Below are positions 1 to 64,000 of a stretch of 64,000 nt of DNA, piece after piece. Location: the NCBI RefSeq assembly GCF_003977615.1, contig NZ_RYZR01000005.1, positions 186,001-250,000 of the forward strand. The letters are read 5' to 3'. The stretch comes from Dyella dinghuensis. Lineage in GTDB: Bacteria; Pseudomonadota; Gammaproteobacteria; Xanthomonadales; Rhodanobacteraceae. The stretch's first letter is position 1. Every line of letters begins with the position of its first letter. The notes beneath the pieces are model-generated. The model was given only the letters and a program-made list of their open reading frames with translations, searched no databases and had not been told where the DNA came from. The translations under genes were made by a program, and so were the position numbers.

Positions 1-1134
1 CATGGCTCGCCATGCGGGAATGGCGCCTACCACCACACCGATCGCCAGCATCAGCGCGATACCCAACAACCAGCTGCTCTCGCCCACCGTCGGCAGATTC
101 AGCATGCCGCCGCTGTTGGCGCTGACGCCGGGAATCAACACCGCCGCCAACGCTATCCCGATCACACCGCCCAGCACTACGAGCAACACGGATTCGGCCA
201 ATACCATCGCCAACACACCATGATCGGAAAAGCCCAGGGTTTTAAGAACGGCCAGTTCCGATGTGCGTTCACGCACTGCCTGCATCATCGTATTGCCCGT
301 CAGCAGTAGCAGCGTGAAGAACACGGCACCCATGATCGAACCGACGATCAATCCGATGTCGGCCAACTGTTTCATCCAAGATGCTGTAGCGGCTGCTTCA
401 GTCTGCGTGCGGGTTTCATGATCGGAATTGGCGGATATGGCGTCGATGCCTTTGGCCACCTGGTCGGCCTGGTTCACATCGTTGACACGCGTGACGTACC
501 AGCCCACCTGCCCATTGTTGTAGCCCTTCATCACGGCGTCGTCGAAATACTTCCAGTGCATCAGAATGATTTGGCTATAAAACGACGCGCTCTGCTCCGT
601 CGGGTGCAATACACCGACGATGTTGAACGTCCAGTTCTTGCTGCCATCCTGCTGCGGAAAAATATTCGACTGCAACGGAATCTGATCGCCCACTTTCCAG
701 TGGTACTTCTCCATCAGCTTGTCGCCAACCAGAATGCCCGTTCGCGTCTCCAGGAACGACTTGCGTGCCGCGTCGGTGACCTGCACTTCCGGATATTGAT
801 CGATGTAGTTATCGCTGACGGCAAACGTGAACACCTGATTGTGCGGATCCTGATACGCGCCACCGAACCAGTTGGAATACGCCACCGATTTCACGCCGGG
901 CACCGTAGCGATTTTCTGCCCCAAGCCCTGCGGCAACGTGTCGATAAACGAGAGCTTGGAACCGGTCTGCAGACGCTGCGCGCCGTTGGCGCTCTTGCCC
1001 GCCTGATCGAATGACGTGCGTACCGCATCGAGCATGCCGAACAGCAGGAACGCCGCCGCAATCGATACCAGTGTCAGCACTGTGCGGGCTTTGCGCCGGA
1101 ACAGCGCTGCCCAGATGAGATGAAAGTATTTCAT
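1..1134 (-). CDS. ABC transporter permease, MacB/FtsX type (3' end beyond window)
   Basis: The inner-membrane permease of a tripartite-type exporter. The visible 378 residues begin MKYFHLIWAALFRRKART, a cytoplasmic start followed by the first membrane helix. Next comes a long periplasmic domain of the MacB core type, about residues 40-260. Helices with FtsX-like sequence follow (GSIMGAVFFTLLLLTG, then a conserved RTSELAVLKTLGFSD cytoplasmic loop, then two more helices). The reading frame is open at base 1, so only the last helix region is missing. It starts 10 bases after the stop of the ATPase gene and is the third gene of an adaptor-ATPase-permease operon. The substrate cannot be told from sequence. 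No outer-membrane TolC partner gene lies in the window. Confidence 0.9.
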   Translation of the reverse strand, partial: MKYFHLIWAALFRRKARTVLTLVSIAAAFLLFGMLDAVRTSFDQAGKSANGAQRLQTGSKLSFIDTLPQGLGQKIATVPGVKSVAYSNWFGGAYQDPHNQVFTFAVSDNYIDQYPEVQVTDAARKSFLETRTGILVGDKLMEKYHWKVGDQIPLQSNIFPQQDGSKNWTFNIVGVLHPTEQSASFYSQIILMHWKYFDDAVMKGYNNGQVGWYVTRVNDVNQADQVAKGIDAISANSDHETRTQTEAAATASWMKQLADIGLIVGSIMGAVFFTLLLLTGNTMMQAVRERTSELAVLKTLGFSDHGVLAMVLAESVLLVVLGGVIGIALAAVLIPGVSANSGGMLNLPTVGESSWLLGIALMLAIGVVVGAIPAWRAM

Positions 1135-1144
1135 CGCAGCCTCC

Positions 1145-1831
<687 letters not shown>

Positions 1832-1890
1832 AACTACATCCTCCTGAGTAGAACTGCCATCAGCACGCGTCAAAGACACATGCTGCTTGT

Positions 1891-2002
1891 CTTTTCCCCT
1901 CCCCCTGCTCGCAGGGGGAGGTTGGGAGGGGGTTGCTCGCACTTGCCTTGACGCAAGTGTGTTTGACCCCACCCCAGCCCTCCCCTGCAAACAGGGGAGG
2001 GC
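1891..2002. repeat. Pair of inverted REP-like palindromes inside the efflux operon
   Basis: Two C/G-rich hairpins in opposite orientation. The left is CTCCCCCTGCTCGCAGGGGG followed by a GGTTGGGAGGGGG tail. The right is an ACCCCACCCCAGCCC head followed by CTCCCCTGCAAACAGGGGAG. Between them is a small ACTTGC/GCAAGT stem. The pair fills the space between the adaptor stop and the ATPase ribosome binding site. The pattern resembles BIME-type paired REP elements. Related hairpins occur at 37486, 40147 and 40268. Confidence 0.7.
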
Positions 2003-2012
2003 GTATTGGTCG

Positions 2013-3245
2013 CTAGTCGGTTTGAATCTTTACCTCGGAACCGTCGTGCAGATCATCGGGCGGTGACACCACTACTACGTCGCCCGCATTCACTGATGTG
2101 GGAATCAGACGCTTGTCGCCAAAGTCTTGTGTCGACGGTTGCACCGTTTGCTGGCGCACTTTCCCATCAGCAACGATAAAGACGCTCGCATTGCCATCAC
2201 GCTGCACGATCGCTTTTTCCGGCACAAAGACACCCTTCGGCCCCGGCGTCGCCGCGGTCTGCTTAGCTTCAAGGAATGACACACGCACCCCCATGTCTGG
2301 CACGATGCGCGCATCTTTCTGTTCCATCGCCACACGCACTTTCACCGTGGCCTTGCCGCGATCGGCAGCGGGCACGATGGCAATCACGTGCGCGGGAATA
2401 CGCCAATCGGGATACGCATCGAGCACCGCTTCGGCAGTCATCTTCGGCGTGACGCGTCCGATGTACGCTTCATTGACGTCCACATCGACTTCAAGCGAAT
2501 CCATATCGACGATCGTGCCGACGCCGGTGCGCGTGAAACCACCGGTAGAGAATGGCGAGATGATTTCACCCACCTGCGCGTCCTTGGTGGTAATCACGCC
2601 GTCGAAGGGTGCACGTACTACGCAGTAGTCGTAATTGACTTGCGCTTCGACCACTTCGGCATCTGCAGCAACGGCCTGTTTTTCTTGAGAGCCGAGTTGC
2701 GCACGCGTGCTGTCGGCGAGCGTGCGCGCCTGCTCAGTGGCTTGTCTGGAAACTAAGCCTTGTTTGACGAGTTCGTCGTCGCGCGCAGCGTCGCGAAGAT
2801 TTTGCGCCAGCTGCGCCTGAAATTGATTTACCAATGCATGCGCAGCCCTCGCTTGCGCGACAGCCGTGTCGAGCGCCGCTTTGTATTCGCTATCGTCCAG
2901 TCGTGCCAGCACCTGATCTTTCTTGACGCGGTCGCCCTCTTCGATCAGCACCTCGGTCAACGTGCCGGTGATCTGCGCAGACACGGTCGCCTGCCGGCGT
3001 GCGGTGACATAACCCGTGGCCTGCAACACGGCGCCTGCACCCGGATCATTGGCCGCGGCGACCGCGGTGGCGGTGTGTACGGCGACGGCCCGATGACCGA
3101 GCATCCACCAGCCACCGAATCCGACAACCAGCAAGACCAGCACGATTGCACCGACGATCCATGGCCAACGGCCCGAACCTCCACTGTGTTCTTCACGCTG
3201 ATGACGCTCAATGCGTAGTTCCTTCAAGAGATCGCTGTTGCTCAC
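2013..3245 (-). CDS. Efflux periplasmic adaptor (HlyD/MacA-like membrane fusion protein)
   Basis: A 410-residue adaptor anchored by one N-terminal helix (about residues 29-50, rich in V, L, G and W). It then has a lipoyl/barrel-sandwich half (VSAQITGTLTEVLIEEGDRV, near residue 90), an Ala/Gln-rich coiled-coil hairpin (about 120-195), the returning lipoyl half (YCVVRAPFDGVITTKDAQVG) and beta-barrel domains. Such proteins bridge an inner-membrane pump to an outer-membrane channel. The start is GTG with AAAGGGA upstream. It is the first gene of the minus-strand operon and is followed by the ATPase and permease across an inserted repeat pair. Two operator-like palindromes lie about 80-120 bases upstream of its start. 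Confidence 0.93.
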   Translation of the reverse strand: MSNSDLLKELRIERHQREEHSGGSGRWPWIVGAIVLVLLVVGFGGWWMLGHRAVAVHTATAVAAANDPGAGAVLQATGYVTARRQATVSAQITGTLTEVLIEEGDRVKKDQVLARLDDSEYKAALDTAVAQARAAHALVNQFQAQLAQNLRDAARDDELVKQGLVSRQATEQARTLADSTRAQLGSQEKQAVAADAEVVEAQVNYDYCVVRAPFDGVITTKDAQVGEIISPFSTGGFTRTGVGTIVDMDSLEVDVDVNEAYIGRVTPKMTAEAVLDAYPDWRIPAHVIAIVPAADRGKATVKVRVAMEQKDARIVPDMGVRVSFLEAKQTAATPGPKGVFVPEKAIVQRDGNASVFIVADGKVRQQTVQPSTQDFGDKRLIPTSVNAGDVVVVSPPDDLHDGSEVKIQTD

Positions 3246-3327
3246 CCTGCTGTCCCTTTGTTTCCCAATGAACGCACGATAGTGGTTCGAATCCGGGCGG
3301 ACTACGTGCGCTCATCAGCCCTTATCA

Positions 3328-3366
3328 ATGACAGCTGTCATGTTCTATGACGTATCAGAACGTCAT
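3328..3366. promoter_or_regulatory. Two operator-like palindromes upstream of the efflux operon
   Basis: ATGACAGCTGTCAT at 3328-3341 is a perfect 14-bp palindrome. ATGACGT (3347-3353) and ACGTCAT (3360-3366) form a second inverted repeat with a 6-bp spacer. Both use ATGAC half-sites. Their centres are 22 bp apart, about two helical turns. They lie in the divergent space between the efflux operon and the secreted DUF1579-like gene. Which regulator binds is unknown; no regulator gene is adjacent. Confidence 0.45.
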
Positions 3367-3480
3367 GATTCGACACGAACCCGTATCTTTCTAAGATGCA
3401 TAGCCACCATGGCACGGTGTGCGGTCGTAGCCGTCACGTATGATCGCCAACGCCATGTTGACGGTTCCCTGGAGCCAGTG

Positions 3481-4026
3481 ATGCCGAAATTACCGCTCAT
3501 CGCCTGCGTTCTGATGACGAGCTCCCTGCTGGTCATTGTGCCAAAGTCGACGCAAGCAACACCTGCCATGACAAGTAATTACTGCAAGGCACCCGAATTC
3601 AGGCAGTTCGATTTCTGGTTGGGCGACTGGGATACGTTTCGCATCAAGGACGAAAAGCCCGCGAGCACTTCGGTGGCGCGCAATCGCGTCACATCCATTC
3701 TCGGCGGCTGTGCATTGCGCGAGGTCTACACACGCACCGACGGTTACAGCGGCGAGAGCTTCACCATTTACGATGCCAGCCGCAACGTGTGGCATCAGAG
3801 TTGGGTAAGCAACCAGGGCGAGCTTGTGGTGGTGGAAGGTGCGCGGGAAGGCAACAACATTGTCCTGAGCGGCCGCATCACCGATACACAAGGTGTGCAA
3901 CTGCAGCGTGTGACATGGGAGCCTGTAAAGGACGGCGTGCGCGAAACATGCCTTGGTTCACGCGACAACGGCAAAACGTGGACAGTGTTATTCGATATCC
4001 TTTTTCGCCCGCATGCTGCTTCGTGA
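3481..4026 (+). CDS. Secreted DUF1579-like protein (FDFWLGDWD motif)
   Basis: A 181-residue protein of unknown function. It starts MPKLPLIACVLMTSSLLVIV, a likely Sec signal peptide ending near TQATPA. Its hallmark FDFWLGDWD motif lies near residue 40 and is typical of a family of small secreted proteins annotated as DUF1579 or DUF1579-like. A frame open further upstream is ignored because GGAG sits six bases before this ATG and the extension would destroy the signal peptide. It is divergent from the efflux operon and stands alone; the next gene starts about 50 bases later. No catalytic motif is recognisable. Confidence 0.75.
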   Translation: MPKLPLIACVLMTSSLLVIVPKSTQATPAMTSNYCKAPEFRQFDFWLGDWDTFRIKDEKPASTSVARNRVTSILGGCALREVYTRTDGYSGESFTIYDASRNVWHQSWVSNQGELVVVEGAREGNNIVLSGRITDTQGVQLQRVTWEPVKDGVRETCLGSRDNGKTWTVLFDILFRPHAAS

Positions 4027-4076
4027 CGCCACTTGGGCGGCTGGGTCGCCCATTCGATAACTGCTACCCTTGCACC

Positions 4077-4763
4077 ATGACATACATCATCGAAACGCCT
4101 GCTATCCCAAGCCTTCCCATTTACGGCCGCGAGGAACGTTTCCCTGTGCGCCGCGTGTTTTGCATCGGCCGCAACTACGCCGAACATGCACGCGAAATGG
4201 GCGCGACGGTGGACACATCCGCGCCGATGTTTTTCTGCAAGCCTGCCGATGCGGTGGTGACCGATGGCGCCGATGTGCCGTACCCGCAAGCCACCTCGGA
4301 TCTGCATCATGAAGTGGAAATGGTAGTCGCACTAAAATCAGGCGGACACGATCTGGATGCCGTCCAGGCCGCCGACGCCATCTTCGGCTATGGCGTGGGT
4401 CTGGATTTAACGCGTCGCGATTTGCAGGCCATTGCAAAAGCCAAGAGTCATCCTTGGGATGTCGCCAAGGCGTTCGATCATTCCGCGCCCGTGTCCGCAT
4501 TGCGGCTGGCAACGGAAGCGACACCCGCGGCCGATACCAACATCACATTACACATCAACGACACGCTGCGTCAGCAAGGTCATCTCAGCGAGATGGTGCA
4601 TAGTGTTGTCGACATCATCGTCTCGCTGTCCAAGCTGTTCGAGCTCAAGCCCGGCGATCTGATTTTCACGGGAACACCCGCAGGTGTGGCGGCATTGCAA
4701 CGCGGCGATCGTTTCCATGCGGAGCTCAAGGGCATCGCAACGCTGGATGGCCGCATTGTCTGA
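4077..4763 (+). CDS. Fumarylacetoacetate hydrolase family protein (fumarylpyruvate hydrolase-like)
   Basis: A 228-residue, single-domain FAH-superfamily enzyme. The N-terminal part contains FCIGRNYAEHAREMGA, near residue 28. The metal-binding acidic residues are in HHEVEMVVAL (E79, E81), with a downstream Asp in GYGVGLDLTRRDLQ. The C-terminal part carries the family sequence PGDLIFTGTPAGV. Small FAH proteins of this type hydrolyse acylpyruvates such as fumarylpyruvate or maleylpyruvate, or decarboxylate oxaloacetate; the exact substrate is not fixed by sequence. The start at 4077 matches the family N-terminus. It is monocistronic by spacing, with mscL following after about 90 bases. Confidence 0.88.
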   Translation: MTYIIETPAIPSLPIYGREERFPVRRVFCIGRNYAEHAREMGATVDTSAPMFFCKPADAVVTDGADVPYPQATSDLHHEVEMVVALKSGGHDLDAVQAADAIFGYGVGLDLTRRDLQAIAKAKSHPWDVAKAFDHSAPVSALRLATEATPAADTNITLHINDTLRQQGHLSEMVHSVVDIIVSLSKLFELKPGDLIFTGTPAGVAALQRGDRFHAELKGIATLDGRIV

Positions 4764-4856
4764 ATAGCCGGCTCGGCGTCTGAAACCCTGTCTGCCTGCT
4801 CCCGCCTGCGTTAAAGTCGGCCTGCCGTCCGGCTCACTACCCTGGGAGAGATGACA

Positions 4857-5258
4857 ATGAGCATGCTGCAGGAATTCAAAGAATTTGCCATGCGCGGAAA
4901 TGTGGTCGACATGGCGGTCGGTATCGTCATCGGCGCTGCGTTCGGCAAGATTGTCACGTCACTGGTTAGCGACATCATCATGCCGCCCATCGGCTGGGCT
5001 ACCGGCGGCATCGACTTCTCCGCCATGAAGTGGATTATCCGGCCAGCCGACAACAGCAACCCCGCGCACAAGATTCCGGAAGTCGCCATCGCGTACGGCA
5101 GCTTCATCAACACGATCATTGCGTTCCTGATCGTCGCCTTTGCCATCTTCATCCTGGTGAAGCTCGTCAACCGCTTCTACACCAAGGCCGCGGCCGCCAC
5201 GCCAGCTGACGTAGTGCTGCTCACCGAGATTCGCGATCTCCTCAAAACCCGGCAATAA
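4857..5258 (+). CDS. mscL: Large-conductance mechanosensitive channel MscL
   Basis: A 133-residue inner-membrane channel that opens under membrane tension to release solutes during hypo-osmotic shock. The N-terminus [20 protein letters not shown] is nearly the canonical MscL amphipathic helix and start of TM1. TM1 continues through [13 protein letters not shown] periplasmic loop follows, then TM2 ([19 protein letters not shown]) and a cytoplasmic helix ending DLLKTRQ. There are two possible ATGs. The second (4857) is chosen because GGGAG lies eight bases upstream and the protein then begins like known MscL. The length is normal for the family. Confidence 0.97.
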
Positions 5259-5347
5259 ACCGCTCGCCCAGGGGGCGAGCATGACTTCCGGCCTAAGCAC
5301 TGCCTCGTGCGAGCCCCATAATCGGGGTTCGCTACGAGGAGTCACCG

Positions 5348-6799
5348 ATGCAACGCCCCACCCTTACCCTTCTTGCCGCCAGCCTGATGCTGGTTACTGG
5401 CCTTACCTGCGCAGCGGATGCGCCCACCACCATTCCCGCATCCGCCGTGCAGACTGCCGAACAGCTGCGCGACAAGGCCATGCACGACAGCACGGCGTAC
5501 GACGTGGTCACGTCGCTGACCACGGAAGTGGGCGCACGCATGGCAGGCAGCGTCAACGATCCGCGCGCACGCGCATGGGCGATTGCCAAGTTCAAGGCAT
5601 TGGGCTTCGACAAGGTTTACACCGAGGCGGTGACCTATCCGCTGTGGGTTCGCCGCAGCGAGCACGGTGCCATCGTGGCGCCGTTTCCGCAGCCGCTGGA
5701 TCTGATTGCGCTGGGTTATTCGTCGGGTACGCCCAAGGGCGGCCTGACCGCTCAGGTGGTGCAATTCGCCAGCCTAGACGCGCTGAAAGCCGCCGATCCG
5801 GCCAGCATCAAGGGCAAGATCGTCTACATCGGCTATCGCATGCACCGCACGAAAGACGGCCATGATTACGGCATCGGCGGCGGCATTCGTGAAGAAGGCC
5901 CGCTGGTTGCCGCGTCGAAGGGAGCCGCGGCGTTTCTGCTGCGTTCCGCCGGCACCGACGCCAATAGCCGCACGCCGCATACCGGCGTGACCGATTTCAG
6001 CGACTTCGCGCACCCCGACAAGGCGATTCCTGCCGCAGCCCTGTCCAACCCGGACGCTGACCAGCTGGAGCGCGTGCTTGCTTACGGCAAGCCCGTCAGC
6101 ATCAAGCTGGATCTGGATTGCGGCATCGTCGGCCAGTACACCGGCTACAACGTGATCGGCGAACTCACCGGCCGCAAATATCCGGACCAGGTGGTGGTGA
6201 TCGGCGGCCATCTGGATTCCTGGGATCCGGGTACGGGCGCGATCGATGACGGCGCCGGTGTGGCGATCGCACTCGGCGCAGCCAAAGTCATCCACGATCT
6301 TCCGCAGCGCCCGGATCGCACCGTTCGCGTTGTCGCCTTTGCCAACGAGGAAATGGGTCTTTGGGGTGGTCGCGCGTATGCAGACAAGCACGCTGCCGAA
6401 GTCGGCAAGTTCCAGCTTGGAACCGAGTCGGATCTCGGTGCGGCGCCCGTTTACCAAATGCGGGCGAGCGTGAAGCCGCAGGCACGCGGCGCCATCGAGC
6501 AGATTGCCAAGGTACTCGCGCCGATTGGCGTGACCTACGACCCCACGCATCCGGGCGGCGGCGGTTCCGATCTATCGCAGATGCATCTGAGGGGCATGGC
6601 TGCACTCTCGCTCGATCAGGACGCCACCAATTATTTTGATTGGCACCATACGGCGAACGACACGCTGGACAAGATCAACCCGCAGGAGCTGGCGCAGAAC
6701 GTGGCCGTCTATGCTGTGTTTACGTACATGGCGGCGCAGGCCGATGGTGATTTCGGTTCGGCACCGGGCGCTTTTGCGCACGATGGTGCGGGCGAATAA
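5348..6799 (+). CDS. Secreted M28-family zinc metallopeptidase
   Basis: A 483-residue exported aminopeptidase or carboxypeptidase Q-like enzyme. An N-terminal signal peptide (TLTLLAASLMLVTGLTCAAD) is followed by a propeptide-like helical region and a PA-domain insert. The M28 catalytic core carries the zinc ligands: GGHLDSWDPGTGAIDDGAG (near residue 285-303), NEEMGLWGG (near 333), a later Asp in GTESDLG, and the final His in FDWHHTANDTLDKI. All five expected metal ligands appear present. A strong bidirectional terminator follows the gene. It is probably periplasmic or secreted and involved in peptide scavenging. Confidence 0.92.
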   Translation: MQRPTLTLLAASLMLVTGLTCAADAPTTIPASAVQTAEQLRDKAMHDSTAYDVVTSLTTEVGARMAGSVNDPRARAWAIAKFKALGFDKVYTEAVTYPLWVRRSEHGAIVAPFPQPLDLIALGYSSGTPKGGLTAQVVQFASLDALKAADPASIKGKIVYIGYRMHRTKDGHDYGIGGGIREEGPLVAASKGAAAFLLRSAGTDANSRTPHTGVTDFSDFAHPDKAIPAAALSNPDADQLERVLAYGKPVSIKLDLDCGIVGQYTGYNVIGELTGRKYPDQVVVIGGHLDSWDPGTGAIDDGAGVAIALGAAKVIHDLPQRPDRTVRVVAFANEEMGLWGGRAYADKHAAEVGKFQLGTESDLGAAPVYQMRASVKPQARGAIEQIAKVLAPIGVTYDPTHPGGGGSDLSQMHLRGMAALSLDQDATNYFDWHHTANDTLDKINPQELAQNVAVYAVFTYMAAQADGDFGSAPGAFAHDGAGE

Positions 6800-6819
6800 T
6801 TGAGCGTTTTCGCGTCAAC

Positions 6820-6847
6820 AAAAAAGGCGGCCAAGGCCGCCTTTTTT
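6820..6847. terminator. Bidirectional intrinsic terminator
   Basis: A hairpin with a GGCGGCC/GGCCGCC stem and AAG loop, flanked by A6 on the left and T6 on the right. It can therefore end transcription of the M28 peptidase gene (plus) and the MarR gene (minus), which converge here. Confidence 0.9.
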
Positions 6848-6865
6848 CATGCATGACGATCAGCG

Positions 6866-7342
6866 TTATTTGCTTTCCTCGCCTTCCGGCGAAGGCGGCG
6901 CTTCAGTGGTATCGAGCGCCTGCAGGTTCTCTTTCAAGCGTGTCATCACGTCCATCGCCTGCGACAGTTCTTCATAGGTGACGCCGACGGTACATTCGCG
7001 GCGCAGCTCATAAGCGATGCGTTCCATGTCATCGACCACGCCGCTGGCCTGTGCGGTCGTATACAAACGCCATGCACGGCGATCCTTGGGATCGGGGCGG
7101 CGTTCGACGAATCCGGCAGCCTGCAGGCGATCGATCACGCGGCCCACAGCAATCGGTTCCATCTCCAGGAACTCGGCCAGCTCAGTCTGTCTGAGACCCT
7201 CGCGGCGATAGAGCATCTTTGTCGCGCGCCATTGCGCACGCGTCAATCCGAACTTCACGGCGCGCCGATCAAAATGCTTGCGGAACAACAACGTGACGTC
7301 GTTGAGCAGGTAGCCGAAGGAAATATCTTCCGGTTTTGGCAT
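6866..7342 (-). CDS. MarR family transcriptional regulator
   Basis: A 158-residue dimeric winged-helix regulator. It starts MPKPEDISFGYLLNDVTLLF; the N-terminal helix continues to RKHFDRRAVKFGLTRAQWRA. The winged helix spans about residues 50-100, with LRQTELAEFLEMEPIAVGRV as the recognition helix region and VERRPDPKDRRAWRLYTT as the wing. A long open extension upstream overlaps the macro-domain gene on the other strand and is rejected. It is divergent from the macro-domain gene, 61 bases apart, so it may control that gene or itself. The ligand is unknown. Confidence 0.9.
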   Translation of the reverse strand: MPKPEDISFGYLLNDVTLLFRKHFDRRAVKFGLTRAQWRATKMLYRREGLRQTELAEFLEMEPIAVGRVIDRLQAAGFVERRPDPKDRRAWRLYTTAQASGVVDDMERIAYELRRECTVGVTYEELSQAMDVMTRLKENLQALDTTEAPPSPEGEESK

Positions 7343-7403
7343 GATGTGCAGCACTCTGGGTGTCACTTGACTGCCTAAGCATAAGCCGAAACCACCTGAA
7401 CTT

Positions 7404-7925
7404 ATGCCCATTACTCTCGTCACTGCCGACCTTACGCGACTGGCCCTGGACGCCATCGTGAATGCCGCCAATCCCGGCTTGCTGGGCGGTGGCGGGGTGG
7501 ATGGCGCCATCCACCGGGCCGCCGGTCCGGCGCTATTGGCGGCCTGCCGGGCGATTCCCGAGGTCAACCCCGGCGTCCGTTGCCCTACCGGAGAGGCACG
7601 CATCACACCGGGTTTTTCGCTTCCCGCGCGTTTCGTCATCCACACCGTGGGGCCGGTATGGCATGGCGGCCATGACGGTGAAGCAGTCCATCTGGCGAGC
7701 TGCTATCGCTCGTGCATCGCCTTGGCTATTGAGCACGATCTAAATAGCGTCGGTTTTCCGGCCATCAGTTGTGGTGTGTATGGCTATCCGCCAGATCAGG
7801 CCGCGAAGGTCGCCATTGCCACGCTCCGCGACGTATTGACAACCCATCCGAAACTTGAGGTGCAATTGTGCGGTTTCGACGGCCGCATGACGGCGATCTG
7901 GCAACGCGCATTCAATCAAGTTTGA
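7404..7925 (+). CDS. Macro domain protein, O-acetyl-ADP-ribose deacetylase-like (YmdB type)
   Basis: A 173-residue, single macro domain. The ADP-ribose binding site is clear: [20 protein letters not shown], near residues 16-35, with the conserved Asn, Gly-rich loop and Asp of the MacroD/YmdB class. The later conserved sequence [10 protein letters not shown] and [14 protein letters not shown] (phosphate-binding loop) are also present. Family members hydrolyse O-acetyl-ADP-ribose or remove ADP-ribose from proteins; YmdB also affects RNase III. The gene is divergent from the MarR regulator. Its 3' end overlaps the convergent batD gene by 14 bases. Confidence 0.92.
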
Positions 7926-9627
7926 AGGGATATAACGGCGGCAGCGGCGAATCGTTCGCCGATGTGTTTTCAACACGCCACACGAAACCGTTGACGAAGA
8001 CCGCGGCGAGATCGGTTGTACCGCTTGTTGCGTGATCCGCATACTGCGCACGCTGCAAACGTTCGATCGCTTCGCGTTGCGCATCGGAGTTCAACTCAGC
8101 AGATAGCTGACCGAGGTTCTGCAAGCCGGGGCGTTCCGCACGTGCCCACGCCAACAGGCTATGCGCTTGCAACGTGCTGTCTCGACCGCGTGCTGCATCC
8201 ATGAATGCATGACGTAAATGCCGTGCAGAATCCATCGCGCGGGGCAATCCCGACGAAGCAGGCTTGCGCCTGGATCGACGCCACCACAAAAACGCCGCGA
8301 TGCTGAGCAACCATAGTCCCACGCTGATGATAGCGACCCATTGCCAGAAGGAAGGTCCAGCGGACTGTGTTGTTGCGTTCGACGTTGCAGGCACACTGCT
8401 CGCAACCGCTGGCGTCGCGGTCACCGCGGCTTGAGTTGTAGAGGACGGCGTTGCTGGCGATCCATTTGCCGCTGCGACGACAGTCAACGTGCGCGCAGGA
8501 ATCGTCGCCACCTGCTGCTGCCCGCTTTGTACGTCAAACCAGGTCAGCGTTGTAGCAGGAATAGTGAGAGTGCCTGCGCGCTGAGGAAAAATAGCGAAGC
8601 CGCGTTCACGGCGTCCCGTCAGCCACTGTCCATCATCCTGCGTCGTATTGGTGGGTTGATCGGGATACACCGTCGCGCCGTCGATCGTCGGCAAACTCGG
8701 TTCTGGCAGTGCATCGGCCGGGAGACCCATCGCCTCCACTGTCATGTGCAGATTAAGCGGCTGGCCCGCAGTGATCTTGCCATCGCTCGGCAACCCCTGA
8801 AGATCCAGCGTCAGCGTCCGTGCGGGCAGCCATGTCGTCTTGCCCCAATTGGAAGGCGTTGGCTGCACGTCAATCGTGACTGGCGACGAATCCGCCTCGA
8901 CCGGCGTGCTGTTGCCAAACAGGCCGCCAAGCCCTGGATCATTGGCGTCGCCAGGTTCAACGGCCTCGCCTTGAAATTCGAACGACGGGATTGTCACGGT
9001 TCCCGCGCGCTGCGGGATCAATGCGTAGCGTCGTTCCACCACGTGATAGCGCTTTCCGTTTCGCACGGACTCATAATCCGTGTCCCCACCGAGCCGTCGC
9101 AAATCTGCGCCGTCGGCCTGTGGATCGGGCAACGTTCCGCCGTTGATATTCACGTCGAAGAACAGGCGCACGCGCAGAAGCAGTTGCTGACCTACGTAGG
9201 CATGACTCGGGTCAGCCGTGATGTCGATAAAGACATCCTTGTGATTGTCAGCACCCGTCGCCGAATTTTCGGGTGGATCGACATGCAGCGTCAGTGGCTG
9301 CGTTGGATTGCCTGCGATCGTCAACGACGGTATCTGCAAATCGCCCACATGCTTGGGTCGCAATGCGACGCCGATAATCACCTGCGCCGTCTGTTGACCG
9401 TTGACGACGTTCAATACGCTGTTAGTCGAAGCGCCGAGTATTTCGAAATCGTTATTCAGCGCACTGAGATCCGGCGTACTGGCATTCATGGTGCCATCGA
9501 TGCGTACATTGAGTGTCACCGTCTCGCCAAGATGTACTTCATTCCGATCGAGCACGGCGTGCACACCATTCGCCATGGCGCTCAACGGCAGTAAAAGACA
9601 GAGAAGCCATAGCCAACGGTACATCAT
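7912..9627 (-). CDS. batD: BatD-like protein (BatD/oxygen-tolerance family)
   Basis: A 571-residue envelope protein and last gene of the moxR-bat operon. The signal peptide [17 protein letters not shown] is followed by repeated Ig-like/beta-sandwich domains (for example [15 protein letters not shown] and [17 protein letters not shown]). One membrane helix lies near residues 425-447 ([20 protein letters not shown]), with a cytoplasmic tail after it. This is the standard layout of BatD. Bat proteins are named from Bacteroides aerotolerance work; their molecular role is still poorly defined. Its start overlaps the batB/C stop by four bases, indicating translational coupling. Confidence 0.85.
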
Positions 9628-11609
9628 TGAACATCTCCATCGACTGGCTGGGCGCCGATGCGTTTGCGATACTCCAATTCAAACTTTCGACGCAGTAGCG
9701 CACCCGGATCGTCCGGCACGCGTTCCAGATTACGACGAACGTCATCAGGCAATTTCGAGAGCGGGTCATCGCTATCGATCGCGCCAAGTTCATGCGTCAC
9801 GGGCTTCTTGTCGCCCTTCTTCTGCGCTTGAGCCAACGCATGATTCATCTGTTGACGCAAGGCCTGTTGCGCCTGCTCGGTTTGCACCTGTTCGCTGCTA
9901 GAGGCGGGCGCGGGGTTCTGACTGGCTGAATTCTGGGAGTCGTGGTCGCGCTGCTCCTGCTGTGATTTGGCATCTTGCTGTTCGCTGCGCGCCTGAGCAT
10001 CTTGCGTTCCGTTGCTCTGTTGTTGGCCATTCTGTTGCTGGCCGCTTTGATCAGGTTTCGCCTGGTTTTTAGCATCCTGCTGCGCGCCATTTTGTTGTTG
10101 CGAAGACTGGCCGCCCTGCTGCGCCTGATTTTGATCGCTTTGGTTTTGTCCCGGCGACTGTCCAGACTGATCTTTCTGTTGACTCTGGTCGCTCTGACCA
10201 TTTCCCGATTTCTGTTGCTGCTGCGACGGCGAATTCTGCTGTTGCTGCTTGCGCATCGCCTCTTCGACTGCATTGCGATTGACGCGCGCATCGTCATTGG
10301 CGGGATTCAATTGCAGCGCACGGTCGTAGGCTTTGATAGCGCCCGGATACTTACCCAATTTAGCGAGCGCGTTGCCGAGGTTATAGGCAGCATCGGGGCC
10401 TTTTGCCTGTTCCAGCGCCTGCACCGCACCGTTGTAATCCTTCGCGCGATACGCAGCAACGCCACGCCAGGCCGGATCTTGCGCAAGCTGCTGCGCTTTG
10501 GCGGCGTTGCCTTGCTGCAATGCGCTCGCTGCTTGTTGATCGGGACGTTGCCACCAATCCTGCCAACCGGACGCATAGGCGTGAGTTGGCCAACAGGGCA
10601 GCAACACCAGCGGCAGCAACATCACCCAGCCGCGCCGGAATGTCATGGCTGCGACAAGCAACAACGGCAATAGCAGCCACGGTCCGCGATCTTGCCAGAC
10701 GTCACCGGCTTGCCCTTCGGCAAGCGTTGCGTGTTGTGAAGGCTGCAGTTCGGCGTGCAGTACCGTGATGTCGCTGCTGTCCTCGCTCATTACCGCGTAA
10801 CGGCCGCCACCGGCTTGCGCGAGGTTGCTTAAGTCGTGGTCGTCGCGACGAGCAACGATCATATTGCCCTGTTCATCGTGGGCAAATCCGGTGTCACCTT
10901 GAGGCACGGGAGCGCCTTGTGGCGTACCGACACCCAACACCGAGACGTGCACTCCGGACAACGATGCTGCGCGCGCTGCAGCTTGAGCGGCGTTGTCGGC
11001 ATCATCGGTGATCAGCACGATCGAGCCATTATTCAATTTGGCATGACGGATCAGCTCCACACCTTGCTGGATCGCCTGCGCCGCGTTGTCGCCATCGACC
11101 GGCATGGTATCCGGCCCCATGGCATTCAAGAGATCATCAAGGCTGTGCGCATCGCTTGTCAGTGGCGCCACGACAAAACTCTGGCCTGCATAACCGATGA
11201 GTGCATTCAATCCATCACGATTGGCCGCTAATAGATCGCGTGCCTTGTAGCGCGCACGCTGCATGCGGCTAGGTTGTATGTCCGTCGCCTGCATATGCTG
11301 CGACAACGAAATAGCCACAATCTGTGCGGCACGATTGGTATACATCGGCTCAGCGATTCGGCTCCAGGTCGGCCCCGCCAGTGCGAGGGTGCACAGCAAC
11401 CAGCCCAGCGAAAAGAGCCACGCAGGCGTGTGCGTGCGCCGACCCTGGCCTGTGACCAGATAAGGCAGCAATGCCTCGTCTGCCAGCTTGCTGAGTTCGC
11501 GTCGCGAGGCATCGCGGCGCAGTCCCAGCCACAGACATACCGGCAAAGCCAGCAGAGCGAACAACCAGCCCGGCTGCAGGAAATGGAACTGATGAAAGGC
11601 TTCCATCAT
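9624..11609 (-). CDS. BatB/BatC-type fusion: VWA domain, TPR repeats and Q/S/N-rich tail
   Basis: A 661-residue membrane protein. Two N-terminal helices (FLQPGWLFALLALPVCLWLG and LFSLGWLLCTLALAGPTW) precede a von Willebrand A domain (about residues 90-270). A further helix pair follows, then TPR repeats (about 380-450, YNLGNALAKLGKYPGAIKAY). A long Gln/Ser/Asn-rich stretch comes next (about 455-600), then a charged C-terminus. This joins the BatB and BatC parts of other bacteria. The metal-binding MIDAS motif, DxSxS in relatives, reads SLSQH near residue 100, so the first Asp is absent. The ATGATG start overlaps the batA stop (ATGA). Confidence 0.85.
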   Translation of the reverse strand: MMEAFHQFHFLQPGWLFALLALPVCLWLGLRRDASRRELSKLADEALLPYLVTGQGRRTHTPAWLFSLGWLLCTLALAGPTWSRIAEPMYTNRAAQIVAISLSQHMQATDIQPSRMQRARYKARDLLAANRDGLNALIGYAGQSFVVAPLTSDAHSLDDLLNAMGPDTMPVDGDNAAQAIQQGVELIRHAKLNNGSIVLITDDADNAAQAAARAASLSGVHVSVLGVGTPQGAPVPQGDTGFAHDEQGNMIVARRDDHDLSNLAQAGGGRYAVMSEDSSDITVLHAELQPSQHATLAEGQAGDVWQDRGPWLLLPLLLVAAMTFRRGWVMLLPLVLLPCWPTHAYASGWQDWWQRPDQQAASALQQGNAAKAQQLAQDPAWRGVAAYRAKDYNGAVQALEQAKGPDAAYNLGNALAKLGKYPGAIKAYDRALQLNPANDDARVNRNAVEEAMRKQQQQNSPSQQQQKSGNGQSDQSQQKDQSGQSPGQNQSDQNQAQQGGQSSQQQNGAQQDAKNQAKPDQSGQQQNGQQQSNGTQDAQARSEQQDAKSQQEQRDHDSQNSASQNPAPASSSEQVQTEQAQQALRQQMNHALAQAQKKGDKKPVTHELGAIDSDDPLSKLPDDVRRNLERVPDDPGALLRRKFELEYRKRIGAQPVDGDVQ

Positions 11610-12583
11610 GACTGAGGCACCCGCAAGCGTGGCCACAGCATGCCAATCAGCAAACAAAGTGCCGCTGCACCGAGCGGAGCGCGGAACAGCTCGTGATGCA
11701 GACGCAGCGTCGGGCCTTGTTGTGGCATCGGCTCCAATGCATCGATGGCACGATAGGCATCCGCCAATTGATTGCCGTCCGTGGCCCGATAGAACTGGCC
11801 GCCGGTTTCATGCGCGATATAGGTGAGCATACCGGCATCGAGATCTTCGGACGGATTGACCTCGGTGTCGCCGAACAATCCTGGTACCGTCATGCGTGTC
11901 GCACCGATACCAATGGTATAGATGCGAACACCGGCGGCCTTCGCTGCGCGCGCTGCATCTTGAGGCGAAATGCTGCCGGAGTTGTTGACACCGTCCGTGA
12001 GCAGAACAAGCACGCGCGACGATTCAGGTAGCGCAGACAGACGTCGCACAGCGACGCCGATAGCGTCGCCAATCGCGGTTTCTGTGCCCGGCAGTCCAAC
12101 TGCCGCACTTTGCAATTGCGCGCTTACCGCACTGAGATCGTAGGTAAGAGGCGTAACGAGATAGGCGTGCGTACCAAACACGATGAGTCCCATCTCATCA
12201 CCGCTTCGGCGTGAGATAAAGTCGCCGGCGATCGCCTCGACGGCTCCGAAGCGCGTCACTTGCCGGCCCGCCAGCACCATATCAGGCGTTTGCATGCTGC
12301 CCGACAGATCGACGGCGAGCATGACGGCGCGCCCGCTGTGTTGTTGCGCCTGGGGTGGGCCCAGGGTTTGCGGCCTGGCTGCCGCGACCAACAGACATAG
12401 CCAGCCCAACCCCAGCAACCAGGATGTCGCGCTGCGCGCCGAGAGACTTCGCCCAATGTCCCAGGTGAGCGTCGCGTGCGGCAGCCGCAATGCCTGTCCC
12501 GGTGATGCGGGTCTTATGGCGAACCAGATCAGCCACGGTAACGGCAGAAACGCGAAGACCCATGGCCATGCAAACTCAGGCAT
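11606..12583 (-). CDS. batA: BatA-like VWA-domain membrane protein
   Basis: A 325-residue protein with N-terminal helices (FAWPWVFAFLPLPWLIWFAI and SWLLGLGWLCLLVAAARP), a VWA domain and a C-terminal helix (LGAAALCLLIGMLWPRL). The MIDAS motif is intact: DLSGS near residue 90, Thr in VTPLTYD, and LLTDGVNN. The domain should therefore bind a divalent metal and a ligand protein, unlike its neighbour BatB. The start at 12583 gives MPEFAWPWVF and overlaps the DUF4381 gene by eight bases. It sits in the middle of the moxR-DUF58-DUF4381-batA-batB/C-batD operon. Confidence 0.88.
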   Translation of the reverse strand: MPEFAWPWVFAFLPLPWLIWFAIRPASPGQALRLPHATLTWDIGRSLSARSATSWLLGLGWLCLLVAAARPQTLGPPQAQQHSGRAVMLAVDLSGSMQTPDMVLAGRQVTRFGAVEAIAGDFISRRSGDEMGLIVFGTHAYLVTPLTYDLSAVSAQLQSAAVGLPGTETAIGDAIGVAVRRLSALPESSRVLVLLTDGVNNSGSISPQDAARAAKAAGVRIYTIGIGATRMTVPGLFGDTEVNPSEDLDAGMLTYIAHETGGQFYRATDGNQLADAYRAIDALEPMPQQGPTLRLHHELFRAPLGAAALCLLIGMLWPRLRVPQS

Positions 12584-13085
12584 GTTCCGCGCTCCCGGCG
12601 ACAGCCTTTTCGCGTCGAAGCGCCGTTTCCAACCAGTGATACGCGGCGGCCTGCACACTCATCCGATCAAAATCTGCGCGTGGCTGATACATGCGCGCGT
12701 CGAGCGTCATCAGTTTGTCGAGCGTTGCGGTATCGACGGGTACGCGTGCCAACACTTCTCGCCATGCCGCGCCCTGTCGTTGGTGGGCATCCGTGGCATA
12801 GCGGCGCGCGGCGCGGCGCAGCAACTGGTGGAGTGATGATGCATAAGCAATATCGTCATCGCCGTGGCGGGTCGCTAATGCATGCAGCTCCGCGAGTATC
12901 TGCTGGCGTCGCATGCGTGCGCGGCGCCAGCGTCGATAGAGCAAAAAAGCAATGAAAAGAGCGACGCAGGCGATGGCGAGCAGCACCCACCAACCTGGCG
13001 CGGGTGGCCACCATGGCGGCGACGGCGGCATGTGCACATCACGCAGTACCACGTCGCTTTGCGGTTGCGGGAACGATGCGTTCAT
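12576..13085 (-). CDS. DUF4381 domain protein
   Basis: A 169-residue small membrane protein. A Pro/Trp-rich N-terminus (PPSPPWWPPAPGWW) leads into one helix (VLLAIACVALFIAFLLY), then a basic RRWRRARMRR segment and a cytoplasmic helical domain. DUF4381 proteins occur almost only between DUF58 and batA genes, as here, so it belongs to the Bat/MoxR system. Its function is unknown. It overlaps the DUF58 stop by four bases and batA by eight, so it is translationally coupled on both sides. Confidence 0.85.
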   Translation of the reverse strand: MNASFPQPQSDVVLRDVHMPPSPPWWPPAPGWWVLLAIACVALFIAFLLYRRWRRARMRRQQILAELHALATRHGDDDIAYASSLHQLLRRAARRYATDAHQRQGAAWREVLARVPVDTATLDKLMTLDARMYQPRADFDRMSVQAAAYHWLETALRREKAVAGSAEHA

Positions 13086-14014
13086 CGCCGAGTTCCCGCT
13101 TCAAGCAACAACGCCGCTGTCGATTCGAGCGGGTCTGCTGCCGTATCCATGACGCGATACGGCACGCCCAGCGATTGAGCCATCGCCATCAATTTGGCTT
13201 GTCCTGCACCTAGGCTTTTCTGAAATGCCTCACGCTGACTTGCCGTTTCCAGCACGAGGTTGTGCCGTTCACCGTGGTGCTCGATCGGGTAATAACCTGC
13301 CGGCACCTCATTCAGCTCGAGCGCGTCGGCTACGATCAGCACACGCAACGCGGTGTGGCGCATCAATTCAAGCATACGATCGCGCGCATCGTCCTCCGCG
13401 CTTTGTCCGTCGCTGATCAGCAATACACGATTGGCGTTCTGCTGAAGCCGAATGACGCGCTTGAACGCTTGTGAGAGCGATTCCTGATGATCCGTTGGGT
13501 TGGCATCGCATCGTGCCAGAGCGCCGCAGATGTCCAAAGCGCCGCGAGTTCCCCCACGCGGACGCTGCAAGTGAGCGTTGCCGCCGAACGTCATCAAGCC
13601 AACTCGCTCGCCTGCCCTCACTGCGTACCAGGCAGCCAATGCCGCCGCTCGGGCAGCTTGCACGGACTTGAAACGCACACGCGTTCCAAAGCGCATGCTC
13701 GCGTGCTGATCCATCAGGATAAGTAGTTGGCCTTCGCGTTCTTCCTGAAAAAGCTTGGTGTGCAAGCGGCCGCTGCGCGCGGTCAATCGCCAATCGAGAC
13801 GACGTACATCATCGCCCGGTTGATACGCACGCGATTCGGCATAGTCCATGCCGCGACCATACAATCGGCTGGACTGCGCACCGACATGGGTGGCGCGACT
13901 GTCACGCGGCGGCAATCGCATTCGCGCCACACGACTGCGCAGCGCGATCAATTCGGACAGCGACACCTGGACACGGCCATTCCCGTCCACATGCTGGGAG
14001 ACGACAGCGTTCAC
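13082..14014 (-). CDS. DUF58 domain protein
   Basis: A 310-residue, soluble-looking DUF58 protein with a degenerate VWA fold. The family core AYQPGDDVRRLDWRLTARSG lies near residues 65-85, followed by HTKLFQEEREGQLLILMDQH, where the VWA beta-strand occurs. The frame overlaps the moxR stop by four bases (ATGA). DUF58 proteins are constant partners of MoxR ATPases, which are thought to remodel or activate VWA-containing complexes. No transmembrane segment is evident. Confidence 0.9.
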   Translation of the reverse strand: MNAVVSQHVDGNGRVQVSLSELIALRSRVARMRLPPRDSRATHVGAQSSRLYGRGMDYAESRAYQPGDDVRRLDWRLTARSGRLHTKLFQEEREGQLLILMDQHASMRFGTRVRFKSVQAARAAALAAWYAVRAGERVGLMTFGGNAHLQRPRGGTRGALDICGALARCDANPTDHQESLSQAFKRVIRLQQNANRVLLISDGQSAEDDARDRMLELMRHTALRVLIVADALELNEVPAGYYPIEHHGERHNLVLETASQREAFQKSLGAGQAKLMAMAQSLGVPYRVMDTAADPLESTAALLLEAGTRR

Positions 14015-15006
14015 GGTAGAGGTACAAGATCCAGCAGCCGATGGATAACCTTCTCGCTACGAATGCCTTCGGCTTCGGCTTCGTAGCTGAGCAATACGCG
14101 GTGCCTCAGCACTTCATAAACGATGGCGTGAACATTTTCGGGGAGCACAAAATCGCGCCCGTTCAACCATGCGTGCGCGCGTGCGCAGCGATCCAATGCG
14201 ATGGTGGCGCGAGGACTCGCTCCCCATGCAATCCACCGTTTCAATTCCGGCCCGTAGCGTCCGGCGTCGCGCGTGGCCAAGACCAGCTGCGCAATGTAGT
14301 GCTCGAGCGCGGGTGCCATATGGACGGCCAAGGCAGCTTCGCGTGCGGCGAATACGTCGTCTTGCGTGACGATGGGTGTAACGGATGGTGCCTGTTGTGC
14401 GGGCTTACTCGCCTGCTCTCGCGCCAATCGCAGGATGGCCAATTCCGATGCGGCATCGGGATAACCGATCGTAACGTGCATGACGAAGCGATCGAGCTGC
14501 GCTTCGGGCAACGCAAACGTACCCTCTTGCTCGATCGGATTCTGCGTGGCCATCACCATGAAAAGTTCGGGCAAATGCCAGGTGCTGCGTCCCACCGTGA
14601 TTTGGCGCTCCGCCATCGCCTCGAGCAGGGCCGATTGCACTTTTGCTGGGGCTCGATTGATCTCATCGGCCAGCACGATGTTGTGAAACAGCGGCCCGCG
14701 TTCAAACTCGAAACTGCCTGACTGAGGACGGAAGATGTCGGTGCCCGTTAAATCGGCCGGCAATAGATCCGGCGTGAATTGCACGCGGTGAAAATCGGCT
14801 TCGATGCGACTGGCCAGGGCTTTCACAGCGGTGGTCTTGGCTAATCCGGGTGCGCCCTCGACCAGCAGATGACCATCGGCCAGCAGAGCGATCAGCAGGC
14901 AATCGATAAGGTGCGGCTGACCGATGATGTGGCGCTGCAGGTCATCGCGCAGGCGGGCAAAAGCGAGCTGTAAACGCCCGGGCATCGAGACTTGGGGCAT
15001 ATCCAT
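14011..15006 (-). CDS. MoxR-family AAA+ ATPase
   Basis: A 331-residue AAA+ ATPase, first gene of the Bat operon. Walker A GAPGLAKTT lies near residue 50, Walker B VLADEINRAPAK near 110, then sensor and arginine-finger sequence (ATQNPIEQEGTFALPEAQLD) and a C-terminal lid domain. The start at 15006 (MDMPQVSMPGRLQL) is chosen because AGGAT lies about eight bases upstream; a longer frame runs into the pilQ terminator region and is rejected. MoxR proteins act as chaperone-like activators of VWA-domain partners, which matches batA and batB/C downstream. Confidence 0.93.
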   Translation of the reverse strand: MDMPQVSMPGRLQLAFARLRDDLQRHIIGQPHLIDCLLIALLADGHLLVEGAPGLAKTTAVKALASRIEADFHRVQFTPDLLPADLTGTDIFRPQSGSFEFERGPLFHNIVLADEINRAPAKVQSALLEAMAERQITVGRSTWHLPELFMVMATQNPIEQEGTFALPEAQLDRFVMHVTIGYPDAASELAILRLAREQASKPAQQAPSVTPIVTQDDVFAAREAALAVHMAPALEHYIAQLVLATRDAGRYGPELKRWIAWGASPRATIALDRCARAHAWLNGRDFVLPENVHAIVYEVLRHRVLLSYEAEAEGIRSEKVIHRLLDLVPLP

Positions 15007-15085
15007 CCAAAAATCCTGTACTGCGTGGTCCCATTTCAGACCACGGTGGTGGCTAAAAGTTTGGCAGGACTTACCTTTTCCAAAC

Positions 15086-15116
15086 GTAAAAAGGGGCGGC
15101 ACAGTGGCCGCCCCTT
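15086..15116 (-). terminator. Intrinsic terminator after pilQ
   Basis: Read on the minus strand, a GGGGCGGC stem pairs with GCCGCCCC around a 6-base loop and is followed by a run of T. It lies 26 bases past the pilQ stop and closes the pilMNOPQ operon before the moxR gene. Confidence 0.88.
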
Positions 15117-15141
15117 CTCATTGCGTCGTCGTTTTTCGCGC

Positions 15142-17331
15142 TTATTGCAGGCTGTCGCTCAGGATGCGCGGGGTGACGAAGATCAGCAGCTCATCCTTGT
15201 CGTTGATGTGCTGTGTGCTGCGGAAGAGGACGCCCAGGCCGGGGATGTCGCCCAAGCCCGGAACCTTGGAGATCGTGTCGCTCTTGTTAACTTCGTAGAT
15301 ACCGCCCAGCACGACCGTCTGGCCATTGTCGACAAGCACCGCGGTGTTGAGCGAGCGCGTATCGATGACAGGCACCTGACCGCTGCCCGGCACGGTGATG
15401 TAGTGGTCGAGCGAGTCCTTATTCACATTGATGCTCAGGAAGACTCGGCTGTCTGCAGTGATCGTCGGTGTAACTTTCAGTTCCAGCACAGCGTCCTTAA
15501 ATGCCACGGTAGCTGTACCGCTTACGCCGCCAGAACCAGCCGTATTCTGATACGTCACGTAACCAATCTCTTGGCCCTGGCGAATATCTGCTTCCTGCTG
15601 ATTGGCGGTAATCACACGCGGACTGGAAACCACCTCGCTGCGACCTTCAAGTTGTGCCGCGGACAGTTCCAGATCGAGCGCGTAGTTCTTGCCCAGAATG
15701 GCAGCAGCGAGGGAGGACGCGCTGCCCTGTGATGGTGTGGCGGGCAGATTCACGTTCAGACCACCCGAGCCCAATGTGTCCGAAGTGCCGTTATTACCTT
15801 GTGCACCACCGATAGCGCTACCGACCTGCAGCACCTGTCCACTCGGGTTGGTACGGTTGCCGCTCACACCCCACTGAACCCCGAGATCGCGCTCGAAGTC
15901 ATCTGTCGCAATAACGATCCGCGACTCGATCAAGACCTGCTGCACAGGGCGATCGAGTTGCGAAATGATCGCTCGCAACTCCACCGTCTTTTCTGCCGTA
16001 TCGTTGATTAGCAGCGTATTGGTGCGAATATCGAAAGTTACACTGCCGCGCGTTGACAGGAACCCGCGATGTTGGCTCGCAGGACCACTTGCGCCACCCG
16101 AAGTACTCTGCATGGTGCCGGTGGTCAACAGCTTGGCAATGTCCTGCGCCTTGCCGTAGCTGATCGGAACATAAGTGGTAATGAGTGGCGCAGTATCTTC
16201 TGCCTTGAAGCGCGCGTCTGAAAGACTTTGTTCGTAATCGGCGAGTTCTTTTTGCGGCGCAATCCAGGTCACATTACCGTTCTGGCGCTTGTCCAGGCCC
16301 TTTGCGCGCAGGATCACATCCAGCGCCTGGTCCCACGGAACATTGTTCAATCGCAGGGTGACACTTCCACCGACCGTATCGGAGGCAACGATGTTGCTCT
16401 GCGATTCGTCGGCGATGAGCTGCAGCGCTGAGCGAACCGGAATGTCTTGGAAATTGAACGTGACGCGCGTGCCGGTGTAGACGGGCTGTTGATTCAGCAG
16501 CGGATTGCCTGCTTTGGGATCGTGCTTCTTGGGCGTCACCTCGACCACGTACTGATCAGCAGTCTGGTAGGACGATGTATCCACGTCACCACTGAAAGCA
16601 ATATCCACATGTGCACCGCCCGGCGTCGAATGCGACGAAACGGACTGCACAGGCGTCGCGAAATCCAGCACGTTCAAACGTTGAGCCTGGCTTGCCGGCA
16701 ACTGCGCGTTGTCGATGTCGACAGCGACGTTACCGTTCTGGCTATGCATGTTGGCATTGGCACCGGCACCGTTGAAATTGATCAGCACCCGGCCAGCACC
16801 ATTGGTTCCACGCTGGAAGTCGATATTGGTGATGGCCGGTCCGTTCATGGCAGACGGAAGCGCCTTCGACGGATCGACCGTGGAAGCCGTCGTCACTGGC
16901 TGAAGCGCACTGCCATTGTTGACGACCAGCACGAGACTATTGCCTTCGACGCGAGACTTGTAAGTCGAGGCTTGCATCAGCTCGATGACCACGCGAGTGC
17001 GTCCATCTGCCGATACGGCAGACACACCGGACGTCGTACCAACACCGATGTCCTGGTGCCGCGAAGCGTTGTTCACGGTATCGGGCAGGTCGATCGCGAT
17101 ACGCGGCGGGTTATCCGTCGTGAACACGCGAGGCTCGGGCACCTGGCTGCTGTCAAAGTTCAGGTGAACCTCCACCTTGCCACCCGGTAGGGTTTTGTAG
17201 GTGATGTCCTGAAGCGTGGTCGCCGCGGCGGCGCTAACCCACGTAGCGGCGCCCAGCATGATGACGGTCGTCAGGCAACGGCTGGCCAGGTGCATGGCTC
17301 GGCTCCGGACTGGTTTGATTGATTTGGTCAT
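15142..17331 (-). CDS. pilQ: Type IV pilus secretin PilQ
   Basis: A 729-residue outer-membrane secretin that forms the pore for the type IV pilus. A signal peptide (CLTTVIMLGAATWVSAAAAT) is followed by two AMIN domains that bind peptidoglycan (one begins TTLQDITYKTLPGGKVEVHL). A secretin/TonB short N-terminal domain follows near residues 290-365 (IPVRSALQLIADESQSNIVA), then N-domains and the secretin barrel core from about 460 (for example VLIESRIVIA and VPGLGDIPGLGVLFR). The start MTKSIKPVRSRAM at 17331 has AGGGG upstream and avoids overlap with pilP. It is the last gene of pilMNOPQ; a terminator follows. Confidence 0.97.
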   Translation of the reverse strand: MTKSIKPVRSRAMHLASRCLTTVIMLGAATWVSAAAATTLQDITYKTLPGGKVEVHLNFDSSQVPEPRVFTTDNPPRIAIDLPDTVNNASRHQDIGVGTTSGVSAVSADGRTRVVIELMQASTYKSRVEGNSLVLVVNNGSALQPVTTASTVDPSKALPSAMNGPAITNIDFQRGTNGAGRVLINFNGAGANANMHSQNGNVAVDIDNAQLPASQAQRLNVLDFATPVQSVSSHSTPGGAHVDIAFSGDVDTSSYQTADQYVVEVTPKKHDPKAGNPLLNQQPVYTGTRVTFNFQDIPVRSALQLIADESQSNIVASDTVGGSVTLRLNNVPWDQALDVILRAKGLDKRQNGNVTWIAPQKELADYEQSLSDARFKAEDTAPLITTYVPISYGKAQDIAKLLTTGTMQSTSGGASGPASQHRGFLSTRGSVTFDIRTNTLLINDTAEKTVELRAIISQLDRPVQQVLIESRIVIATDDFERDLGVQWGVSGNRTNPSGQVLQVGSAIGGAQGNNGTSDTLGSGGLNVNLPATPSQGSASSLAAAILGKNYALDLELSAAQLEGRSEVVSSPRVITANQQEADIRQGQEIGYVTYQNTAGSGGVSGTATVAFKDAVLELKVTPTITADSRVFLSINVNKDSLDHYITVPGSGQVPVIDTRSLNTAVLVDNGQTVVLGGIYEVNKSDTISKVPGLGDIPGLGVLFRSTQHINDKDELLIFVTPRILSDSLQ

Positions 17332-17350
17332 TGCATCAGCCCCTGTATTC

Positions 17351-17893
17351 CTATTTCGTCGCGTTCGCAGCGAGCGCGATGCTGGCTGGACGTTCCATCC
17401 AGCCGCCGTTGCCGTTGGAAACCAATTCGACCAGGTCGACCTTGTCACCACTGATGCCAGTGATACGGCCGTAGTTCTGGCCCATGTATTCGTTCGCATG
17501 GACGCGGTGAATCACGCCCATCGGGTCCTTGACCAATGCTTCCATGTTGGCGCCCGAACCGATGCTGCCAACCATTTTCAAGCTATCCAGAGAGAAAGCC
17601 TCCAAAGGCTGTCTCGGACGTCCTTCGTCCGGCCGTGGTCCGCTGTTTTCATTTAATTCGTCAGCGCTCGGACTGAACGGATCACGTTTATCCTGATCGT
17701 TGTAGATGAACGTCTCGAATGTCTTGATTACCGGCAGCGGCGGGATGGGCGCACCACGCTTGGCCTTCTCTTGCGCGACCCAATCGCGCAGATCGGACAT
17801 GCCGCGTGTGCAACCAGCGAGCGTCAATACTGCGCCTGCGAGTAAGAGCACTTTGGCCAGATGCATGGGCTTCTTGGCAGTCATGATCTTCAT
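17351..17893 (-). CDS. pilP: Type IV pilus lipoprotein PilP
   Basis: A 180-residue inner-membrane lipoprotein. The lipobox LAGC has its acylated Cys at residue 28 after a hydrophobic stretch (KVLLLAGAVLTLAG). A disordered linker leads to the homology-region beta domain that contacts PilQ (MVGSIGSGANMEALVKDPMG, then VHRVHANEYMGQNYG). PilP links the PilN/PilO membrane complex to the secretin. The start overlaps the pilO stop by four bases, and pilQ follows 19 bases after the stop. Length is normal. Confidence 0.96.
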   Translation of the reverse strand: MKIMTAKKPMHLAKVLLLAGAVLTLAGCTRGMSDLRDWVAQEKAKRGAPIPPLPVIKTFETFIYNDQDKRDPFSPSADELNENSGPRPDEGRPRQPLEAFSLDSLKMVGSIGSGANMEALVKDPMGVIHRVHANEYMGQNYGRITGISGDKVDLVELVSNGNGGWMERPASIALAANATK

Positions 17894-18561
17894 TTCCGCC
17901 CCCCAGGCTTCTTGTTCTTCGCTTTGCCTGCCGTATCGCCTGTCTCAGAATCATCAAGGTACCGGTAAGTTTTTACCGTTCCCTGCAATACCAGAAGCTG
18001 ATTTGGGCCAGGCTCCGCACCCGCCGTGGGCTTGCTTAGTGGTGTCAGGGAGACATCATGCATGGTCAAAATCACCACGCGCGGTAACGAAGCCACACCA
18101 CTGATGAACGTACCAAACTGATGATAGGTGCCAATCATCTTCAGCTGAATGGGTTTTTCCGCGTAGAAGTCTTTCGGCACTTCGACGCCCGGCTGGAACA
18201 GTTCCTGCTGCAGCCCGGCAGAAAGCGCAGTCTGAGAGACATCCACCAGCAGCTCAGGCATTTCTGTCTTGCTGGGCAGCTGACGCAGCAGCTGGCGCAG
18301 CATGTCTTTCATCTCGTCGAGTTGCTGCTGCAGCGCCTCCAGATTGACCGACTTTGCCTGCTTCTCCGAGAACTCTCGCTTGAGTTGTTCCTCTTTGCCA
18401 GCGAGGTTCTGCAACGTGTCTTGCTGAGGGCTGATAATGAAATACCAACCTGCCAGCACGATGACTACAAAGAGCAATACTTTGAAGAAATTTTTTACTG
18501 ATTTGGGCCAGCCGCCAATGTTGTTGCGGTCAAGATTCTTCAAATCATCGAGGAGTTTCAT
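17890..18561 (-). CDS. pilO: Type IV pilus inner-membrane protein PilO
   Basis: A 223-residue bitopic protein. A short cytoplasmic N-terminus (LDDLKNLDRNNIGGWP) precedes one helix (VLLFVVIVLAGWYFII), a coiled coil (about residues 55-95, with KEEQLKREFSEKQAKSVN) and a ferredoxin-like periplasmic domain (VPKDFYAEKPIQLKMIGTYH). PilO dimerises with PilN and aligns the pilus motor with the secretin. It overlaps pilN by four bases upstream and pilP by four bases downstream. Confidence 0.96.
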   Translation of the reverse strand: MKLLDDLKNLDRNNIGGWPKSVKNFFKVLLFVVIVLAGWYFIISPQQDTLQNLAGKEEQLKREFSEKQAKSVNLEALQQQLDEMKDMLRQLLRQLPSKTEMPELLVDVSQTALSAGLQQELFQPGVEVPKDFYAEKPIQLKMIGTYHQFGTFISGVASLPRVVILTMHDVSLTPLSKPTAGAEPGPNQLLVLQGTVKTYRYLDDSETGDTAGKAKNKKPGGRK

Positions 18562-19273
18562 GACTTGGCTCCTCCCTTGACTGGCGCGCCCGATGGATTA
18601 GGTGCCTGCGAGTTCGTCGTCGGCATGGCCTGATTGGTCTGTGGAGCCGTCGTGTTGACTGGCGCATTCATCGACGAGCCGGTGCTGCTCGATGCAGCCG
18701 GCGATGCGCCAGGCCCGCTGCCATCGTCCTGTTTGGGACGCTGCAACGCGACAGTCAATCCAAAGCTATAGGGCATGCGCGTCGCATCGTGACTGTTTTC
18801 AGTTTTGCTGAGATCGGTCGGACCCATCCACGGCGATGCTTCGATGTTGCGCATGTATTGGGCGACACTGGCGTTCGATTGCGCGACGCCGCCGAGCGTC
18901 ATCTGGTCACCCGCTTGCTTAATGGATGTCAGACGTGCGCTACCTGGAACGGTCTTAACCAATTCGTCAAACAGGTGAACCATCTGGGAGCGATTGGCCT
19001 GCAGCTGCTCGATGATCTGTTTGCGTGCAAGCAGCTGCGCGCGAACGTTTTCCAGATCGTTGATCTTGGTCAGGCGCGCGTCCACCTGCTTGATCTGATC
19101 CTGCAGGTAAGCGTTGCGCTCATTCTGATTGTCTACGCGCATGCCCATCCAGATGTTCCAGAGGACCATGAAGCCAATCGCAGCCGCAGCGGTGATGGCG
19201 AGCTGGACGAAGAAATCGCGTTCGCGTTGTTTCCGCGTCGCAGCGCGGTGCGGGAGTAGGTTTATGCGTGCCA

Positions 19274-19274
<1 letters not shown>
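18558..19274 (-). CDS. pilN: Type IV pilus inner-membrane protein PilN
   Basis: A 238-residue protein starting MARINLLPHR, the conserved cytoplasmic INLLP motif that docks into PilM. One membrane helix follows (about residues 25-46), then a coiled coil and a ferredoxin-like periplasmic domain. The last ~45 residues are a Ser/Thr/Asn/Pro-rich low-complexity tail (for example NTTAPQTNQAMPTTNSQAPN), longer than in many PilN proteins. The ATG shares its A with the last base of the pilM stop (TGATG). A longer open frame lies inside pilM and is rejected. Confidence 0.96.
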
Positions 19275-20580
<1,306 letters not shown>

Positions 20581-23115
20581 ATGACGCGAATTCTCAAGGC
20601 CCTCCTGCGCTGGGTCCTTATTCTGGGCTTTAGTGGACTTCTGCTCATCGCCTTGGCCGCCGGGGTCGCCTATTGGCTGGTCGCCCCCCGCCTCCCCTCG
20701 GTGGCGGTGCTCAAGGACTACCACATGCAGGTCCCCCTGCAGGTCCTGACCGCCGACGGCAAGCTGATCGCCACCTTTGGCGAGACCCGCCGTATTCCGG
20801 TCTCCATGGACCAGGTACCGGACATGCTCAAGCATGCGGTGCTCTCGGCCGAGGACGCGGACTTCTATACCCACCCTGGCGTGGACTGGCGCGGCGTCAT
20901 GCGCGCGGGCTTCCATGTGGTGGCCTCGGGCGGCAACAAAACGCAGGGCGGCTCCACCATTACGCAGCAGGTGGCGCGTAACTTCTTCCTGAGCCCGCAG
21001 AAGCTTTATTCGCGCAAATTGATGGAAATGTTCATTGCGCTGCGGATGGAGAACGAGTTCAGCAAGGATCAGATCCTGGAGCTCTATCTCAATAAGATGT
21101 TCCTTGGACACCGTTCGTATGGCATTGCGGCTGCCGCGGAGTATTACTACGGCAAGAAGCTCGACCAGCTGACGATTGCCCAGTGCGCCGCAATTGCCTC
21201 GACCTTCCAGCTGCCCTCGGCGGTCAATCCGCTGACCAACGTCCCGCGCCTGACGGCTCGGCGCAACTGGGTGCTTGGCCAGATGCGCGAGCACAAGTAC
21301 ATCAATGATGCCCAATACACCGAAGCCATCAACACGCCGGAAAACGCCGCACCGCACGAGCAGCCCATCCAGGTCGATGCGCCTTACGTGGCTGAAATGG
21401 CTCGACTTCAGGCGCTGGACCGACTCGGCAACGACGCGCTAACCGAAGGCTATGTAGTCAAGACCACGCTGATCGGCACCCGCCAGCTCGCTGCCGTGGC
21501 GGCCGTGCGCGATGGCCTGGCCATCTACGATCATCGCCATGGCTGGCGCGGCCCGGAGGCCCATGAGGAGCTCTCCGCAGGTGCCGGCGAGTCCGATTAC
21601 AGCAACATCCTTTCCAGTTATTCGGATGTAGCTGGATTGGTCCCGGGCCTGGTCGTTCACGCCACGGCCTCGGAAGCGGAGGTCTTCCTGCTCGATCATC
21701 AGACGATAAAACTCAGTCTGGACGCCATCAGCTGGGCGCGTCCGTATATCAGCGATAGCCGCGTGGGCGCCGAGCCAAAGGCCGTCGATACCGTGCTGAA
21801 GGCAGGCGACGTCATTCGTGTGATCCGCGATGACAAGGGCAATTGGCAGCTGACGCAGATTCCGAAGGCACAGGCCGCGCTCGTGTCGCTGAGCCCCGAA
21901 GACGGCGCGATCCAGTCGCTGGTCGGCGGTTTCAACTTCTCGCGCAGCAAGTTCAACCGCGTCGTGATGGCCGCTCGCCAGCCGGGTTCGAGCTTCAAGC
22001 CGTTCCTCTATTCGGCCGCGTTCGAGCGTGGTTTCACGACCGCTTCGATCATCAACGACGCGCCACTCGCGTTGCCCGATCCATCGCAACCGAACGGGCT
22101 TTGGACACCCAGCAACGATGACGACAAATTCGCAGGCCCCATGCGCCTGCGCGAAGCGCTGCTGGAATCGAAGAACCTTGTCTCCGTCCGCCTGCTTGAC
22201 GCCATCGGCGTGCGTTACGCGCGCGAATACATCACGCGTTTCGGTTTCCCGCTCGATGCGCTGCCGAACAATCTGTCGATGGCGCTTGGCACCGCTTCGG
22301 TATCGCCACTCAGCATGGCGCGCGGTTATGCCGTGTTCGCCAATGGCGGTTATCTGATTACGCCGTACTTCATCAGCGAAATCGACGACCGCGATGGCAA
22401 ACCCGTCTATGTGGCCAATCCAGCGCGCGCCTGCAACAACTGCCAGGCTCGCTTGCTGCAAAACACGCCGCCTGCCCCGCCGCCAGCCAGCATGCTGACC
22501 AACGGCGTATCGGCAAGCGCTTCCTCGAGTGCCCCGGCTGTCGCCGCCAGCGTGGCGACAGCCGGCGAAACTGTGCTGCCCGCAGATGCTCACAGCGGCG
22601 AAGCCGCGCCAGTGCTGGCGCCGCACGTCATCGATATCCGCAACGACTACCTCATCACGTCCATGATGAAGGATGTGATCACCAACCCGCTCGGCACCGG
22701 TTACGCGGCGAAAGTGCTCAATCGCCCGGATCTGGCCGGCAAAACCGGTTCGACGAACGATCACCGCGACGCCTGGTTCGTCGGCTTCAACGGCGATCTT
22801 TCAACGGCGGTCTGGGTCGGTTTCGACGACTTCGGCTCGCTGGGTAAAGGTGAATTTGGCGCCAAGGCGGCGTTGCCGATCTGGATCGATTACGTGGGCG
22901 AGGTCATGAAGGGCCTGCCGCAGAACAGCTTGGCGATGCCGCCGGGCATCACGACGCTGCAGATCAACAACCAAAGCGGCCTGCCGACCGAAACGGGCGA
23001 TCCGGGCGCGATGTCGGAGATTTTCAAGGTCGAGGATATCGACCGCCTGCACAACATGGCCCAACAGCAACAGCAGCAAAACCAGGATCAGCAGCAGGCT
23101 AACGATATTTTCTAA
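20581..23115 (+). CDS. mrcA: Penicillin-binding protein 1A (class A PBP)
   Basis: An 844-residue bifunctional peptidoglycan synthase. One N-terminal helix (about residues 8-36) precedes the GT51 glycosyltransferase domain, with catalytic Glu in SAEDADFYTHPGVDWRG (near 91) and GGSTITQQVARN (near 123). An OB/linker region follows. The transpeptidase domain has SSFK (Ser near 469), SKN (ESKNLVS) and KTG (GKTGSTNDH, near 721). An insert near 615-680 is Ala/Pro-rich with a CNNC pair. The C-terminus is a short Gln-rich tail (MAQQQQQQNQDQQQAND). It is divergent from pilMNOPQ, as in many gammaproteobacteria. Confidence 0.97.
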   Translation: MTRILKALLRWVLILGFSGLLLIALAAGVAYWLVAPRLPSVAVLKDYHMQVPLQVLTADGKLIATFGETRRIPVSMDQVPDMLKHAVLSAEDADFYTHPGVDWRGVMRAGFHVVASGGNKTQGGSTITQQVARNFFLSPQKLYSRKLMEMFIALRMENEFSKDQILELYLNKMFLGHRSYGIAAAAEYYYGKKLDQLTIAQCAAIASTFQLPSAVNPLTNVPRLTARRNWVLGQMREHKYINDAQYTEAINTPENAAPHEQPIQVDAPYVAEMARLQALDRLGNDALTEGYVVKTTLIGTRQLAAVAAVRDGLAIYDHRHGWRGPEAHEELSAGAGESDYSNILSSYSDVAGLVPGLVVHATASEAEVFLLDHQTIKLSLDAISWARPYISDSRVGAEPKAVDTVLKAGDVIRVIRDDKGNWQLTQIPKAQAALVSLSPEDGAIQSLVGGFNFSRSKFNRVVMAARQPGSSFKPFLYSAAFERGFTTASIINDAPLALPDPSQPNGLWTPSNDDDKFAGPMRLREALLESKNLVSVRLLDAIGVRYAREYITRFGFPLDALPNNLSMALGTASVSPLSMARGYAVFANGGYLITPYFISEIDDRDGKPVYVANPARACNNCQARLLQNTPPAPPPASMLTNGVSASASSSAPAVAASVATAGETVLPADAHSGEAAPVLAPHVIDIRNDYLITSMMKDVITNPLGTGYAAKVLNRPDLAGKTGSTNDHRDAWFVGFNGDLSTAVWVGFDDFGSLGKGEFGAKAALPIWIDYVGEVMKGLPQNSLAMPPGITTLQINNQSGLPTETGDPGAMSEIFKVEDIDRLHNMAQQQQQQNQDQQQANDIF

Positions 23116-23159
23116 TTTTACGGTAGGCTTGCCCCGACGCTGCAGAAGAGGGCCGGGGC

Positions 23160-23837
23160 ATGGCACGAGGTGAACACCACCGCATCCACGCACACGACCG
23201 TGTACAGCGCAATCGGTTACGCGTCGCACAAGAAGCGGCGCGCCTGATGAGTGAACACGGAATTCGCGACTTCCATCACGCCAAACGCAAAGCCGCCGAA
23301 AGACTGGGCGTACTCGACGAACAAGCCTTACCGCGCAATCACGAAATCGAAGAAGCATTGCGCGAACATCAACGGCTGTTTCAGGCTGACAGCCAACCGC
23401 AACTACTCAGGGCTCGACGCGAAGCAGCCGTCGATGCCATGCGATTCCTTCAACGTTTTGAACCGCGCCTGGTCGGTGCGGTGCTCGAAGGCACGGCCGA
23501 TTCGCACTCTGCCGTGTGCCTGCACGTTTTTAGTGACGATCTTGAAGCTGTGGGTATCTACCTGCGTGAACATGGCGTGCCGGTTGAAACACAAACACGC
23601 CGTATTCGCATGAGCCGTGAAGAGCAAGCCGAGTTCCCGGTACTGCTCTTCGCCGCTGACAAGCTTCCGTTCGATCTGACCGTGATGCCGCTCAATGCAT
23701 TGCGGCAGGCGCCCCTCAACCGCATGGACGAAAAACCGATGCGTCGTGCATCGCTGGCATCCGTGGAGATCATGCTCGCGGAGGAAGACAACGAGCAGGA
23801 TGAATTCGAACGCAAATTGGCGGCAGCGATTCGCTGA
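23160..23837 (+). CDS. Conserved protein of unknown function (nucleotidyltransferase-like annotation in relatives)
   Basis: A 225-residue soluble protein, basic at the N-terminus. It has a helical first half (QEAARLMSEHGIRDFHHAKR, then KAAERLGVLDEQALPRNHEI), a mixed core with VGAVLEGTADSHSAVCLHVF and DDLEAVGIYLREHGVPVET, and an acidic C-terminus. From memory, proteins with the same EAARLM(A/S)EHGI opening are widespread in beta- and gammaproteobacteria and are sometimes labelled nucleotidyltransferase-like; this was not checked. No signal peptide or membrane segment. The ATG follows an AGAGGG/GGGG stretch 45 bases after mrcA, so it may be cotranscribed. A bidirectional terminator separates it from gltA. 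Confidence 0.7.
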   Translation: MARGEHHRIHAHDRVQRNRLRVAQEAARLMSEHGIRDFHHAKRKAAERLGVLDEQALPRNHEIEEALREHQRLFQADSQPQLLRARREAAVDAMRFLQRFEPRLVGAVLEGTADSHSAVCLHVFSDDLEAVGIYLREHGVPVETQTRRIRMSREEQAEFPVLLFAADKLPFDLTVMPLNALRQAPLNRMDEKPMRRASLASVEIMLAEEDNEQDEFERKLAAAIR

Positions 23838-23853
23838 CTTCTATCACCCTGAC

Positions 23854-23887
23854 AAAAAAAAGCCCGGCATGTGCCGGGCTTTTTTTA
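23854..23887. terminator. Bidirectional intrinsic terminator
   Basis: AAAGCCCGGCA and TGCCGGGCTTT form a hairpin with a 2-base loop, flanked by A and T runs. It separates the plus-strand unknown gene from the minus-strand gltA, which converge here. Confidence 0.9.
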
Positions 23888-23905
23888 TCTGGCGTGCGCG
23901 CTGGA

Positions 23906-25204
23906 TTACTTGCGCTTGTCCATGCCGACGTAATTGCGCGTGTCGGAACCGACATACAGCTGACGCGGACGGCCAATACGCGAGCCTGGCGTTTCGTGCT
24001 GCTCGATCCAGTGAGCGATCCAACCAGCGGTGCGCGCAATGGCAAACATCACGGTGAACATCTCGGTCGGAATACCGAGCGCCTTGTAGATGATGCCCGA
24101 GTAGAAATCGACGTTCGGATACAGCTTGCGCTCGACGAAGTAGTCGTCCTTCAGTGCAGCTTCTTCCAGCTTCATAGCCACGTCGAGCAGCGGATCGTTG
24201 ACGCCGAGCTCCTCCAGCACCTTGTGGCACATTTCGCGGATGATCTTCGCGCGCGGATCGAAGTTCTTGTACACGCGATGGCCAAAGCCCATCAGGCGGA
24301 AGTTGTCGTTCTTGTCCTTCGCACGCTTGACCGCGGTTTCCACCTTGTCCGGCGTGCCGATTTCTTCCAGCATCTTCAGCACGGCTTCGTTGGCGCCACC
24401 GTGTGCCGGGCCCCACAGCGCAGTGATACCGGCAGCGATGGAGGCGTACGGGTTTGCACCCGTCGAACCGACCAGGCGCACGGTCGACGTGGAAGCGTTC
24501 TGTTCGTGATCGGCGTGCAGGATGAAAAGCAGATCCAGCGCCTTGGCCACCACCGGCTTCATTTCCAGCGGCTCGCTCGGCACTTCGAACATCATGTGCA
24601 GGAAGCGATTGACGTATTCGAGGTTGTTGCGCGGATAACGGAACGGCCAGCCAATCGAATAGCGATAACAGGCTGCCGCAATCGTCGGCATCTTGGCAAT
24701 CAGGCGGATCGCTGCAAGCTTGCGATCGTCGGCGTTATCGACGTCCAGATCCTCGTGATAGAACGCCGAAAGCGAGGCCACTGACGCAGCGAGCATCGCC
24801 ATCGGATGCGCGTCGTGATGGAACCCCTGGAAAAAATTCCGCTGCGACTCATGCATCATCGTGTGGTGCGTGATGTCGTTTTCAAAGCCCGCGAACTGTT
24901 CCTTGTTCGGCAACTCGCCGTTGAGCAGCAGATAAGCCACTTCGAGGAAGCTCGACTTTTCGGCCAGCTGCTCGATCGGATAACCGCGGTACATCAGGAT
25001 GCCCTGATCGCCGTCGATGTACGTGATGGCACTCTTGGTGCTGGCGGTACTGCCAAAACCCGGGTCGTACGTGAAGTGACCGGTGTCCTTGTACAGCGGG
25101 GCGATGTCGATGCAGGCCGGCCCAATCGTGCCGGTTAGCAGCGGCATTTCGCTACTACGGCCATTGGACTCATCTACCAGCTTGACGGACTTGGAATCGG
25201 ACAC
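23906..25204 (-). CDS. gltA: Citrate synthase (type II)
   Basis: A 432-residue enzyme that condenses acetyl-CoA and oxaloacetate to citrate, the entry step of the TCA cycle. Catalytic and substrate-binding motifs are present: [20 protein letters not shown] (His near 234), [11 protein letters not shown] (His near 266), [16 protein letters not shown], and the catalytic Asp region [16 protein letters not shown] (near 366). Length and N-terminal domain match the hexameric NADH-sensitive gammaproteobacterial type. It stands alone, separated from rpmE2 by 247 bases containing the rpmE2 terminator. Confidence 0.98.
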
Positions 25205-25375
25205 GGAAACCTCCTACACATGGGTGCCACCGTGACCGCCGCAAAACGGCAACCGCCGGTGAGGGAAAGTCGCACCGTCGAGGGGGAACGTCGACGATGC
25301 ATCCCATCCATTATCGCACATCGATCTGGAACATCCGAGGCCGCACGGTGCCATCGCGATGATTTACGAACGCGC

Positions 25376-25410
25376 AAAAACACAGAGCAGGCTGCGCGCC
25401 TGCTCTGTGT
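25376..25410 (-). terminator. Intrinsic terminator of rpmE2
   Basis: On the minus strand, a perfect 13-bp stem (ACACAGAGCAGGC with GCCTGCTCTGTGT, 5-base loop) is followed by TTTTT. It lies about 40 bases beyond the rpmE2 stop. The rest of the gap to gltA shows nothing clear apart from the gltA upstream region. Confidence 0.88.
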
Positions 25411-25451
25411 CGAATCGCTAACCTGCCGATGACAGCAGGTATGCAGAAAAA

Positions 25452-25697
25452 TTACTTTTGCGCGTAACGGCGGCGGAACTTGTCCACGCGGCCGCCCACG
25501 TCGAGGGTCTTCTGCTTACCGGTGTAGAACGGATGCGAATGGCTCGAGATATCCACCTTGATCAGTGGGTACTCGTTGCCGTCTTCCCACTTGACGGTTT
25601 CCTTGGTCGCAATCGTGGAACGCGTCAGAAACGCGAAATCGGACGACAGGTCCTGGAACACCACCTGGCGGTAATTCGGATGGATATCGGGCTTCAT
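25452..25697 (-). CDS. rpmE2: Ribosomal protein bL31, type B (zinc-free)
   Basis: An 81-residue large-subunit ribosomal protein starting [16 protein letters not shown]. It contains no cysteine, so it lacks the zinc-binding CxxC of type A L31. It also has the type B insertion and the conserved [20 protein letters not shown] ending. Type B paralogues usually replace the zinc form under zinc limitation; whether a type A copy exists cannot be told from this window. A longer upstream open frame is not coding-like and is rejected. Confidence 0.96.
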
Positions 25698-25788
25698 GAC
25701 GGGCTCAAAGCGGTGGGTGAAAAGAGCGGCATTATATCGGCCATCCAAAGGGTTGGTCAACCGATATGGACCCCGCGGAAACGGGTCT

Positions 25789-26718
25789 TCAGGCGCCCAA
25801 GGCCTTGCGAACCAGGGCCCCGAAGCGAGCCTGATCCAGCTCCAGCACCACATTCGCCCGGGCCGGCAGCTTCAGGCGGTTGTCCCAATCCACTACGGTG
25901 GCGCCACGGGTCAGGCGACCATCCAGTTCGATACCGACGTGCCTGCGCTCGCTGCGAACGATCACCGCAGGGTCGATCGCCACGGCCATCGCCAGCGCAT
26001 CGGCGGCGATGATACCGCGACGCTCACGCTTGCGATTGGTTTCGCGCGCCACCCGGAACACGCGCTCGAAGAACGCGGCGCGATGGTCGCCGGTGGCCAG
26101 CCAGTGGTCGAATTCCGCTTCGTCGAAGGCATGTCGCAGGGTGAGCTCCCAATCGACCAGATCGAATTCGGGAAAACCTTCGAAAACGATATGCGCGGCT
26201 TCCGGATCGAAGCCCACGTTGAATTCGGCAGGTATATGCCCCGTATTGCCGTGACCGGTCACTGCGCCGCCCATCACGACAAGACGCTTGACCCGTTGTG
26301 GGAGCGTGGGATCGAGCCTGAGCGCCAGCGCAACATTGGTCAGCGGCGCGAGCGCCACCAGCGTGACCTCGCCGGGATGCTCGCGCGTCAAACGCAAAAT
26401 CGCGTGCGCTGCATGCTCATCCGACACCCCCGTCACAGGCTCGGGAAAGCCGACATCGCCCAGACCATCACGCCCATGCACAAACGCCGCGTCTTCTTCG
26501 GGCAAACGAACCAGTGGTGTCGGGCAACCCGCGAAGACGGGCGTTTGGGCTTCCACCAAATCCACCAACGTGCGTGCGTTGCGCACAGTGTGCGACAAGC
26601 CGACGTTACCGGCCGCGATGCTCAATCCAAGAACATCGGCATGGGCGTGCGCCATCATGATCGCCAGGGCGTCATCCACACCGGGGTCGGTATCGATCAG
26701 AAGTAGTGGCTTGCTCAT
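25789..26718 (-). CDS. Nucleoside hydrolase (inosine-uridine preferring family)
   Basis: A 309-residue enzyme of the IU-NH family, which splits ribonucleosides into base and ribose with a bound calcium. The signature [15 protein letters not shown] lies at residues 9-23. The later calcium and catalytic region ([20 protein letters not shown]) follows near residue 155, with [12 protein letters not shown] after it and [15 protein letters not shown] (catalytic-loop region) near 240. The length is standard. Substrate preference (purine or pyrimidine) cannot be assigned. The gene stands between rpmE2 and recG on the same strand. Confidence 0.93.
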
Positions 26719-26801
26719 CGGGGGGGGAATTTGCGTCTGGGGAAGCGAGTTAGCTTAGACGCCATGTGGCGCTGGGGCTAGTCCACACGACATGGCGTCA
26801 G

Positions 26802-28916
26802 TTACGCGTTGGCGTATCGCGCCGCGCCACCGATCCAGCGTTCGATCAAACGACCTGCCTGCTCGGGATATTCGGCCAGCATCTGCTCGCCCACACGCTG
26901 CACCGCTGGCAAGAGATGTGCATCGCGCGTGAGATCGGCCATGCGGAAACTCAGCTGGCCAGTCTGGCGCGTGCCTAGCACTTCGCCAGGGCCGCGCAGT
27001 TCCAGATCTTTTTCGGCAATGCGAAAACCGTCGTTGGTTTCGCGCATGACCTGCAAGCGCTCTTGCGCGAGCTGTCCAAGCGGTGGTTGATAAAGCAGCA
27101 CGCAGTTGGATGCAATCGCGCCGCGCCCTACTCGTCCGCGCAATTGATGAAGCTGCGAGAGACCCAGACGCTCGCTGTTTTCGATCACCATCAAGCTCGC
27201 GTTTGGAACGTCTACGCCTACTTCGATGACGGTAGTGGCAACCAATACGGCCAGCTCGCCTGACTTGAACGTATCCATCACGGCCTGTTTTTCTTTTGGC
27301 TTCATGCGCCCATGAATCAGGCCTACGCGACAATCGACAAGCGCGTGCGTCAGTTCCGCATGCGCCGCTTCGGCGGCCTGCGCGCGCAATTGCTCGGACT
27401 CCTCGATAAGCGTGCAAACCCAATACACCTGCCGTCCTTCCACGCAGGCGGCATGAATGCGTTCGATCACCTCTATGCGCCGCGCATTGGAAATGGCGAT
27501 GGTTTGCACGGGTGTACGACCGGGTGGAAGTTCATCGATCGCGGAAATATCAAGATCCGCGTAGGCACTCATGGCCAGCGTTCGCGGGATCGGCGTCGCC
27601 GTCAACACAAGCTGGTGAGGCACCAGTTCGCCTTCCAATCCTTTATCGCGCAGGGCGAGTCGTTGCTGCACGCCGAAACGATGTTGCTCATCGACGATCA
27701 CCAAACCGAGCCGCGCAAATTCGACACCCTCCTGCATCAGCGCATGCGTACCGATAACAATGGACGCACCTTCGGCTACGCGACGCATCGCTTGTTGCCG
27801 TGCCTTGCCTTGCTGCTTACCCGCTAGCCACTCCACCGAAATGTTCAACGGTTCGAGCCAATGACGGAAATTGCGCAGGTGCTGTTCGGCAAGCAATTCG
27901 GTGGGTGCCATCAACGCAACTTGATAACCCGATTCCACGGCCGCGAGCGCCGCCGCACATGCCACCGCGGTTTTGCCAGAGCCCACATCGCCCTGCACAA
28001 GACGCAACATAGGATGTGGCTGCGCGATATCAGCGCTCACTTCCTTGATGACGCGTTGCTGGGCAGCAGTGAGACGGAATGGCAATGCATCCAGCCAGCG
28101 CTTGCGCAACGCACCCTTGCCATTGAGCTTGGGCGCGCGACGTTCGCGCACCGCAGCGCGCAAGCGTTTCAGACTCATGTGTTGCGTAAGCAATTCTTCG
28201 AACGCAAGACGTTGCTGTGCAGGATGCCGGCCCAACATCAACTGATCCAACCGTGCATCAGCGGGTGGGCGATGCACATAAAGCAACGCTTCGCGCAATG
28301 AGGTCAGTCCGTGTTCGGCGCAAAGCGAAGGCGGAATCAACTCAAGCTGTGCATCTTGCGGCAACAGCTGCAAGGCCTTGTCGATCACACCGGCCAGGCG
28401 CTTTTGCCCCAGACCTTCAGTGGTTGGATAGACCGGACTCAGGCGTTCATCGAGCGCGATATCGGCGTTTTCCGCGAGGCGCTGGTATTGCGGATGCACC
28501 ATCTCCAGGCTGCTGTTGCCCTGACGTACCTCGCCATAACACAGCAACCGTACGCCCACTCGCAATTGTTCGGCCTGTGCGCGGTTGAAATGAAAGAACC
28601 GCAGCAGCAGCGTTTCCATCGCACCATCGCCAATCGCCACCTTCAGTTGCGGCCGATAGCGAAAACCTTTTTCGACCGCCTCGACCGTGGCAACGACTTG
28701 CGCGCGCATTCCGGGCCGCAAATCTCTTAGCGGTGTGATGCGTGTGCGATCTTCATAACGCAGCGGCAAATGGAACCAGAGGTCCTGCACGCGGTGAAGA
28801 CCGAGACGCGCGAATGTTTCGGCCAAGGCAGGCCCGACACCGCCCAGCGTTGCCACGGGCAGATGTCCGGGATCGGCAGTCGTGTCGATGATCGGGCGGG
28901 GTTTGGACGTGGCCAT
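26802..28916 (-). CDS. recG: ATP-dependent DNA helicase RecG
   Basis: A 704-residue branch-migrating helicase that remodels stalled forks and recombination intermediates. An N-terminal wedge/OB domain (LPLRYEDRTRITPLRDLRPG) precedes the SF2 helicase core: Walker A GDVGSGKTAVA near residue 313, DEQHRFG (the RecG form of the DEAH box) near 409, and VATTVIEVGVDVPNA with QLRGRVGRG in the second RecA lobe. The start at 28916 gives MATSKPRPIID and a normal length; two in-frame earlier starts would add up to 17 residues. It lies downstream of ridA and spoT on the same strand, as in relatives. Confidence 0.96.
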   Translation of the reverse strand: MATSKPRPIIDTTADPGHLPVATLGGVGPALAETFARLGLHRVQDLWFHLPLRYEDRTRITPLRDLRPGMRAQVVATVEAVEKGFRYRPQLKVAIGDGAMETLLLRFFHFNRAQAEQLRVGVRLLCYGEVRQGNSSLEMVHPQYQRLAENADIALDERLSPVYPTTEGLGQKRLAGVIDKALQLLPQDAQLELIPPSLCAEHGLTSLREALLYVHRPPADARLDQLMLGRHPAQQRLAFEELLTQHMSLKRLRAAVRERRAPKLNGKGALRKRWLDALPFRLTAAQQRVIKEVSADIAQPHPMLRLVQGDVGSGKTAVACAAALAAVESGYQVALMAPTELLAEQHLRNFRHWLEPLNISVEWLAGKQQGKARQQAMRRVAEGASIVIGTHALMQEGVEFARLGLVIVDEQHRFGVQQRLALRDKGLEGELVPHQLVLTATPIPRTLAMSAYADLDISAIDELPPGRTPVQTIAISNARRIEVIERIHAACVEGRQVYWVCTLIEESEQLRAQAAEAAHAELTHALVDCRVGLIHGRMKPKEKQAVMDTFKSGELAVLVATTVIEVGVDVPNASLMVIENSERLGLSQLHQLRGRVGRGAIASNCVLLYQPPLGQLAQERLQVMRETNDGFRIAEKDLELRGPGEVLGTRQTGQLSFRMADLTRDAHLLPAVQRVGEQMLAEYPEQAGRLIERWIGGAARYANA

Positions 28917-28996
28917 CGGCGTAAGACTAAACGAGTCGACGCGCCATGGGGACATGACTGCCGACAAGGGTTGTCAGCAGTCACCGCGTTGCAAAA

Positions 28997-29380
28997 TCAG
29001 TCGAGCACCATGATCGCATCGACTTCGACATGCGCACCCTTCGGCAGGCCTGACACTTCGATCGTCGAGCGCGCCGGATACGGTTGCTGAAAGTATTCGC
29101 CCATCACCGCGTTGACCGCTGCGAAGTTGGCCAGATCCGTAACATAGATGCCCACGCGAACCACCTGCGCGAGCGAGCCACCTGCGGCCTGCGCTACGGC
29201 AACCAGATTGTCGAATACGCGACGCGTCTGCGTGGTGATGTCACCTTCAACCAGCGCGCCGGTTGCCGGATCGAGCGGAATCTGGCCGGAGAAATACACG
29301 GTATTGCCAGCACGGACGGCCTGCGAATACGGGCCGATGGCGGCGGGCGCCTTGTCGGTAGCAATGATAATGCGGGACAT
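28997..29380 (-). CDS. ridA: RidA family reactive enamine/imine deaminase
   Basis: A 127-residue member of the RidA/YjgF/UK114 family, which hydrolyses reactive 2-aminoacrylate and related imines formed by PLP enzymes. The family opening [20 protein letters not shown] is present. The conserved Arg lies in [20 protein letters not shown] near residue 104, and the protein ends in EVDAIMVLD. The ATG at 29380 is preferred because GGAATG lies about nine bases upstream. It sits between spoT and recG, an arrangement common in gammaproteobacteria. Confidence 0.97.
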
Positions 29381-29448
29381 GGGAGACATTCCGTGGGGAG
29401 TAAAGCGCGGAGTGTAAAGCGACGCGCCGGGAATGCGTAGCCGACCTT

Positions 29449-31611
29449 TTACAGCGGATAGCGATAGACGCCGCTGACCACGCCCGTGCGGCGCACGCGC
29501 CGAATCACTTCCGCCAGATGCTTGCGATTCTTCACCTCGATGGTGAAGAGCAGCGTCGCCGCCGACATATCGCGCTCGACATATTCCACGTTTTCGATGT
29601 TCGAGTCGGCGGCCGCAATCGCCGCCGCAACGGTGGCAAGCACGCCAGGACGGTTGATGACTTCGATACGCAATTCGGCGCGGTAATCGCCCTGCACATC
29701 GCGATCCCACTCGATGGCTACGTAACGCTCGGGCGATTTGCGCAACTCCGCCACATTCGGGCATTCCGTGCGATGCACGACGATGCCCTTGCCAGGCGAT
29801 AGATAACCAATGATGTCGTCACCCGGCAACGGGTGGCAGCAATTGGCAAAGCTCAACACGCCGCGCTCGGCGCCGGTGATGCGGATCTTTTCCGCAACGT
29901 GCGGAGCCCCCGCACCGCGCGCCGTCGTGCCGCGCGCAGCGACGAGCTGGCTGGCGACCTGATCGGCCATGCGATTGCCGAGTGCGATATCGGACAGCAG
30001 CTCTTCCAATCGCTTGAATTTGGATTTGTGCAGGAATTTTTCCAGCACGGCCGGCTGGATGGCGTCGAGATTCGTGCCAAGCGCGTCCAGCGCGCGATCG
30101 AGCATGCGATGGCCAAAGTCCACGGCATCTTCGTGCTGCAAATGCTTCAGGTACTGACGAATCGCCGTACGGGCCTTGCCGGTAACGACGAACTCCAGCC
30201 ACGCAGGATTCGGCACCGCCGACGGCGCCGTGATGATTTCGACCAACTGGCCCGATTCAAGCCGCGCACGCAACGGCAGCAGCTTCTTGTCGACGCGTGC
30301 TGCCACAGCATGATCGCCGACGTCCGTGTGCACGGCGTACGCAAAATCGAGTGCCGTCGCATTACGTGGCAACGAAAGAATGTCACCACGTGGCGTAAAC
30401 AGATACGTTTCATCCGGGAACAAGTCGATCTTGACGTTCTCGATGAATTCCGCCGCCGACGGCGTATTCGCCTGACTGTCGGCGAGCGCGGAAAGCCATT
30501 CGCGTGCGCGCGCCTGCGCGCTGTTCGCTGGACCACTCTCCGTCTTGTACGCCCAGTGCGCGGCCACACCACGTTCGGCCACCGAATCCATTTCGTCGGT
30601 ACGGATCTGCACTTCGATCGGCGCACCAAATGGGCCCAGCAGCACTGTGTGCAGCGACTGATAGCCGTTCGCCTTGGGAATGGCGATGAAATCCTTGAAG
30701 CGGCGATCGACGGGCTTGTACAGCGCATGCACCACGCCGAGTGCCATGTAGCAGCTCATGGCGCTATCGGTGACAACGCGGAAGCCGTACACGTCCATCA
30801 ACTGCGCGAAACTTTTGTGCTCGTTGCGCATCTTGGAATAGATGCTCCACGGCGATTTGATACGCCCGACCACGCGCACCGGAATGTGCTCGTCGATCAA
30901 GCGCGACGACAGCGCACCTTCGATGCGGCTCATCGCTTCGCGGCGATTGCCCAGCGCGGCGCGAATGCGTTCGCTGATCACACGATAGCGATCCGGATAG
31001 AGCGCGTGGAAACCCAGATCCTGCAGTTCCGCCTTGATCTTGTTCATGCCAAGGCGCTGCGCAATCGGCGCGTAAATTTCCAGCGTTTCGCGCGCGATGC
31101 GCCGGCGTGACGGCGCGTCCTTGGCCGAGAGCGTGCGCATGTTGTGCAGACGGTCCGCCAGCTTGATGAGAATCACACGCAGATCGCGCGCCATCGCCAG
31201 CAGCATCTTGCGGAAGCTCTCGGCATCCGCTTCCTGGCGGTTGCTGAAGCGCATCTTGTCCAGCTTGGTGACGCCGTCGACCAGTTCGGCGACGGTCTCA
31301 CCGAACTCGCCCGCCAACTCGGCGCGACTCAGTTCGGTGTCTTCCAGCGTGTCGTGCAGGATGGCCGCGATAATGGTCTCGGCGTCCATGCCCATCTCGG
31401 CGAGGATGCCCGCCACTGCGATCGGGTGAGTGATGTAGGGCTCACCGCTCTTGCGCGTCTGGCCTTCGTGCGCAACAGCGCCTACCTCGTAGGCACGGAT
31501 GACGCGCGCGACATGTTGCTCAGGGAGATACGAAATGCGCTCTTTCAGCGCCAACACATACGGCGGCAGTACAGACGTATCCTCTGAGGCGGGATGCGTG
31601 GCCGCGGACAT
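29449..31611 (-). CDS. spoT: Bifunctional (p)ppGpp synthetase/hydrolase SpoT
   Basis: A 720-residue RelA/SpoT homologue that sets (p)ppGpp levels. The HD hydrolase domain has HDTLED near residue 87 and [11 protein letters not shown] near 152. The synthetase domain spans about 240-350 ([20 protein letters not shown]). A TGS domain follows near 385-450 ([20 protein letters not shown]), then helical and zinc-finger-like regions ([15 protein letters not shown]) and a C-terminal ACT domain (about 645-720). The intact HD motif shows it is a SpoT/Rel type rather than hydrolase-dead RelA. It follows rpoZ by 136 bases, as in E. coli. Confidence 0.97.
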
Positions 31612-31747
31612 GGTTTCACGACGCCCGTTCAGGCGTTCGCCTCGCTGCTTGGGATGGAACCAACTACGAAATGAAGGTGCGCAACGCGACCTTCAAGCCC
31701 GGTGTAACCGGATCGACGACTGCACTGTCGACAGCCGCCGCCATCCA

Positions 31748-32038
31748 TCAGTCATCTCCACCCTTGGAGAGATCGTCATCAACTTCCTGTGCGGCCCATT
31801 CCAGCGCTTCGCGCTCGGCACGTTCGCGTTCGGCGCGATCGATTTCATCGATGGTGGCCTGGTCGATGCGACGGTCTGCGATTTCACGCAGCGCCAACAC
31901 GGTAGGCTTATCGTTGTCGGGGTTGACGGCCGGTTCGGCACCGTTGGCGAGCTGGCGGGCGCGCTTGGTCGCCATGAGTACCAGTTCAAAACGGTTGTCG
32001 ACTACCTCTAGGCAGTCTTCCACGGTAATACGAGCCAT
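31748..32038 (-). CDS. rpoZ: RNA polymerase omega subunit
   Basis: A 96-residue subunit that helps fold and stabilise beta-prime in RNA polymerase. The start [20 protein letters not shown] is the canonical N-terminus, followed by [16 protein letters not shown] and the conserved [26 protein letters not shown] precedes the ATG. spoT lies downstream as usual. The usual upstream partner gmk is not adjacent: six mla genes separate rpoZ from gmk. Confidence 0.98.
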
Positions 32039-32232
32039 GGGGAATCCTTAAGCTTGAAAGCGACTTATGCGGCCTGACAGTTTATCGTTCAGACACTTGG
32101 CTGGCAATGTGATTGACTCTTATCATGTCGGGCTGTTGTGCGCCAGCTCGAAAGAAGGCCGCAAGTTGGGCACAATATAAAACTAGAAAGTACAATTTAT
32201 CAAAATCCCCCTCCTTTGCGGATCCCCAGTCG

Positions 32233-33105
32233 ATGCCCTCCCTGCCTCGCCTCGCTTTTCTGAACCGCCTTCTCCCCCTGGCCGCCGTGGCCATCCTGGC
32301 CGGCTGTGCCATCGCTCCGCCGCGTACGGACGACCCGCTGGAGAAGTTCAACCGCAAGAGCTACGCCTTCAACAACGCGCTGGACACCCATGTCCTGCGC
32401 CCGGTGGCGGTGGGCTATACGAAGATCACGCCCAAGCCTGTCCAGACAGGCATCAGCAACTTCTTCACCAACATCAAGCTGCCGATCAGCATTGCCAACA
32501 ACGTGCTGCAGGGGCGTCCCAGCTATGCGATGGACGACACCGGGCGCTTGCTGATCAACCTGACGGTGGGTCTGGCCGGCTTCTTCGACCCTGCGACGAA
32601 GATGAATATCCCGCTCAAGGAAACCGACTTCGGTATCACCCTGGCCCGCTGGGGCGTGCCGGAAGGCGACTACCTGATGGTGCCGCTGCTGGGGCCGTCT
32701 ACGTTCCGCGACATCTGGCAGTACCCGGTCGACGGTTACCTGTTCGATCCGCTGAGCTACTTCGAACGCAATCACAACTTCAAGGATGGCCAGTACTACA
32801 TCCCCGAAGTGGTGTATTTCATCCAGATGCGCGCGCAGCTGCTTGATGCCGACAGCTTCCTGAAGTCCGCTTACGACCCCTACGCATTCATCCGCGATGC
32901 GTGGCGGCAGACGCGCTTGAACAAACTCTACGACGGCAATCCGCCGGCCGATGTGATGCTGAAGCTGCAGCAAGGTTCGGGCAACAACAACAATAACAAC
33001 AACAATCAGAACTTCGACCCCGCGGAACTGCTGAAAGAGCAGCAGCAGTGGGAGCAAAAGCAGAAGCAGCAGAACAACTCAGGCAATCCGTCCGGCAATC
33101 AGTAA
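32233..33105 (+). CDS. mlaA: Outer-membrane phospholipid-removal lipoprotein MlaA (VacJ)
   Basis: A 290-residue lipoprotein that extracts misplaced phospholipids from the outer leaflet of the outer membrane and passes them to MlaC. Lipobox ILAGC has its Cys near residue 22. The core has the MlaA family sequence DPLEKFNRKSYAFNNALDTH, FFTNIKLPISIANNVLQG and GDYLMVPLLGPSTFRD. The C-terminus is unusual: an Asn-rich run (eight Asn) and a Gln-rich tail of about 45 residues. It is divergent from rpoZ and converges on mlaB. Thus it is transcribed separately from mlaFEDCB, as is mlaA in E. coli. Confidence 0.95.
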   Translation: MPSLPRLAFLNRLLPLAAVAILAGCAIAPPRTDDPLEKFNRKSYAFNNALDTHVLRPVAVGYTKITPKPVQTGISNFFTNIKLPISIANNVLQGRPSYAMDDTGRLLINLTVGLAGFFDPATKMNIPLKETDFGITLARWGVPEGDYLMVPLLGPSTFRDIWQYPVDGYLFDPLSYFERNHNFKDGQYYIPEVVYFIQMRAQLLDADSFLKSAYDPYAFIRDAWRQTRLNKLYDGNPPADVMLKLQQGSGNNNNNNNNQNFDPAELLKEQQQWEQKQKQQNNSGNPSGNQ

Positions 33106-33126
33106 GGCTGTGTCGGGTAGCGCAAA

Positions 33127-33157
33127 CAAAAACGGGGCATCTGCCCCGTTTTTTTTG
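33127..33157. terminator. Intrinsic terminator between mlaA and mlaB
   Basis: AACGGGGCA and TGCCCCGTT form a hairpin with a 2-base loop. It is followed by T8 on the plus strand and by T5 on the minus strand, so it can serve both converging units. Confidence 0.9.
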
Positions 33158-33182
33158 TGCCCGCATGAAACGAAGAAGTGCG

Positions 33183-33512
33183 TCAGCTCAGAAAGGGCTC
33201 GACGCCGCAGACTTGCGCCAAGGCTTGCATCCCTTCGGGCACATGGAGCGCGGTCACGCGACGCGTAGCGTTATCTGCTTCGGAAAGCGCGGCCAATACA
33301 CAGGCCAGACCCGCGCTGTCGCACGTGGTGACTGCGGAAAGATCCAGCTTATTCCGATCACCACTTCCGAACGCAACGCGCAATGCGGCAAGCGCTTTCG
33401 TTGCCGTTACAAAGCTCAACACGCCGGACACGGAAACCGTATCCGGTGTGTTGGTGGTCACACGAAAATCAGCTCGGGCAGAATTACTGACCGCCATTGG
33501 ATTGGCCGCCAT
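33183..33512 (-). CDS. mlaB: MlaB-like STAS domain protein
   Basis: A 109-residue, single STAS-domain cytoplasmic protein. The STAS core LDLSAVTTCDSAGLACVLAA lies near residues 57-76, with the conserved Ser/Thr-containing DSAGLA loop. MlaB regulates and stabilises the MlaF ATPase in the MlaFEDB inner-membrane complex. The proposed ATG (33512, AGGAAAAC about ten bases upstream) overlaps the mlaC end by 29 bases; an in-frame ATG at 33497 would also overlap. It is the last gene of the mlaFEDCB operon. Confidence 0.88.
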   Translation of the reverse strand: MAANPMAVSNSARADFRVTTNTPDTVSVSGVLSFVTATKALAALRVAFGSGDRNKLDLSAVTTCDSAGLACVLAALSEADNATRRVTALHVPEGMQALAQVCGVEPFLS

Positions 33513-34182
33513 TGGGCTTGTTTTCCTGTTCCATGGATTTCAGTGCCTGATCACCCTGCGTTTCCAGATCGGCGATCAGCTTGTCGAGACCTTCCTTCTT
33601 GATCTCGGCATCGACCTGGTTGCGATAGTTGGTGATGTAGGAAATGCCTTCGATGATCACGTCGTACGCCTTCCACTGACCGTCAGCGGCCTTGTGGAAC
33701 ACGTAGTTGACCGAAATCGACTTGCCATCATCCGTGCTCACCTGCGTACGCACGACGGTGTACTTGTCGTTGAGGTCGCCCGTGAACGGAAGCACCTTCA
33801 CCGTACCCTTGGTGTAGTTGAGCAAGCCGTCCGCATAACGGTTGGTCAGCGAGGTATAGAACGCCTTGGCGAAACGCGAACGCTGTTCCGGCGTTGCTTC
33901 GCGCGCATGCATGCCCAGCACCAGAATCGACGCCCAGTCGGTATCGAAATGCGGCAGGAAGATCTGGTTGATCATCGCCACCAGCTTGGGCTTGTTGTTC
34001 TGCAGTTCTGCCTTGTGATCGGCGATCTGGGTGTCGAGCGAATGGGTGATCTCGCTTACCACATCCTGCGGCGTGGCCGCGCTGGAAGCCTGCGCGCTCG
34101 ATGCATCCTGCGCGAAAGCCGGTGCGGCGATCGCTGCGCTGCCCAGAGCGATAGCGGTGGCAAGTGCCAGGTGACGCAACAT
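33484..34182 (-). CDS. mlaC: Periplasmic phospholipid carrier MlaC
   Basis: A 232-residue soluble periplasmic shuttle between MlaA and MlaD. The signal peptide MLRHLALATAIALGSAAIAA is cut near APAFAQ. The core belongs to the MlaC/Ttg2D (Tol_Tol_Ttg2) family, with ATPEQRSRFAKAFYTSLTNR and VFHKAADGQWKAYDVIIEGI visible. It ends in a short Asn/Gly/Gln tail (KPNGGQSNGGQ). It lies 27 bases downstream of mlaD and overlaps mlaB at its 3' end. Confidence 0.95.
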   Translation of the reverse strand: MLRHLALATAIALGSAAIAAPAFAQDASSAQASSAATPQDVVSEITHSLDTQIADHKAELQNNKPKLVAMINQIFLPHFDTDWASILVLGMHAREATPEQRSRFAKAFYTSLTNRYADGLLNYTKGTVKVLPFTGDLNDKYTVVRTQVSTDDGKSISVNYVFHKAADGQWKAYDVIIEGISYITNYRNQVDAEIKKEGLDKLIADLETQGDQALKSMEQENKPNGGQSNGGQ

Positions 34183-34209
34183 GGGAAACTCCTCGGAAAA
34201 TGAACCGGC

Positions 34210-35103
34210 TTAGTGTTTACCGGCGTTGGGATTGGATGAACCATTGCCAGCGGGATTGTTGTTACCACCGTTGTTGGCATTGCTTCCGCTGGACGAACCA
34301 CTGACCAGGAACTTGCCGATCAGGTCTTCCAGCTGCACCGCCGACTGGGTCAGCACCAGCTGGTCGCCATCCTTGAGCGAATTCGGCGAGCCACCGGGCT
34401 GGATCGCAACATACTGGCTGCCAATCAAACCACTGGTGAATATGGCGGCGGCCGAGTCATCGGGAATCTGGTTGTATTTCTTGTCGATGGACATGGTGAC
34501 CGTGGCATCCAGCTTGACCGGGTCGGCCTTCACATCGGTCACGCTGCCGATGGCCACACCGGCCATTTTCACCGGGGCACCCACGGCCAGCGCGCCCACG
34601 TTGGTGAAGCTGGCCTTCACGTTGTAGGTGCCGCCAATGGCGTCAGCCGCACTGCCACCGCCGAGGAACTTGCCGAGCATTTCCTCCAGCGGCTGCGTGG
34701 ATTTGGTCAAACCAATGTGACCACCATCGGCAAGATAGTTCTTCGCATTGCCAAACTGGACGCCGACGTACTGATCGCCAAGCAAACCGCTGGTGTAGAT
34801 CGTCGCCACCGAGTCGGCGGGAATCTGCGCGTACTTCTTGTCGATCGACAGGCTGACGTCGGCGACATCCTTGCCCGGTTCGAGCGAGATGGATTGCACC
34901 TGCCCGATGCGCACACCGGCCACTTTCACTGGCGCGCGCTCTTTTAGCGCACCGATGTTGGCGAACTGCGCGTCGACCGTGTAGCTCGCGCCCTGATGAC
35001 TGTTGGCGATCGACGACGTCTGGGTGGCGAGATAAACCAGCGCGGCGAAGCCAAGAACGATGAACATGCCGGTGCCGACGGCATAGGATTTTCTCTGGCT
35101 CAC
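34210..35103 (-). CDS. mlaD: MlaD-like protein with two tandem MCE domains
   Basis: A 297-residue protein in the place of MlaD, the periplasmic MCE ring of the MlaFEDB complex. One N-terminal helix (about residues 9-27) is followed by two consecutive MCE domains: residues ~41-147 (from YTVDAQFANIGALKERAPVK) and ~160-266 (from YNVKASFTNVGALAVGAPVK). The two align without gaps over 107 positions; about 58 are identical by hand count. Both end in LE-GKFL-type sequence. An Asn/Gly/Ser-rich tail closes the protein. E. coli MlaD has one MCE domain and 183 residues. The start is GTG with GAGGA eight bases upstream. Confidence 0.92.
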   Translation of the reverse strand: MSQRKSYAVGTGMFIVLGFAALVYLATQTSSIANSHQGASYTVDAQFANIGALKERAPVKVAGVRIGQVQSISLEPGKDVADVSLSIDKKYAQIPADSVATIYTSGLLGDQYVGVQFGNAKNYLADGGHIGLTKSTQPLEEMLGKFLGGGSAADAIGGTYNVKASFTNVGALAVGAPVKMAGVAIGSVTDVKADPVKLDATVTMSIDKKYNQIPDDSAAAIFTSGLIGSQYVAIQPGGSPNSLKDGDQLVLTQSAVQLEDLIGKFLVSGSSSGSNANNGGNNNPAGNGSSNPNAGKH

Positions 35104-35140
35104 AGCAAAGTCCTCGAAAAGAAACGATTGATCATGGCAG

Positions 35141-35914
35141 TCACATCAGGAAAGCGGTGAGGATGAAGTCGAGTGCAAGAATCGCGATCGACGAAGCCAC
35201 CACGGTGCGGGTGGTCGCGTAGGCAACGCCCTCGCTGGTCGGTGCCGTGGTGTAGCCCTGGAATACGGCGATCAACGAGCAGACCGCGCCGAACCCGACA
35301 CTCTTCCAGATCACGCCATTGATGATGTCTTGATACACATCGACGGTAGAAGTCATGTTCGACCAGAACGTGCCGTTGTCGACGCCCAGCCAACTCACAC
35401 CCACCAGATGGCCACCGAAAATGCCCATCGCACAGAACACGCAACATAGCAGCGGCATCGCGATCAGACCGGCAAGAAAGCGCGGCGCGACAACATAGGC
35501 AATCGGATCGACCGCCATCATCTCCATCGCCGCGATCTGATCGGTCGCACGCATCAGGCCGATTTCCGCCGTGATCGACGTACCGGCGCGGCCGGCGAAC
35601 AGCAACGCCGTCACCACCGGACCCAGCTCACGATAAATCGACAACGCCACCACCGAACCGCTGGCCGATGTACCGCCGAAGATAGCCAGCACGTGATACA
35701 GCTGCAGGCCCAGCACCATGCCGACGAACAATCCGCAGGTCATGATGATGGTGAGGCTCATCGCGCCCACGAACCACAGCTGCCGCACCGTCTCTCGCAC
35801 ATGCCGAAGACTGCGTGGAACCGCCGCCAGGACGCGCAGCAGAAACAGGCCACACGAACCGATCTGCCCCAGCGACTGAAGAACGACGTTCTCGCGATGC
35901 ACCTGCGCGCTCAT
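35141..35914 (-). CDS. mlaE: Phospholipid transport permease MlaE
   Basis: A 257-residue permease of the MlaE/YrbE family. The sequence shows an N-terminal interfacial helix and several membrane helices: SLTIIMTCGLFVGMVLGLQL, ELGPVVTALLFAGRAGTSIT (with the family signature AGRAG), FLAGLIAMPLLCCVFCAMGI and a C-terminal VASSIAILALDFILTAFLM. It forms the lipid channel below the MlaD ring and is driven by MlaF. Its start overlaps the mlaF stop by four bases, and mlaD follows 37 bases later. Confidence 0.96.
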   Translation of the reverse strand: MSAQVHRENVVLQSLGQIGSCGLFLLRVLAAVPRSLRHVRETVRQLWFVGAMSLTIIMTCGLFVGMVLGLQLYHVLAIFGGTSASGSVVALSIYRELGPVVTALLFAGRAGTSITAEIGLMRATDQIAAMEMMAVDPIAYVVAPRFLAGLIAMPLLCCVFCAMGIFGGHLVGVSWLGVDNGTFWSNMTSTVDVYQDIINGVIWKSVGFGAVCSLIAVFQGYTTAPTSEGVAYATTRTVVASSIAILALDFILTAFLM

Positions 35915-36747
35915 GCAATTCCCTCTTTGAAACCAAGGGCCTGCGCGTAATCATCGGCCGGATACTGGAAAGGCACCGGACCGTCCGACTCGCCACCAAA
36001 GAACTGGCGCGTCCAAGGCGAACCGTCATCCGCGATGGTTTTCGGATTGCCCTGCGCAACAACCTTGCCGTTGGCGATCAGATACACATGATCGGCCACC
36101 TGCTTGATCGCTTCCAATTCGTGCGCGACCAGCACGCTGGTGATGCCGAGCGTTTCGTTGAGTGTGCGGATCAGCTTGAGCACCTGGTGAAGTGCGATCG
36201 GATCCAGCCCCACGAACGGCTCGTCGTAAAGAATCAGCATCGGATCGAAGACAATCGCACGCGCCAATGCGACGCGGCGCGCCATGCCGCCTGATAGTTC
36301 GGTCGGCAGCAGCGATGCGGCTCCGCGCAGCCCAACCGCCTGCAACTTGGTCAGCACGATGTTGCGAATCAGCACTTCCGGCAGACTCGTGTGCTGGCGC
36401 AACGGAAACGCAACGTTTTCAAAGACATCGAAATCCGTCAGCAAGGCGGAATTCTGAAACAGGTAGCCAATGCGTTCGCGCAGCGTAAACAGCTGCTCGC
36501 GCGAAAGCCGCGGCACATTGAACCCATCCACCCACACCTGACCCGCATCGCCACGCATCTGCCCGGTGATGTGCTTGAGCAGCGTGGTCTTGCCGGTGCC
36601 GCTGGGGCCCATGATGGCAGTGACCTTGCCACGCGGAATGTCCAGATCCAGCGCATCGAACACGGTCTTGCCGCTCAGCACCGTGGTGAGACCACGAATG
36701 CGCACCAGCGTGCGTTCGTCAGGCTTGGCAAGGACGGGATCGGTCAT
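35911..36747 (-). CDS. mlaF: Phospholipid transport ATPase MlaF
   Basis: A 278-residue ABC ATPase, first gene of mlaFEDCB. Walker A GPSGTGKTT lies near residues 48-56, the signature LSGGMARRVALARAI near 150-164, and Walker B MLILYDEPFVGLDP near 170-183. The LSGGMARR form and the EPFVGLDP sequence are typical of the MlaF/Ttg2A group rather than ordinary importers. It starts MTDPVLAKPDERTLVRIRGL. It lies 93 bases after gmk on the same strand. Confidence 0.96.
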   Translation of the reverse strand: MTDPVLAKPDERTLVRIRGLTTVLSGKTVFDALDLDIPRGKVTAIMGPSGTGKTTLLKHITGQMRGDAGQVWVDGFNVPRLSREQLFTLRERIGYLFQNSALLTDFDVFENVAFPLRQHTSLPEVLIRNIVLTKLQAVGLRGAASLLPTELSGGMARRVALARAIVFDPMLILYDEPFVGLDPIALHQVLKLIRTLNETLGITSVLVAHELEAIKQVADHVYLIANGKVVAQGNPKTIADDGSPWTRQFFGGESDGPVPFQYPADDYAQALGFKEGIA

Positions 36748-36840
36748 AGGGAGGGGACGCGGGGAAAGTGCTCAAGTTAGCTGAATTGAAGGTGTAATGC
36801 TATGCGGACCGGTACAGTAATCGGTCGAATTCGTCTGAAT

Positions 36841-37470
36841 TCAAGGGTCCGCGAGCAATTCCCGGATCAAACCTTCGTGCCGCTGACACGGTAACTGGCT
36901 ACGCTGACGAACGGCTTGCACGATCGCCTGAAGGCCGTCCAATGCGTCCTCGAGCCGATCGTTGACGATGATGTAGTCGAATTCGTGCGCGTGCGCGATT
37001 TCACCGCGCGAATTGCGCAGCCGGCGTTCGATGACTTCTGCGCTGTCCGAACCACGTCCACGCAAGCGGCGTTCCAACTCGGCACGCGATGGCGGAAGGA
37101 TAAAAACGCTGACGCAATCGGGTTTGGATTTGCGAATCTGCCCTGCGCCCTGCCAGTCGATTTCCAGCAGCACATCACGGCCTTGATTCAGAAGACCCTC
37201 AACCGTCTTGCGCGACGTGCCGTAGAAATTTCCGTGCACTTCGGCGTGTTCGAGAAAGATGCCTTCCGCCACTTCGCGCTCGAACTCGGCCCGTTCCACG
37301 AAGTAATAGTGGCGTCCGTATTCTTCGCCCGTTCGCGGTGGTCGCGTCGTGTGCGAGATCGACAACGAGATGCCCGGCTCGCGCTCGAGCAGCGCGTTGA
37401 CCAGCGTCGACTTGCCTGCACCGGAAGGCGCGGCAACGATGAAAAGCGTGCCGCTCTTATCGACAGGCAT
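36841..37470 (-). CDS. gmk: Guanylate kinase
   Basis: A 209-residue enzyme that phosphorylates GMP/dGMP to the diphosphates. P-loop APSGAGKST lies at residues 14-22. The GMP-binding region includes SISHTTRPPRTGEEYGRHYY, with ILPPSRAELERRLRGRG in the lid. Length is normal. It lies downstream of yicC on the same strand with a REP-like hairpin between. Its usual neighbour rpoZ is displaced by the mla genes. Confidence 0.97.
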   Translation of the reverse strand: MPVDKSGTLFIVAAPSGAGKSTLVNALLEREPGISLSISHTTRPPRTGEEYGRHYYFVERAEFEREVAEGIFLEHAEVHGNFYGTSRKTVEGLLNQGRDVLLEIDWQGAGQIRKSKPDCVSVFILPPSRAELERRLRGRGSDSAEVIERRLRNSRGEIAHAHEFDYIIVNDRLEDALDGLQAIVQAVRQRSQLPCQRHEGLIRELLADP

Positions 37471-37485
37471 GACACGCAGTTCCTT

Positions 37486-37529
37486 CGCCCCCTCTCCCCA
37501 TCGGGGAGAGGGTTGGGGTCAGGGGCCAC
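37486..37529. repeat. REP-like hairpin between yicC and gmk
   Basis: CCCTCTCCCC and GGGGAGAGGG form a hairpin followed by TTGGGGTCAGGGGCC. The same family as at 40147 and 40268. It lies just upstream of the gmk start. Confidence 0.7.
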
Positions 37530-37581
37530 GCCTTGCGCAACGTCGCTGCAATGCGCAGATTTCTTCGCATGGCGCCCGCAC

Positions 37582-38439
37582 TCATTCGATGTTCTGCACT
37601 TGTTCGCGCATCTGCTCGATCAGCACCTTGAGCTCAACCGCCGCATTGGTGCTGCGTGCATCCACCGACTTGGAACCGAGCGTATTGGCTTCGCGATTGA
37701 ATTCCTGCATCAGGAAATCCAGGCGGCGGCCGACCGGCTCTTTAAGACCCAGCACGCGACGCGTTTCGCCGATATGCGTGCTCAGACGGTCAAGCTCTTC
37801 ATCGACATCGCTGCGGGTGACTTGCATTACCAGTTCCTGCTCAAGGCGTCCCGGATCGGCAGGTTGTTTCAGATCTGCCAGACGCGATTCGAGCCGCGCG
37901 CGCAAGGCGATACGAATCTCCGGCATCCAGCCACGTACATCTGCTACGACGCGTTCGATGCCATCGAGCCGTTCGCGCAACATATCGCCGGTCTTTGCGC
38001 CTTCGCGCTCGCGCGTCGCAGTCAGTGCATCCAACGCGCGATCAAGCACGTCGAGCAGCGCCATCTGCTGCACATCCTGGTCGACCTCCGCATGCTGCAG
38101 CACGCCGGGGAAGCGCAGCAGTTCGGTGAATTCGACACGCATGCGCGGGAAACGCGTTTCCATATCCAGCGCCAAGTCGGACAACCGCCCCAGCATCGCG
38201 CCATCCACCTTGAGCGATTCCCCACGCGACTCGCCCCGGCGCACGATCACATCGACCTTGCCGCGCGAAAGACGCGCCGCAATGCGCTCGCGCAATGCGG
38301 GCTCGAAGCTGCGCAACTCTTCAGGCAGGCGCGGGCTGATCTCCAGATAGCGATGATTCACCGTCCGCAGCTCACAGGTCAGCGTTCCGGCGGGAGAAAG
38401 GGCCTCGGCAGACGCATAAGCGGTCATGCTGCGAATCAT
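37582..38439 (-). CDS. YicC family endoribonuclease-like protein
   Basis: A 285-residue protein of the YicC family. The start MIRSMTAYASAEALSPAGTL fits the family N-terminus, followed by LRTVNHRYLEISPRLPEELR. The C-terminal DUF1732 part has SDVDEELDRLSTHIGETRRV and VGRRLDFLMQEFNREANTLG, ending in the conserved AAVELKVLIEQMREQVQNIE. E. coli YicC has been reported to act in RNA decay. It is divergent from rph across the large palindromic element and upstream of gmk, a common order in Lysobacterales. Confidence 0.93.
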   Translation of the reverse strand: MIRSMTAYASAEALSPAGTLTCELRTVNHRYLEISPRLPEELRSFEPALRERIAARLSRGKVDVIVRRGESRGESLKVDGAMLGRLSDLALDMETRFPRMRVEFTELLRFPGVLQHAEVDQDVQQMALLDVLDRALDALTATREREGAKTGDMLRERLDGIERVVADVRGWMPEIRIALRARLESRLADLKQPADPGRLEQELVMQVTRSDVDEELDRLSTHIGETRRVLGLKEPVGRRLDFLMQEFNREANTLGSKSVDARSTNAAVELKVLIEQMREQVQNIE

Positions 38440-38506
38440 GGAGTTAAGGCCCACGCTGTTAAGAAAGAGGGCAATGGTAAACTGTCCCGCCCTAACTTGC
38501 CCAATC

Positions 38507-38799
38507 AAGGGATGCTCTGATGTGTTCTGCGTAGGTGGCATGATGTCCAGAAGGCCTGCAGCGTGTGTTGCGCGGCGCTGGGAAGACTGGCCGTCTTGCC
38601 AAGCTGCGCGGCACAAGCTGCGGGCCTTCTGGACATCACCCCATCATTCAAATCCAATATGCCGGGGCCGGTACTGTCTGCCCGCATCTCTTCGGTGCGT
38701 TGGCTCGACAGACGGCCAGTCTGCCTTCGCCAACGCTCCTGCGATCTGCGAGCAGACAGTACCGGTGACACCTACGCAGAACACATCAGAGCATCCCTT
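38507..38799. repeat. 293-bp nested palindromic element (MITE-like or structured RNA) abutting rph
   Basis: The ends are perfect 31-bp inverted repeats: 38507-38537 (begins AAGGGATGCTCTGATGTG) and 38769-38799. Inside are two large hairpins. Arm A has 38542-38562 pairing with 38617-38637 (20 of 21), then TGTGTTGCGC pairing with GCGCGGCACA (two G-U pairs if RNA), then an AAGAC/GTCTT tip with loop TGGCC. Arm B has a perfect 14-bp stem (38668-38681 with 38752-38765), then GCGTTGGC/GCCAACGC, then a CAGAC/GTCTG tip with loop GGCCA. The right end touches the rph ATG at 38800. No open frame of interest lies inside. It could be a non-autonomous mobile element or a cis-acting RNA. Confidence 0.85.
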
Positions 38800-39528
38800 A
38801 TGACAACAGTGTCCCGCCCTAGCGGCCGTGCCAGCGACCAGTTGCGCAACATCGCCATCGAACGCCACTACACCCGGCATGCCGAAGGCTCCGTGCTGAT
38901 CTCTTTCGGCGATACACGCGTGCTATGCACCGCCAGCGTGGAAGACCGCATGCCGGCCTGGTTGCGCGGCAAAGGTGAAGGTTGGGTCACGGCCGAATAC
39001 GGCATGCTCCCTCGCGCCACCTCCAGCCGTACGCAGCGCGAAGCGACGCGTGGCAGCCAGGGTGGCCGCACCATGGAAATCCAGCGCTTGATCGGCCGCA
39101 GCCTGCGCGCCTGCGTGGATCGCCAGGCACTCGGTGAACGCGTCATCACACTCGACTGCGATGTCTTGCAGGCCGATGGCGGCACGCGCACCGCAGCCAT
39201 CACTGGCGCCTATGTCGCATTGGTCGATGCAGTGACCGTGCTGATGCAGCGCGAGAACCTGCGCCGCAATCCGATCATCGGTGCGGTGGCGGCGGTCTCC
39301 GTCGGCGTCTATCAAGGCATGCCCGTGCTCGATCTGGATTACGCCGAAGACGCCAACTGCGACACCGACATGAACGTCGTGATGAACGACGGCGGCGGCT
39401 TTATCGAAGTGCAAGGCACCGCCGAAGGTCACGCATTCCGCCGCACGGAAATGGACGAGATGCTGGGACTGGCCGAGAAAGGCATCGCCGAACTCGTTCG
39501 ACTGCAACGCGCGGCACTCGCAGGATGA
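38800..39528 (+). CDS. rph: Ribonuclease PH
   Basis: A 242-residue phosphorolytic 3'-5' exoribonuclease that trims tRNA 3' ends. The start [20 protein letters not shown] matches the family opening (RP-GR--DQ-R). Core motifs follow: [58 protein letters not shown] and the catalytic [20 protein letters not shown]. No Shine-Dalgarno sequence is visible. The bases before the ATG are the right arm of the 293-bp palindromic element, so the initiation region would be base-paired in a full-length transcript. It overlaps rdgB by four bases. Confidence 0.97.
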
Positions 39529-40142
39529 GCAATACCTTCGCCACGCAGCGCATCGTGTTGGCCAGCAGCAATCGTGGCAAGTTGGCGGAGTTCAACGCGT
39601 TGCTGGCCGATAGTCACTTCGAAGTCGTGCCACAAGCCGAGCTGGGCGTCGATGATGCCGAGGAAACCGGCCTCACGTTCGTTGAAAACGCGCTGCTGAA
39701 GGCGCGTCATGCGTCACGCGTGACGGGACTGCCGGCGCTCGCCGATGACTCAGGATTGTGCGTTGCGCACCTCCGCGGCGCACCGGGTCTGTACTCGGCG
39801 CGCTACAGCGGATCGCATGGCGACAACGCTGCAAACAATGCCAAGTTGCTGCATGAGCTTGAGGGTGTGCCGCACGAACAGCGTGGCGCATTCTTCATCT
39901 GCGTGCTCGCCTTACTCGCGCATGCAGACGATCCCGCGCCACTGATCGCCGAAGGCCGCTGGCACGGACGCGTTCTCGACGCCCCACGCGGCACGCACGG
40001 TTTCGGTTACGACCCACTCTTTCTCCCGCACGACCAGCTGCTGAGTTCGGCCGAGCTGTCGCCCGAAGTGAAAAATCGCCTGAGCCACCGTGCGCAGGCC
40101 ATGGCACAACTGCACGCACGCATTACCGAGCTGCGCACCTGA
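39525..40142 (+). CDS. rdgB: XTP/dITP diphosphatase (RdgB/HAM1 family)
   Basis: A 205-residue house-cleaning enzyme that removes non-canonical purine nucleotides (XTP, dITP, ITP) before they enter nucleic acids. Family motifs: [20 protein letters not shown] (substrate and metal binding, near residue 9), [20 protein letters not shown], and [20 protein letters not shown] with the catalytic Asp. [13 protein letters not shown] lies near the C-terminus. It overlaps rph by four bases and is translationally coupled to it. hemW follows after a 203-base gap filled with repeats. Confidence 0.97.
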
Positions 40143-40144
40143 TC

Positions 40145-40310
40145 TTCGCCCCCTCTCCCCTTTGGGGAGAGGGCTGGGGTGAGGGGCCACTCTTGCCACA
40201 GTGGCAAGATTTAGGAAACGCAAAATCGGCTTTTTTTCACCGGAGAAACATGCTTGGTCGCAAGATTGACCCCTCACCCTAACTCTCTCCCCAGAGGGGA
40301 GAGGGAATGG
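40145..40310. repeat. Inverted pair of REP-like palindromes (BIME-like) between rdgB and hemW
   Basis: Left unit 40147-40190 has CCCTCTCCCC/GGGGAGAGGG then CTGGGGTGAGGGGCC. Right unit 40268-40310 is its inverse (CCCCTCACCCTAACTCTCTC, then a CTCCCCAGAGGGGAG hairpin). Between them lies a near-perfect palindrome TCTTGCCACAGTGGCAAGA (40191-40209). It fills the gap between rdgB and hemW and may influence cotranscription. Confidence 0.75.
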
Positions 40311-40345
40311 ATTTGCGGCACATGTAAGTGTGAGGCTCACCAAGC

Positions 40346-41509
40346 ATGTCATTGATCGCACCACCGCTAGCGCTCTACGTCCACATGCCGTGGTGCGTAA
40401 AAAAATGCCCGTACTGCGACTTCAACTCGCACGGCTTGCGCGGCGAACCGCCGTACGAACGCTACGTGGAAACGCTGTTCGCCGATCTTGATGCAGACCG
40501 CGCCGATTTCGGTGAGGCATTGAGCCATCGCCCCATCGTCAGTGTGTTCTTTGGCGGCGGCACGCCAAGCCTTTTTTCGCCGGAACTCGTCAAACGCTTT
40601 CTTGAAGGCGCACGCGAACGCCTGCCATTCGTCGACCACTGCGAAGTCACATTGGAAACCAATCCCGGCACGGTGGAACATGGCCGTTTCGACGGCTATC
40701 TCGCTGCCGGCGTCAATCGCATTTCCTTCGGCATCCAGAGTTTCGATGACGAAAAGCTCAAGCGCCTTGGACGCATCCATTCCGCGACGGAAGCGGAAGC
40801 CGCCGTGAAATCCGCGCAGGATGCCGGCTACGACAATATCAATCTGGACCTGATGTATGCGTTGCCGCAGCAATCCCTGCCCGGCGCGCTGGCCGACGTG
40901 GAACGCGCCGTCGCGCTCGATCCAACCCACATCTCGCACTATCAGCTCACCCTGGAGCCGAACACCGTCTTTGCTGCCAATCCGCCGCCGCTACCCGACG
41001 ACGACGACGCCTGGGCCATGCAGGAAGCCTGCGAATCGCGGCTGGCCGAAGCCGGCTATGGGCAATACGAGATTTCAGCCTATGCACGCCCCGGCCGGCG
41101 CTGCGAACACAACCTCAACTACTGGCGCTTCGGCGACTATCTGGGTATCGGCGCCGGTGCGCACGGCAAGCTCACCGACGTGTCGGCCGGCCAAGTATTC
41201 CGCCGCTGGAAGATACGTCACCCCAACACCTACCTCGAGGCCGCTGGCTCCCCTGGCCGCGTAGGAGGCCATACCGCTGTCACATTGGATGAGCTGCCCT
41301 TCGAATACATGCTCAACGCCTTGCGGCTAGTTGAAGGCGTTCCGCTGGGCGATTTCGCTGCACGCACCGGCCTGCAGCCTCAAAGCATCGCCGCCAAAGT
41401 CGCCGCGGGGCGCCAGAAAGGCTGGCTGGAAAGCCACCCCGACCGCCTGAAAACCACCCCCTTGGGCCAGCGCTTCCTCAACGACGTCATCGCTAGCTTC
41501 CTGGACTGA
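40346..41509 (+). CDS. hemW: Radical SAM heme chaperone HemW
   Basis: A 387-residue radical-SAM protein related to coproporphyrinogen dehydrogenase but acting in heme handling. The cluster motif CVKKCPYC (C17, C21, C24) is followed by FNSHGLRGE, and SAM-binding FFGGGTPSLFSPE lies near residue 67. The HemW-type HxxF/W features and HYQLTLEPNTVF are visible, with LNYWRFGDYLGIGAGAHGKL downstream. It was formerly annotated as HemN-like YggW. Position after rph-rdgB is conserved in gammaproteobacteria. Confidence 0.95.
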   Translation: MSLIAPPLALYVHMPWCVKKCPYCDFNSHGLRGEPPYERYVETLFADLDADRADFGEALSHRPIVSVFFGGGTPSLFSPELVKRFLEGARERLPFVDHCEVTLETNPGTVEHGRFDGYLAAGVNRISFGIQSFDDEKLKRLGRIHSATEAEAAVKSAQDAGYDNINLDLMYALPQQSLPGALADVERAVALDPTHISHYQLTLEPNTVFAANPPPLPDDDDAWAMQEACESRLAEAGYGQYEISAYARPGRRCEHNLNYWRFGDYLGIGAGAHGKLTDVSAGQVFRRWKIRHPNTYLEAAGSPGRVGGHTAVTLDELPFEYMLNALRLVEGVPLGDFAARTGLQPQSIAAKVAAGRQKGWLESHPDRLKTTPLGQRFLNDVIASFLD

Positions 41510-41588
41510 AAATATTTTTCTGCCGCCAATGGCGGCGGCGGGCCGCTGGGCATACACTGAGCCCCGGGGAATTACTGAGAACCAGGTC

Positions 41589-43991
41589 ATGGATGTCGAA
41601 TTCAGGGGACGTCCGCCACTCACCGTCCGCGAGCACACCGACCGTGTCCAGCACGGCCAGATGCCGTCGCGCGCGCGCCGCTTGGTCGGCGACATTTGCG
41701 CCCTGTGCGATCAATGGCTGGATCCCACGCTCCGGCACTGTCTGGATCGTTTCGACAAACGGCTTTACGAGCAGGCCGAAAGCTCCCGCAATCATCTCGA
41801 ACAACAACGCTGTTTCGATAGCCGCAATCTGATCCAGCAGCAGAGCGCCGGATTCATCCAGTCGTTTGCCTCGCGCCTGCGCGAAGCCTTCGAACAGATG
41901 GGCACAAACGACGACGAACAAGCGTCTCATCAGATGACGCTGCAATCGTTGAGCCTGCTCGATCGCAACGAACACGAATTGACGTCCGCGCTTGAGAAAC
42001 ACGCAGCGCGCATCGAAGCGCACAACGGACCCGTGCTGTCGGAGCTGTCGTATCGACTCGCCGTGCTCGTCGGCGCGCCGCCGCTGGAAGGCAAACACTT
42101 GCCGCCGGGGCCACTCAGCCTTGCGCATATCCTGCGCGATGCCAGCGAGGCCATGAGCCTGCCGCTCGAACATCGTCTCGTGCTGCTGCAGGTTTTTGAA
42201 ACCAGCGTCGGCGACGCAATTGTGCGGCTCTACGACGGCATCAACGAAAAATTGATCGCTGACGGCATCCTGCCGCAGCTGCGTGCCTTCCCTGCGGCGC
42301 GCCCGGTTCATGGGCCCGCGCACGGTGCGGCACCCGCGGCGACGCAACCGGCCGCCACGCAAACACCGACGCCAGCACAACCCACCGAACAGCGCAGCGA
42401 ACCGATCGCCGTGCTGGAAACGCTGCGCGATTTGCTGTCGCGCCAGCGCGTCACTGCTTCGGGTCCTGCACCGGTTTACAGCGGCCGCACAGCGACGTCG
42501 GATGAATTGCAAGGTGCGCTGTCGGCCTTGCAACAGCACATGATTCAGGTCACCGACCAGACCAGCCGCGAATTGCGCAGCGCCCAGCGTCTGCACGAGG
42601 AACTGTTGCTGCAACTCAACGCAGGCGTGCCGGCCGGTGCGCCGCGCATGCAGCTGAGCACCGAACAGGGCGATACCGTCGAATTGGTCGCCATGCTGTT
42701 CGAACAACTCGCACAACAACTCCATCACGGTCCGAATGCGCGCGCACTGCTGGGCAATCTGGAATTGCCGCTGCTGCGCATGGCCATCGCCGATCGCGAT
42801 TTCTTCAATCAGCGCGAACATCCCGCGCGTCAGGTGCTCGGCAAACTTGCCGAGACCGTCAACGACTGGCTCGATGGCCCGGATGGCGACACCGATCCGC
42901 AACTGCTGGGCAAACTCAGCCAGCTCGTGGAACGCACGCAGCAGGAACCGCCTACCGCTGGCCTCTACACCAGTCTGCTTGCGGACATCGAACATCACCT
43001 CTCGCAACTGTCGCGCAAGGCGCAAGCGACCGAGCGTCGTCACGTCGAAGCCATGCAAGGCCGCGAGCGGCTGGAACAGGCACGTCGCCGCGCCGACGAG
43101 CTGATGCGCGAACGCTTCGCGGTGAGTTCGCCGCGCGGCCTGTTGCGCACGCTGCTTGAACGCGCATGGACGGATGTGCTCGCGCTCAATCTGTTGCGCC
43201 ATGGCGAGCACAGCGACGGCTTCCGCCAGCAACTGCGCATCACCGATCAACTACTCGGCCAGTTCCCCGTCACCGACACCGCCTTGCTGCGGCACGAAGT
43301 GGAAACGGGCTTGCAGCAGATCGGCATGAATGCCGAAGAATCCGAGCAAGTGGCGCAGCGCCTGATCGGCACCGAGCCGTCAATACCTGAAACACCAACG
43401 ATTGCGTCGCCGGACGATGTGCCAGCCGAAACGACCGCTCCCGAAGCGGCCTCGGACATCGCGCCGGAGTCGGAAAAGGCGACACCTTCCGAAGCCGCCG
43501 CTCCGATCATCGTGCCCGCAAAGCCGCGTCCGTCGACAGCGTCTGCGATGGCCGATCCACCCAGCGCCACCGATCTGGCGCTGCGTCTGAAGCAGCGTCA
43601 GCGCCTGGGCGAGCACCGTGGTCAGGAAGCACCGGTTGCAACCAACGCAGCTGTTGTGCCGCCGCTGGGTCTGCGCGAAGCACGCATTCACAACCGTCTG
43701 CGTCAGTTGCCGTTCGGTAGCTGGTTCGAATTCATCGATCCCACCACGGGCGAATCCACGCAACGCAAATTGGCGTGGTTCTCGCCGGTCTCGGGCAACA
43801 GCTTGTTTGTCACGCGCCGCGGTCAACGCAGCGATGTGATGAATCTGCAGGAACTGGCACGCGCCATTGCCACTGGTCGTGTGCGCGAACTGCCGCCGCA
43901 ACAAGAAAACCTGCTTGATCGCGCGTGGCATTCGCTCACGGCGAGCCTGCTGCGTCCGTCGCCGTCGTCCCAGCCGGAAGTACGCTCATGA
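41589..43991 (+). CDS. DUF1631 family protein
   Basis: An 800-residue, predominantly helical soluble protein of unknown function. The start MDVEFRGRPPLTVREHTDRV is chosen over an upstream ATG, as the extension is not family-like. The N-terminal half has the DUF1631 pattern (CALCDQWLDPTLRHCLDRFD, FDSRNLIQQQSAGFIQSFAS). An Ala/Pro/Thr-rich linker lies near 240-275 and another near 590-670. A compact C-terminal domain has LRQLPFGSWFEFIDPTTGES and KLAWFSPVSGNSLFVTRRGQ, resembling a degenerate PilZ-like beta barrel. It overlaps the PilZ gene by four bases, so the two are likely coexpressed; a c-di-GMP-linked role is inference. Confidence 0.85.
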   Translation: MDVEFRGRPPLTVREHTDRVQHGQMPSRARRLVGDICALCDQWLDPTLRHCLDRFDKRLYEQAESSRNHLEQQRCFDSRNLIQQQSAGFIQSFASRLREAFEQMGTNDDEQASHQMTLQSLSLLDRNEHELTSALEKHAARIEAHNGPVLSELSYRLAVLVGAPPLEGKHLPPGPLSLAHILRDASEAMSLPLEHRLVLLQVFETSVGDAIVRLYDGINEKLIADGILPQLRAFPAARPVHGPAHGAAPAATQPAATQTPTPAQPTEQRSEPIAVLETLRDLLSRQRVTASGPAPVYSGRTATSDELQGALSALQQHMIQVTDQTSRELRSAQRLHEELLLQLNAGVPAGAPRMQLSTEQGDTVELVAMLFEQLAQQLHHGPNARALLGNLELPLLRMAIADRDFFNQREHPARQVLGKLAETVNDWLDGPDGDTDPQLLGKLSQLVERTQQEPPTAGLYTSLLADIEHHLSQLSRKAQATERRHVEAMQGRERLEQARRRADELMRERFAVSSPRGLLRTLLERAWTDVLALNLLRHGEHSDGFRQQLRITDQLLGQFPVTDTALLRHEVETGLQQIGMNAEESEQVAQRLIGTEPSIPETPTIASPDDVPAETTAPEAASDIAPESEKATPSEAAAPIIVPAKPRPSTASAMADPPSATDLALRLKQRQRLGEHRGQEAPVATNAAVVPPLGLREARIHNRLRQLPFGSWFEFIDPTTGESTQRKLAWFSPVSGNSLFVTRRGQRSDVMNLQELARAIATGRVRELPPQQENLLDRAWHSLTASLLRPSPSSQPEVRS

Positions 43992-44326
43992 ATGCGCCTG
44001 AACAACGCCGTTCACCGCGCAAGCGGCCGGATCACAACGTCACGATCACCGACGCGATCACCGGCCAACCGCTCGGCCATCTGGGCAACCTTTCCAGCAG
44101 CGGTATGCTGCTGATCGGTCACTGCGTTCCGCGCAGCGAAGCGGTGTATCAGGTCCATCTGCCGCTGCCACGCCACGACGGCAGCATGCCGAGCATCGAA
44201 ATCGGCATCCAGGAACAATGGCACGAACCGGCGGCGAGCCCGGGGCAAACCTGGGTTGGCTACCGCATCATCGCCATCGGCAACATGGACGCCATGCATC
44301 TGGACGACTGGCTGCAGCAAGCCTGA
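43988..44326 (+). CDS. PilZ domain protein
   Basis: A 112-residue, single PilZ domain, a c-di-GMP-binding beta barrel. The N-terminal arginine cluster QRRSPRKRPDHN matches the RxxxR switch motif. The second motif is NLSSSGMLL, close to the usual D/NxSxxG. Both c-di-GMP contact regions thus appear intact. The ATG overlaps the DUF1631 stop by four bases (ATGA), implying translational coupling. An unrelated longer frame upstream is part of DUF1631 and is rejected. Confidence 0.9.
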   Translation: MNAPEQRRSPRKRPDHNVTITDAITGQPLGHLGNLSSSGMLLIGHCVPRSEAVYQVHLPLPRHDGSMPSIEIGIQEQWHEPAASPGQTWVGYRIIAIGNMDAMHLDDWLQQA

Positions 44327-44386
44327 TTCGAGACAGCGGACCCATCGCGTTACACTGGCGTACTGATGCCTACGCCGGAACGTCGC

Positions 44387-45706
44387 ATGAGTCACGACCT
44401 CGCCCCGCTTTACGCCCAACATATCGCCACGCTGCGCGCGCGCTCCGACAACGCCCTGGCCCTGGACGACTTCGATCATTTGCTGATCGCCGCAAGCACG
44501 CCGCTGCGCAAGTTTCTCGACGATCAGGATTACCCGTTCGTCGCCAACCCGCACTTTCGTCACTGGCTACCGTTGACCGATGCGCCGGGAAGCTGGGTTG
44601 TCTACACACCCGGCAGCAAACCGAAACTGATCTTCGTGCAGCCGCGCGATTACTGGCATGTCGTGCCCGATGCGCCGAGCGGTTACTGGGTAGACCAGTT
44701 CGACATCACTATCGTGCGCACGAGTGCCGAAGCCGTGGCTGCGTTGCCTCAAGGCAATCGTGCTGTCATCGCGCCGAATTGTCCGGAAGTAAATGGCGTC
44801 GAAGCGAACAATCCGGAAAAGGTCGTCAATTATCTGCATTGGCATCGCAGTTACAAAACACCTTACGAGCTGGCGTTGATGCGTCAGGCCAGCGTTGCGG
44901 GAACGCGTGCACATCGTGCTGCGGAAAAAGCGTTCCGCGCAGGCGAAAGTGAGTTTGGCATTCATATGGCCTATCTTGCAGCGGCCAATCAGATCGATGC
45001 GGAGCTGCCGTATGCGAGCATCGTCGGTTTGAATGAACACGGTGCCGTGCTGCACTACACGAACTTCGATCGCACGGCACCGAAACAAAGCCGATCCTTC
45101 CTGATCGATGCAGGCGCCAGCGCTTCAGGCTACGCAAGCGATATCACTCGCACCTACGCGGCGAAGGGTCATGCCGAATTCCAGGCGCTGATCGATAGCG
45201 TCGATAAAGCGCAGCAGGGCTTTGTGTCGAAAGTGAAAGCGGGACAGAGTTATCCCGAACTGCATATTCACGCACACCACGTACTGGCTGATGTGCTGCG
45301 CGAACACGGCGTCATTCGCATGAGCGCCGAAAGTGCGGTGCAGTCGGGCGTTACGGCCACGTTCTTCCCGCACGGCCTGGGTCACCCCATCGGCCTGCAG
45401 GTGCACGACGTCGCCGGTTTCCAGGCGAATGAAAGCGGCGGCAATATCCCGCGTCCGGACGGCCATCCGTATTTGCGCATGACGCGCGTGCTGGAACCGG
45501 GCATGGTCGTCACCATCGAGCCGGGCCTTTATTTCATCGACATGTTGCTGGAAGAGTTGCGAGGCAAGCCTGCTGCGAAGGATGTTGATTGGGCCAAGGT
45601 CGATGCGTTTCGTCCCTATGGCGGTATTCGCATTGAAGATGATGTCGTGTGCACGAATGGCGAGCCTGAGAATTTGACGCGGGATGCCTTTGCAGAGACT
45701 CACTAA
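44387..45706 (+). CDS. pepQ: Xaa-Pro dipeptidase PepQ
   Basis: A 439-residue M24B metallopeptidase that cleaves X-Pro dipeptides. The pita-bread metal ligands are all visible: LIDAGASASGYASDITRTY (two Asp), HGLGHPIGLQVHDVAG (His), TIEPGLYFID (Glu) and GGIRIEDDVV (Glu). The N-terminal creatinase-like domain has ANPHFRHWLPLTDAPGSWVV, typical of PepQ rather than PepP. The start at 44387 (MSHDLAPLYAQH) has GGAA ten bases upstream; an ATG 21 bases earlier is possible. A second M24B enzyme, PepP, lies at 49232-50581. Confidence 0.95.
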   Translation: MSHDLAPLYAQHIATLRARSDNALALDDFDHLLIAASTPLRKFLDDQDYPFVANPHFRHWLPLTDAPGSWVVYTPGSKPKLIFVQPRDYWHVVPDAPSGYWVDQFDITIVRTSAEAVAALPQGNRAVIAPNCPEVNGVEANNPEKVVNYLHWHRSYKTPYELALMRQASVAGTRAHRAAEKAFRAGESEFGIHMAYLAAANQIDAELPYASIVGLNEHGAVLHYTNFDRTAPKQSRSFLIDAGASASGYASDITRTYAAKGHAEFQALIDSVDKAQQGFVSKVKAGQSYPELHIHAHHVLADVLREHGVIRMSAESAVQSGVTATFFPHGLGHPIGLQVHDVAGFQANESGGNIPRPDGHPYLRMTRVLEPGMVVTIEPGLYFIDMLLEELRGKPAAKDVDWAKVDAFRPYGGIRIEDDVVCTNGEPENLTRDAFAETH

Positions 45707-45745
45707 AACTGCAACGAAACCTTGCGTGACACGCGAACCAATGCC

Positions 45746-45846
45746 GTCATTCCGGCGAAGGCCGGAATCCAGTGGCGACAAGCTCCGGGTGTGCTCATGC
45801 ACATCAAACGATATCGTCACTGGATTCCAGCCTTCGCTGGAATGAC
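45746..45846. repeat. Interspersed inverted repeat, GTCATTCCGGCGAAGGCCGG family
   Basis: The left arm (GTCATTCCGGCGAAGGCCGG, then AATCCAGTG) is mirrored by the right arm (CACTGGATTCCAGCCTTCGC, then TGGAATGAC) with two mismatches, around a ~45-base centre. The same family recurs at 62116-62261. This type of repeat is widespread in Lysobacterales and other proteobacterial genomes. Confidence 0.85.
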
Positions 45847-46039
45847 GAACAAAAGCGACGCCGCCTTGCTTGGTAGCCACCTTTTTGTTGCGTTTTAAAA
45901 CAGCAAAAGCGCAATCAAACATATACGCCTTATTACCAAAGCACCTATCGTGCCGCCGCTGCGGCACGATGGCGCACGACAATCACCGGAAAACAGAGGT
46001 ATGCTCCGCGCATGTCATAGGAGGTAGGAAACCGTCTCT
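45847..46039. promoter_or_regulatory. cydPABX upstream region with hairpin
   Basis: About 190 bases of AT-richer leader before cydP. A perfect 10-bp stem ATCGTGCCGC/GCGGCACGAT with a 4-base loop lies at 45947-45970. No FNR/ANR box (TTGAT-N4-ATCAA) is visible. No T run follows the hairpin, so it is not a standard terminator. The promoter must lie here, but no box pair stands out. Confidence 0.4.
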
Positions 46040-46261
46040 ATGAACATGCCGGACCATGGGCCCACGTACCCTTCCCCGCCGCGCAACCCGCTGCGCCGGC
46101 TCAGTGCTGAACTCATCCTCATCGTTCTTGCCAAGATCGCGTTCTTTTCGCTGATCTGGTGGTTTGTCGCTGCGCATTATCCGCGGCCCGACACAAGGCC
46201 CGCGGCCATCGAACATTTGCTCGCACCGTCTCCGTCCACTACGCCGGAAGCCAAGCCATGA
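46040..46261 (+). CDS. cydP: Cytochrome oxidase putative small subunit CydP
   Basis: A 73-residue, single-pass membrane protein. A Pro-rich cytoplasmic start (DHGPTYPSPPRNPLRR) leads into one helix (LSAELILIVLAKIAFFSLIWW) and a short periplasmic tail. This matches the small protein named CydP found directly before cydA in Lysobacterales and related groups. AGGAGG lies 15 bases upstream and AGGA nearer. It overlaps cydA by four bases (ATGA), so it is coupled to the bd oxidase subunits. Direct functional evidence for the family is limited. Confidence 0.85.
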   Translation: MNMPDHGPTYPSPPRNPLRRLSAELILIVLAKIAFFSLIWWFVAAHYPRPDTRPAAIEHLLAPSPSTTPEAKP

Positions 46262-47844
46262 TCATCGATAGCGATGTCGTCACCTTGTCGCGCTTGCAGT
46301 TCGCACTTACTGCGCTTTACCACTTTCTGTTCGTGCCGCTCACGCTGGGGCTCGTGTGGATGCTGGCGATCATGGAAAGCGTCTATGTGATGACCGGACA
46401 CGAAGTCTGGAAACGCATGGTGCAATTCTGGGGCGTGCTGTTCGGCATCAACTTCGCGATGGGTGTCGCCACCGGCATCACGATGGAATTTCAGTTCGGC
46501 ATGAACTGGGCCTATTACGCGCACTACGTGGGCGATGTCTTTGGCACGCCCTTGGCGATTGAAGGCCTGATGGCGTTCTTCCTTGAAAGCACGCTGGTTG
46601 GCGTGTTCTTCATGGGCTGGCATCGGCTTTCGCGCGTGAAGCATTTGCTGGTGACGTGGTTCCTTGCGCTCGGCACCAACTTTTCGGCTTTGTGGATATT
46701 GATTGCCAACGCATGGATGCAACACCCGGTCGGCGCAAAGTTCAACCCGCAGACCATGCGCATGGAGGTGACCAATTTCTCTGACGTGCTGTTCAATCCC
46801 GTAGCGCAGGCAAAGTTTGTGCACACGGTGAGTGCTGGGTATGTCGTGGGTTCCATGTTCGTGCTGTCGATCAGTGCGTGGTATCTGCTACGCGGACGCA
46901 ACGTCGATTTTGCGAAGCGCTCGATGACGGTCGCGGCAAGCTTCGGTTTGGCTGCAGCACTTTCGGTCGTCGTACTCGGCGACGAATCGGGTTACGCCGT
47001 GTCGGAAAACCAGAAGATGAAGATGGCGGCGATCGAAGCCATGTGGGAAACCGAGCCGCCGCCGGCCTCCTTTACGCTGTTCGGCATTCCGGATGTGCAG
47101 AACCGCACGACGCACTTCGCCTTGCATGTCCCGTGGGTGATGGGTGTGATCGGCACGCGCTCGCTCGATACGCCCATACCCGGCATCAACAATCTGGTGG
47201 CGGACACCAAGGGCAAGATCACGGACGGCATCCAGGCATACGATGCGCTGTTGACGCTGCGCAAGAATCCCGGCGATGCGCAGGCTCAATCGACATTGAC
47301 GAAGTACGACGATGACATGGGCTACGCGCTGCTGCTCAAACGCTACGTCGATGATCCGCGGCAAGCGACGCCGGACGACATTCAAAAAGCAGCCGACTCC
47401 ACCATTCCCAACGTGCCCGTGTTGTTCTGGGCGTTCCGCATCATGGTCGCCTGTGGCCTTTACTTCATTGCACTGTTTGCCTATTCGTTTTGGCTGGCTA
47501 GCAAGCGCAAGCTCGATAGCTATCGCTGGTATCTGAGGCTCGCGTTGTACAGCTTACCGTTGCCGTGGCTCGCGGCGGAGCTGGGCTGGATCGTCGCCGA
47601 ATACGGGCGACAACCCTGGGCCATCGAAGGCATTCTGCCCACCGCGCTGGGTGTGTCGTCGCTCACCGCGGGTCAGGTGTGGACATCACTCGGCGGCTTC
47701 GTTTTCTTCTACACCGCGCTCGCCGTGGTCGATGCGGTGTTGATGGCGAAATACGCGCGCAAGGGACCGGACGAACTGGGTCTATGGCCCGTACGCGATG
47801 CCAAGGCGCCATCGGGAGCGAACACGGCCGGAGCATTGTCATGA
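46258..47844 (+). CDS. cydA: Cytochrome bd ubiquinol oxidase subunit I
   Basis: A 528-residue heme-bearing subunit of the bd-type quinol oxidase. The heme b595 ligand His lies in LQFALTALYHFLF near residue 21. Helices and conserved sequence follow: GINFAMGVATGITMEFQFGM, GVFFMGWHRLSRVKHLLVTW and a later WIVAEYGRQPW near the C-terminus. The long Q-loop segment resembles the E. coli CydA type: PWVMGVIGTRSLDTPIPGIN, and YALLLKRYVDDPRQATPDDI. It is therefore an L-form, true CydA rather than a short-loop CIO subunit. Confidence 0.96.
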   Translation: MIIDSDVVTLSRLQFALTALYHFLFVPLTLGLVWMLAIMESVYVMTGHEVWKRMVQFWGVLFGINFAMGVATGITMEFQFGMNWAYYAHYVGDVFGTPLAIEGLMAFFLESTLVGVFFMGWHRLSRVKHLLVTWFLALGTNFSALWILIANAWMQHPVGAKFNPQTMRMEVTNFSDVLFNPVAQAKFVHTVSAGYVVGSMFVLSISAWYLLRGRNVDFAKRSMTVAASFGLAAALSVVVLGDESGYAVSENQKMKMAAIEAMWETEPPPASFTLFGIPDVQNRTTHFALHVPWVMGVIGTRSLDTPIPGINNLVADTKGKITDGIQAYDALLTLRKNPGDAQAQSTLTKYDDDMGYALLLKRYVDDPRQATPDDIQKAADSTIPNVPVLFWAFRIMVACGLYFIALFAYSFWLASKRKLDSYRWYLRLALYSLPLPWLAAELGWIVAEYGRQPWAIEGILPTALGVSSLTAGQVWTSLGGFVFFYTALAVVDAVLMAKYARKGPDELGLWPVRDAKAPSGANTAGALS

Positions 47845-47901
47845 CGATGCGGATCGCTGCTTCATCCCGTTGCCACGCGCGCACCCTTTGAGGAGAACGC
47901 C

Positions 47902-49032
47902 ATGTTCGATACCACGACGTTGCGGCTGATCTGGTGGGCTTTGCTCGGCATTCTGTTCATCGCGTTCGCGCTGATGGATGGCTTCGATTTCGGGGTTGCG
48001 GCGCTGTTACGCATACTGGGTCGCGATGAACAGGAACGACACGTATTGCTGCAAACCATCGAACCGACATGGGAAGGCAATCAGGTGTGGTTTGTGCTCG
48101 CCGGTGGCGCAACCTTTGCGGCGTGGCCGACCCTCTACGCCACGGCGTTTTCAGGGTTGTACCTCGCGCTGGCGCTGGTGCTGCTTGCTTTCATCCTTCG
48201 CCCGGTGGGTTTCAACTTTCGGGACAAGGTGCATGACGCACGCTGGCGCGCGGTATGGGACAGCGTGCTGATCTTTTCCGGTGTCGTGGTGATGCTGATC
48301 AGCGGTGTTGCCTTCGGCAATCTTTTTCTCGGCGTGCCGTTTCGCTTTGACGACGATCTGCGCATGACGTGGCAAGGTAGCTTTTTCGACCTGCTGCATC
48401 CGTACGCGATACTCGCCGGGCTTGTCAGCGTTGCCATGCTGTTGACGCATGGTGCGTGCTGGGTGGCCTATCGTGCCGACATAACCATAGCGCAGCGTGC
48501 GGCACGCATTGCGCGATGGACGGCGCTGACGTATGCGATCACGTTTGTTGCCGCAGGTATCTGGCTGGGTTACGGCATTCCCGGCTTTGCCATTGCCGGC
48601 CCGGTGACCACCGATGGTGTTGCCAATCCGCTCTTCAAGCAAGTCACGGTGGGCAGCAGCTGGTTTGCCAGTTACATGCTGTATCCATGGTTCTGGGCCG
48701 CACCGGTGATGGGTTTGCTTGGTGCGATCGGCGTGCAGTGGACGGTCGGCAAGCACAGTTTGACGGGCTTTCTGTGCAGCAGCCTGATGATCGTGGGAAC
48801 GATCCTCGCAGCGGGTTTTGCGCTGTTTCCGTTCCTGCTGCCATCAAGCCTTGATCCGCGTTCCAGCCTCACGGTGTGGGATGCGTCGTCGAGTCACGGC
48901 ACGTTGCTCTTGATGCTGGGTGCGGTCATCGTCTTTCTGCCGCTCATCATTCTGTACACATCGTGGGTGTATCGCGTCATGCGTGGCCGCGTCACGCTGG
49001 AAGACGTCCAACACTCGCACAACACTTACTGA
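47902..49032 (+). CDS. cydB: Cytochrome bd ubiquinol oxidase subunit II
   Basis: A 376-residue polytopic subunit of the bd oxidase. The start [20 protein letters not shown] is followed by the conserved [20 protein letters not shown] and [20 protein letters not shown], then [20 protein letters not shown]. Length matches E. coli CydB. It sits 57 bases after cydA and 14 bases before cydX, so it is part of cydPABX. The enzyme reduces oxygen at low concentration and confers resistance to respiratory inhibitors. Confidence 0.97.
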
Positions 49033-49046
49033 GGAGCACGATAGCC

Positions 49047-49184
49047 ATGTGGTATTTCAGCTGGATATTGGGGCTTGGCCTGGCGTGCGCGTTCGCTGTA
49101 CTCAACGCGATGTGGTACGAGGTGCATGCTTCCGATGAGGCGCATCAACAGAAAGAACCTCCGCCGCCGAACGAAGGCCGTTGA
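49047..49184 (+). CDS. cydX: Cytochrome bd oxidase small subunit CydX
   Basis: A 45-residue membrane peptide starting MWYFSWILGLGLACAFAVLN, nearly the same as the E. coli CydX helix (MWYF-WILG--LAC-F-V). A charged cytoplasmic tail (VHASDEAHQQKEPPPPNEGR) follows. GAGGAG lies about ten bases before the ATG. CydX stabilises the hemes of the CydAB complex. It ends the cydPABX operon; the hairpin just after it may terminate transcription. Confidence 0.95.
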   Translation: MWYFSWILGLGLACAFAVLNAMWYEVHASDEAHQQKEPPPPNEGR

Positions 49185-49197
49185 TCGTTCGCAAACG

Positions 49198-49225
49198 GTG
49201 ACGGTCGGCGCCTGCCGATCGTCAC
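49198..49225. terminator. Hairpin between convergent cydX and pepP
   Basis: GTGACGGTCGGC pairs with GCCGATCGTCAC around a 4-base loop, with one G-T position. No long T run follows, so termination strength is uncertain. Position between convergent genes supports a terminator role. Confidence 0.5.
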
Positions 49226-49231
49226 AATGGC

Positions 49232-50581
49232 TTATCGTGCATTCAAAAGTGCTTCGATCTCGCGTGGATCTTTTGGTACGCCCGCGGTGAGCACCTCATT
49301 ACCGTCGCGCAGCACAGCCACATCGTCTTCGATGCGGATGCCTATACCGCGCCATGCTTCGGGGACGGTCAGGTCATCGGGAGCGATATAGACCCCCGGC
49401 TCGACGGTAAGCACCATGCCCGGCTCTAGCAATCGCGATTCGCCATCGACGCGATAATCGCCCACATCGTGTACATCCAGACCAAGCCAATGGCTGGTCT
49501 TGGCAGGGAAAAAGCGCTTGTAAGTGCCTTGCTCGACCGCTTCCGCCGGATCGCCCTTGATCAAGCCGAGTGCACACAAGCCCTCGGTGATCACATGCAC
49601 GGCGACATCGTGTGCGGTGTTGTAACTACGCCCGGGTTGCACTTCGTCAATCGCGGCCAATTGCGCCGTCAGCACGATCTCATAGAGCGCGCGCTGCTCA
49701 CGGCTGTAGCGGCCGTTGACAGGAAAGCTTCGGCTGATGTCGGAGGCGTAGCACTCCAACTCGGCACCTGCATCGATCAGCAGCAAATCGCCGCCTTTCA
49801 AAGCCGCGCGATTGGCTTGGTAGTGCATGGTGCATGCGTTGACGCCACCTGCGACGATGGGTGGAAACGCCGCGACCGCTCCGTGGCTGCGCATGACACG
49901 AAGCACTTCCGCTTCGACTTCGTATTCGTGACGGCCTGCATGCGCCAGCGACATCGCGGCAAGATGTGCCTCGACTGCAATGGCGGCGGAGGCACGCATC
50001 AGTTTCAATTCAGCGCGTGATTTGTACAGGCGCAAGTCGTGCAGCAAATGACCGAGCGCGACAAATTCCTTGGGCACGACGCCACCGCCCCGCAGCTGAC
50101 GCAAGCGGCGCATCCAGCCAAGCAGTTGCGCGTCGAATTGCGGTTCGCGGCCGAAGTGACAATAGACGCGCCCACGTCCTTCGATCATGCCGGGCAGGAT
50201 GTCGTCGATATCGTCGATGGGAAACGCATCGTCCATCCCGTAGTCGCTGACGGCACGTTCCGTACCGATGGACGGACCATGCCAGCGCTCATGCTCGGGA
50301 TCGCGCTCGCGGCAGAACAAAACGGCCTCGCCATGCTGGCGTCCGGGTAGCAACGCAAGCACCGCGTCAGGCTCGGGAAAACCGCTGAGATAGTGGAAAT
50401 CCGAGTCCTGCCGGTACGGCCATGCGGCGTCGGCATTGCGCATGCGTTCGGGTGCGGTGGCAATGATGACGACGGCATCCTGCCCCGCCATTTTCATCAG
50501 CTGGCGGCGACGGCGTGCGAATTCGTCGGGTGCGATAGTCAATGAAGGGTGTCGTTGGCGGGTTGATTCGGAATGTGGCAT
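49232..50581 (-). CDS. pepP: Xaa-Pro aminopeptidase PepP
   Basis: A 449-residue M24B enzyme that removes N-terminal residues preceding proline. Metal ligands: LLIDAGAELECYASDISRSF (two Asp), HWLGLDVHDVGDY (His), TVEPGVYIAP (Glu) and GIGIRIEDDVAVL (Glu). The N-terminal domain has the PepP sequence RRRQLMKMAGQDAVVIIATA, followed by FHYLSGFPEPDAVLAL. The ATG at 50581 lies inside the upstream UPF0149 gene (43-base overlap). UPF0149-pepP is the conserved ygfB-pepP pair of gammaproteobacteria; the ubiH partner is not present here. Confidence 0.96.
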   Translation of the reverse strand: MPHSESTRQRHPSLTIAPDEFARRRRQLMKMAGQDAVVIIATAPERMRNADAAWPYRQDSDFHYLSGFPEPDAVLALLPGRQHGEAVLFCRERDPEHERWHGPSIGTERAVSDYGMDDAFPIDDIDDILPGMIEGRGRVYCHFGREPQFDAQLLGWMRRLRQLRGGGVVPKEFVALGHLLHDLRLYKSRAELKLMRASAAIAVEAHLAAMSLAHAGRHEYEVEAEVLRVMRSHGAVAAFPPIVAGGVNACTMHYQANRAALKGGDLLLIDAGAELECYASDISRSFPVNGRYSREQRALYEIVLTAQLAAIDEVQPGRSYNTAHDVAVHVITEGLCALGLIKGDPAEAVEQGTYKRFFPAKTSHWLGLDVHDVGDYRVDGESRLLEPGMVLTVEPGVYIAPDDLTVPEAWRGIGIRIEDDVAVLRDGNEVLTAGVPKDPREIEALLNAR

Positions 50582-51102
50582 TCGGTGAACAACAACATGA
50601 CACCCATGCGCACAAATTCGTGCACTTCGATCAGCGCATCCTCGTCTTCGTCTTCATCGCCGAAGTCCAGCGACGACGAGGCGATCGAGCTGATGTCGCG
50701 CAGGATTTCCTTGCCTTCATCGGACAACCGGTTATGGATTTCCGGACCGCCCAAACCGAAACCGCCGAGAAACCCGCGGCACCAATCGACAAGGGCGTCG
50801 GCACGTTCGGTCAAGGGGCGGTCATCGGACGGCAACAACGGTTCGAACCCAAGTTCGGGGTCGGCCAGTTCGGCTTCGCTTTGGCGAACCAGTTGTTCCA
50901 GTACTGCTTGATCGGCCGGTGCAACGGTGATGCCACCGGCATCCAGATGCAGTACTTCCAGCACCGAACGGCGCCCCGGGCGGCCGTTACCCGACAGGTA
51001 ACCGCACAAGGACCCGTGCAACTCGCTGGCGCTGATAGCCAGCCGTAAATGCGTCGTGACGCTGTCCAGTTCGTCATGACCGATGAAGTCGGGGGCGGCC
51101 AT
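50539..51102 (-). CDS. UPF0149 family protein (YgfB-like)
   Basis: A 187-residue acidic helical protein. Family motifs include SASELHGSLCGYLSGNG near residue 23, ALVDWCRGFLGGFGLGG near 110, and SDEGKEILRDISSIASS. The E. coli relative is YgfB; in Pseudomonas a homologue affects antibiotic tolerance by modulating AmpDh3 expression. It overlaps pepP by 43 bases and is divergent from the TIGR02449-zapA unit. The C-terminal stretch DFGDEDEDEDALIEVHEFVR is strongly acidic. Confidence 0.93.
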   Translation of the reverse strand: MAAPDFIGHDELDSVTTHLRLAISASELHGSLCGYLSGNGRPGRRSVLEVLHLDAGGITVAPADQAVLEQLVRQSEAELADPELGFEPLLPSDDRPLTERADALVDWCRGFLGGFGLGGPEIHNRLSDEGKEILRDISSIASSSLDFGDEDEDEDALIEVHEFVRMGVMLLFTECHIPNQPANDTLH

Positions 51103-51204
51103 AGCGGCACTCCGTTAACGGCTAAAGCACAAGTCTAATGCACACCCCCATCCCGACGTTCATTCCCCGCAGATTTCCACCGGCGTCCTGATATAGTGCG
51201 GCCC

Positions 51205-51429
51205 ATGAAACCTTCCGACTCTGCCCAGTTCGAACTAGCCGCTTTAAGCCAGCAGCTTGATCGCCTGCTTGAGCATGTGCATCGGTTGAACGAAGAAAAT
51301 CGCAGCCTGCGTCACAGCCAGGAACAACTGGCCAGTGAACGTGCTGGTTTGTTGGCACGCAACGAACAAGCACGCAGCCGGGTGGAAGCTATGATTCAAC
51401 GACTCAAGGCACTGGAAAGCAATGGCTGA
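51205..51429 (+). CDS. TIGR02449 family coiled-coil protein
   Basis: A 74-residue protein that is nearly all coiled coil (QFELAALSQQLDRLLEHVHR, then LNEENRSLRHSQEQLASERA). It belongs to the TIGR02449 family of small proteins always found directly before zapA. A role with ZapA in cell division is inferred from position, not shown. Start is the ATG at 51205; a GTG nine bases earlier is also in frame. It overlaps zapA by eight bases. Confidence 0.88.
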   Translation: MKPSDSAQFELAALSQQLDRLLEHVHRLNEENRSLRHSQEQLASERAGLLARNEQARSRVEAMIQRLKALESNG

Positions 51430-51760
51430 CGTCATTAGCACAACGACCAACGAGCCCGTTGCGCTGCGATTGATCGATCGCGAATTTCTGATTGCGTGTC
51501 CACCCGACGAACGCGAAGGCTTGCTGGAAGCGGCAAGTTTTCTCGACCGGAAAATGCGCGACTTGCGCGCGCATGCCAAAACACCCGGCTTCGATCGTCT
51601 TGCGGTGCTCGCTGCCATCAGCATTACGCACGAATATCTGCAGCTGAAAAAACAAGCGGCGCCAAATGCTGACGCCAGCGTTGCTGAACCTGGCATCGCT
51701 GAAGGTCTGGCTACATTGCGCCGCAAGCTTGAAGCAGCACTCGACGCGCACGTAAAATAG
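51422..51760 (+). CDS. zapA: Cell division protein ZapA
   Basis: A 112-residue FtsZ-associated protein that bundles FtsZ filaments at mid-cell. Family sequence: LRLIDREFLIACPPDEREGL near residue 15-34, then LEAASFLDRKMRDLRAHAK and LAVLAAISITHEYLQLKKQA, leading to the C-terminal coiled coil. It overlaps the TIGR02449 gene by eight bases and is followed directly by 6S RNA, the conserved zapA-ssrS-fau order. Confidence 0.95.
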   Translation: MADVISTTTNEPVALRLIDREFLIACPPDEREGLLEAASFLDRKMRDLRAHAKTPGFDRLAVLAAISITHEYLQLKKQAAPNADASVAEPGIAEGLATLRRKLEAALDAHVK

Positions 51761-51763
51761 ATT

Positions 51764-51956
51764 CCGGCGTTCTCTGCGGTGTGCGCCAGCACACTCTTAC
51801 ATTTTGCCTTGTTCCTATTTACGACCCGGGACGGTTACTTAAGGTTGTTGTGCATGTCCGCCACGAGCGGAAAGCCTTTAGACCTTAATCTCCCTCCCAC
51901 CTGATCCCATTTGGATCAAGGTCGTTTGGTGGGCAGCGGCATCGCGGTTGACGCCA
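51764..51956 (+). ncRNA. ssrS: 6S RNA
   Basis: The region between zapA and fau where 6S RNA lies in most gammaproteobacteria. The ends can pair: GGCGTTCTCTGCGGTG at the 5' side with CATCGCGGTTGACGCC at the 3' side, giving the closing stem. The centre holds long imperfect stems around an open bubble (for example the CACCTGATCC hairpin region), consistent with the promoter-mimic structure that binds sigma-70 RNA polymerase. Exact ends are estimates. Covariance-model search would fix them. Confidence 0.85.
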
Positions 51957-52052
51957 CCTCATTCCCAGTCCGGCCGCCGCTCTTGTGGCGGCCGGGAGCG
52001 GACCGCCAGCCGTGGCATCCGCGGGCGTACGAGCTTCAAGGAGACGCGCGAC

Positions 52053-52670
52053 GTGGATACCGCCGCACGACGCCGTGAATTACGCCAGCGCCTCGCCGAG
52101 CGCCGGCGCGCGTTGACGCCGCCCCAGCGCATGATGGCCGCCCAGGGGCTGCGCCGCAGCCTTGAGCACCTGCCCGAATACCATACGGACCAGCGCGTGG
52201 CCGGTTATTGGGCCTGCGATGGCGAATTGCCGCTCAACCTCGTGATTCCGCCGCTCGCATCGCGCGGGCAACAGTTCCTGCTGCCGCTGATCGGCCAGGA
52301 CAATCTGTTGCGCTTCGCGCCGTGGGCCGCCGGAGACGACGTGCAGCCGAACCAGTTCGGCATCCCTGAACCCGTGACGCCGCGCGAATGGCTCGCGCCA
52401 TTCCAGCTGGATCTGGTGCTTGTACCACTGCTTGCGTTCGACCGCCAAGGCAACCGGTTAGGCTACGGCGGCGGTTACTACGATCGCAGCTTTTCATTTC
52501 TGAAGGATCAACTGCGCCCCACCGAACCGTTGCTGGTGGGCATCGCCTACGATTTTCAGGAATTACCGGGGATCGTCCCCGAAAGCTGGGATGTCACACT
52601 GGACTTCATTGCCACCGATCACGAACTGATCGATTGCCGCGCCGATTCCGCAGGAGACGCCAGCGCATGA
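52053..52670 (+). CDS. 5-formyltetrahydrofolate cyclo-ligase
   Basis: A 205-residue enzyme of the 5-FCL family (YgfA/Fau), which converts 5-formyl-THF to 5,10-methenyl-THF using ATP. N-terminal ARRRELRQRLAERRRALTPP contains the ATP-binding basic cluster. VPLLAFDRQGNRLGYGGGYY with DRS holds the Gly-rich folate/ATP motif near residue 147. The start is GTG, with AAGGAG nine bases upstream; a longer frame would extend back to the end of 6S RNA and is rejected. In E. coli fau is cotranscribed with 6S RNA, and the same arrangement is seen here. Confidence 0.94.
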   Translation: MDTAARRRELRQRLAERRRALTPPQRMMAAQGLRRSLEHLPEYHTDQRVAGYWACDGELPLNLVIPPLASRGQQFLLPLIGQDNLLRFAPWAAGDDVQPNQFGIPEPVTPREWLAPFQLDLVLVPLLAFDRQGNRLGYGGGYYDRSFSFLKDQLRPTEPLLVGIAYDFQELPGIVPESWDVTLDFIATDHELIDCRADSAGDASA

Positions 52671-53119
52671 ACCACTGGCTGATGAAAACCGAGCCCGACA
52701 CGTTTTCCATCGACGATCTCAAGCGCAAGAAGCATGAGGCATGGGACGGCGTACGTAACTATCAGGCCCGCAATTTCATGCGCGACGAGATGCGCGTGGG
52801 CGACGGCGTGTTTTTCTATCACTCCAACTGCGCGGAACCGGGCATAGCAGGCCTTGCGGAAGTGGCGAGCGACGCCTACCCCGATCCCAGCCAGTTCGAT
52901 CCGAAAAGCAAATATTTCGATCCGGGCAGCTCACGCGACAATCCGCGCTGGATGCTGGTGGATGTGAAGTTCGTAAAAAAGCTAAAGCGTGTGATCACGC
53001 TCGACGAGTTGAAGAATCACAAGGCACTGGCCGATATGCGCCTGCTGCGCAAGGGAAATCGTCTTTCGGTGATGCCTGTGGAAGCCGCGGAGTGGAAATA
53101 TATCCTGGGGCTTGAATAG
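52667..53119 (+). CDS. EVE domain protein
   Basis: A 150-residue, single EVE domain, a PUA-like fold that recognises modified nucleotides in DNA or RNA. The opening NHWLMKTEPDTFSIDDLKRK and WDGVRNYQARNFMRDEMRVG are diagnostic, followed by VFFYHSNCAEPGIAGLAEVA. It overlaps fau by four bases and is probably cotranscribed with zapA-ssrS-fau. In this core-genome setting a housekeeping role is more likely than defence; the ligand is unknown. Confidence 0.94.
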   Translation: MNHWLMKTEPDTFSIDDLKRKKHEAWDGVRNYQARNFMRDEMRVGDGVFFYHSNCAEPGIAGLAEVASDAYPDPSQFDPKSKYFDPGSSRDNPRWMLVDVKFVKKLKRVITLDELKNHKALADMRLLRKGNRLSVMPVEAAEWKYILGLE

Positions 53120-53138
53120 AGCGTCGCGCCAACCCGAC

Positions 53139-54320
53139 CTACTGAAACACGCGCTGCAAGACAAAATCTGCCGTGACTTTCTCGCCGGTGAGCAACATCG
53201 CCGTCAGCTCGCCACCCAGCACCTGCGGCGCAATGATCACATCCGGCTGAACAAGCCTGATCCGGCTTAAATGGCGTGCGTCGTTCACCGCCGCCACCGT
53301 GCGTGCGCTGCCGCCCAACTCTTTCACGGCAAGCACGGCAAAGGCGTTTTCAGCGTCATCATCCCGCATGGCCAGTACGGCCTTCGCCTCGTGTGCGCCG
53401 GCCTGACGCAACACATCGACATCGCTGGAGTCGCCGACGACGATGTCGACGTCCGACGGCTCGCCATCCGCTGGCGCGTCCCGCAGCAACCGCGTGACCG
53501 GTTGCCCGCGTTTCACGAGTTCGCGCCAGGTGTTGATCGCCAACGACGTATTGCCGATCACCACATAATGATCTTTGCGCTTCATGGTGCGCCCCTTGTG
53601 ACTGACGATACGTTGCAGGCTGCGCTTCATCATCGGCGCAACCACGGCGGTGAGGGAGGTGGCAAACACCGCCACGCCTAGCACCACCACCGATACCGCA
53701 AAAAGCCGCGCGTCTTGCGTGCGCGGCACGATGTCGCCATAACCAACTGTGGTCATGGTGATCATCGCGTAATAAAGCGCCGTGACGAGATCCTTGATAG
53801 GCGGCGAAAATTCCGCGCCCAGGTAATAGCTGCCAAGCGTGGCATACATCACCAGCATGGCGACGGATGTAAAGGCAAAGAGCGTGCTGGCGGCGAGACT
53901 GGATCGATCGAATTGTTGCCACGCAAACACAAGGGCCAACAACAACAACGCAAAGTAGATCAGCAAGACGACGTTATGGTGTATGCCGAACGTAAGACTG
54001 GCGAGCGCGGCAATGACCAGAAGTACGGCCATCGTCCAGGCCAATCGCGAGCGCATAAGCAGGCCCACTGCCGTGATGAGCAGCCCAAGGCCAATCAATA
54101 GCGGCGGCAAGACACCGGGACGTAGGTCGAACTGGCGATCCATCAACAGCGCCACATAGTGCTGCCAGTCGTCACCCAGATCGGTGCGCAGCAGGCTGAC
54201 GGTGCCTCCCGCCAACAGCAAGGCAAGCGGCAAATGCGGAAACCAGCCGTGGGCGCGCAACACTCCCGCCCATCGCCGCAGGCGAAGGTGCCAGTTGGGT
54301 TGCAGGGGCTGTAGAGGCAT
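53139..54320 (-). CDS. kch: Kch-like potassium channel with RCK/TrkA-N domain
   Basis: A 393-residue channel. The N-terminal part has several helices (for example PHLPLALLLAGGTVSLL, LLIGLGLLITAVGLLMRS, VVLLIYFALLLLALVFAW). The pore has the selectivity filter TVGYGD (MTTVGYGDIVPRTQ, near residue 190). The cytoplasmic RCK domain begins DHYVVIGNTSLAINTWRELV, in which the usual GxGxxG is replaced by GNTSLA, as in E. coli Kch (GHSILA). The downstream RCK sequence (DDDAENAFAVLAVKELGG) also follows Kch. It is convergent with the EVE gene and divergent from rpiA. Confidence 0.9.
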   Translation of the reverse strand: MPLQPLQPNWHLRLRRWAGVLRAHGWFPHLPLALLLAGGTVSLLRTDLGDDWQHYVALLMDRQFDLRPGVLPPLLIGLGLLITAVGLLMRSRLAWTMAVLLVIAALASLTFGIHHNVVLLIYFALLLLALVFAWQQFDRSSLAASTLFAFTSVAMLVMYATLGSYYLGAEFSPPIKDLVTALYYAMITMTTVGYGDIVPRTQDARLFAVSVVVLGVAVFATSLTAVVAPMMKRSLQRIVSHKGRTMKRKDHYVVIGNTSLAINTWRELVKRGQPVTRLLRDAPADGEPSDVDIVVGDSSDVDVLRQAGAHEAKAVLAMRDDDAENAFAVLAVKELGGSARTVAAVNDARHLSRIRLVQPDVIIAPQVLGGELTAMLLTGEKVTADFVLQRVFQ

Positions 54321-54473
54321 CCGGTCTCCGCATCGTCCGATCTACGATCCGCCCAACCGCCCAGGTGGATGGCGCAACCCTAGCAAGGTCCGGGCTAGCC
54401 TGCCAAACGCAGCGGAAAGGTGCGGTCATGCTTCAAATCGACGATCATTCGCGTTTTCAGGAATGGTGATGCC

Positions 54474-55115
54474 ATGAGCAACAATCAGGAAAAGCGCGAG
54501 GCTGGCGAAGCCGCCATCCAGTACGTCGAAGACGGCGCCATTATCGGGGTAGGCACGGGTTCTACAGTGGCCTTCTTTATCGATGCGCTGGCCACGATGA
54601 AGGACCGCATCCAGGGCGCAGTATCGAGCTCGGAACAATCGACGGCGCAACTGAAAAAGCACGGCATTCCGGTATTCGATCTCAACGCAACAGGACCCCT
54701 GGCCCTGTATGTCGACGGCGCGGATGAGTGCGACACACATAAGCGCCTGATCAAAGGCGGTGGCGCGGCGCTGACACGCGAAAAGATCGTGGCACAGGCT
54801 GCGCAGAAATTCGTGTGCATTATCGATTCGAGCAAGCGCGTGGATTTGCTCGGCAAATTTCCGCTACCGATCGAAGTGATCCCGATGGCGCGCAGCCTGA
54901 TCGGGCGCGAGATCGTCAAGCGCGGCGGCAACCCGGTGTGGCGCGATGGTGTGGTCACGGACAACGGCAACTGGATCATCGATGTGCATGGCTGGCAGAT
55001 TGCCGATCCGGTGGCGATGGAAACGGAATTGAATCAATTGCCGGGGATTGTGAGCGTCGGCCTGTTCGCGCGTCGCCCCGCTGATGTGGTGCTGATAGGC
55101 AGCAAAGTAATGTGA
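54474..55115 (+). CDS. rpiA: Ribose-5-phosphate isomerase A
   Basis: A 213-residue enzyme interconverting ribose-5-phosphate and ribulose-5-phosphate in the pentose phosphate pathway. Motifs: [15 protein letters not shown] near residue 26, the catalytic region [20 protein letters not shown] near 80, [20 protein letters not shown], and [20 protein letters not shown]. Start [14 protein letters not shown] at 54474 with AGGAATGGTG upstream. It is a single gene closed by a strong terminator. Confidence 0.97.
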
Positions 55116-55165
55116 GCGGCGCACGGCGATTACACGCCTCGCATCATCGCCATTGATCCGTCATG

Positions 55166-55203
55166 ACAAAAAAAGCCGGGCCCTTTCAGGCCCGGCTTTT
55201 GTC
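55166..55203. terminator. Bidirectional intrinsic terminator
   Basis: AAAAGCCGGGCC and GGCCCGGCTTTT form a 12-bp stem with a 6-base loop and flanking A/T runs. It serves rpiA (plus) and the TonB receptor gene (minus), which converge. Confidence 0.9.
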
Positions 55204-55222
55204 TTGTTGCGATTGACGTCGA

Positions 55223-58123
55223 TTACTTCGAACCGCCGAAACGATAGTCGATCTGACCCATGATTTCGCGACCGTACACGTTGTAGTTCTCGGTATTGAA
55301 GAACGGGAACGCGGTGTAGGAAGGATCCCTCGGCGGCATCTTGTTGGTCAGGTTGTTGACCAGCAGCGAGAGGTCCAGCCCCGGGATCGGCGTATAGGTG
55401 AAGCTGTAATTGAACGTGATCCACGGCGCTACGCTACCGGCACCCGGGAAGTTCGGGCCGTCGACCATGCCGGTGTAGTTCGGCGACGATCCATAACGGT
55501 GCCAATACAACGTGCTGGCGTACTTGTCATGCAACGACCAGTTCAGCGCACCGCTGACAATGCTCTTGAATTCCGAGCTGTACAGCGGGTTGGTAAGCTG
55601 GTTGATCGGCAAGCTGCCCGGATAGATCTGGTACGAGTGCTTCAGCATGTCGTTGTAATCGAACTGCAGGCCGAACGTTCCCACCGGCGTCGGGCTGAAC
55701 TGGTACTTCAACTCCGACGTGATCGAGTCCGTCACTTCATTGGAGATGTTGATGTAGTACTGACTGATCGTGCTGACCTGACCGGTCACCGCATTGCGCT
55801 GCACCTGGCCGTCGTTACCGTTCGGCCCAACCACCGTCTGACAGATCTGCGAATTGGCGGGCAGCTGGCCCAGCAAGCACTGCGAATCCTGACGCATCAG
55901 CAAATCAGCCGGCTGCGGCGCGATTTCGTTGGTAATCGCAATGTGCAGGTAGTCGACACTGAAGCTCATGTTGTTGAGCGGCGCCCAAACGAAACCACCG
56001 GTCCAGCTCTTGGCGGTGGTCGGCTTCAGATCCTTGTTCGAGTACAAGGTGCCTTCCACTTCTTCGGAGAAGTCCGAAGCACAGTTCTTGCCGCCGTTTT
56101 GAACCTGGCAAAGGTAATAGTCGGTGACCGACTGGTAGTTACCGCTCGGGCCCAGATACAACGCCGACATATCGGGAGCCAGGAACGACGTCGCGTAGTT
56201 GCCACGCAGCAGCAACGTATCGAACGGGCGATATTCCACGCCGGCCTTGAACGTGAACTTGCCGTTCGTTTCGCCACCCTGCGGCAGCGAGTAGCGATCG
56301 TAGCGACCCGAGATGTCGAACGTCAGCGGCTTGAACACCGGCAGGTTCAACTGGAAGGCCGTCGCAGCGTGATTGCGGGTACCGCCACCGGACGTCGCAG
56401 TCTGGCCCCAGATGTCGCCGGCCTCTACAAGCGGATTGGCCGGTTCGTACCACGCTTCGCTGCCGCCTTCGATGAGCGCCGCAAAACCCGCATCGCCGCC
56501 TGGCAGATGGAACAGGCTGTCGTTGCTGATCGTGGCGCGGGCGTTGTTGACCCAGGTATTGGAGTTTTCTTCAACCGGTACCGTGAAGCTGGCGATTTGC
56601 GCGGGTGTCAGCGGCGTGAAGAACTTCGCGTAGTTCGGGTTGTACATGTTCAGACCCGTATTCGGGTCCATGCCCAGCGACGGGCCCAGGATCGAATTGA
56701 AATAACCGTCGACCGCCGAAGCAAGACGCTCTGGCGCGCTCACGCTGGTGCGATCGCCGGAACGCAAGAAGTAGGCGTCCCAGTTCCAGTTCGAATCGCC
56801 GAACGTACCGTTCGCACCGACGTCCGCCTGATACATAAGGTCGAACTGACGGGTCAACTCGTTGTAGTAGTTGTTACCCACTTCCTCCGGCGCAAAGATG
56901 CGCTCGGGGTCAAGGATGTCACCGGTCTTCGCATCCTCGATAAGTCCAGACGGATAGTTGTTCTGGTCGATCGGACCCCACCAGATGAAGTCAGATCCAG
57001 GCGTGAATTTCTGGGTCTGCACGTCCATCAAAACGTCGCTGTACAGACGAACGTGATCGTTGAGGTCGTAACGAAGCTTCAGCATGCCGTCATAGCTACG
57101 GCTCTGGTTGAGCATCGTGGTGTAGCCAAGCACATGCTGCGAACCGCAATACGTACCGTAACGACCCGCGACACTCGATGTAGTCTCGTTTGTCGTACCG
57201 TTGAACAGACCGCTCATCGGGCCGCAACCATTCGGCGGACTGATATAGCCCTGGATGGCGCCGGTGTACTCGTTGATGTTGCCGTAATCGGGAATCGTGG
57301 CTACCGGTTCATCGTGTGGCGTCGTCGCGGTGAAATCACGCTGATAGGCCCACATCGGCGACTGATTGTCGAATTCGAACGAACCCAGCACGTTGAGCTT
57401 GCCGTAATCGTGGCCGAACGAAATGGCGATGCGCTGGCTTGCGCCACCGCCGCCGTCGTAGCCGCCCGCACGCACAAGCACTTCAACGCCATCCATATGT
57501 TGCTTGGTGACGATATTCACCACGCCGGCGATCGCCTGCGAACCGTAAATCGACGAACCGCCGCCCGGGATGATGTCGATATGATCGACCATCGAGATCG
57601 GAATGTTCGAAATGTTGGTGAAGTTGCTCTGGCCGTTGTAGAGCTGGCCGAACTGCGTGATCGGTTTGCCATCGATCAGCGTTAGCGTGTACTCCGGGTT
57701 CAAACCGTACAAGCTGATGGTCTGCGCACCCTGAGTGAAGCCGCCACTTTCCTGCGGACCCTGCACCGAACCGGTTGCAAACACCGAACTCTGCAGCACG
57801 TCTGTCACCGAGTTGAAACCACGTGCCTGGATGTCGGCCGCAGTGATCGTGTAGGTCGGTGTTGCAGTCTGAATCTGTGCGTTGTTGATCAGCGATCCGC
57901 TGACCACCACCGTGTCGAGCCTCTTGGCCTTTTGGTCCTGCGTGCCGCTGGTGCTTTGATCAGTACTCGTCGACTGCTGCGTGGTGTCCTGAGGAGCCGC
58001 AGCGATGTTAACTGCTGTCGAAGTACTCGGGTTCGCGGTCGGAGTGGTGTCTGCGTAGACGTTCGCAACAACGCCAATCGACAACGCAGCCAGAATGGCT
58101 GCGGCAACGGGTTTTTTAAGCAT
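55223..58123 (-). CDS. TonB-dependent outer-membrane receptor
   Basis: A 966-residue outer-membrane beta-barrel transporter. The signal peptide KPVAAAILAALSIGVVANVYA is cut before DTTP. A ~45-residue Thr/Ser/Gln-rich stretch follows, then a TonB-box-like DTVVVSGS near residue 70. The plug domain runs to about 215 (PTYTITAADIQARGFNSVTD; SIYGSQAIAGVVNIVTKQH). A large barrel with many aromatic strands ends in GREIMGQIDYRFGGSK. The last residue is Lys rather than the usual Phe, though the RF lies three residues before the GSK end. The substrate is unknown. CGAGGGAG precedes the ATG. It stands alone with ~1 kb of non-coding DNA upstream. Confidence 0.92.
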   Translation of the reverse strand: MLKKPVAAAILAALSIGVVANVYADTTPTANPSTSTAVNIAAAPQDTTQQSTSTDQSTSGTQDQKAKRLDTVVVSGSLINNAQIQTATPTYTITAADIQARGFNSVTDVLQSSVFATGSVQGPQESGGFTQGAQTISLYGLNPEYTLTLIDGKPITQFGQLYNGQSNFTNISNIPISMVDHIDIIPGGGSSIYGSQAIAGVVNIVTKQHMDGVEVLVRAGGYDGGGGASQRIAISFGHDYGKLNVLGSFEFDNQSPMWAYQRDFTATTPHDEPVATIPDYGNINEYTGAIQGYISPPNGCGPMSGLFNGTTNETTSSVAGRYGTYCGSQHVLGYTTMLNQSRSYDGMLKLRYDLNDHVRLYSDVLMDVQTQKFTPGSDFIWWGPIDQNNYPSGLIEDAKTGDILDPERIFAPEEVGNNYYNELTRQFDLMYQADVGANGTFGDSNWNWDAYFLRSGDRTSVSAPERLASAVDGYFNSILGPSLGMDPNTGLNMYNPNYAKFFTPLTPAQIASFTVPVEENSNTWVNNARATISNDSLFHLPGGDAGFAALIEGGSEAWYEPANPLVEAGDIWGQTATSGGGTRNHAATAFQLNLPVFKPLTFDISGRYDRYSLPQGGETNGKFTFKAGVEYRPFDTLLLRGNYATSFLAPDMSALYLGPSGNYQSVTDYYLCQVQNGGKNCASDFSEEVEGTLYSNKDLKPTTAKSWTGGFVWAPLNNMSFSVDYLHIAITNEIAPQPADLLMRQDSQCLLGQLPANSQICQTVVGPNGNDGQVQRNAVTGQVSTISQYYINISNEVTDSITSELKYQFSPTPVGTFGLQFDYNDMLKHSYQIYPGSLPINQLTNPLYSSEFKSIVSGALNWSLHDKYASTLYWHRYGSSPNYTGMVDGPNFPGAGSVAPWITFNYSFTYTPIPGLDLSLLVNNLTNKMPPRDPSYTAFPFFNTENYNVYGREIMGQIDYRFGGSK

Positions 58124-58687
58124 GTGAGGCTCCCTCGGCCTGATCTGCGTTTGATTTATTTATTGCGGAGAACCCAAATTGGGCCCCTCCCCCGCAATCA
58201 GCACGTCGCAAACACTTTGACCCTCATGGGGCAAACCGAACGACGACTCCCAAAATGCACAACAGTCCGACTGCACTAACTTACGGCAGCCTTACCTAGT
58301 GCTACAGCTATGTTTACAAAATATGAAGATTTTGTGCAAATGGCTTACGGCACTGAGTGGCTAAGAAATATTCCTATTCGAGAAAATTCCTACATATTTT
58401 CGGTGCTTATGTTGTTAGGAAATTTTCTCGTGAGAAGCGCGACGCAGAGTAGTAAGCGGTTTCACTCAGGCGTCTTTCTCAAAATTTTGGTGAGGCGGAG
58501 ATTCGCGCGATTTTTTTGCGTGTTAGGCCGTCCGTTTTTTGAGCGCGGTGATGCTTCGCCGCATGATTCTGCGGTCGGATACGGCTAACTTTTTGGTGCT
58601 TGGCTTGATAGTCGCTCAAGCTAACGTCGGCTCAACTGACGACCCACAGGGCGCGGCACGGGACGTGCCGAGTTAACGGGGTTCGCC
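58124..58687. other. Non-coding, AT-rich region upstream of the TonB receptor
   Basis: About 560 bases without a convincing gene. The part nearest the receptor is its leader. From 58300 to 58600 the base composition is clearly more AT-rich than the rest of the window. It contains an imperfect inverted repeat, CGAGAAAATTCCTA (58379-58392) and TAGGAAATTTTCTCG (58416-58430), with one bulged A. A 92-codon frame at 58310-58588 is not supported as a gene. Confidence 0.5.
58379..58430. promoter_or_regulatory. AT-rich inverted repeat upstream of the TonB receptor
   Basis: Arms of 14 and 15 bases (CGAGAAAATTCCTA / TAGGAAATTTTCTCG) separated by 23 bases, about 250-305 bases before the receptor start. 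It could be an operator or a leader hairpin. No T run follows on either strand. Role unknown. Confidence 0.35.
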
Positions 58688-59122
58688 TCCTTGACCCTCC
58701 GAGCCAGATACAGAGGGCCACCTTTTAGGCGAGCCTTTCGAATGGGTTCACGTAGGTGCGGCGAGGATTGTTCGCCCCATCCATGGGGCTCACCCCTCCG
58801 CGCTACGCGCTCCGGGGCCAGCGCTTTGCGCTGTCCAAATTTGCTCCTGGCAAATTTGTCGAACGTGGGTCGTCTCCTTGACCCTCCCAGCCAAATACAG
58901 AGGCCCGCCTTTTGGGCGGGCCCTTGGAATGCGCGAATGTGGGCGAGGATTGTTCGCCCCATCCATGGGGCTCACCCCTTCGCGCTACGCGCTCCGGGGC
59001 CAGCGCTTTGCACTGTCCAAATTTGCTCCTGGCAAATTTGTCGAACGTGGGTCGTCTCCTTGACCCTCCCAGCCAAATACAGAGGCCCGCCTTTTGGGCG
59101 GGCCTCTGTATTTGGCTGGGAG
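58688..59122. repeat. Tandem ~185-bp repeats ending at tRNA-Gln
   Basis: Unit 1 spans 58688-58874, unit 2 spans 58875-59056, and a partial unit 3 spans 59057-59122 and runs into the tRNA 3' end. Each unit starts TCCTTGACCCTCC and contains CAGCCAAATACAGAG or a variant. Inside are hairpins GCCCCATCCATGGGGC and CAAATTTGCTCCTGGCAAAT, and a CGCGCTACGCGCTCCGGGGC stretch. Units 2 and 3 are identical over their shared start; unit 1 is more diverged. Open frames through the repeats look spurious. Confidence 0.9.
59066..59122 (-). other. Perfect 26-bp hairpin that includes the tRNA-Gln 3' end
   Basis: Arms 59066-59091 and 59097-59122 are exact inverse complements with a 5-base loop. On the minus strand the first arm begins CTCCCAGCCAAATACAG, that is, the tRNA acceptor 3' strand, discriminator, CCA and trailer. 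The hairpin could act as a terminator-like structure, but only a short T-poor tail follows. Confidence 0.85.
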
Positions 59123-59186
59123 ACTAGGATTCGAACCTAGATAAACGGAGTCAGAGTCCGTTGTCCTACCGTTAGACGATCTCCCA
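59113..59186 (-). tRNA. tRNA-Gln (anticodon CUG), CCA encoded
   Basis: A 74-base cloverleaf: acceptor TGGGAGA/TCTCCCA, D arm GTC/GAC, anticodon arm ACGGA-CTCTGAG-TCCGT with anticodon CUG, T arm CTAGG-TTCGAAT-CCTAG, then G and encoded CCA. It reads CAG codons. It lies downstream of rplM-rpsI on the same strand. Its last ten bases are also one arm of the 26-bp hairpin immediately downstream. Confidence 0.97.
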
Positions 59187-59253
59187 ATGTCGTACCGAGC
59201 GGTGCGCTCTGACTTGGTGCACCGGACGGTCGAATCGCTGCCTCGAGTGAGGA

Positions 59254-59646
59254 TTAGCGCTTCGAGAACTGGGTCGCGCGACGGGCTTTGTGCAGACCGA
59301 CTTTCTTACGCTCGACTTCACGGGCGTCTCGGGTCACGAAGCCAGCCTTGCGGAGCTGCGTCTTCAGGCTTTCGTCGTACTCGATCAGGGCACGGGCGAT
59401 ACCGAGGCGGATGGCGCCGGCCTGGCCGGTGATGCCGCCGCCGGCGACCGTGACCTTGATATCGAACTTGTCGGTGCTCTGGGTCAGTTCGAGCGGCTGG
59501 CGCACGATCATGCGCGAGGTCTCGCGACCGAAGAACTGGTCCAGGGTCTTGCCGTTGACTTCGATCGCGCCGGTGCCCTTGCGCAGGAACACGCGAGCTG
59601 CGGAGGTCTTGCGGCGGCCGGTGCCGTAATTCTGCTGAATCGCCAT
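59254..59646 (-). CDS. rpsI: Ribosomal protein uS9
   Basis: A 130-residue small-subunit protein. It starts [20 protein letters not shown] and ends with the conserved basic tail [17 protein letters not shown], whose last residues reach the P-site tRNA. It follows rplM by eight bases, the universal rplM-rpsI operon. tRNA-Gln lies 67 bases downstream and may be in the same transcript. Confidence 0.98.
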
Positions 59647-59654
59647 ATGCTTCC

Positions 59655-60083
59655 TTAGATTTCCAGCGCCTGCGGCTGCTGTGCGGTATGCGGATGTTCT
59701 GCGCCGCCATAGACCTTGAGCTTGCGGTACATGGCGCGGCCCAGCGGGTTCTTCGGCAGCATGCCCTTCACGGCGATCTCGATGACGCGCTCGGGATGGG
59801 TGGCCAGCAGGTCTTTCAGACTGGTGGTCTTGAGGTTGCCGACGTAGCCGGTGAAACGGTGGTACTTCTTGTCGTCCAGCTTGGCGCCGGTGACAGCCAC
59901 CTTCTCCGCGTTGATCACGACGATGTAGTCGCCGGTGTCGACGTGAGGGGTGAACTCGGGCTTATGCTTGCCGCGTAGACGACTCGCGATCTCAGTCGAG
60001 AGACGACCGAGAGTCTTGTCCGTGGCATCAACCACGTACCAGTCGCGCTTGACGCTTTCCGGCTTGGCGCTGAACGTTTTCAT
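59655..60083 (-). CDS. rplM: Ribosomal protein uL13
   Basis: A 142-residue large-subunit protein. Start [20 protein letters not shown] at 60083, with GGAAT upstream; core [20 protein letters not shown] and the conserved [20 protein letters not shown] near the C-terminus. A CCGCC/GGCGG hairpin lies in the leader (around 60096-60112); leader autoregulation is known for rplM in E. coli, but no such role can be shown here. It is the first gene of rplM-rpsI. Confidence 0.98.
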
Positions 60084-60208
60084 TTCGGAATACCTGTCTG
60101 CCGCCACATGGGCGGTAAGCGGAATCGATGGAACAAAGGCGCGAGATGATAGCGAAGCTCTCATCTGTCGCGCAAGCCCACGAGGGGCTGCGAGTCAGCA
60201 ATGATAGC

Positions 60209-61408
60209 ATGATTGATATGCCTCTTGAGAAGCCCCAACACCGCATTGCCGTGCTGGCCGACCAGTGTGTGCAATGCGGCCTGTGCCTGCCCGTTTGCCC
60301 CACGTATGGCCTGGACGGCAACGAAGCTGAATCGCCGCGCGGGCGGATCGCGCTGGCCGCTGCATTGGCCCGGGGACAGGTTTCGGTTACCACGGCCCTG
60401 CGCGAGCCGATCGACCACTGCCTGGGCTGCCTGAATTGCCAGCGGGTCTGCCCCGCCGGCGTTCATTATGAGGAGCTATTGGTCGAGACGCGAGGCTTGC
60501 TCGGCCCCGCACCGGATCGCCCCGCCCTATTGCTGGGGGTGGTCAAACGGCCAAAACTGAATCGATGGCTGCAACGGCTGGTCCGATGGACCGGCGCTGC
60601 GCGATGGGTTCCCGCCATCCTGGGAGGAAAGACGGCGCCGTCCTGGCGCGCCGCATTGTCCTTACTGCCACGCGGATCCAAATTATCGGCAGTGAACTCG
60701 ATTTCCCAACGCGAACCCGATTTGGGAGCGGTCGCCTTATTTCCAGGCTGCACCGCCAGCGTGCAGGATGCCGAGGCGGAACGTGCTGCGGAATCGCTGC
60801 TTCGCGCCGTGGGTTATCGCGTTACACGCCTTCCCGCCTTCTGCTGTGGTGCACTGGATTTGCACGATGGTGCCACCGCGGATGCCGATAAAGCGTCCGA
60901 CAAGGTGCAACGCGCCTGGAGCGGCGCCCAGGCCGATCATCTGATAACGATCACGCCGGGTTGCCTCAGTACCTTGCGGCGCGCATTGCCCGGGGTTCGG
61001 GTCGGCGATCCCTATGCACTGCTCGCCGAACACTCCGATCGGCTGTCATTCCGGCCTTTGGCGTTGTGCGTTGCGCTGCACGTCCCATGCACGCAAGCGA
61101 ATGTCGCGCGTAGCGATGCCGCGCTTGTGCAATTGCTGAAACGCATCCCGAATCTGGAACTCAAGCGCTTATCCACACCGCCGTATTGCTGTGGCGCCGC
61201 CGGTTCGCATGTGCTGCAGTTCCCGGATCGCGCGGAACGTTTGCGTGACGATGTCATCGCACACATCAACACGCTGGATGCGCAACTGATTCTGTCGTCC
61301 AATATAGGTTGTCGACTTCATCTGGCTGCAGGATTGGCCGAACATGCATCGACATTACCGACCCTGCATCCGCTAACGTTGCTGGCACAGCAACTGGACA
61401 TCCGATGA
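60209..61408 (+). CDS. GlcF-like (Fe-S)-binding protein with two CCG domains
   Basis: A 399-residue iron-sulfur electron carrier of the GlcF/LutA type. Two 4Fe-4S motifs lie near residues 20-30 ([12 protein letters not shown]) and 71-81 ([12 protein letters not shown]). Two CCG (cysteine-rich) domains follow, with FCCGALD near 210 and YCCGAAGS near 326. Such proteins form part of glycolate or other 2-hydroxyacid oxidases or bind partner dehydrogenases. No glcD or glcE lies in the window, so the partner is unknown. The start is uncertain: ATGs at 60209 and 60218 are both possible and neither has a clear Shine-Dalgarno. It overlaps coq7 by four bases. Confidence 0.85.
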
Positions 61409-62058
61409 ACCCCACGCGCCATGTACGCACGCTTACACCGCTTGACCGCTTGCTCGCAGGTGTTGAGCGCGCCCTGGAAACCGTGGCCGGCTCGCCGGAG
61501 GCCAATCGTGTGTCACCGGCACATGGCATTGCAGAAGCCGAGATGGATGACAGCCAGCGCCGTCACGCTGCGGGCCTGATGCGCATTAATCACACGGGTG
61601 AGGTATGCGCGCAGGCGCTATACGACGGGCAGGCCGCGCTTGCGCACAAGGAAGAAAATCGCGTGCACCTGCTTCACGCCGCGGCCGAAGAAACCGATCA
61701 TCTTGCGTGGTGCAACGAGCGTCTGTCCGAACTCGAAAGCCGTCCGAGCCTGCTCAACCCACTGTGGTATGCGGGCAGCTATGCGATTGGTGCGCTGGCA
61801 GCGCTTGCTGGTGATTCGATCAGTCTCGGTTTCGTCGTGGAAACGGAAAAGCAGGTGGAAGCGCATCTTGCGGAGCACATCGACAGGCTTCCTGCGCAAG
61901 ACGAACGGTCACGAGCCGTACTTCAGCAGATGCAAACCGATGAAGTGCAGCACGCGCAGAATGCGCGTCAACGTGGGGGCATTGCGCTGCCGTTTCCCAT
62001 TCCGCAGTTGATGCACACCACGTCGATGGTGATGAAGACGGTGGCGTATCGCGTTTGA
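61405..62058 (+). CDS. coq7: 2-polyprenyl-3-methyl-6-methoxy-1,4-benzoquinone monooxygenase Coq7
   Basis: A 217-residue di-iron hydroxylase for the last ring hydroxylation in ubiquinone synthesis. The ferritin-like iron ligands are visible in [20 protein letters not shown] (first Glu), [11 protein letters not shown] (ExxH), [12 protein letters not shown] (Glu), and [13 protein letters not shown] (ExxH). It ends with an amphipathic membrane-binding helix region ([20 protein letters not shown]). The start at 61405 overlaps the GlcF-like stop by four bases; translational coupling is likely. Confidence 0.95.
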
Positions 62059-62115
62059 TGTGGCATGTGGTTTATCTATCGCTAGAGAAACATTGAGGCA
62101 ATGTCGAAGCCCGAC

Positions 62116-62261
62116 GTCATTCCGGCGAAGGCCGGAATCCAGTGGCGTTATCGCTGATTTGATACCTCATGGTTGGGACGCTCGCTTTGCAGCGTAGGTA
62201 TCTGGCGATAAGGCTCGATTCAACACTGAAGACACTGGATTCCGGCCTTCGCCGGAATGAC
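62116..62261. repeat. Interspersed inverted repeat, GTCATTCCGGCGAAGGCCGG family
   Basis: Perfect 29-bp inverted arms: GTCATTCCGGCGAAGGCCGG plus AATCCAGTG at 62116-62144, and its exact inverse at 62233-62261. The centre is about 88 bases. Same family as 45746-45846, but longer and without arm mismatches. It occupies most of the 314-base gap between coq7 and speD. Confidence 0.88.
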
Positions 62262-62343
62262 GGTGAGATGCTTGAAAGGGTTGAGGCCAGACGAATTGCC
62301 GCCTCAATAAATCGCGGCTCGCTCTCTGTCCAACAGACAACAA

Positions 62344-62372
62344 GAAAAAACCCGCCTTTCGGCGGGTTTTCG
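62344..62372. terminator. Intrinsic terminator after speD
   Basis: AAAACCCGCC and GGCGGGTTTT pair around a TTTC loop, with A6 on the left (T run on the minus strand). It directly abuts the speD stop codon and may also stop readthrough from coq7. Confidence 0.9.
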
Positions 62373-63158
62373 TTACATCAGGTTACGTCCGTGGAAGAGC
62401 TCTTCAATCTCACGGCGAAGCAGCGACTCGATGCGCTGACGTTCCTTGAACGACAGATCGTCCGCATGCGCCTCGAACAGATACGTATCGAGGTCGAAGT
62501 CCTTGATGTGCATCTTGGTGTGGAAGATATTTTCCTGATACACGTTCACATCGAACATCTCGTACTTCTGACGAATGTGGCGCGCCAGATAATCCTGCAC
62601 CGAGTTGATCTTGTGATCGATGAAGTGCTTCTTGCCCCGCACGTCGCGCGTGAAACCGCGCACGCGGTAATCGCACACCACGATGTCGGACTCGAAACTG
62701 TCGATCAGGTAATTCAGGGCTTTCAGCGGGGAGATCACACCGCAGGTCGCCACGTCGATGTCCGCACGGAAGGTCGCGATGCCGTTGTGCGGATGCGTTT
62801 CCGGATACGTGTGGACGGTGATATGGCTCTTGTCCATATGCGCCACCACGGCATCGGAGATCGTGTCGCGGCCCAGCTTCTCCACCACCGGCTCCTCGGA
62901 AATGAGGATGGTGACCGACGCACCCTGCGGGTCGTAGTCCTGACGGGCCACGTTGAGGATGTTCGCGCCGATGATCTCGGCCACGTCGGTAAGGATCTGC
63001 GTGAGACGATCGGCGTCGTACTGCTCGTCGATGTACTCGATGTAACGCTGGCGCTGGTCTTCGGACACCGCATAGCAGATGTCGTAAATATTGAAGCTCA
63101 GGGCCTTGGTCAGGTTGTTGAAGCCCTGCAGACGCAGGCGCGGGAGGGGTTTCACCAC
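62373..63158 (-). CDS. speD: S-adenosylmethionine decarboxylase SpeD
   Basis: A 261-residue pyruvoyl enzyme that makes decarboxylated SAM, the aminopropyl donor for spermidine. Family sequence: [40 protein letters not shown] and [20 protein letters not shown]. Ser111 in MDKSH is the self-cleavage site that becomes the pyruvoyl group. The type matches the E. coli-class SpeD (264 residues). The start is taken as GTG at 63158 ([13 protein letters not shown]), with GGAG seven bases upstream; an in-frame GTG 24 bases earlier lacks one. It is divergent from clp. Confidence 0.95.
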
Positions 63159-63444
63159 GGCGACACTCCATGGCCGGGTCACGGCCGACAGGTGAGGCGG
63201 GTTAGCTACAAGGGTCCCCGCTGATTAGAAAAGCATGCTGGACCCTTATCCTGCACGCCTCTTGTGTACGAACGATGGCAGCTGCCACCATCCGGAAGAC
63301 TGCGAAGTATGCGGCATATCGGAGCAAAACTGAACCTACGGGGTTCGCTTCGACTTTGCCATAATGCAAAGGTTGTTCAGGGACGTAAGCCTTTTTGCCG
63401 CTGGATGGGGCGGCTCTTGGAACTCTCAGCTTGGGGAAAATTCT
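63159..63444. other. Divergent speD / clp intergenic region
   Basis: A 286-base spacer holding both promoters. CATAAT at 63360-63365 could be a -10 box for clp, but no convincing -35 sits upstream. A frame at 63264-63626 overlaps the start of clp and is rejected as a gene. Confidence 0.4.
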
Positions 63445-64000
63445 GTGGTGCAGCTGAAATATCAACTACAACAAGCGTTCGAAAAGTCACAGGCTCCTCT
63501 CGGTTTTGCGCCAGACCCCGCCGCCATGGAGCGTTTTCTGGGGATGTGCCACCGCCGCCGGTATCCGGGCAAAACGGCCATCATCCGCCCGGGCGACCCC
63601 GCCAACACCCTGTATTACGTCATTGAAGGCTCTCTGGCCGTCTGTACGGAAGACGAACAGGGCCGCGAACTGATCCTGGCCTACATCAGCCGCGGACAGT
63701 TCATCGGTGAGATGGGGCTGTTCGTGGAGCAGGCCCAGCGCGAATCGATGGTGCGTACCCGCAGCCCTTGCGAAATGGCCGAAATCAGCTATGAGCGCCT
63801 GTTCCAGCTGATGGAAGGCCCGCTGCGCGATGAATGCCCGAAGATTCTGTTCGCCATTGGTGCCCAACTCACCCATCGTTTGCTGCGTACGTCCCGCCAG
63901 GTCAGCCGCATGGCCTTCATGGACGTCACCAATCGCATCTCGCGCACCCTGCTCGATCTCTGCCAGGAACCGGATGCGATGAGCCACCCGGCCGGTACGC
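63445..64000 (+). CDS. clp: Clp/CRP-family global transcription regulator (3' end beyond window)
   Basis: The first 185 codons of a CRP/FNR-family regulator. The cyclic-nucleotide-binding fold shows MERFLGMCHRRRYPGKTAII, RPGDPANTLYYVIEGSLAVC, and FIGEMGLFVEQAQRESMVRT, followed by the C-helix (VSRMAFMDVTNRISRTLLDL). It ends at DAMSHPAGT, just before the DNA-binding helix-turn-helix. The sequence is close to Xanthomonas Clp, which responds to c-di-GMP and controls virulence and pili genes. The start is GTG with GGGG eight bases upstream. A ~27-residue N-terminal extension precedes the fold, as in Clp. Confidence 0.92.
   Translation, partial: MVQLKYQLQQAFEKSQAPLGFAPDPAAMERFLGMCHRRRYPGKTAIIRPGDPANTLYYVIEGSLAVCTEDEQGRELILAYISRGQFIGEMGLFVEQAQRESMVRTRSPCEMAEISYERLFQLMEGPLRDECPKILFAIGAQLTHRLLRTSRQVSRMAFMDVTNRISRTLLDLCQEPDAMSHPAGT

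Follow-up and report, generated by a model that had tools for sequence, protein, structure and literature searches.

A transposase-less element of 293 bases (38507-38799) lies in front of rph in the window, i.e. the whole stretch of 64,000 nt that was analysed. As the first-pass annotation saw, its right end (38799) directly abuts the rph start codon at 38800. Does this element regulate RNase PH, or is it a mobile repeat inserted at the gene? The annotation had proposed both readings. The features bearing on this question are listed below.

37582..38439, minus strand: divergent gene, presumably yicC-like, its start probably near 38439, at a distance of 67 nt from the element
38475..38483, plus strand: promoter-like TGGTAAACT before rph, in 16 of 16 genus genomes, putative function
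38507..38540, plus strand: left terminal inverted repeat, exact match to the right one over the outer 31 bp, IS5-like outer end GGATGCTCTGA
38541..38638, plus strand: arm A hairpin, G.U pairs kept in the inner part
38639..38667, plus strand: small linker hairpin CCCC...GGGG, predicted by the fold
38668..38765, plus strand: arm B hairpin, internal mismatches conserved
38766..38799, plus strand: right terminal inverted repeat, abuts the rph ATG
38800..39528, plus strand: rph (RNase PH), TIGR01966, E 6e-114

Structure of the element

Repeat comparison and folding confirmed the 31-bp perfect inverted ends and the two large internal hairpins noticed at first pass; the outer stems of the arms (20/21 and 14/14) could be read off the sequence as described. 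The terminal repeats (38507-38540 and 38766-38799) are 97% identical over 34 nt, with the outer 31 exact. The halves of arm A (38536-38576 and 38603-38643) match at 83% over 41 nt, its loop being the 13-mer AGACTGGCCGTCT at 38584-38596; those of arm B (38668-38704 and 38729-38765) match at 81% over 37 nt. Beyond these two arms we saw a small third hairpin in the linker, in place of which copies of ∼271 bp carry CCC-TTCG-GGG. The RNA fold of 38490-38820 reached -216.4 kcal/mol versus -119.7 (sd 5.6) in 100 shuffles (z = -17), none of which was as good.

Two details of the annotation had to be changed. Instead of two G-U pairs in arm A, comparison with the family pairing gives four G.U pairs in its inner part. 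The absence of coding capacity does not hold as to reading frames, since mechanical ORFs of 88 and 125 aa span the element and longer ones enter it from both sides; it holds in so far as neither of the two spanning ORFs scores above cut-off against Pfam. A plasmid search for the element returned nothing.

The rph locus with and without the element

The empty site in relatives was found at rph in all 15 other genomes of the genus; in these, 5-10 nt lie between a conserved TTGCCCAA-like stretch and the ATG. As the 15 relatives are empty at rph and TGGTAAACT is upstream of the gene in all 16 genomes, the window copy is an insertion of this lineage; the element now separates TGGTAAACT from the rph ATG. 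Judged by these loci, the rph copy was inserted recently, between the ATG and a promoter-like site that is conserved, and is not an ancestral rph regulator. The proposal of an established cis-regulator of rph is thus not supported, the element being present at this gene in 1 of 16 genus genomes. The missing Shine-Dalgarno sequence, correctly noted, is native to the gene: the 15 empty relatives have no obvious one either (by eye). As to the start being ‘locked in the stem’, the ATG is outside the closing stem; it is the preceding 34 nt that lie inside it in the fold.

A 12-bp direct repeat around the element, TGTCCCGCCCTA, was considered as a target duplication and rejected; it exists without the element, as a TGTCCCGCCC-like sequence is found at both places in empty-site relatives, e.g. 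L138.

Conservation in front of one and the same gene was not found: rph carries the element in 1 of 16 loci, thyA in 2 of the 15 loci that could be read (the start of a sixteenth was unreadable) and aat in 2 of 16. The annotation had tied its regulatory and mobile-element ideas to recurrence of the sequence and to conservation at this locus; the sequence does recur, and at rph it is not conserved.

Comparison of the two occupied aat loci (L032, L036) with empty ones indicated that the stop of the upstream gene formerly overlapped the aat start; by eye, the upstream gene now seems to stop inside the element's left end.

Copies and host range

Other copies were found in the same genome, in the genus and in the family. 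A blastn search of the own genome gave full copies at 100 (the window's), 82, 83, 80, 79 and 78% identity, one divergent copy at 70%, and weaker or partial matches. Within the genus 15 of 16 genomes (own included) had matches and one had none. In a family sample at least 61 of 197 genomes matched, and in an order sample at least 32 of 299 (31 in the same family, one with short partial matches); these are lower bounds because three and two candidates per genome, respectively, were scored.

An exact 19-mer of arm A occurred in 52 stretches of named genomes, assigned to Dyella, Rhodanobacter, Frateuria, Rhodanobacteraceae or Lysobacterales bins, plus two outliers. Fifty of the 52 match the element by blastn (L179 weakly); L191 and L199 do not. 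One outlier, L178, holds a full copy with the same contig number and coordinates as a copy in G015, a genome placed in the same genus as the window; in L199, the other outlier, the element is absent. By the named records, the host range is one bacterial family, Rhodanobacteraceae. Several matches, most of them outside the genus, span the inner part only (bases 33-263), since the end sequences differ; in six such copies (L055, L057, L066, L071, L074, L075) the two ends can nevertheless pair with one another at 24-26 of 26 bases.

For further analysis we took 112 copies, the best-ranked matches to the window copy, a choice that over-represents the window copy's own subfamily. Context was counted in 109 of them (L007, L062 and L125 were dropped) and 108 were aligned (L007, L062, L086 and L125 were dropped); L009 and L020, partial or very divergent, are in neither set. 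Literature searches gave no description of this repeat family among the best-ranked papers.

A probable IS5-type miniature element

The family combines terminal inverted repeats with several dispersed copies, sites that are empty in relatives and a partner with the same ends, and the element itself encodes no transposase. The 4-mers flanking the core GGATGCTC...GAGCATCC on the outside were identical in 23 of 108 copies (CTAG 12, TTAA 8, CTTG 2, CAAG 1), versus a mean of 6.7 and a maximum of 14 in 1000 random re-pairings of the flanks. The remaining 85 copies have no identical flanking 4-mer; in the window copy the flanks are CAAG and CTTA, not a clean duplication.

A search of the genus for DUF772 (PF05598) gave 18 matches in 6 of 16 genomes. 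Inverted ends were sought at all 18 loci, and only L155, from another genome of the genus, clearly matched; L164 was similar (TTAGGGAAACTCTGA). In L155 (739-1940) a transposase ORF is enclosed by TAGGGATGCTCTGA ends 1202 bp apart, and 13 of the 14 TAGGGATGCTCTGA bases also terminate the window copy. The ORF matches PF01609 (E 3e-24), PF05598 (E 6e-21) and the IS5-family transposase model NF033581 (E 3e-92); it stops short of the full profile and may be incomplete or damaged. The own genome yielded no DUF772 transposase in the PF05598 search, and its copies may therefore be stranded.

The same ends also bound reduced derivatives, some of 149-172 bp with a single hairpin and others of only 42-113 bp. 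Inverted ends, flank duplications, the L155 partner and the reduced derivatives together argue that the family is an IS5-type MITE of ∼270-295 bp with symmetric ends, two long hairpin arms and a linker hairpin, which would have been mobilised in trans by an IS5-family transposase. The first-pass reading as a MITE or interspersed palindrome was right in this respect, given the copies, the empty sites, the IS5 partner and duplications at the family level.

Several further observations concern the ends and the derivatives. L257 and L262 (from two genus genomes, with similar flanks), L259 and L260 are single-hairpin versions of 149-160 bp with the same ends; L257 and L262 lie 2 nt from a called start codon, and their end holds CGGAG, a variant resembling a Shine-Dalgarno sequence. 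L006, L087 and L098 (4, 9 and 6 nt from a start) likewise have CGGAG instead of CAGAG in the right end, with the left end matching; such a pair of ends occurs in only 4 of 108 copies. In the right flanks of L121, L134 and L275 there is an end like that of a second element, as would result from elements inserting into or beside one another. G005 and G004 carry many copies with TTCCACG ends, several short ones having matching CTAG or TTAA flanks and looking young.

Position and polarity relative to genes

The idea that lying against an ATG matters was borne out at the level of the family, with a strong excess of right ends at start codons. Of the 109 copies, 83 have the start of an outgoing gene on the side of their right end and 46 on that of their left end. 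Where the neighbours are codirectional, the plus strand of the element is sense in 52 cases and antisense in 15 (binomial p 6e-6). In 24 of 109 copies the right end has a start codon no more than 6 nt away; for the left end this is so in 3. As background, with both sides taken together, a start is equally near at 4.5% of 39,571 intergenic points (50 named loci and the window, element-bearing gaps left out); with those gaps the value is 4.0% of 53,495 points, and for YTAR points it is 2.6% of 428. The left-end count is therefore close to one-side chance (about 2.3%), and the right-end count about tenfold that. At divergent sites the gap on the right is the shorter one in 22 of 30 cases (Wilcoxon p 0.0025).

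Genes were called by a home-made codon score, and 20 of the 24 near-start proteins, as well as rph, were checked by family search. In NCBIfam 17 of the 20 matched, 8 from within the first four residues, and rph matched too; the proteins adjacent to L006, L114 and L047 had no NCBIfam match. Besides the rph copy, the own genome contributes the near-start copies L003 (rluD), L004 (L-serine ammonia-lyase) and L006. Among those matched were RluD, L-serine ammonia-lyase, Aat (twice), ThyA, DnaQ, FolB, a Ppx/GppA-type and a PdxR-type protein, DnaX, a KdpE-like protein, ClpS, MrcA, PdxH, RapZ, a member of the PilT/PilU family and FolK. The RapZ start may be wrong, as the family match begins at residue 18; aat and thyA are each counted twice, from related species. 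On these matches the start codons of the near-start genes are believable. Copies of the Dyella sub-lineage that includes the window copy mostly have their plus strand sense to the next gene, and many stand directly before starts of core genes.

The polarity is not a property of the whole family, since it is absent from the TTCCACG-end subfamily (codirectional 8 versus 5; 0 of 19 near a start) and from the 16 copies of other genera (6 versus 5; 0 of 16). It is confined to Dyella copies without a TTCCACG-type end, with 24 of 74 near a start versus 0 of 34 for the rest, a grouping made post hoc. Identical target duplications are kept in 10 of 19 TTCCACG copies and in 13 of 89 others (p 0.0008), for which reason that subfamily looks younger; copies with and without a duplication differed significantly neither in orientation (p 0.24) nor in nearness to a start (p 0.48).

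What could produce such a polarity? One could think of targeting, i.e. a transposase or folded element that prefers translation starts in one orientation. An excess of about tenfold (24 of 109 versus ∼2.3% a side) is high for passive survival, and at one divergent locus two species carry copies in opposite orientations (L004, L047); these stand next to opposite genes, and in both the right end is at a start. However, the ends are nearly symmetric, so that orientation cannot come from end recognition alone; the younger-looking TTCCACG subfamily, richer in duplications, shows no preference for starts, and only 2 of the 24 near-start copies have an identical duplication. We regard targeting as quite unlikely, the least probable of the explanations weighed here.

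Another explanation would make the right end, composed of the junction GTGACA and the terminal repeat, a portable source of expression: an outward promoter, GTGACR-18-GAGCAT, with its start point on or just before the ATG, would yield leaderless or very-short-leader mRNA, and copies would be retained at start codons because they drive the gene. This pair is the best promoter-like one at the right end of 13 of 24 near-start copies, and at that of the window copy, whose mirrored left end reads ATGCCA where the right has GTGACA; by eye, the ATG follows GAGCAT by a few nucleotides in most near-start copies, about the place of a start point. Copies with GTGACA are near a start in 13 of 25 cases and those with GTGACG in 11 of 49 (p 0.017, one of 344 tests). 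Yet the second hexamer matches TATAAT at only 3 of 6 positions, a promoter scan found none inside the element, right end included, and with an approximate matrix near-start copies scored no higher than others (5.3 versus 6.1, p 0.09). The conserved promoter-like site upstream of rph is, moreover, retained. An outward promoter appears improbable to us.

The idea that the stem carries an upstream Shine-Dalgarno sequence to the ATG was rejected, as anti-Shine-Dalgarno energies show no near-start gain: the mean left of the copies was -3.6 kcal/mol near starts (24 copies) and -4.4 far from them (47 copies; p 0.24), with -4.2 for random 18-mers. Nor did upstream ORFs enter the element in a preferred frame; only 5 cases passed the score, with no pattern.

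Concerted change of the paired arms

Of 10,312 cells counted in the paired columns of the 108 aligned copies, 9,496 are Watson-Crick. The end columns vary in their letters and yet are paired in almost all copies, and the junction bases are invariant. In comparisons of copy pairs, which are not independent of each other, one-sided changes reach a plateau at ∼5 that keep a wobble and ∼5 that break the pair; two-sided ones go on increasing, from 1.3 (identity of 93% or more, 4 pairs) to 19.7 (70-75%, 1770 pairs), where about half of them are of the transversion type. One-sided changes seem to arise first and to be matched or lost later.

Kept pairing, invariant junction bases and the sense-strand bias of the copies could be signs of a regulatory RNA: a plus-strand leader with a four-way junction, whose arms might contact each other by their complementary loops and which would control the gene behind it. 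In inner arm A, G.U pairs far outnumber A.C (116:13 in columns of Watson-Crick consensus, four further columns being non-Watson-Crick; sign test p 0.012), which fits this idea. In inner arm B, however, the lean is opposite (10:53, p 0.057 over columns), a reversal unexpected for a single functional plus-strand RNA; column skew was not significant in the ends (41:60) or in the outer arms (13:13 and 21:35). Against such an RNA are also the absence of the element at rph in 15 of 16 genomes, the diverse functions of the named downstream proteins, and an Rfam search with no family at gathering score (six matches, all to microRNA-precursor models and far below theirs). Kissing between the complementary 13-mers of the two arms is not supported, as loop pair 94/216, the only variable one, shows no clear covariation (C-G 51, C-A 24, U-A 14, U-G 13). 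Finally, transversions are frequent among the coordinated changes, and single changes keep a wobble pair about as often as they break pairing. RNA-level control of this kind is, in our judgement, an unlikely explanation, on a par with the outward promoter.

The similar numbers of wobble-keeping and breaking changes favour copying from arm to arm over classical RNA selection, though selection may also have acted. The paired arms probably change together partly through arm-to-arm copying during replication; template switching between imperfect inverted repeats is treated in the available parts of PMC7202029 and PMC8604942. Since a single 13-mer makes up both loops, standing in arm B inverted relative to arm A, the G.U skew may reflect one ancestral hairpin present in both orientations.

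Likely origin and effect of the rph copy

The explanation that we consider probable is an IS5-type MITE, mobilised in trans, that became a structured leader of rph in this lineage, with sense copies selected at starts. A copy would have landed between the promoter-like site of rph and its ATG; if rph is transcribed from that site, the element would form a structured 5′ leader. The transcription and processing of this leader are inferred from sequence. In sense orientation the RNA would close on itself with the AUG just outside the stem, so that initiation could still be allowed, and the long stem might be trimmed by RNase III or RNase E beforehand. Reversed insertions at start codons would be lost. 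Selection after insertion is the likeliest reason for the polarity; it is favoured by the symmetry of the ends and by the lack of bias in the duplication-rich TTCCACG subfamily.

For the effect of the right end, a tolerated or processed leader ranks first, followed by the outward promoter and true RNA regulation at equal odds. A broader proposal is that one lineage of the MITE turned into a portable start-codon module that works one way: its right end before core-gene ATGs would supply or permit expression, by a processed leader, ribosome entry or a promoter, and the element would replace native leaders harmlessly, one gene after another. We regard this as a tentative possibility, well short of an even chance.

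One end, mostly in one orientation, against the starts of core genes such as thyA, dnaX, dnaQ, rph and clpS, would amount to a natural test of translation initiation. The family would allow one to examine initiation behind a very stable helix and mobile DNA on its way to becoming gene leaders. Its copies also record concerted arm change in long palindromes across many species, from which template-switch correction could be measured from sequence alone.

Comparison with known repeats

Promoters or sites of RNA processing are known from MITEs of bacteria. In the available portions of PMC2649163, PMC2229807 and PMC10969869, the small mobile repeats Correia, ERIC and CIR can provide promoters, RNase sites or two-armed RNAs. 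The likenesses drawn to these three are by description and not by sequence.

Like the Dyella element, Correia or NEMIS repeats (CREE) of Neisseria are short and non-autonomous with inverted ends; these ends reportedly form promoters and are cut by RNase III (parts of PMC2649163, PMC10969869 and PMC2229807). The Dyella element differs in its CTAG/TTAA targets and two internal arms, and docking of Correia at start codons is without mention in the available portions of the same three papers. ERIC is likewise a repeat of the MITE type; it is transcribed, and its effect on the mRNA depends on its orientation (available part of PMC2229807). It is, however, 127 bp long and is reported to act on the upstream gene via RNase E, whereas the bias of the Dyella element concerns the downstream start codon. 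The RNA of CIR (Caulobacter/Brucella) is drawn as two long arms and a linker, as here; the accessible text of PMC2229807 sets CIR against repeats closed by a stem of the 5′ and 3′ ends, while the Dyella element has such an end stem too, and CIR has a GANTC motif and belongs to another lineage. The IS5-family insertion sequence shares with the window copy 13 bases of the L155 ends and with the family the CTAG/TTAA flanks; the Dyella element differs from it in having no transposase gene.
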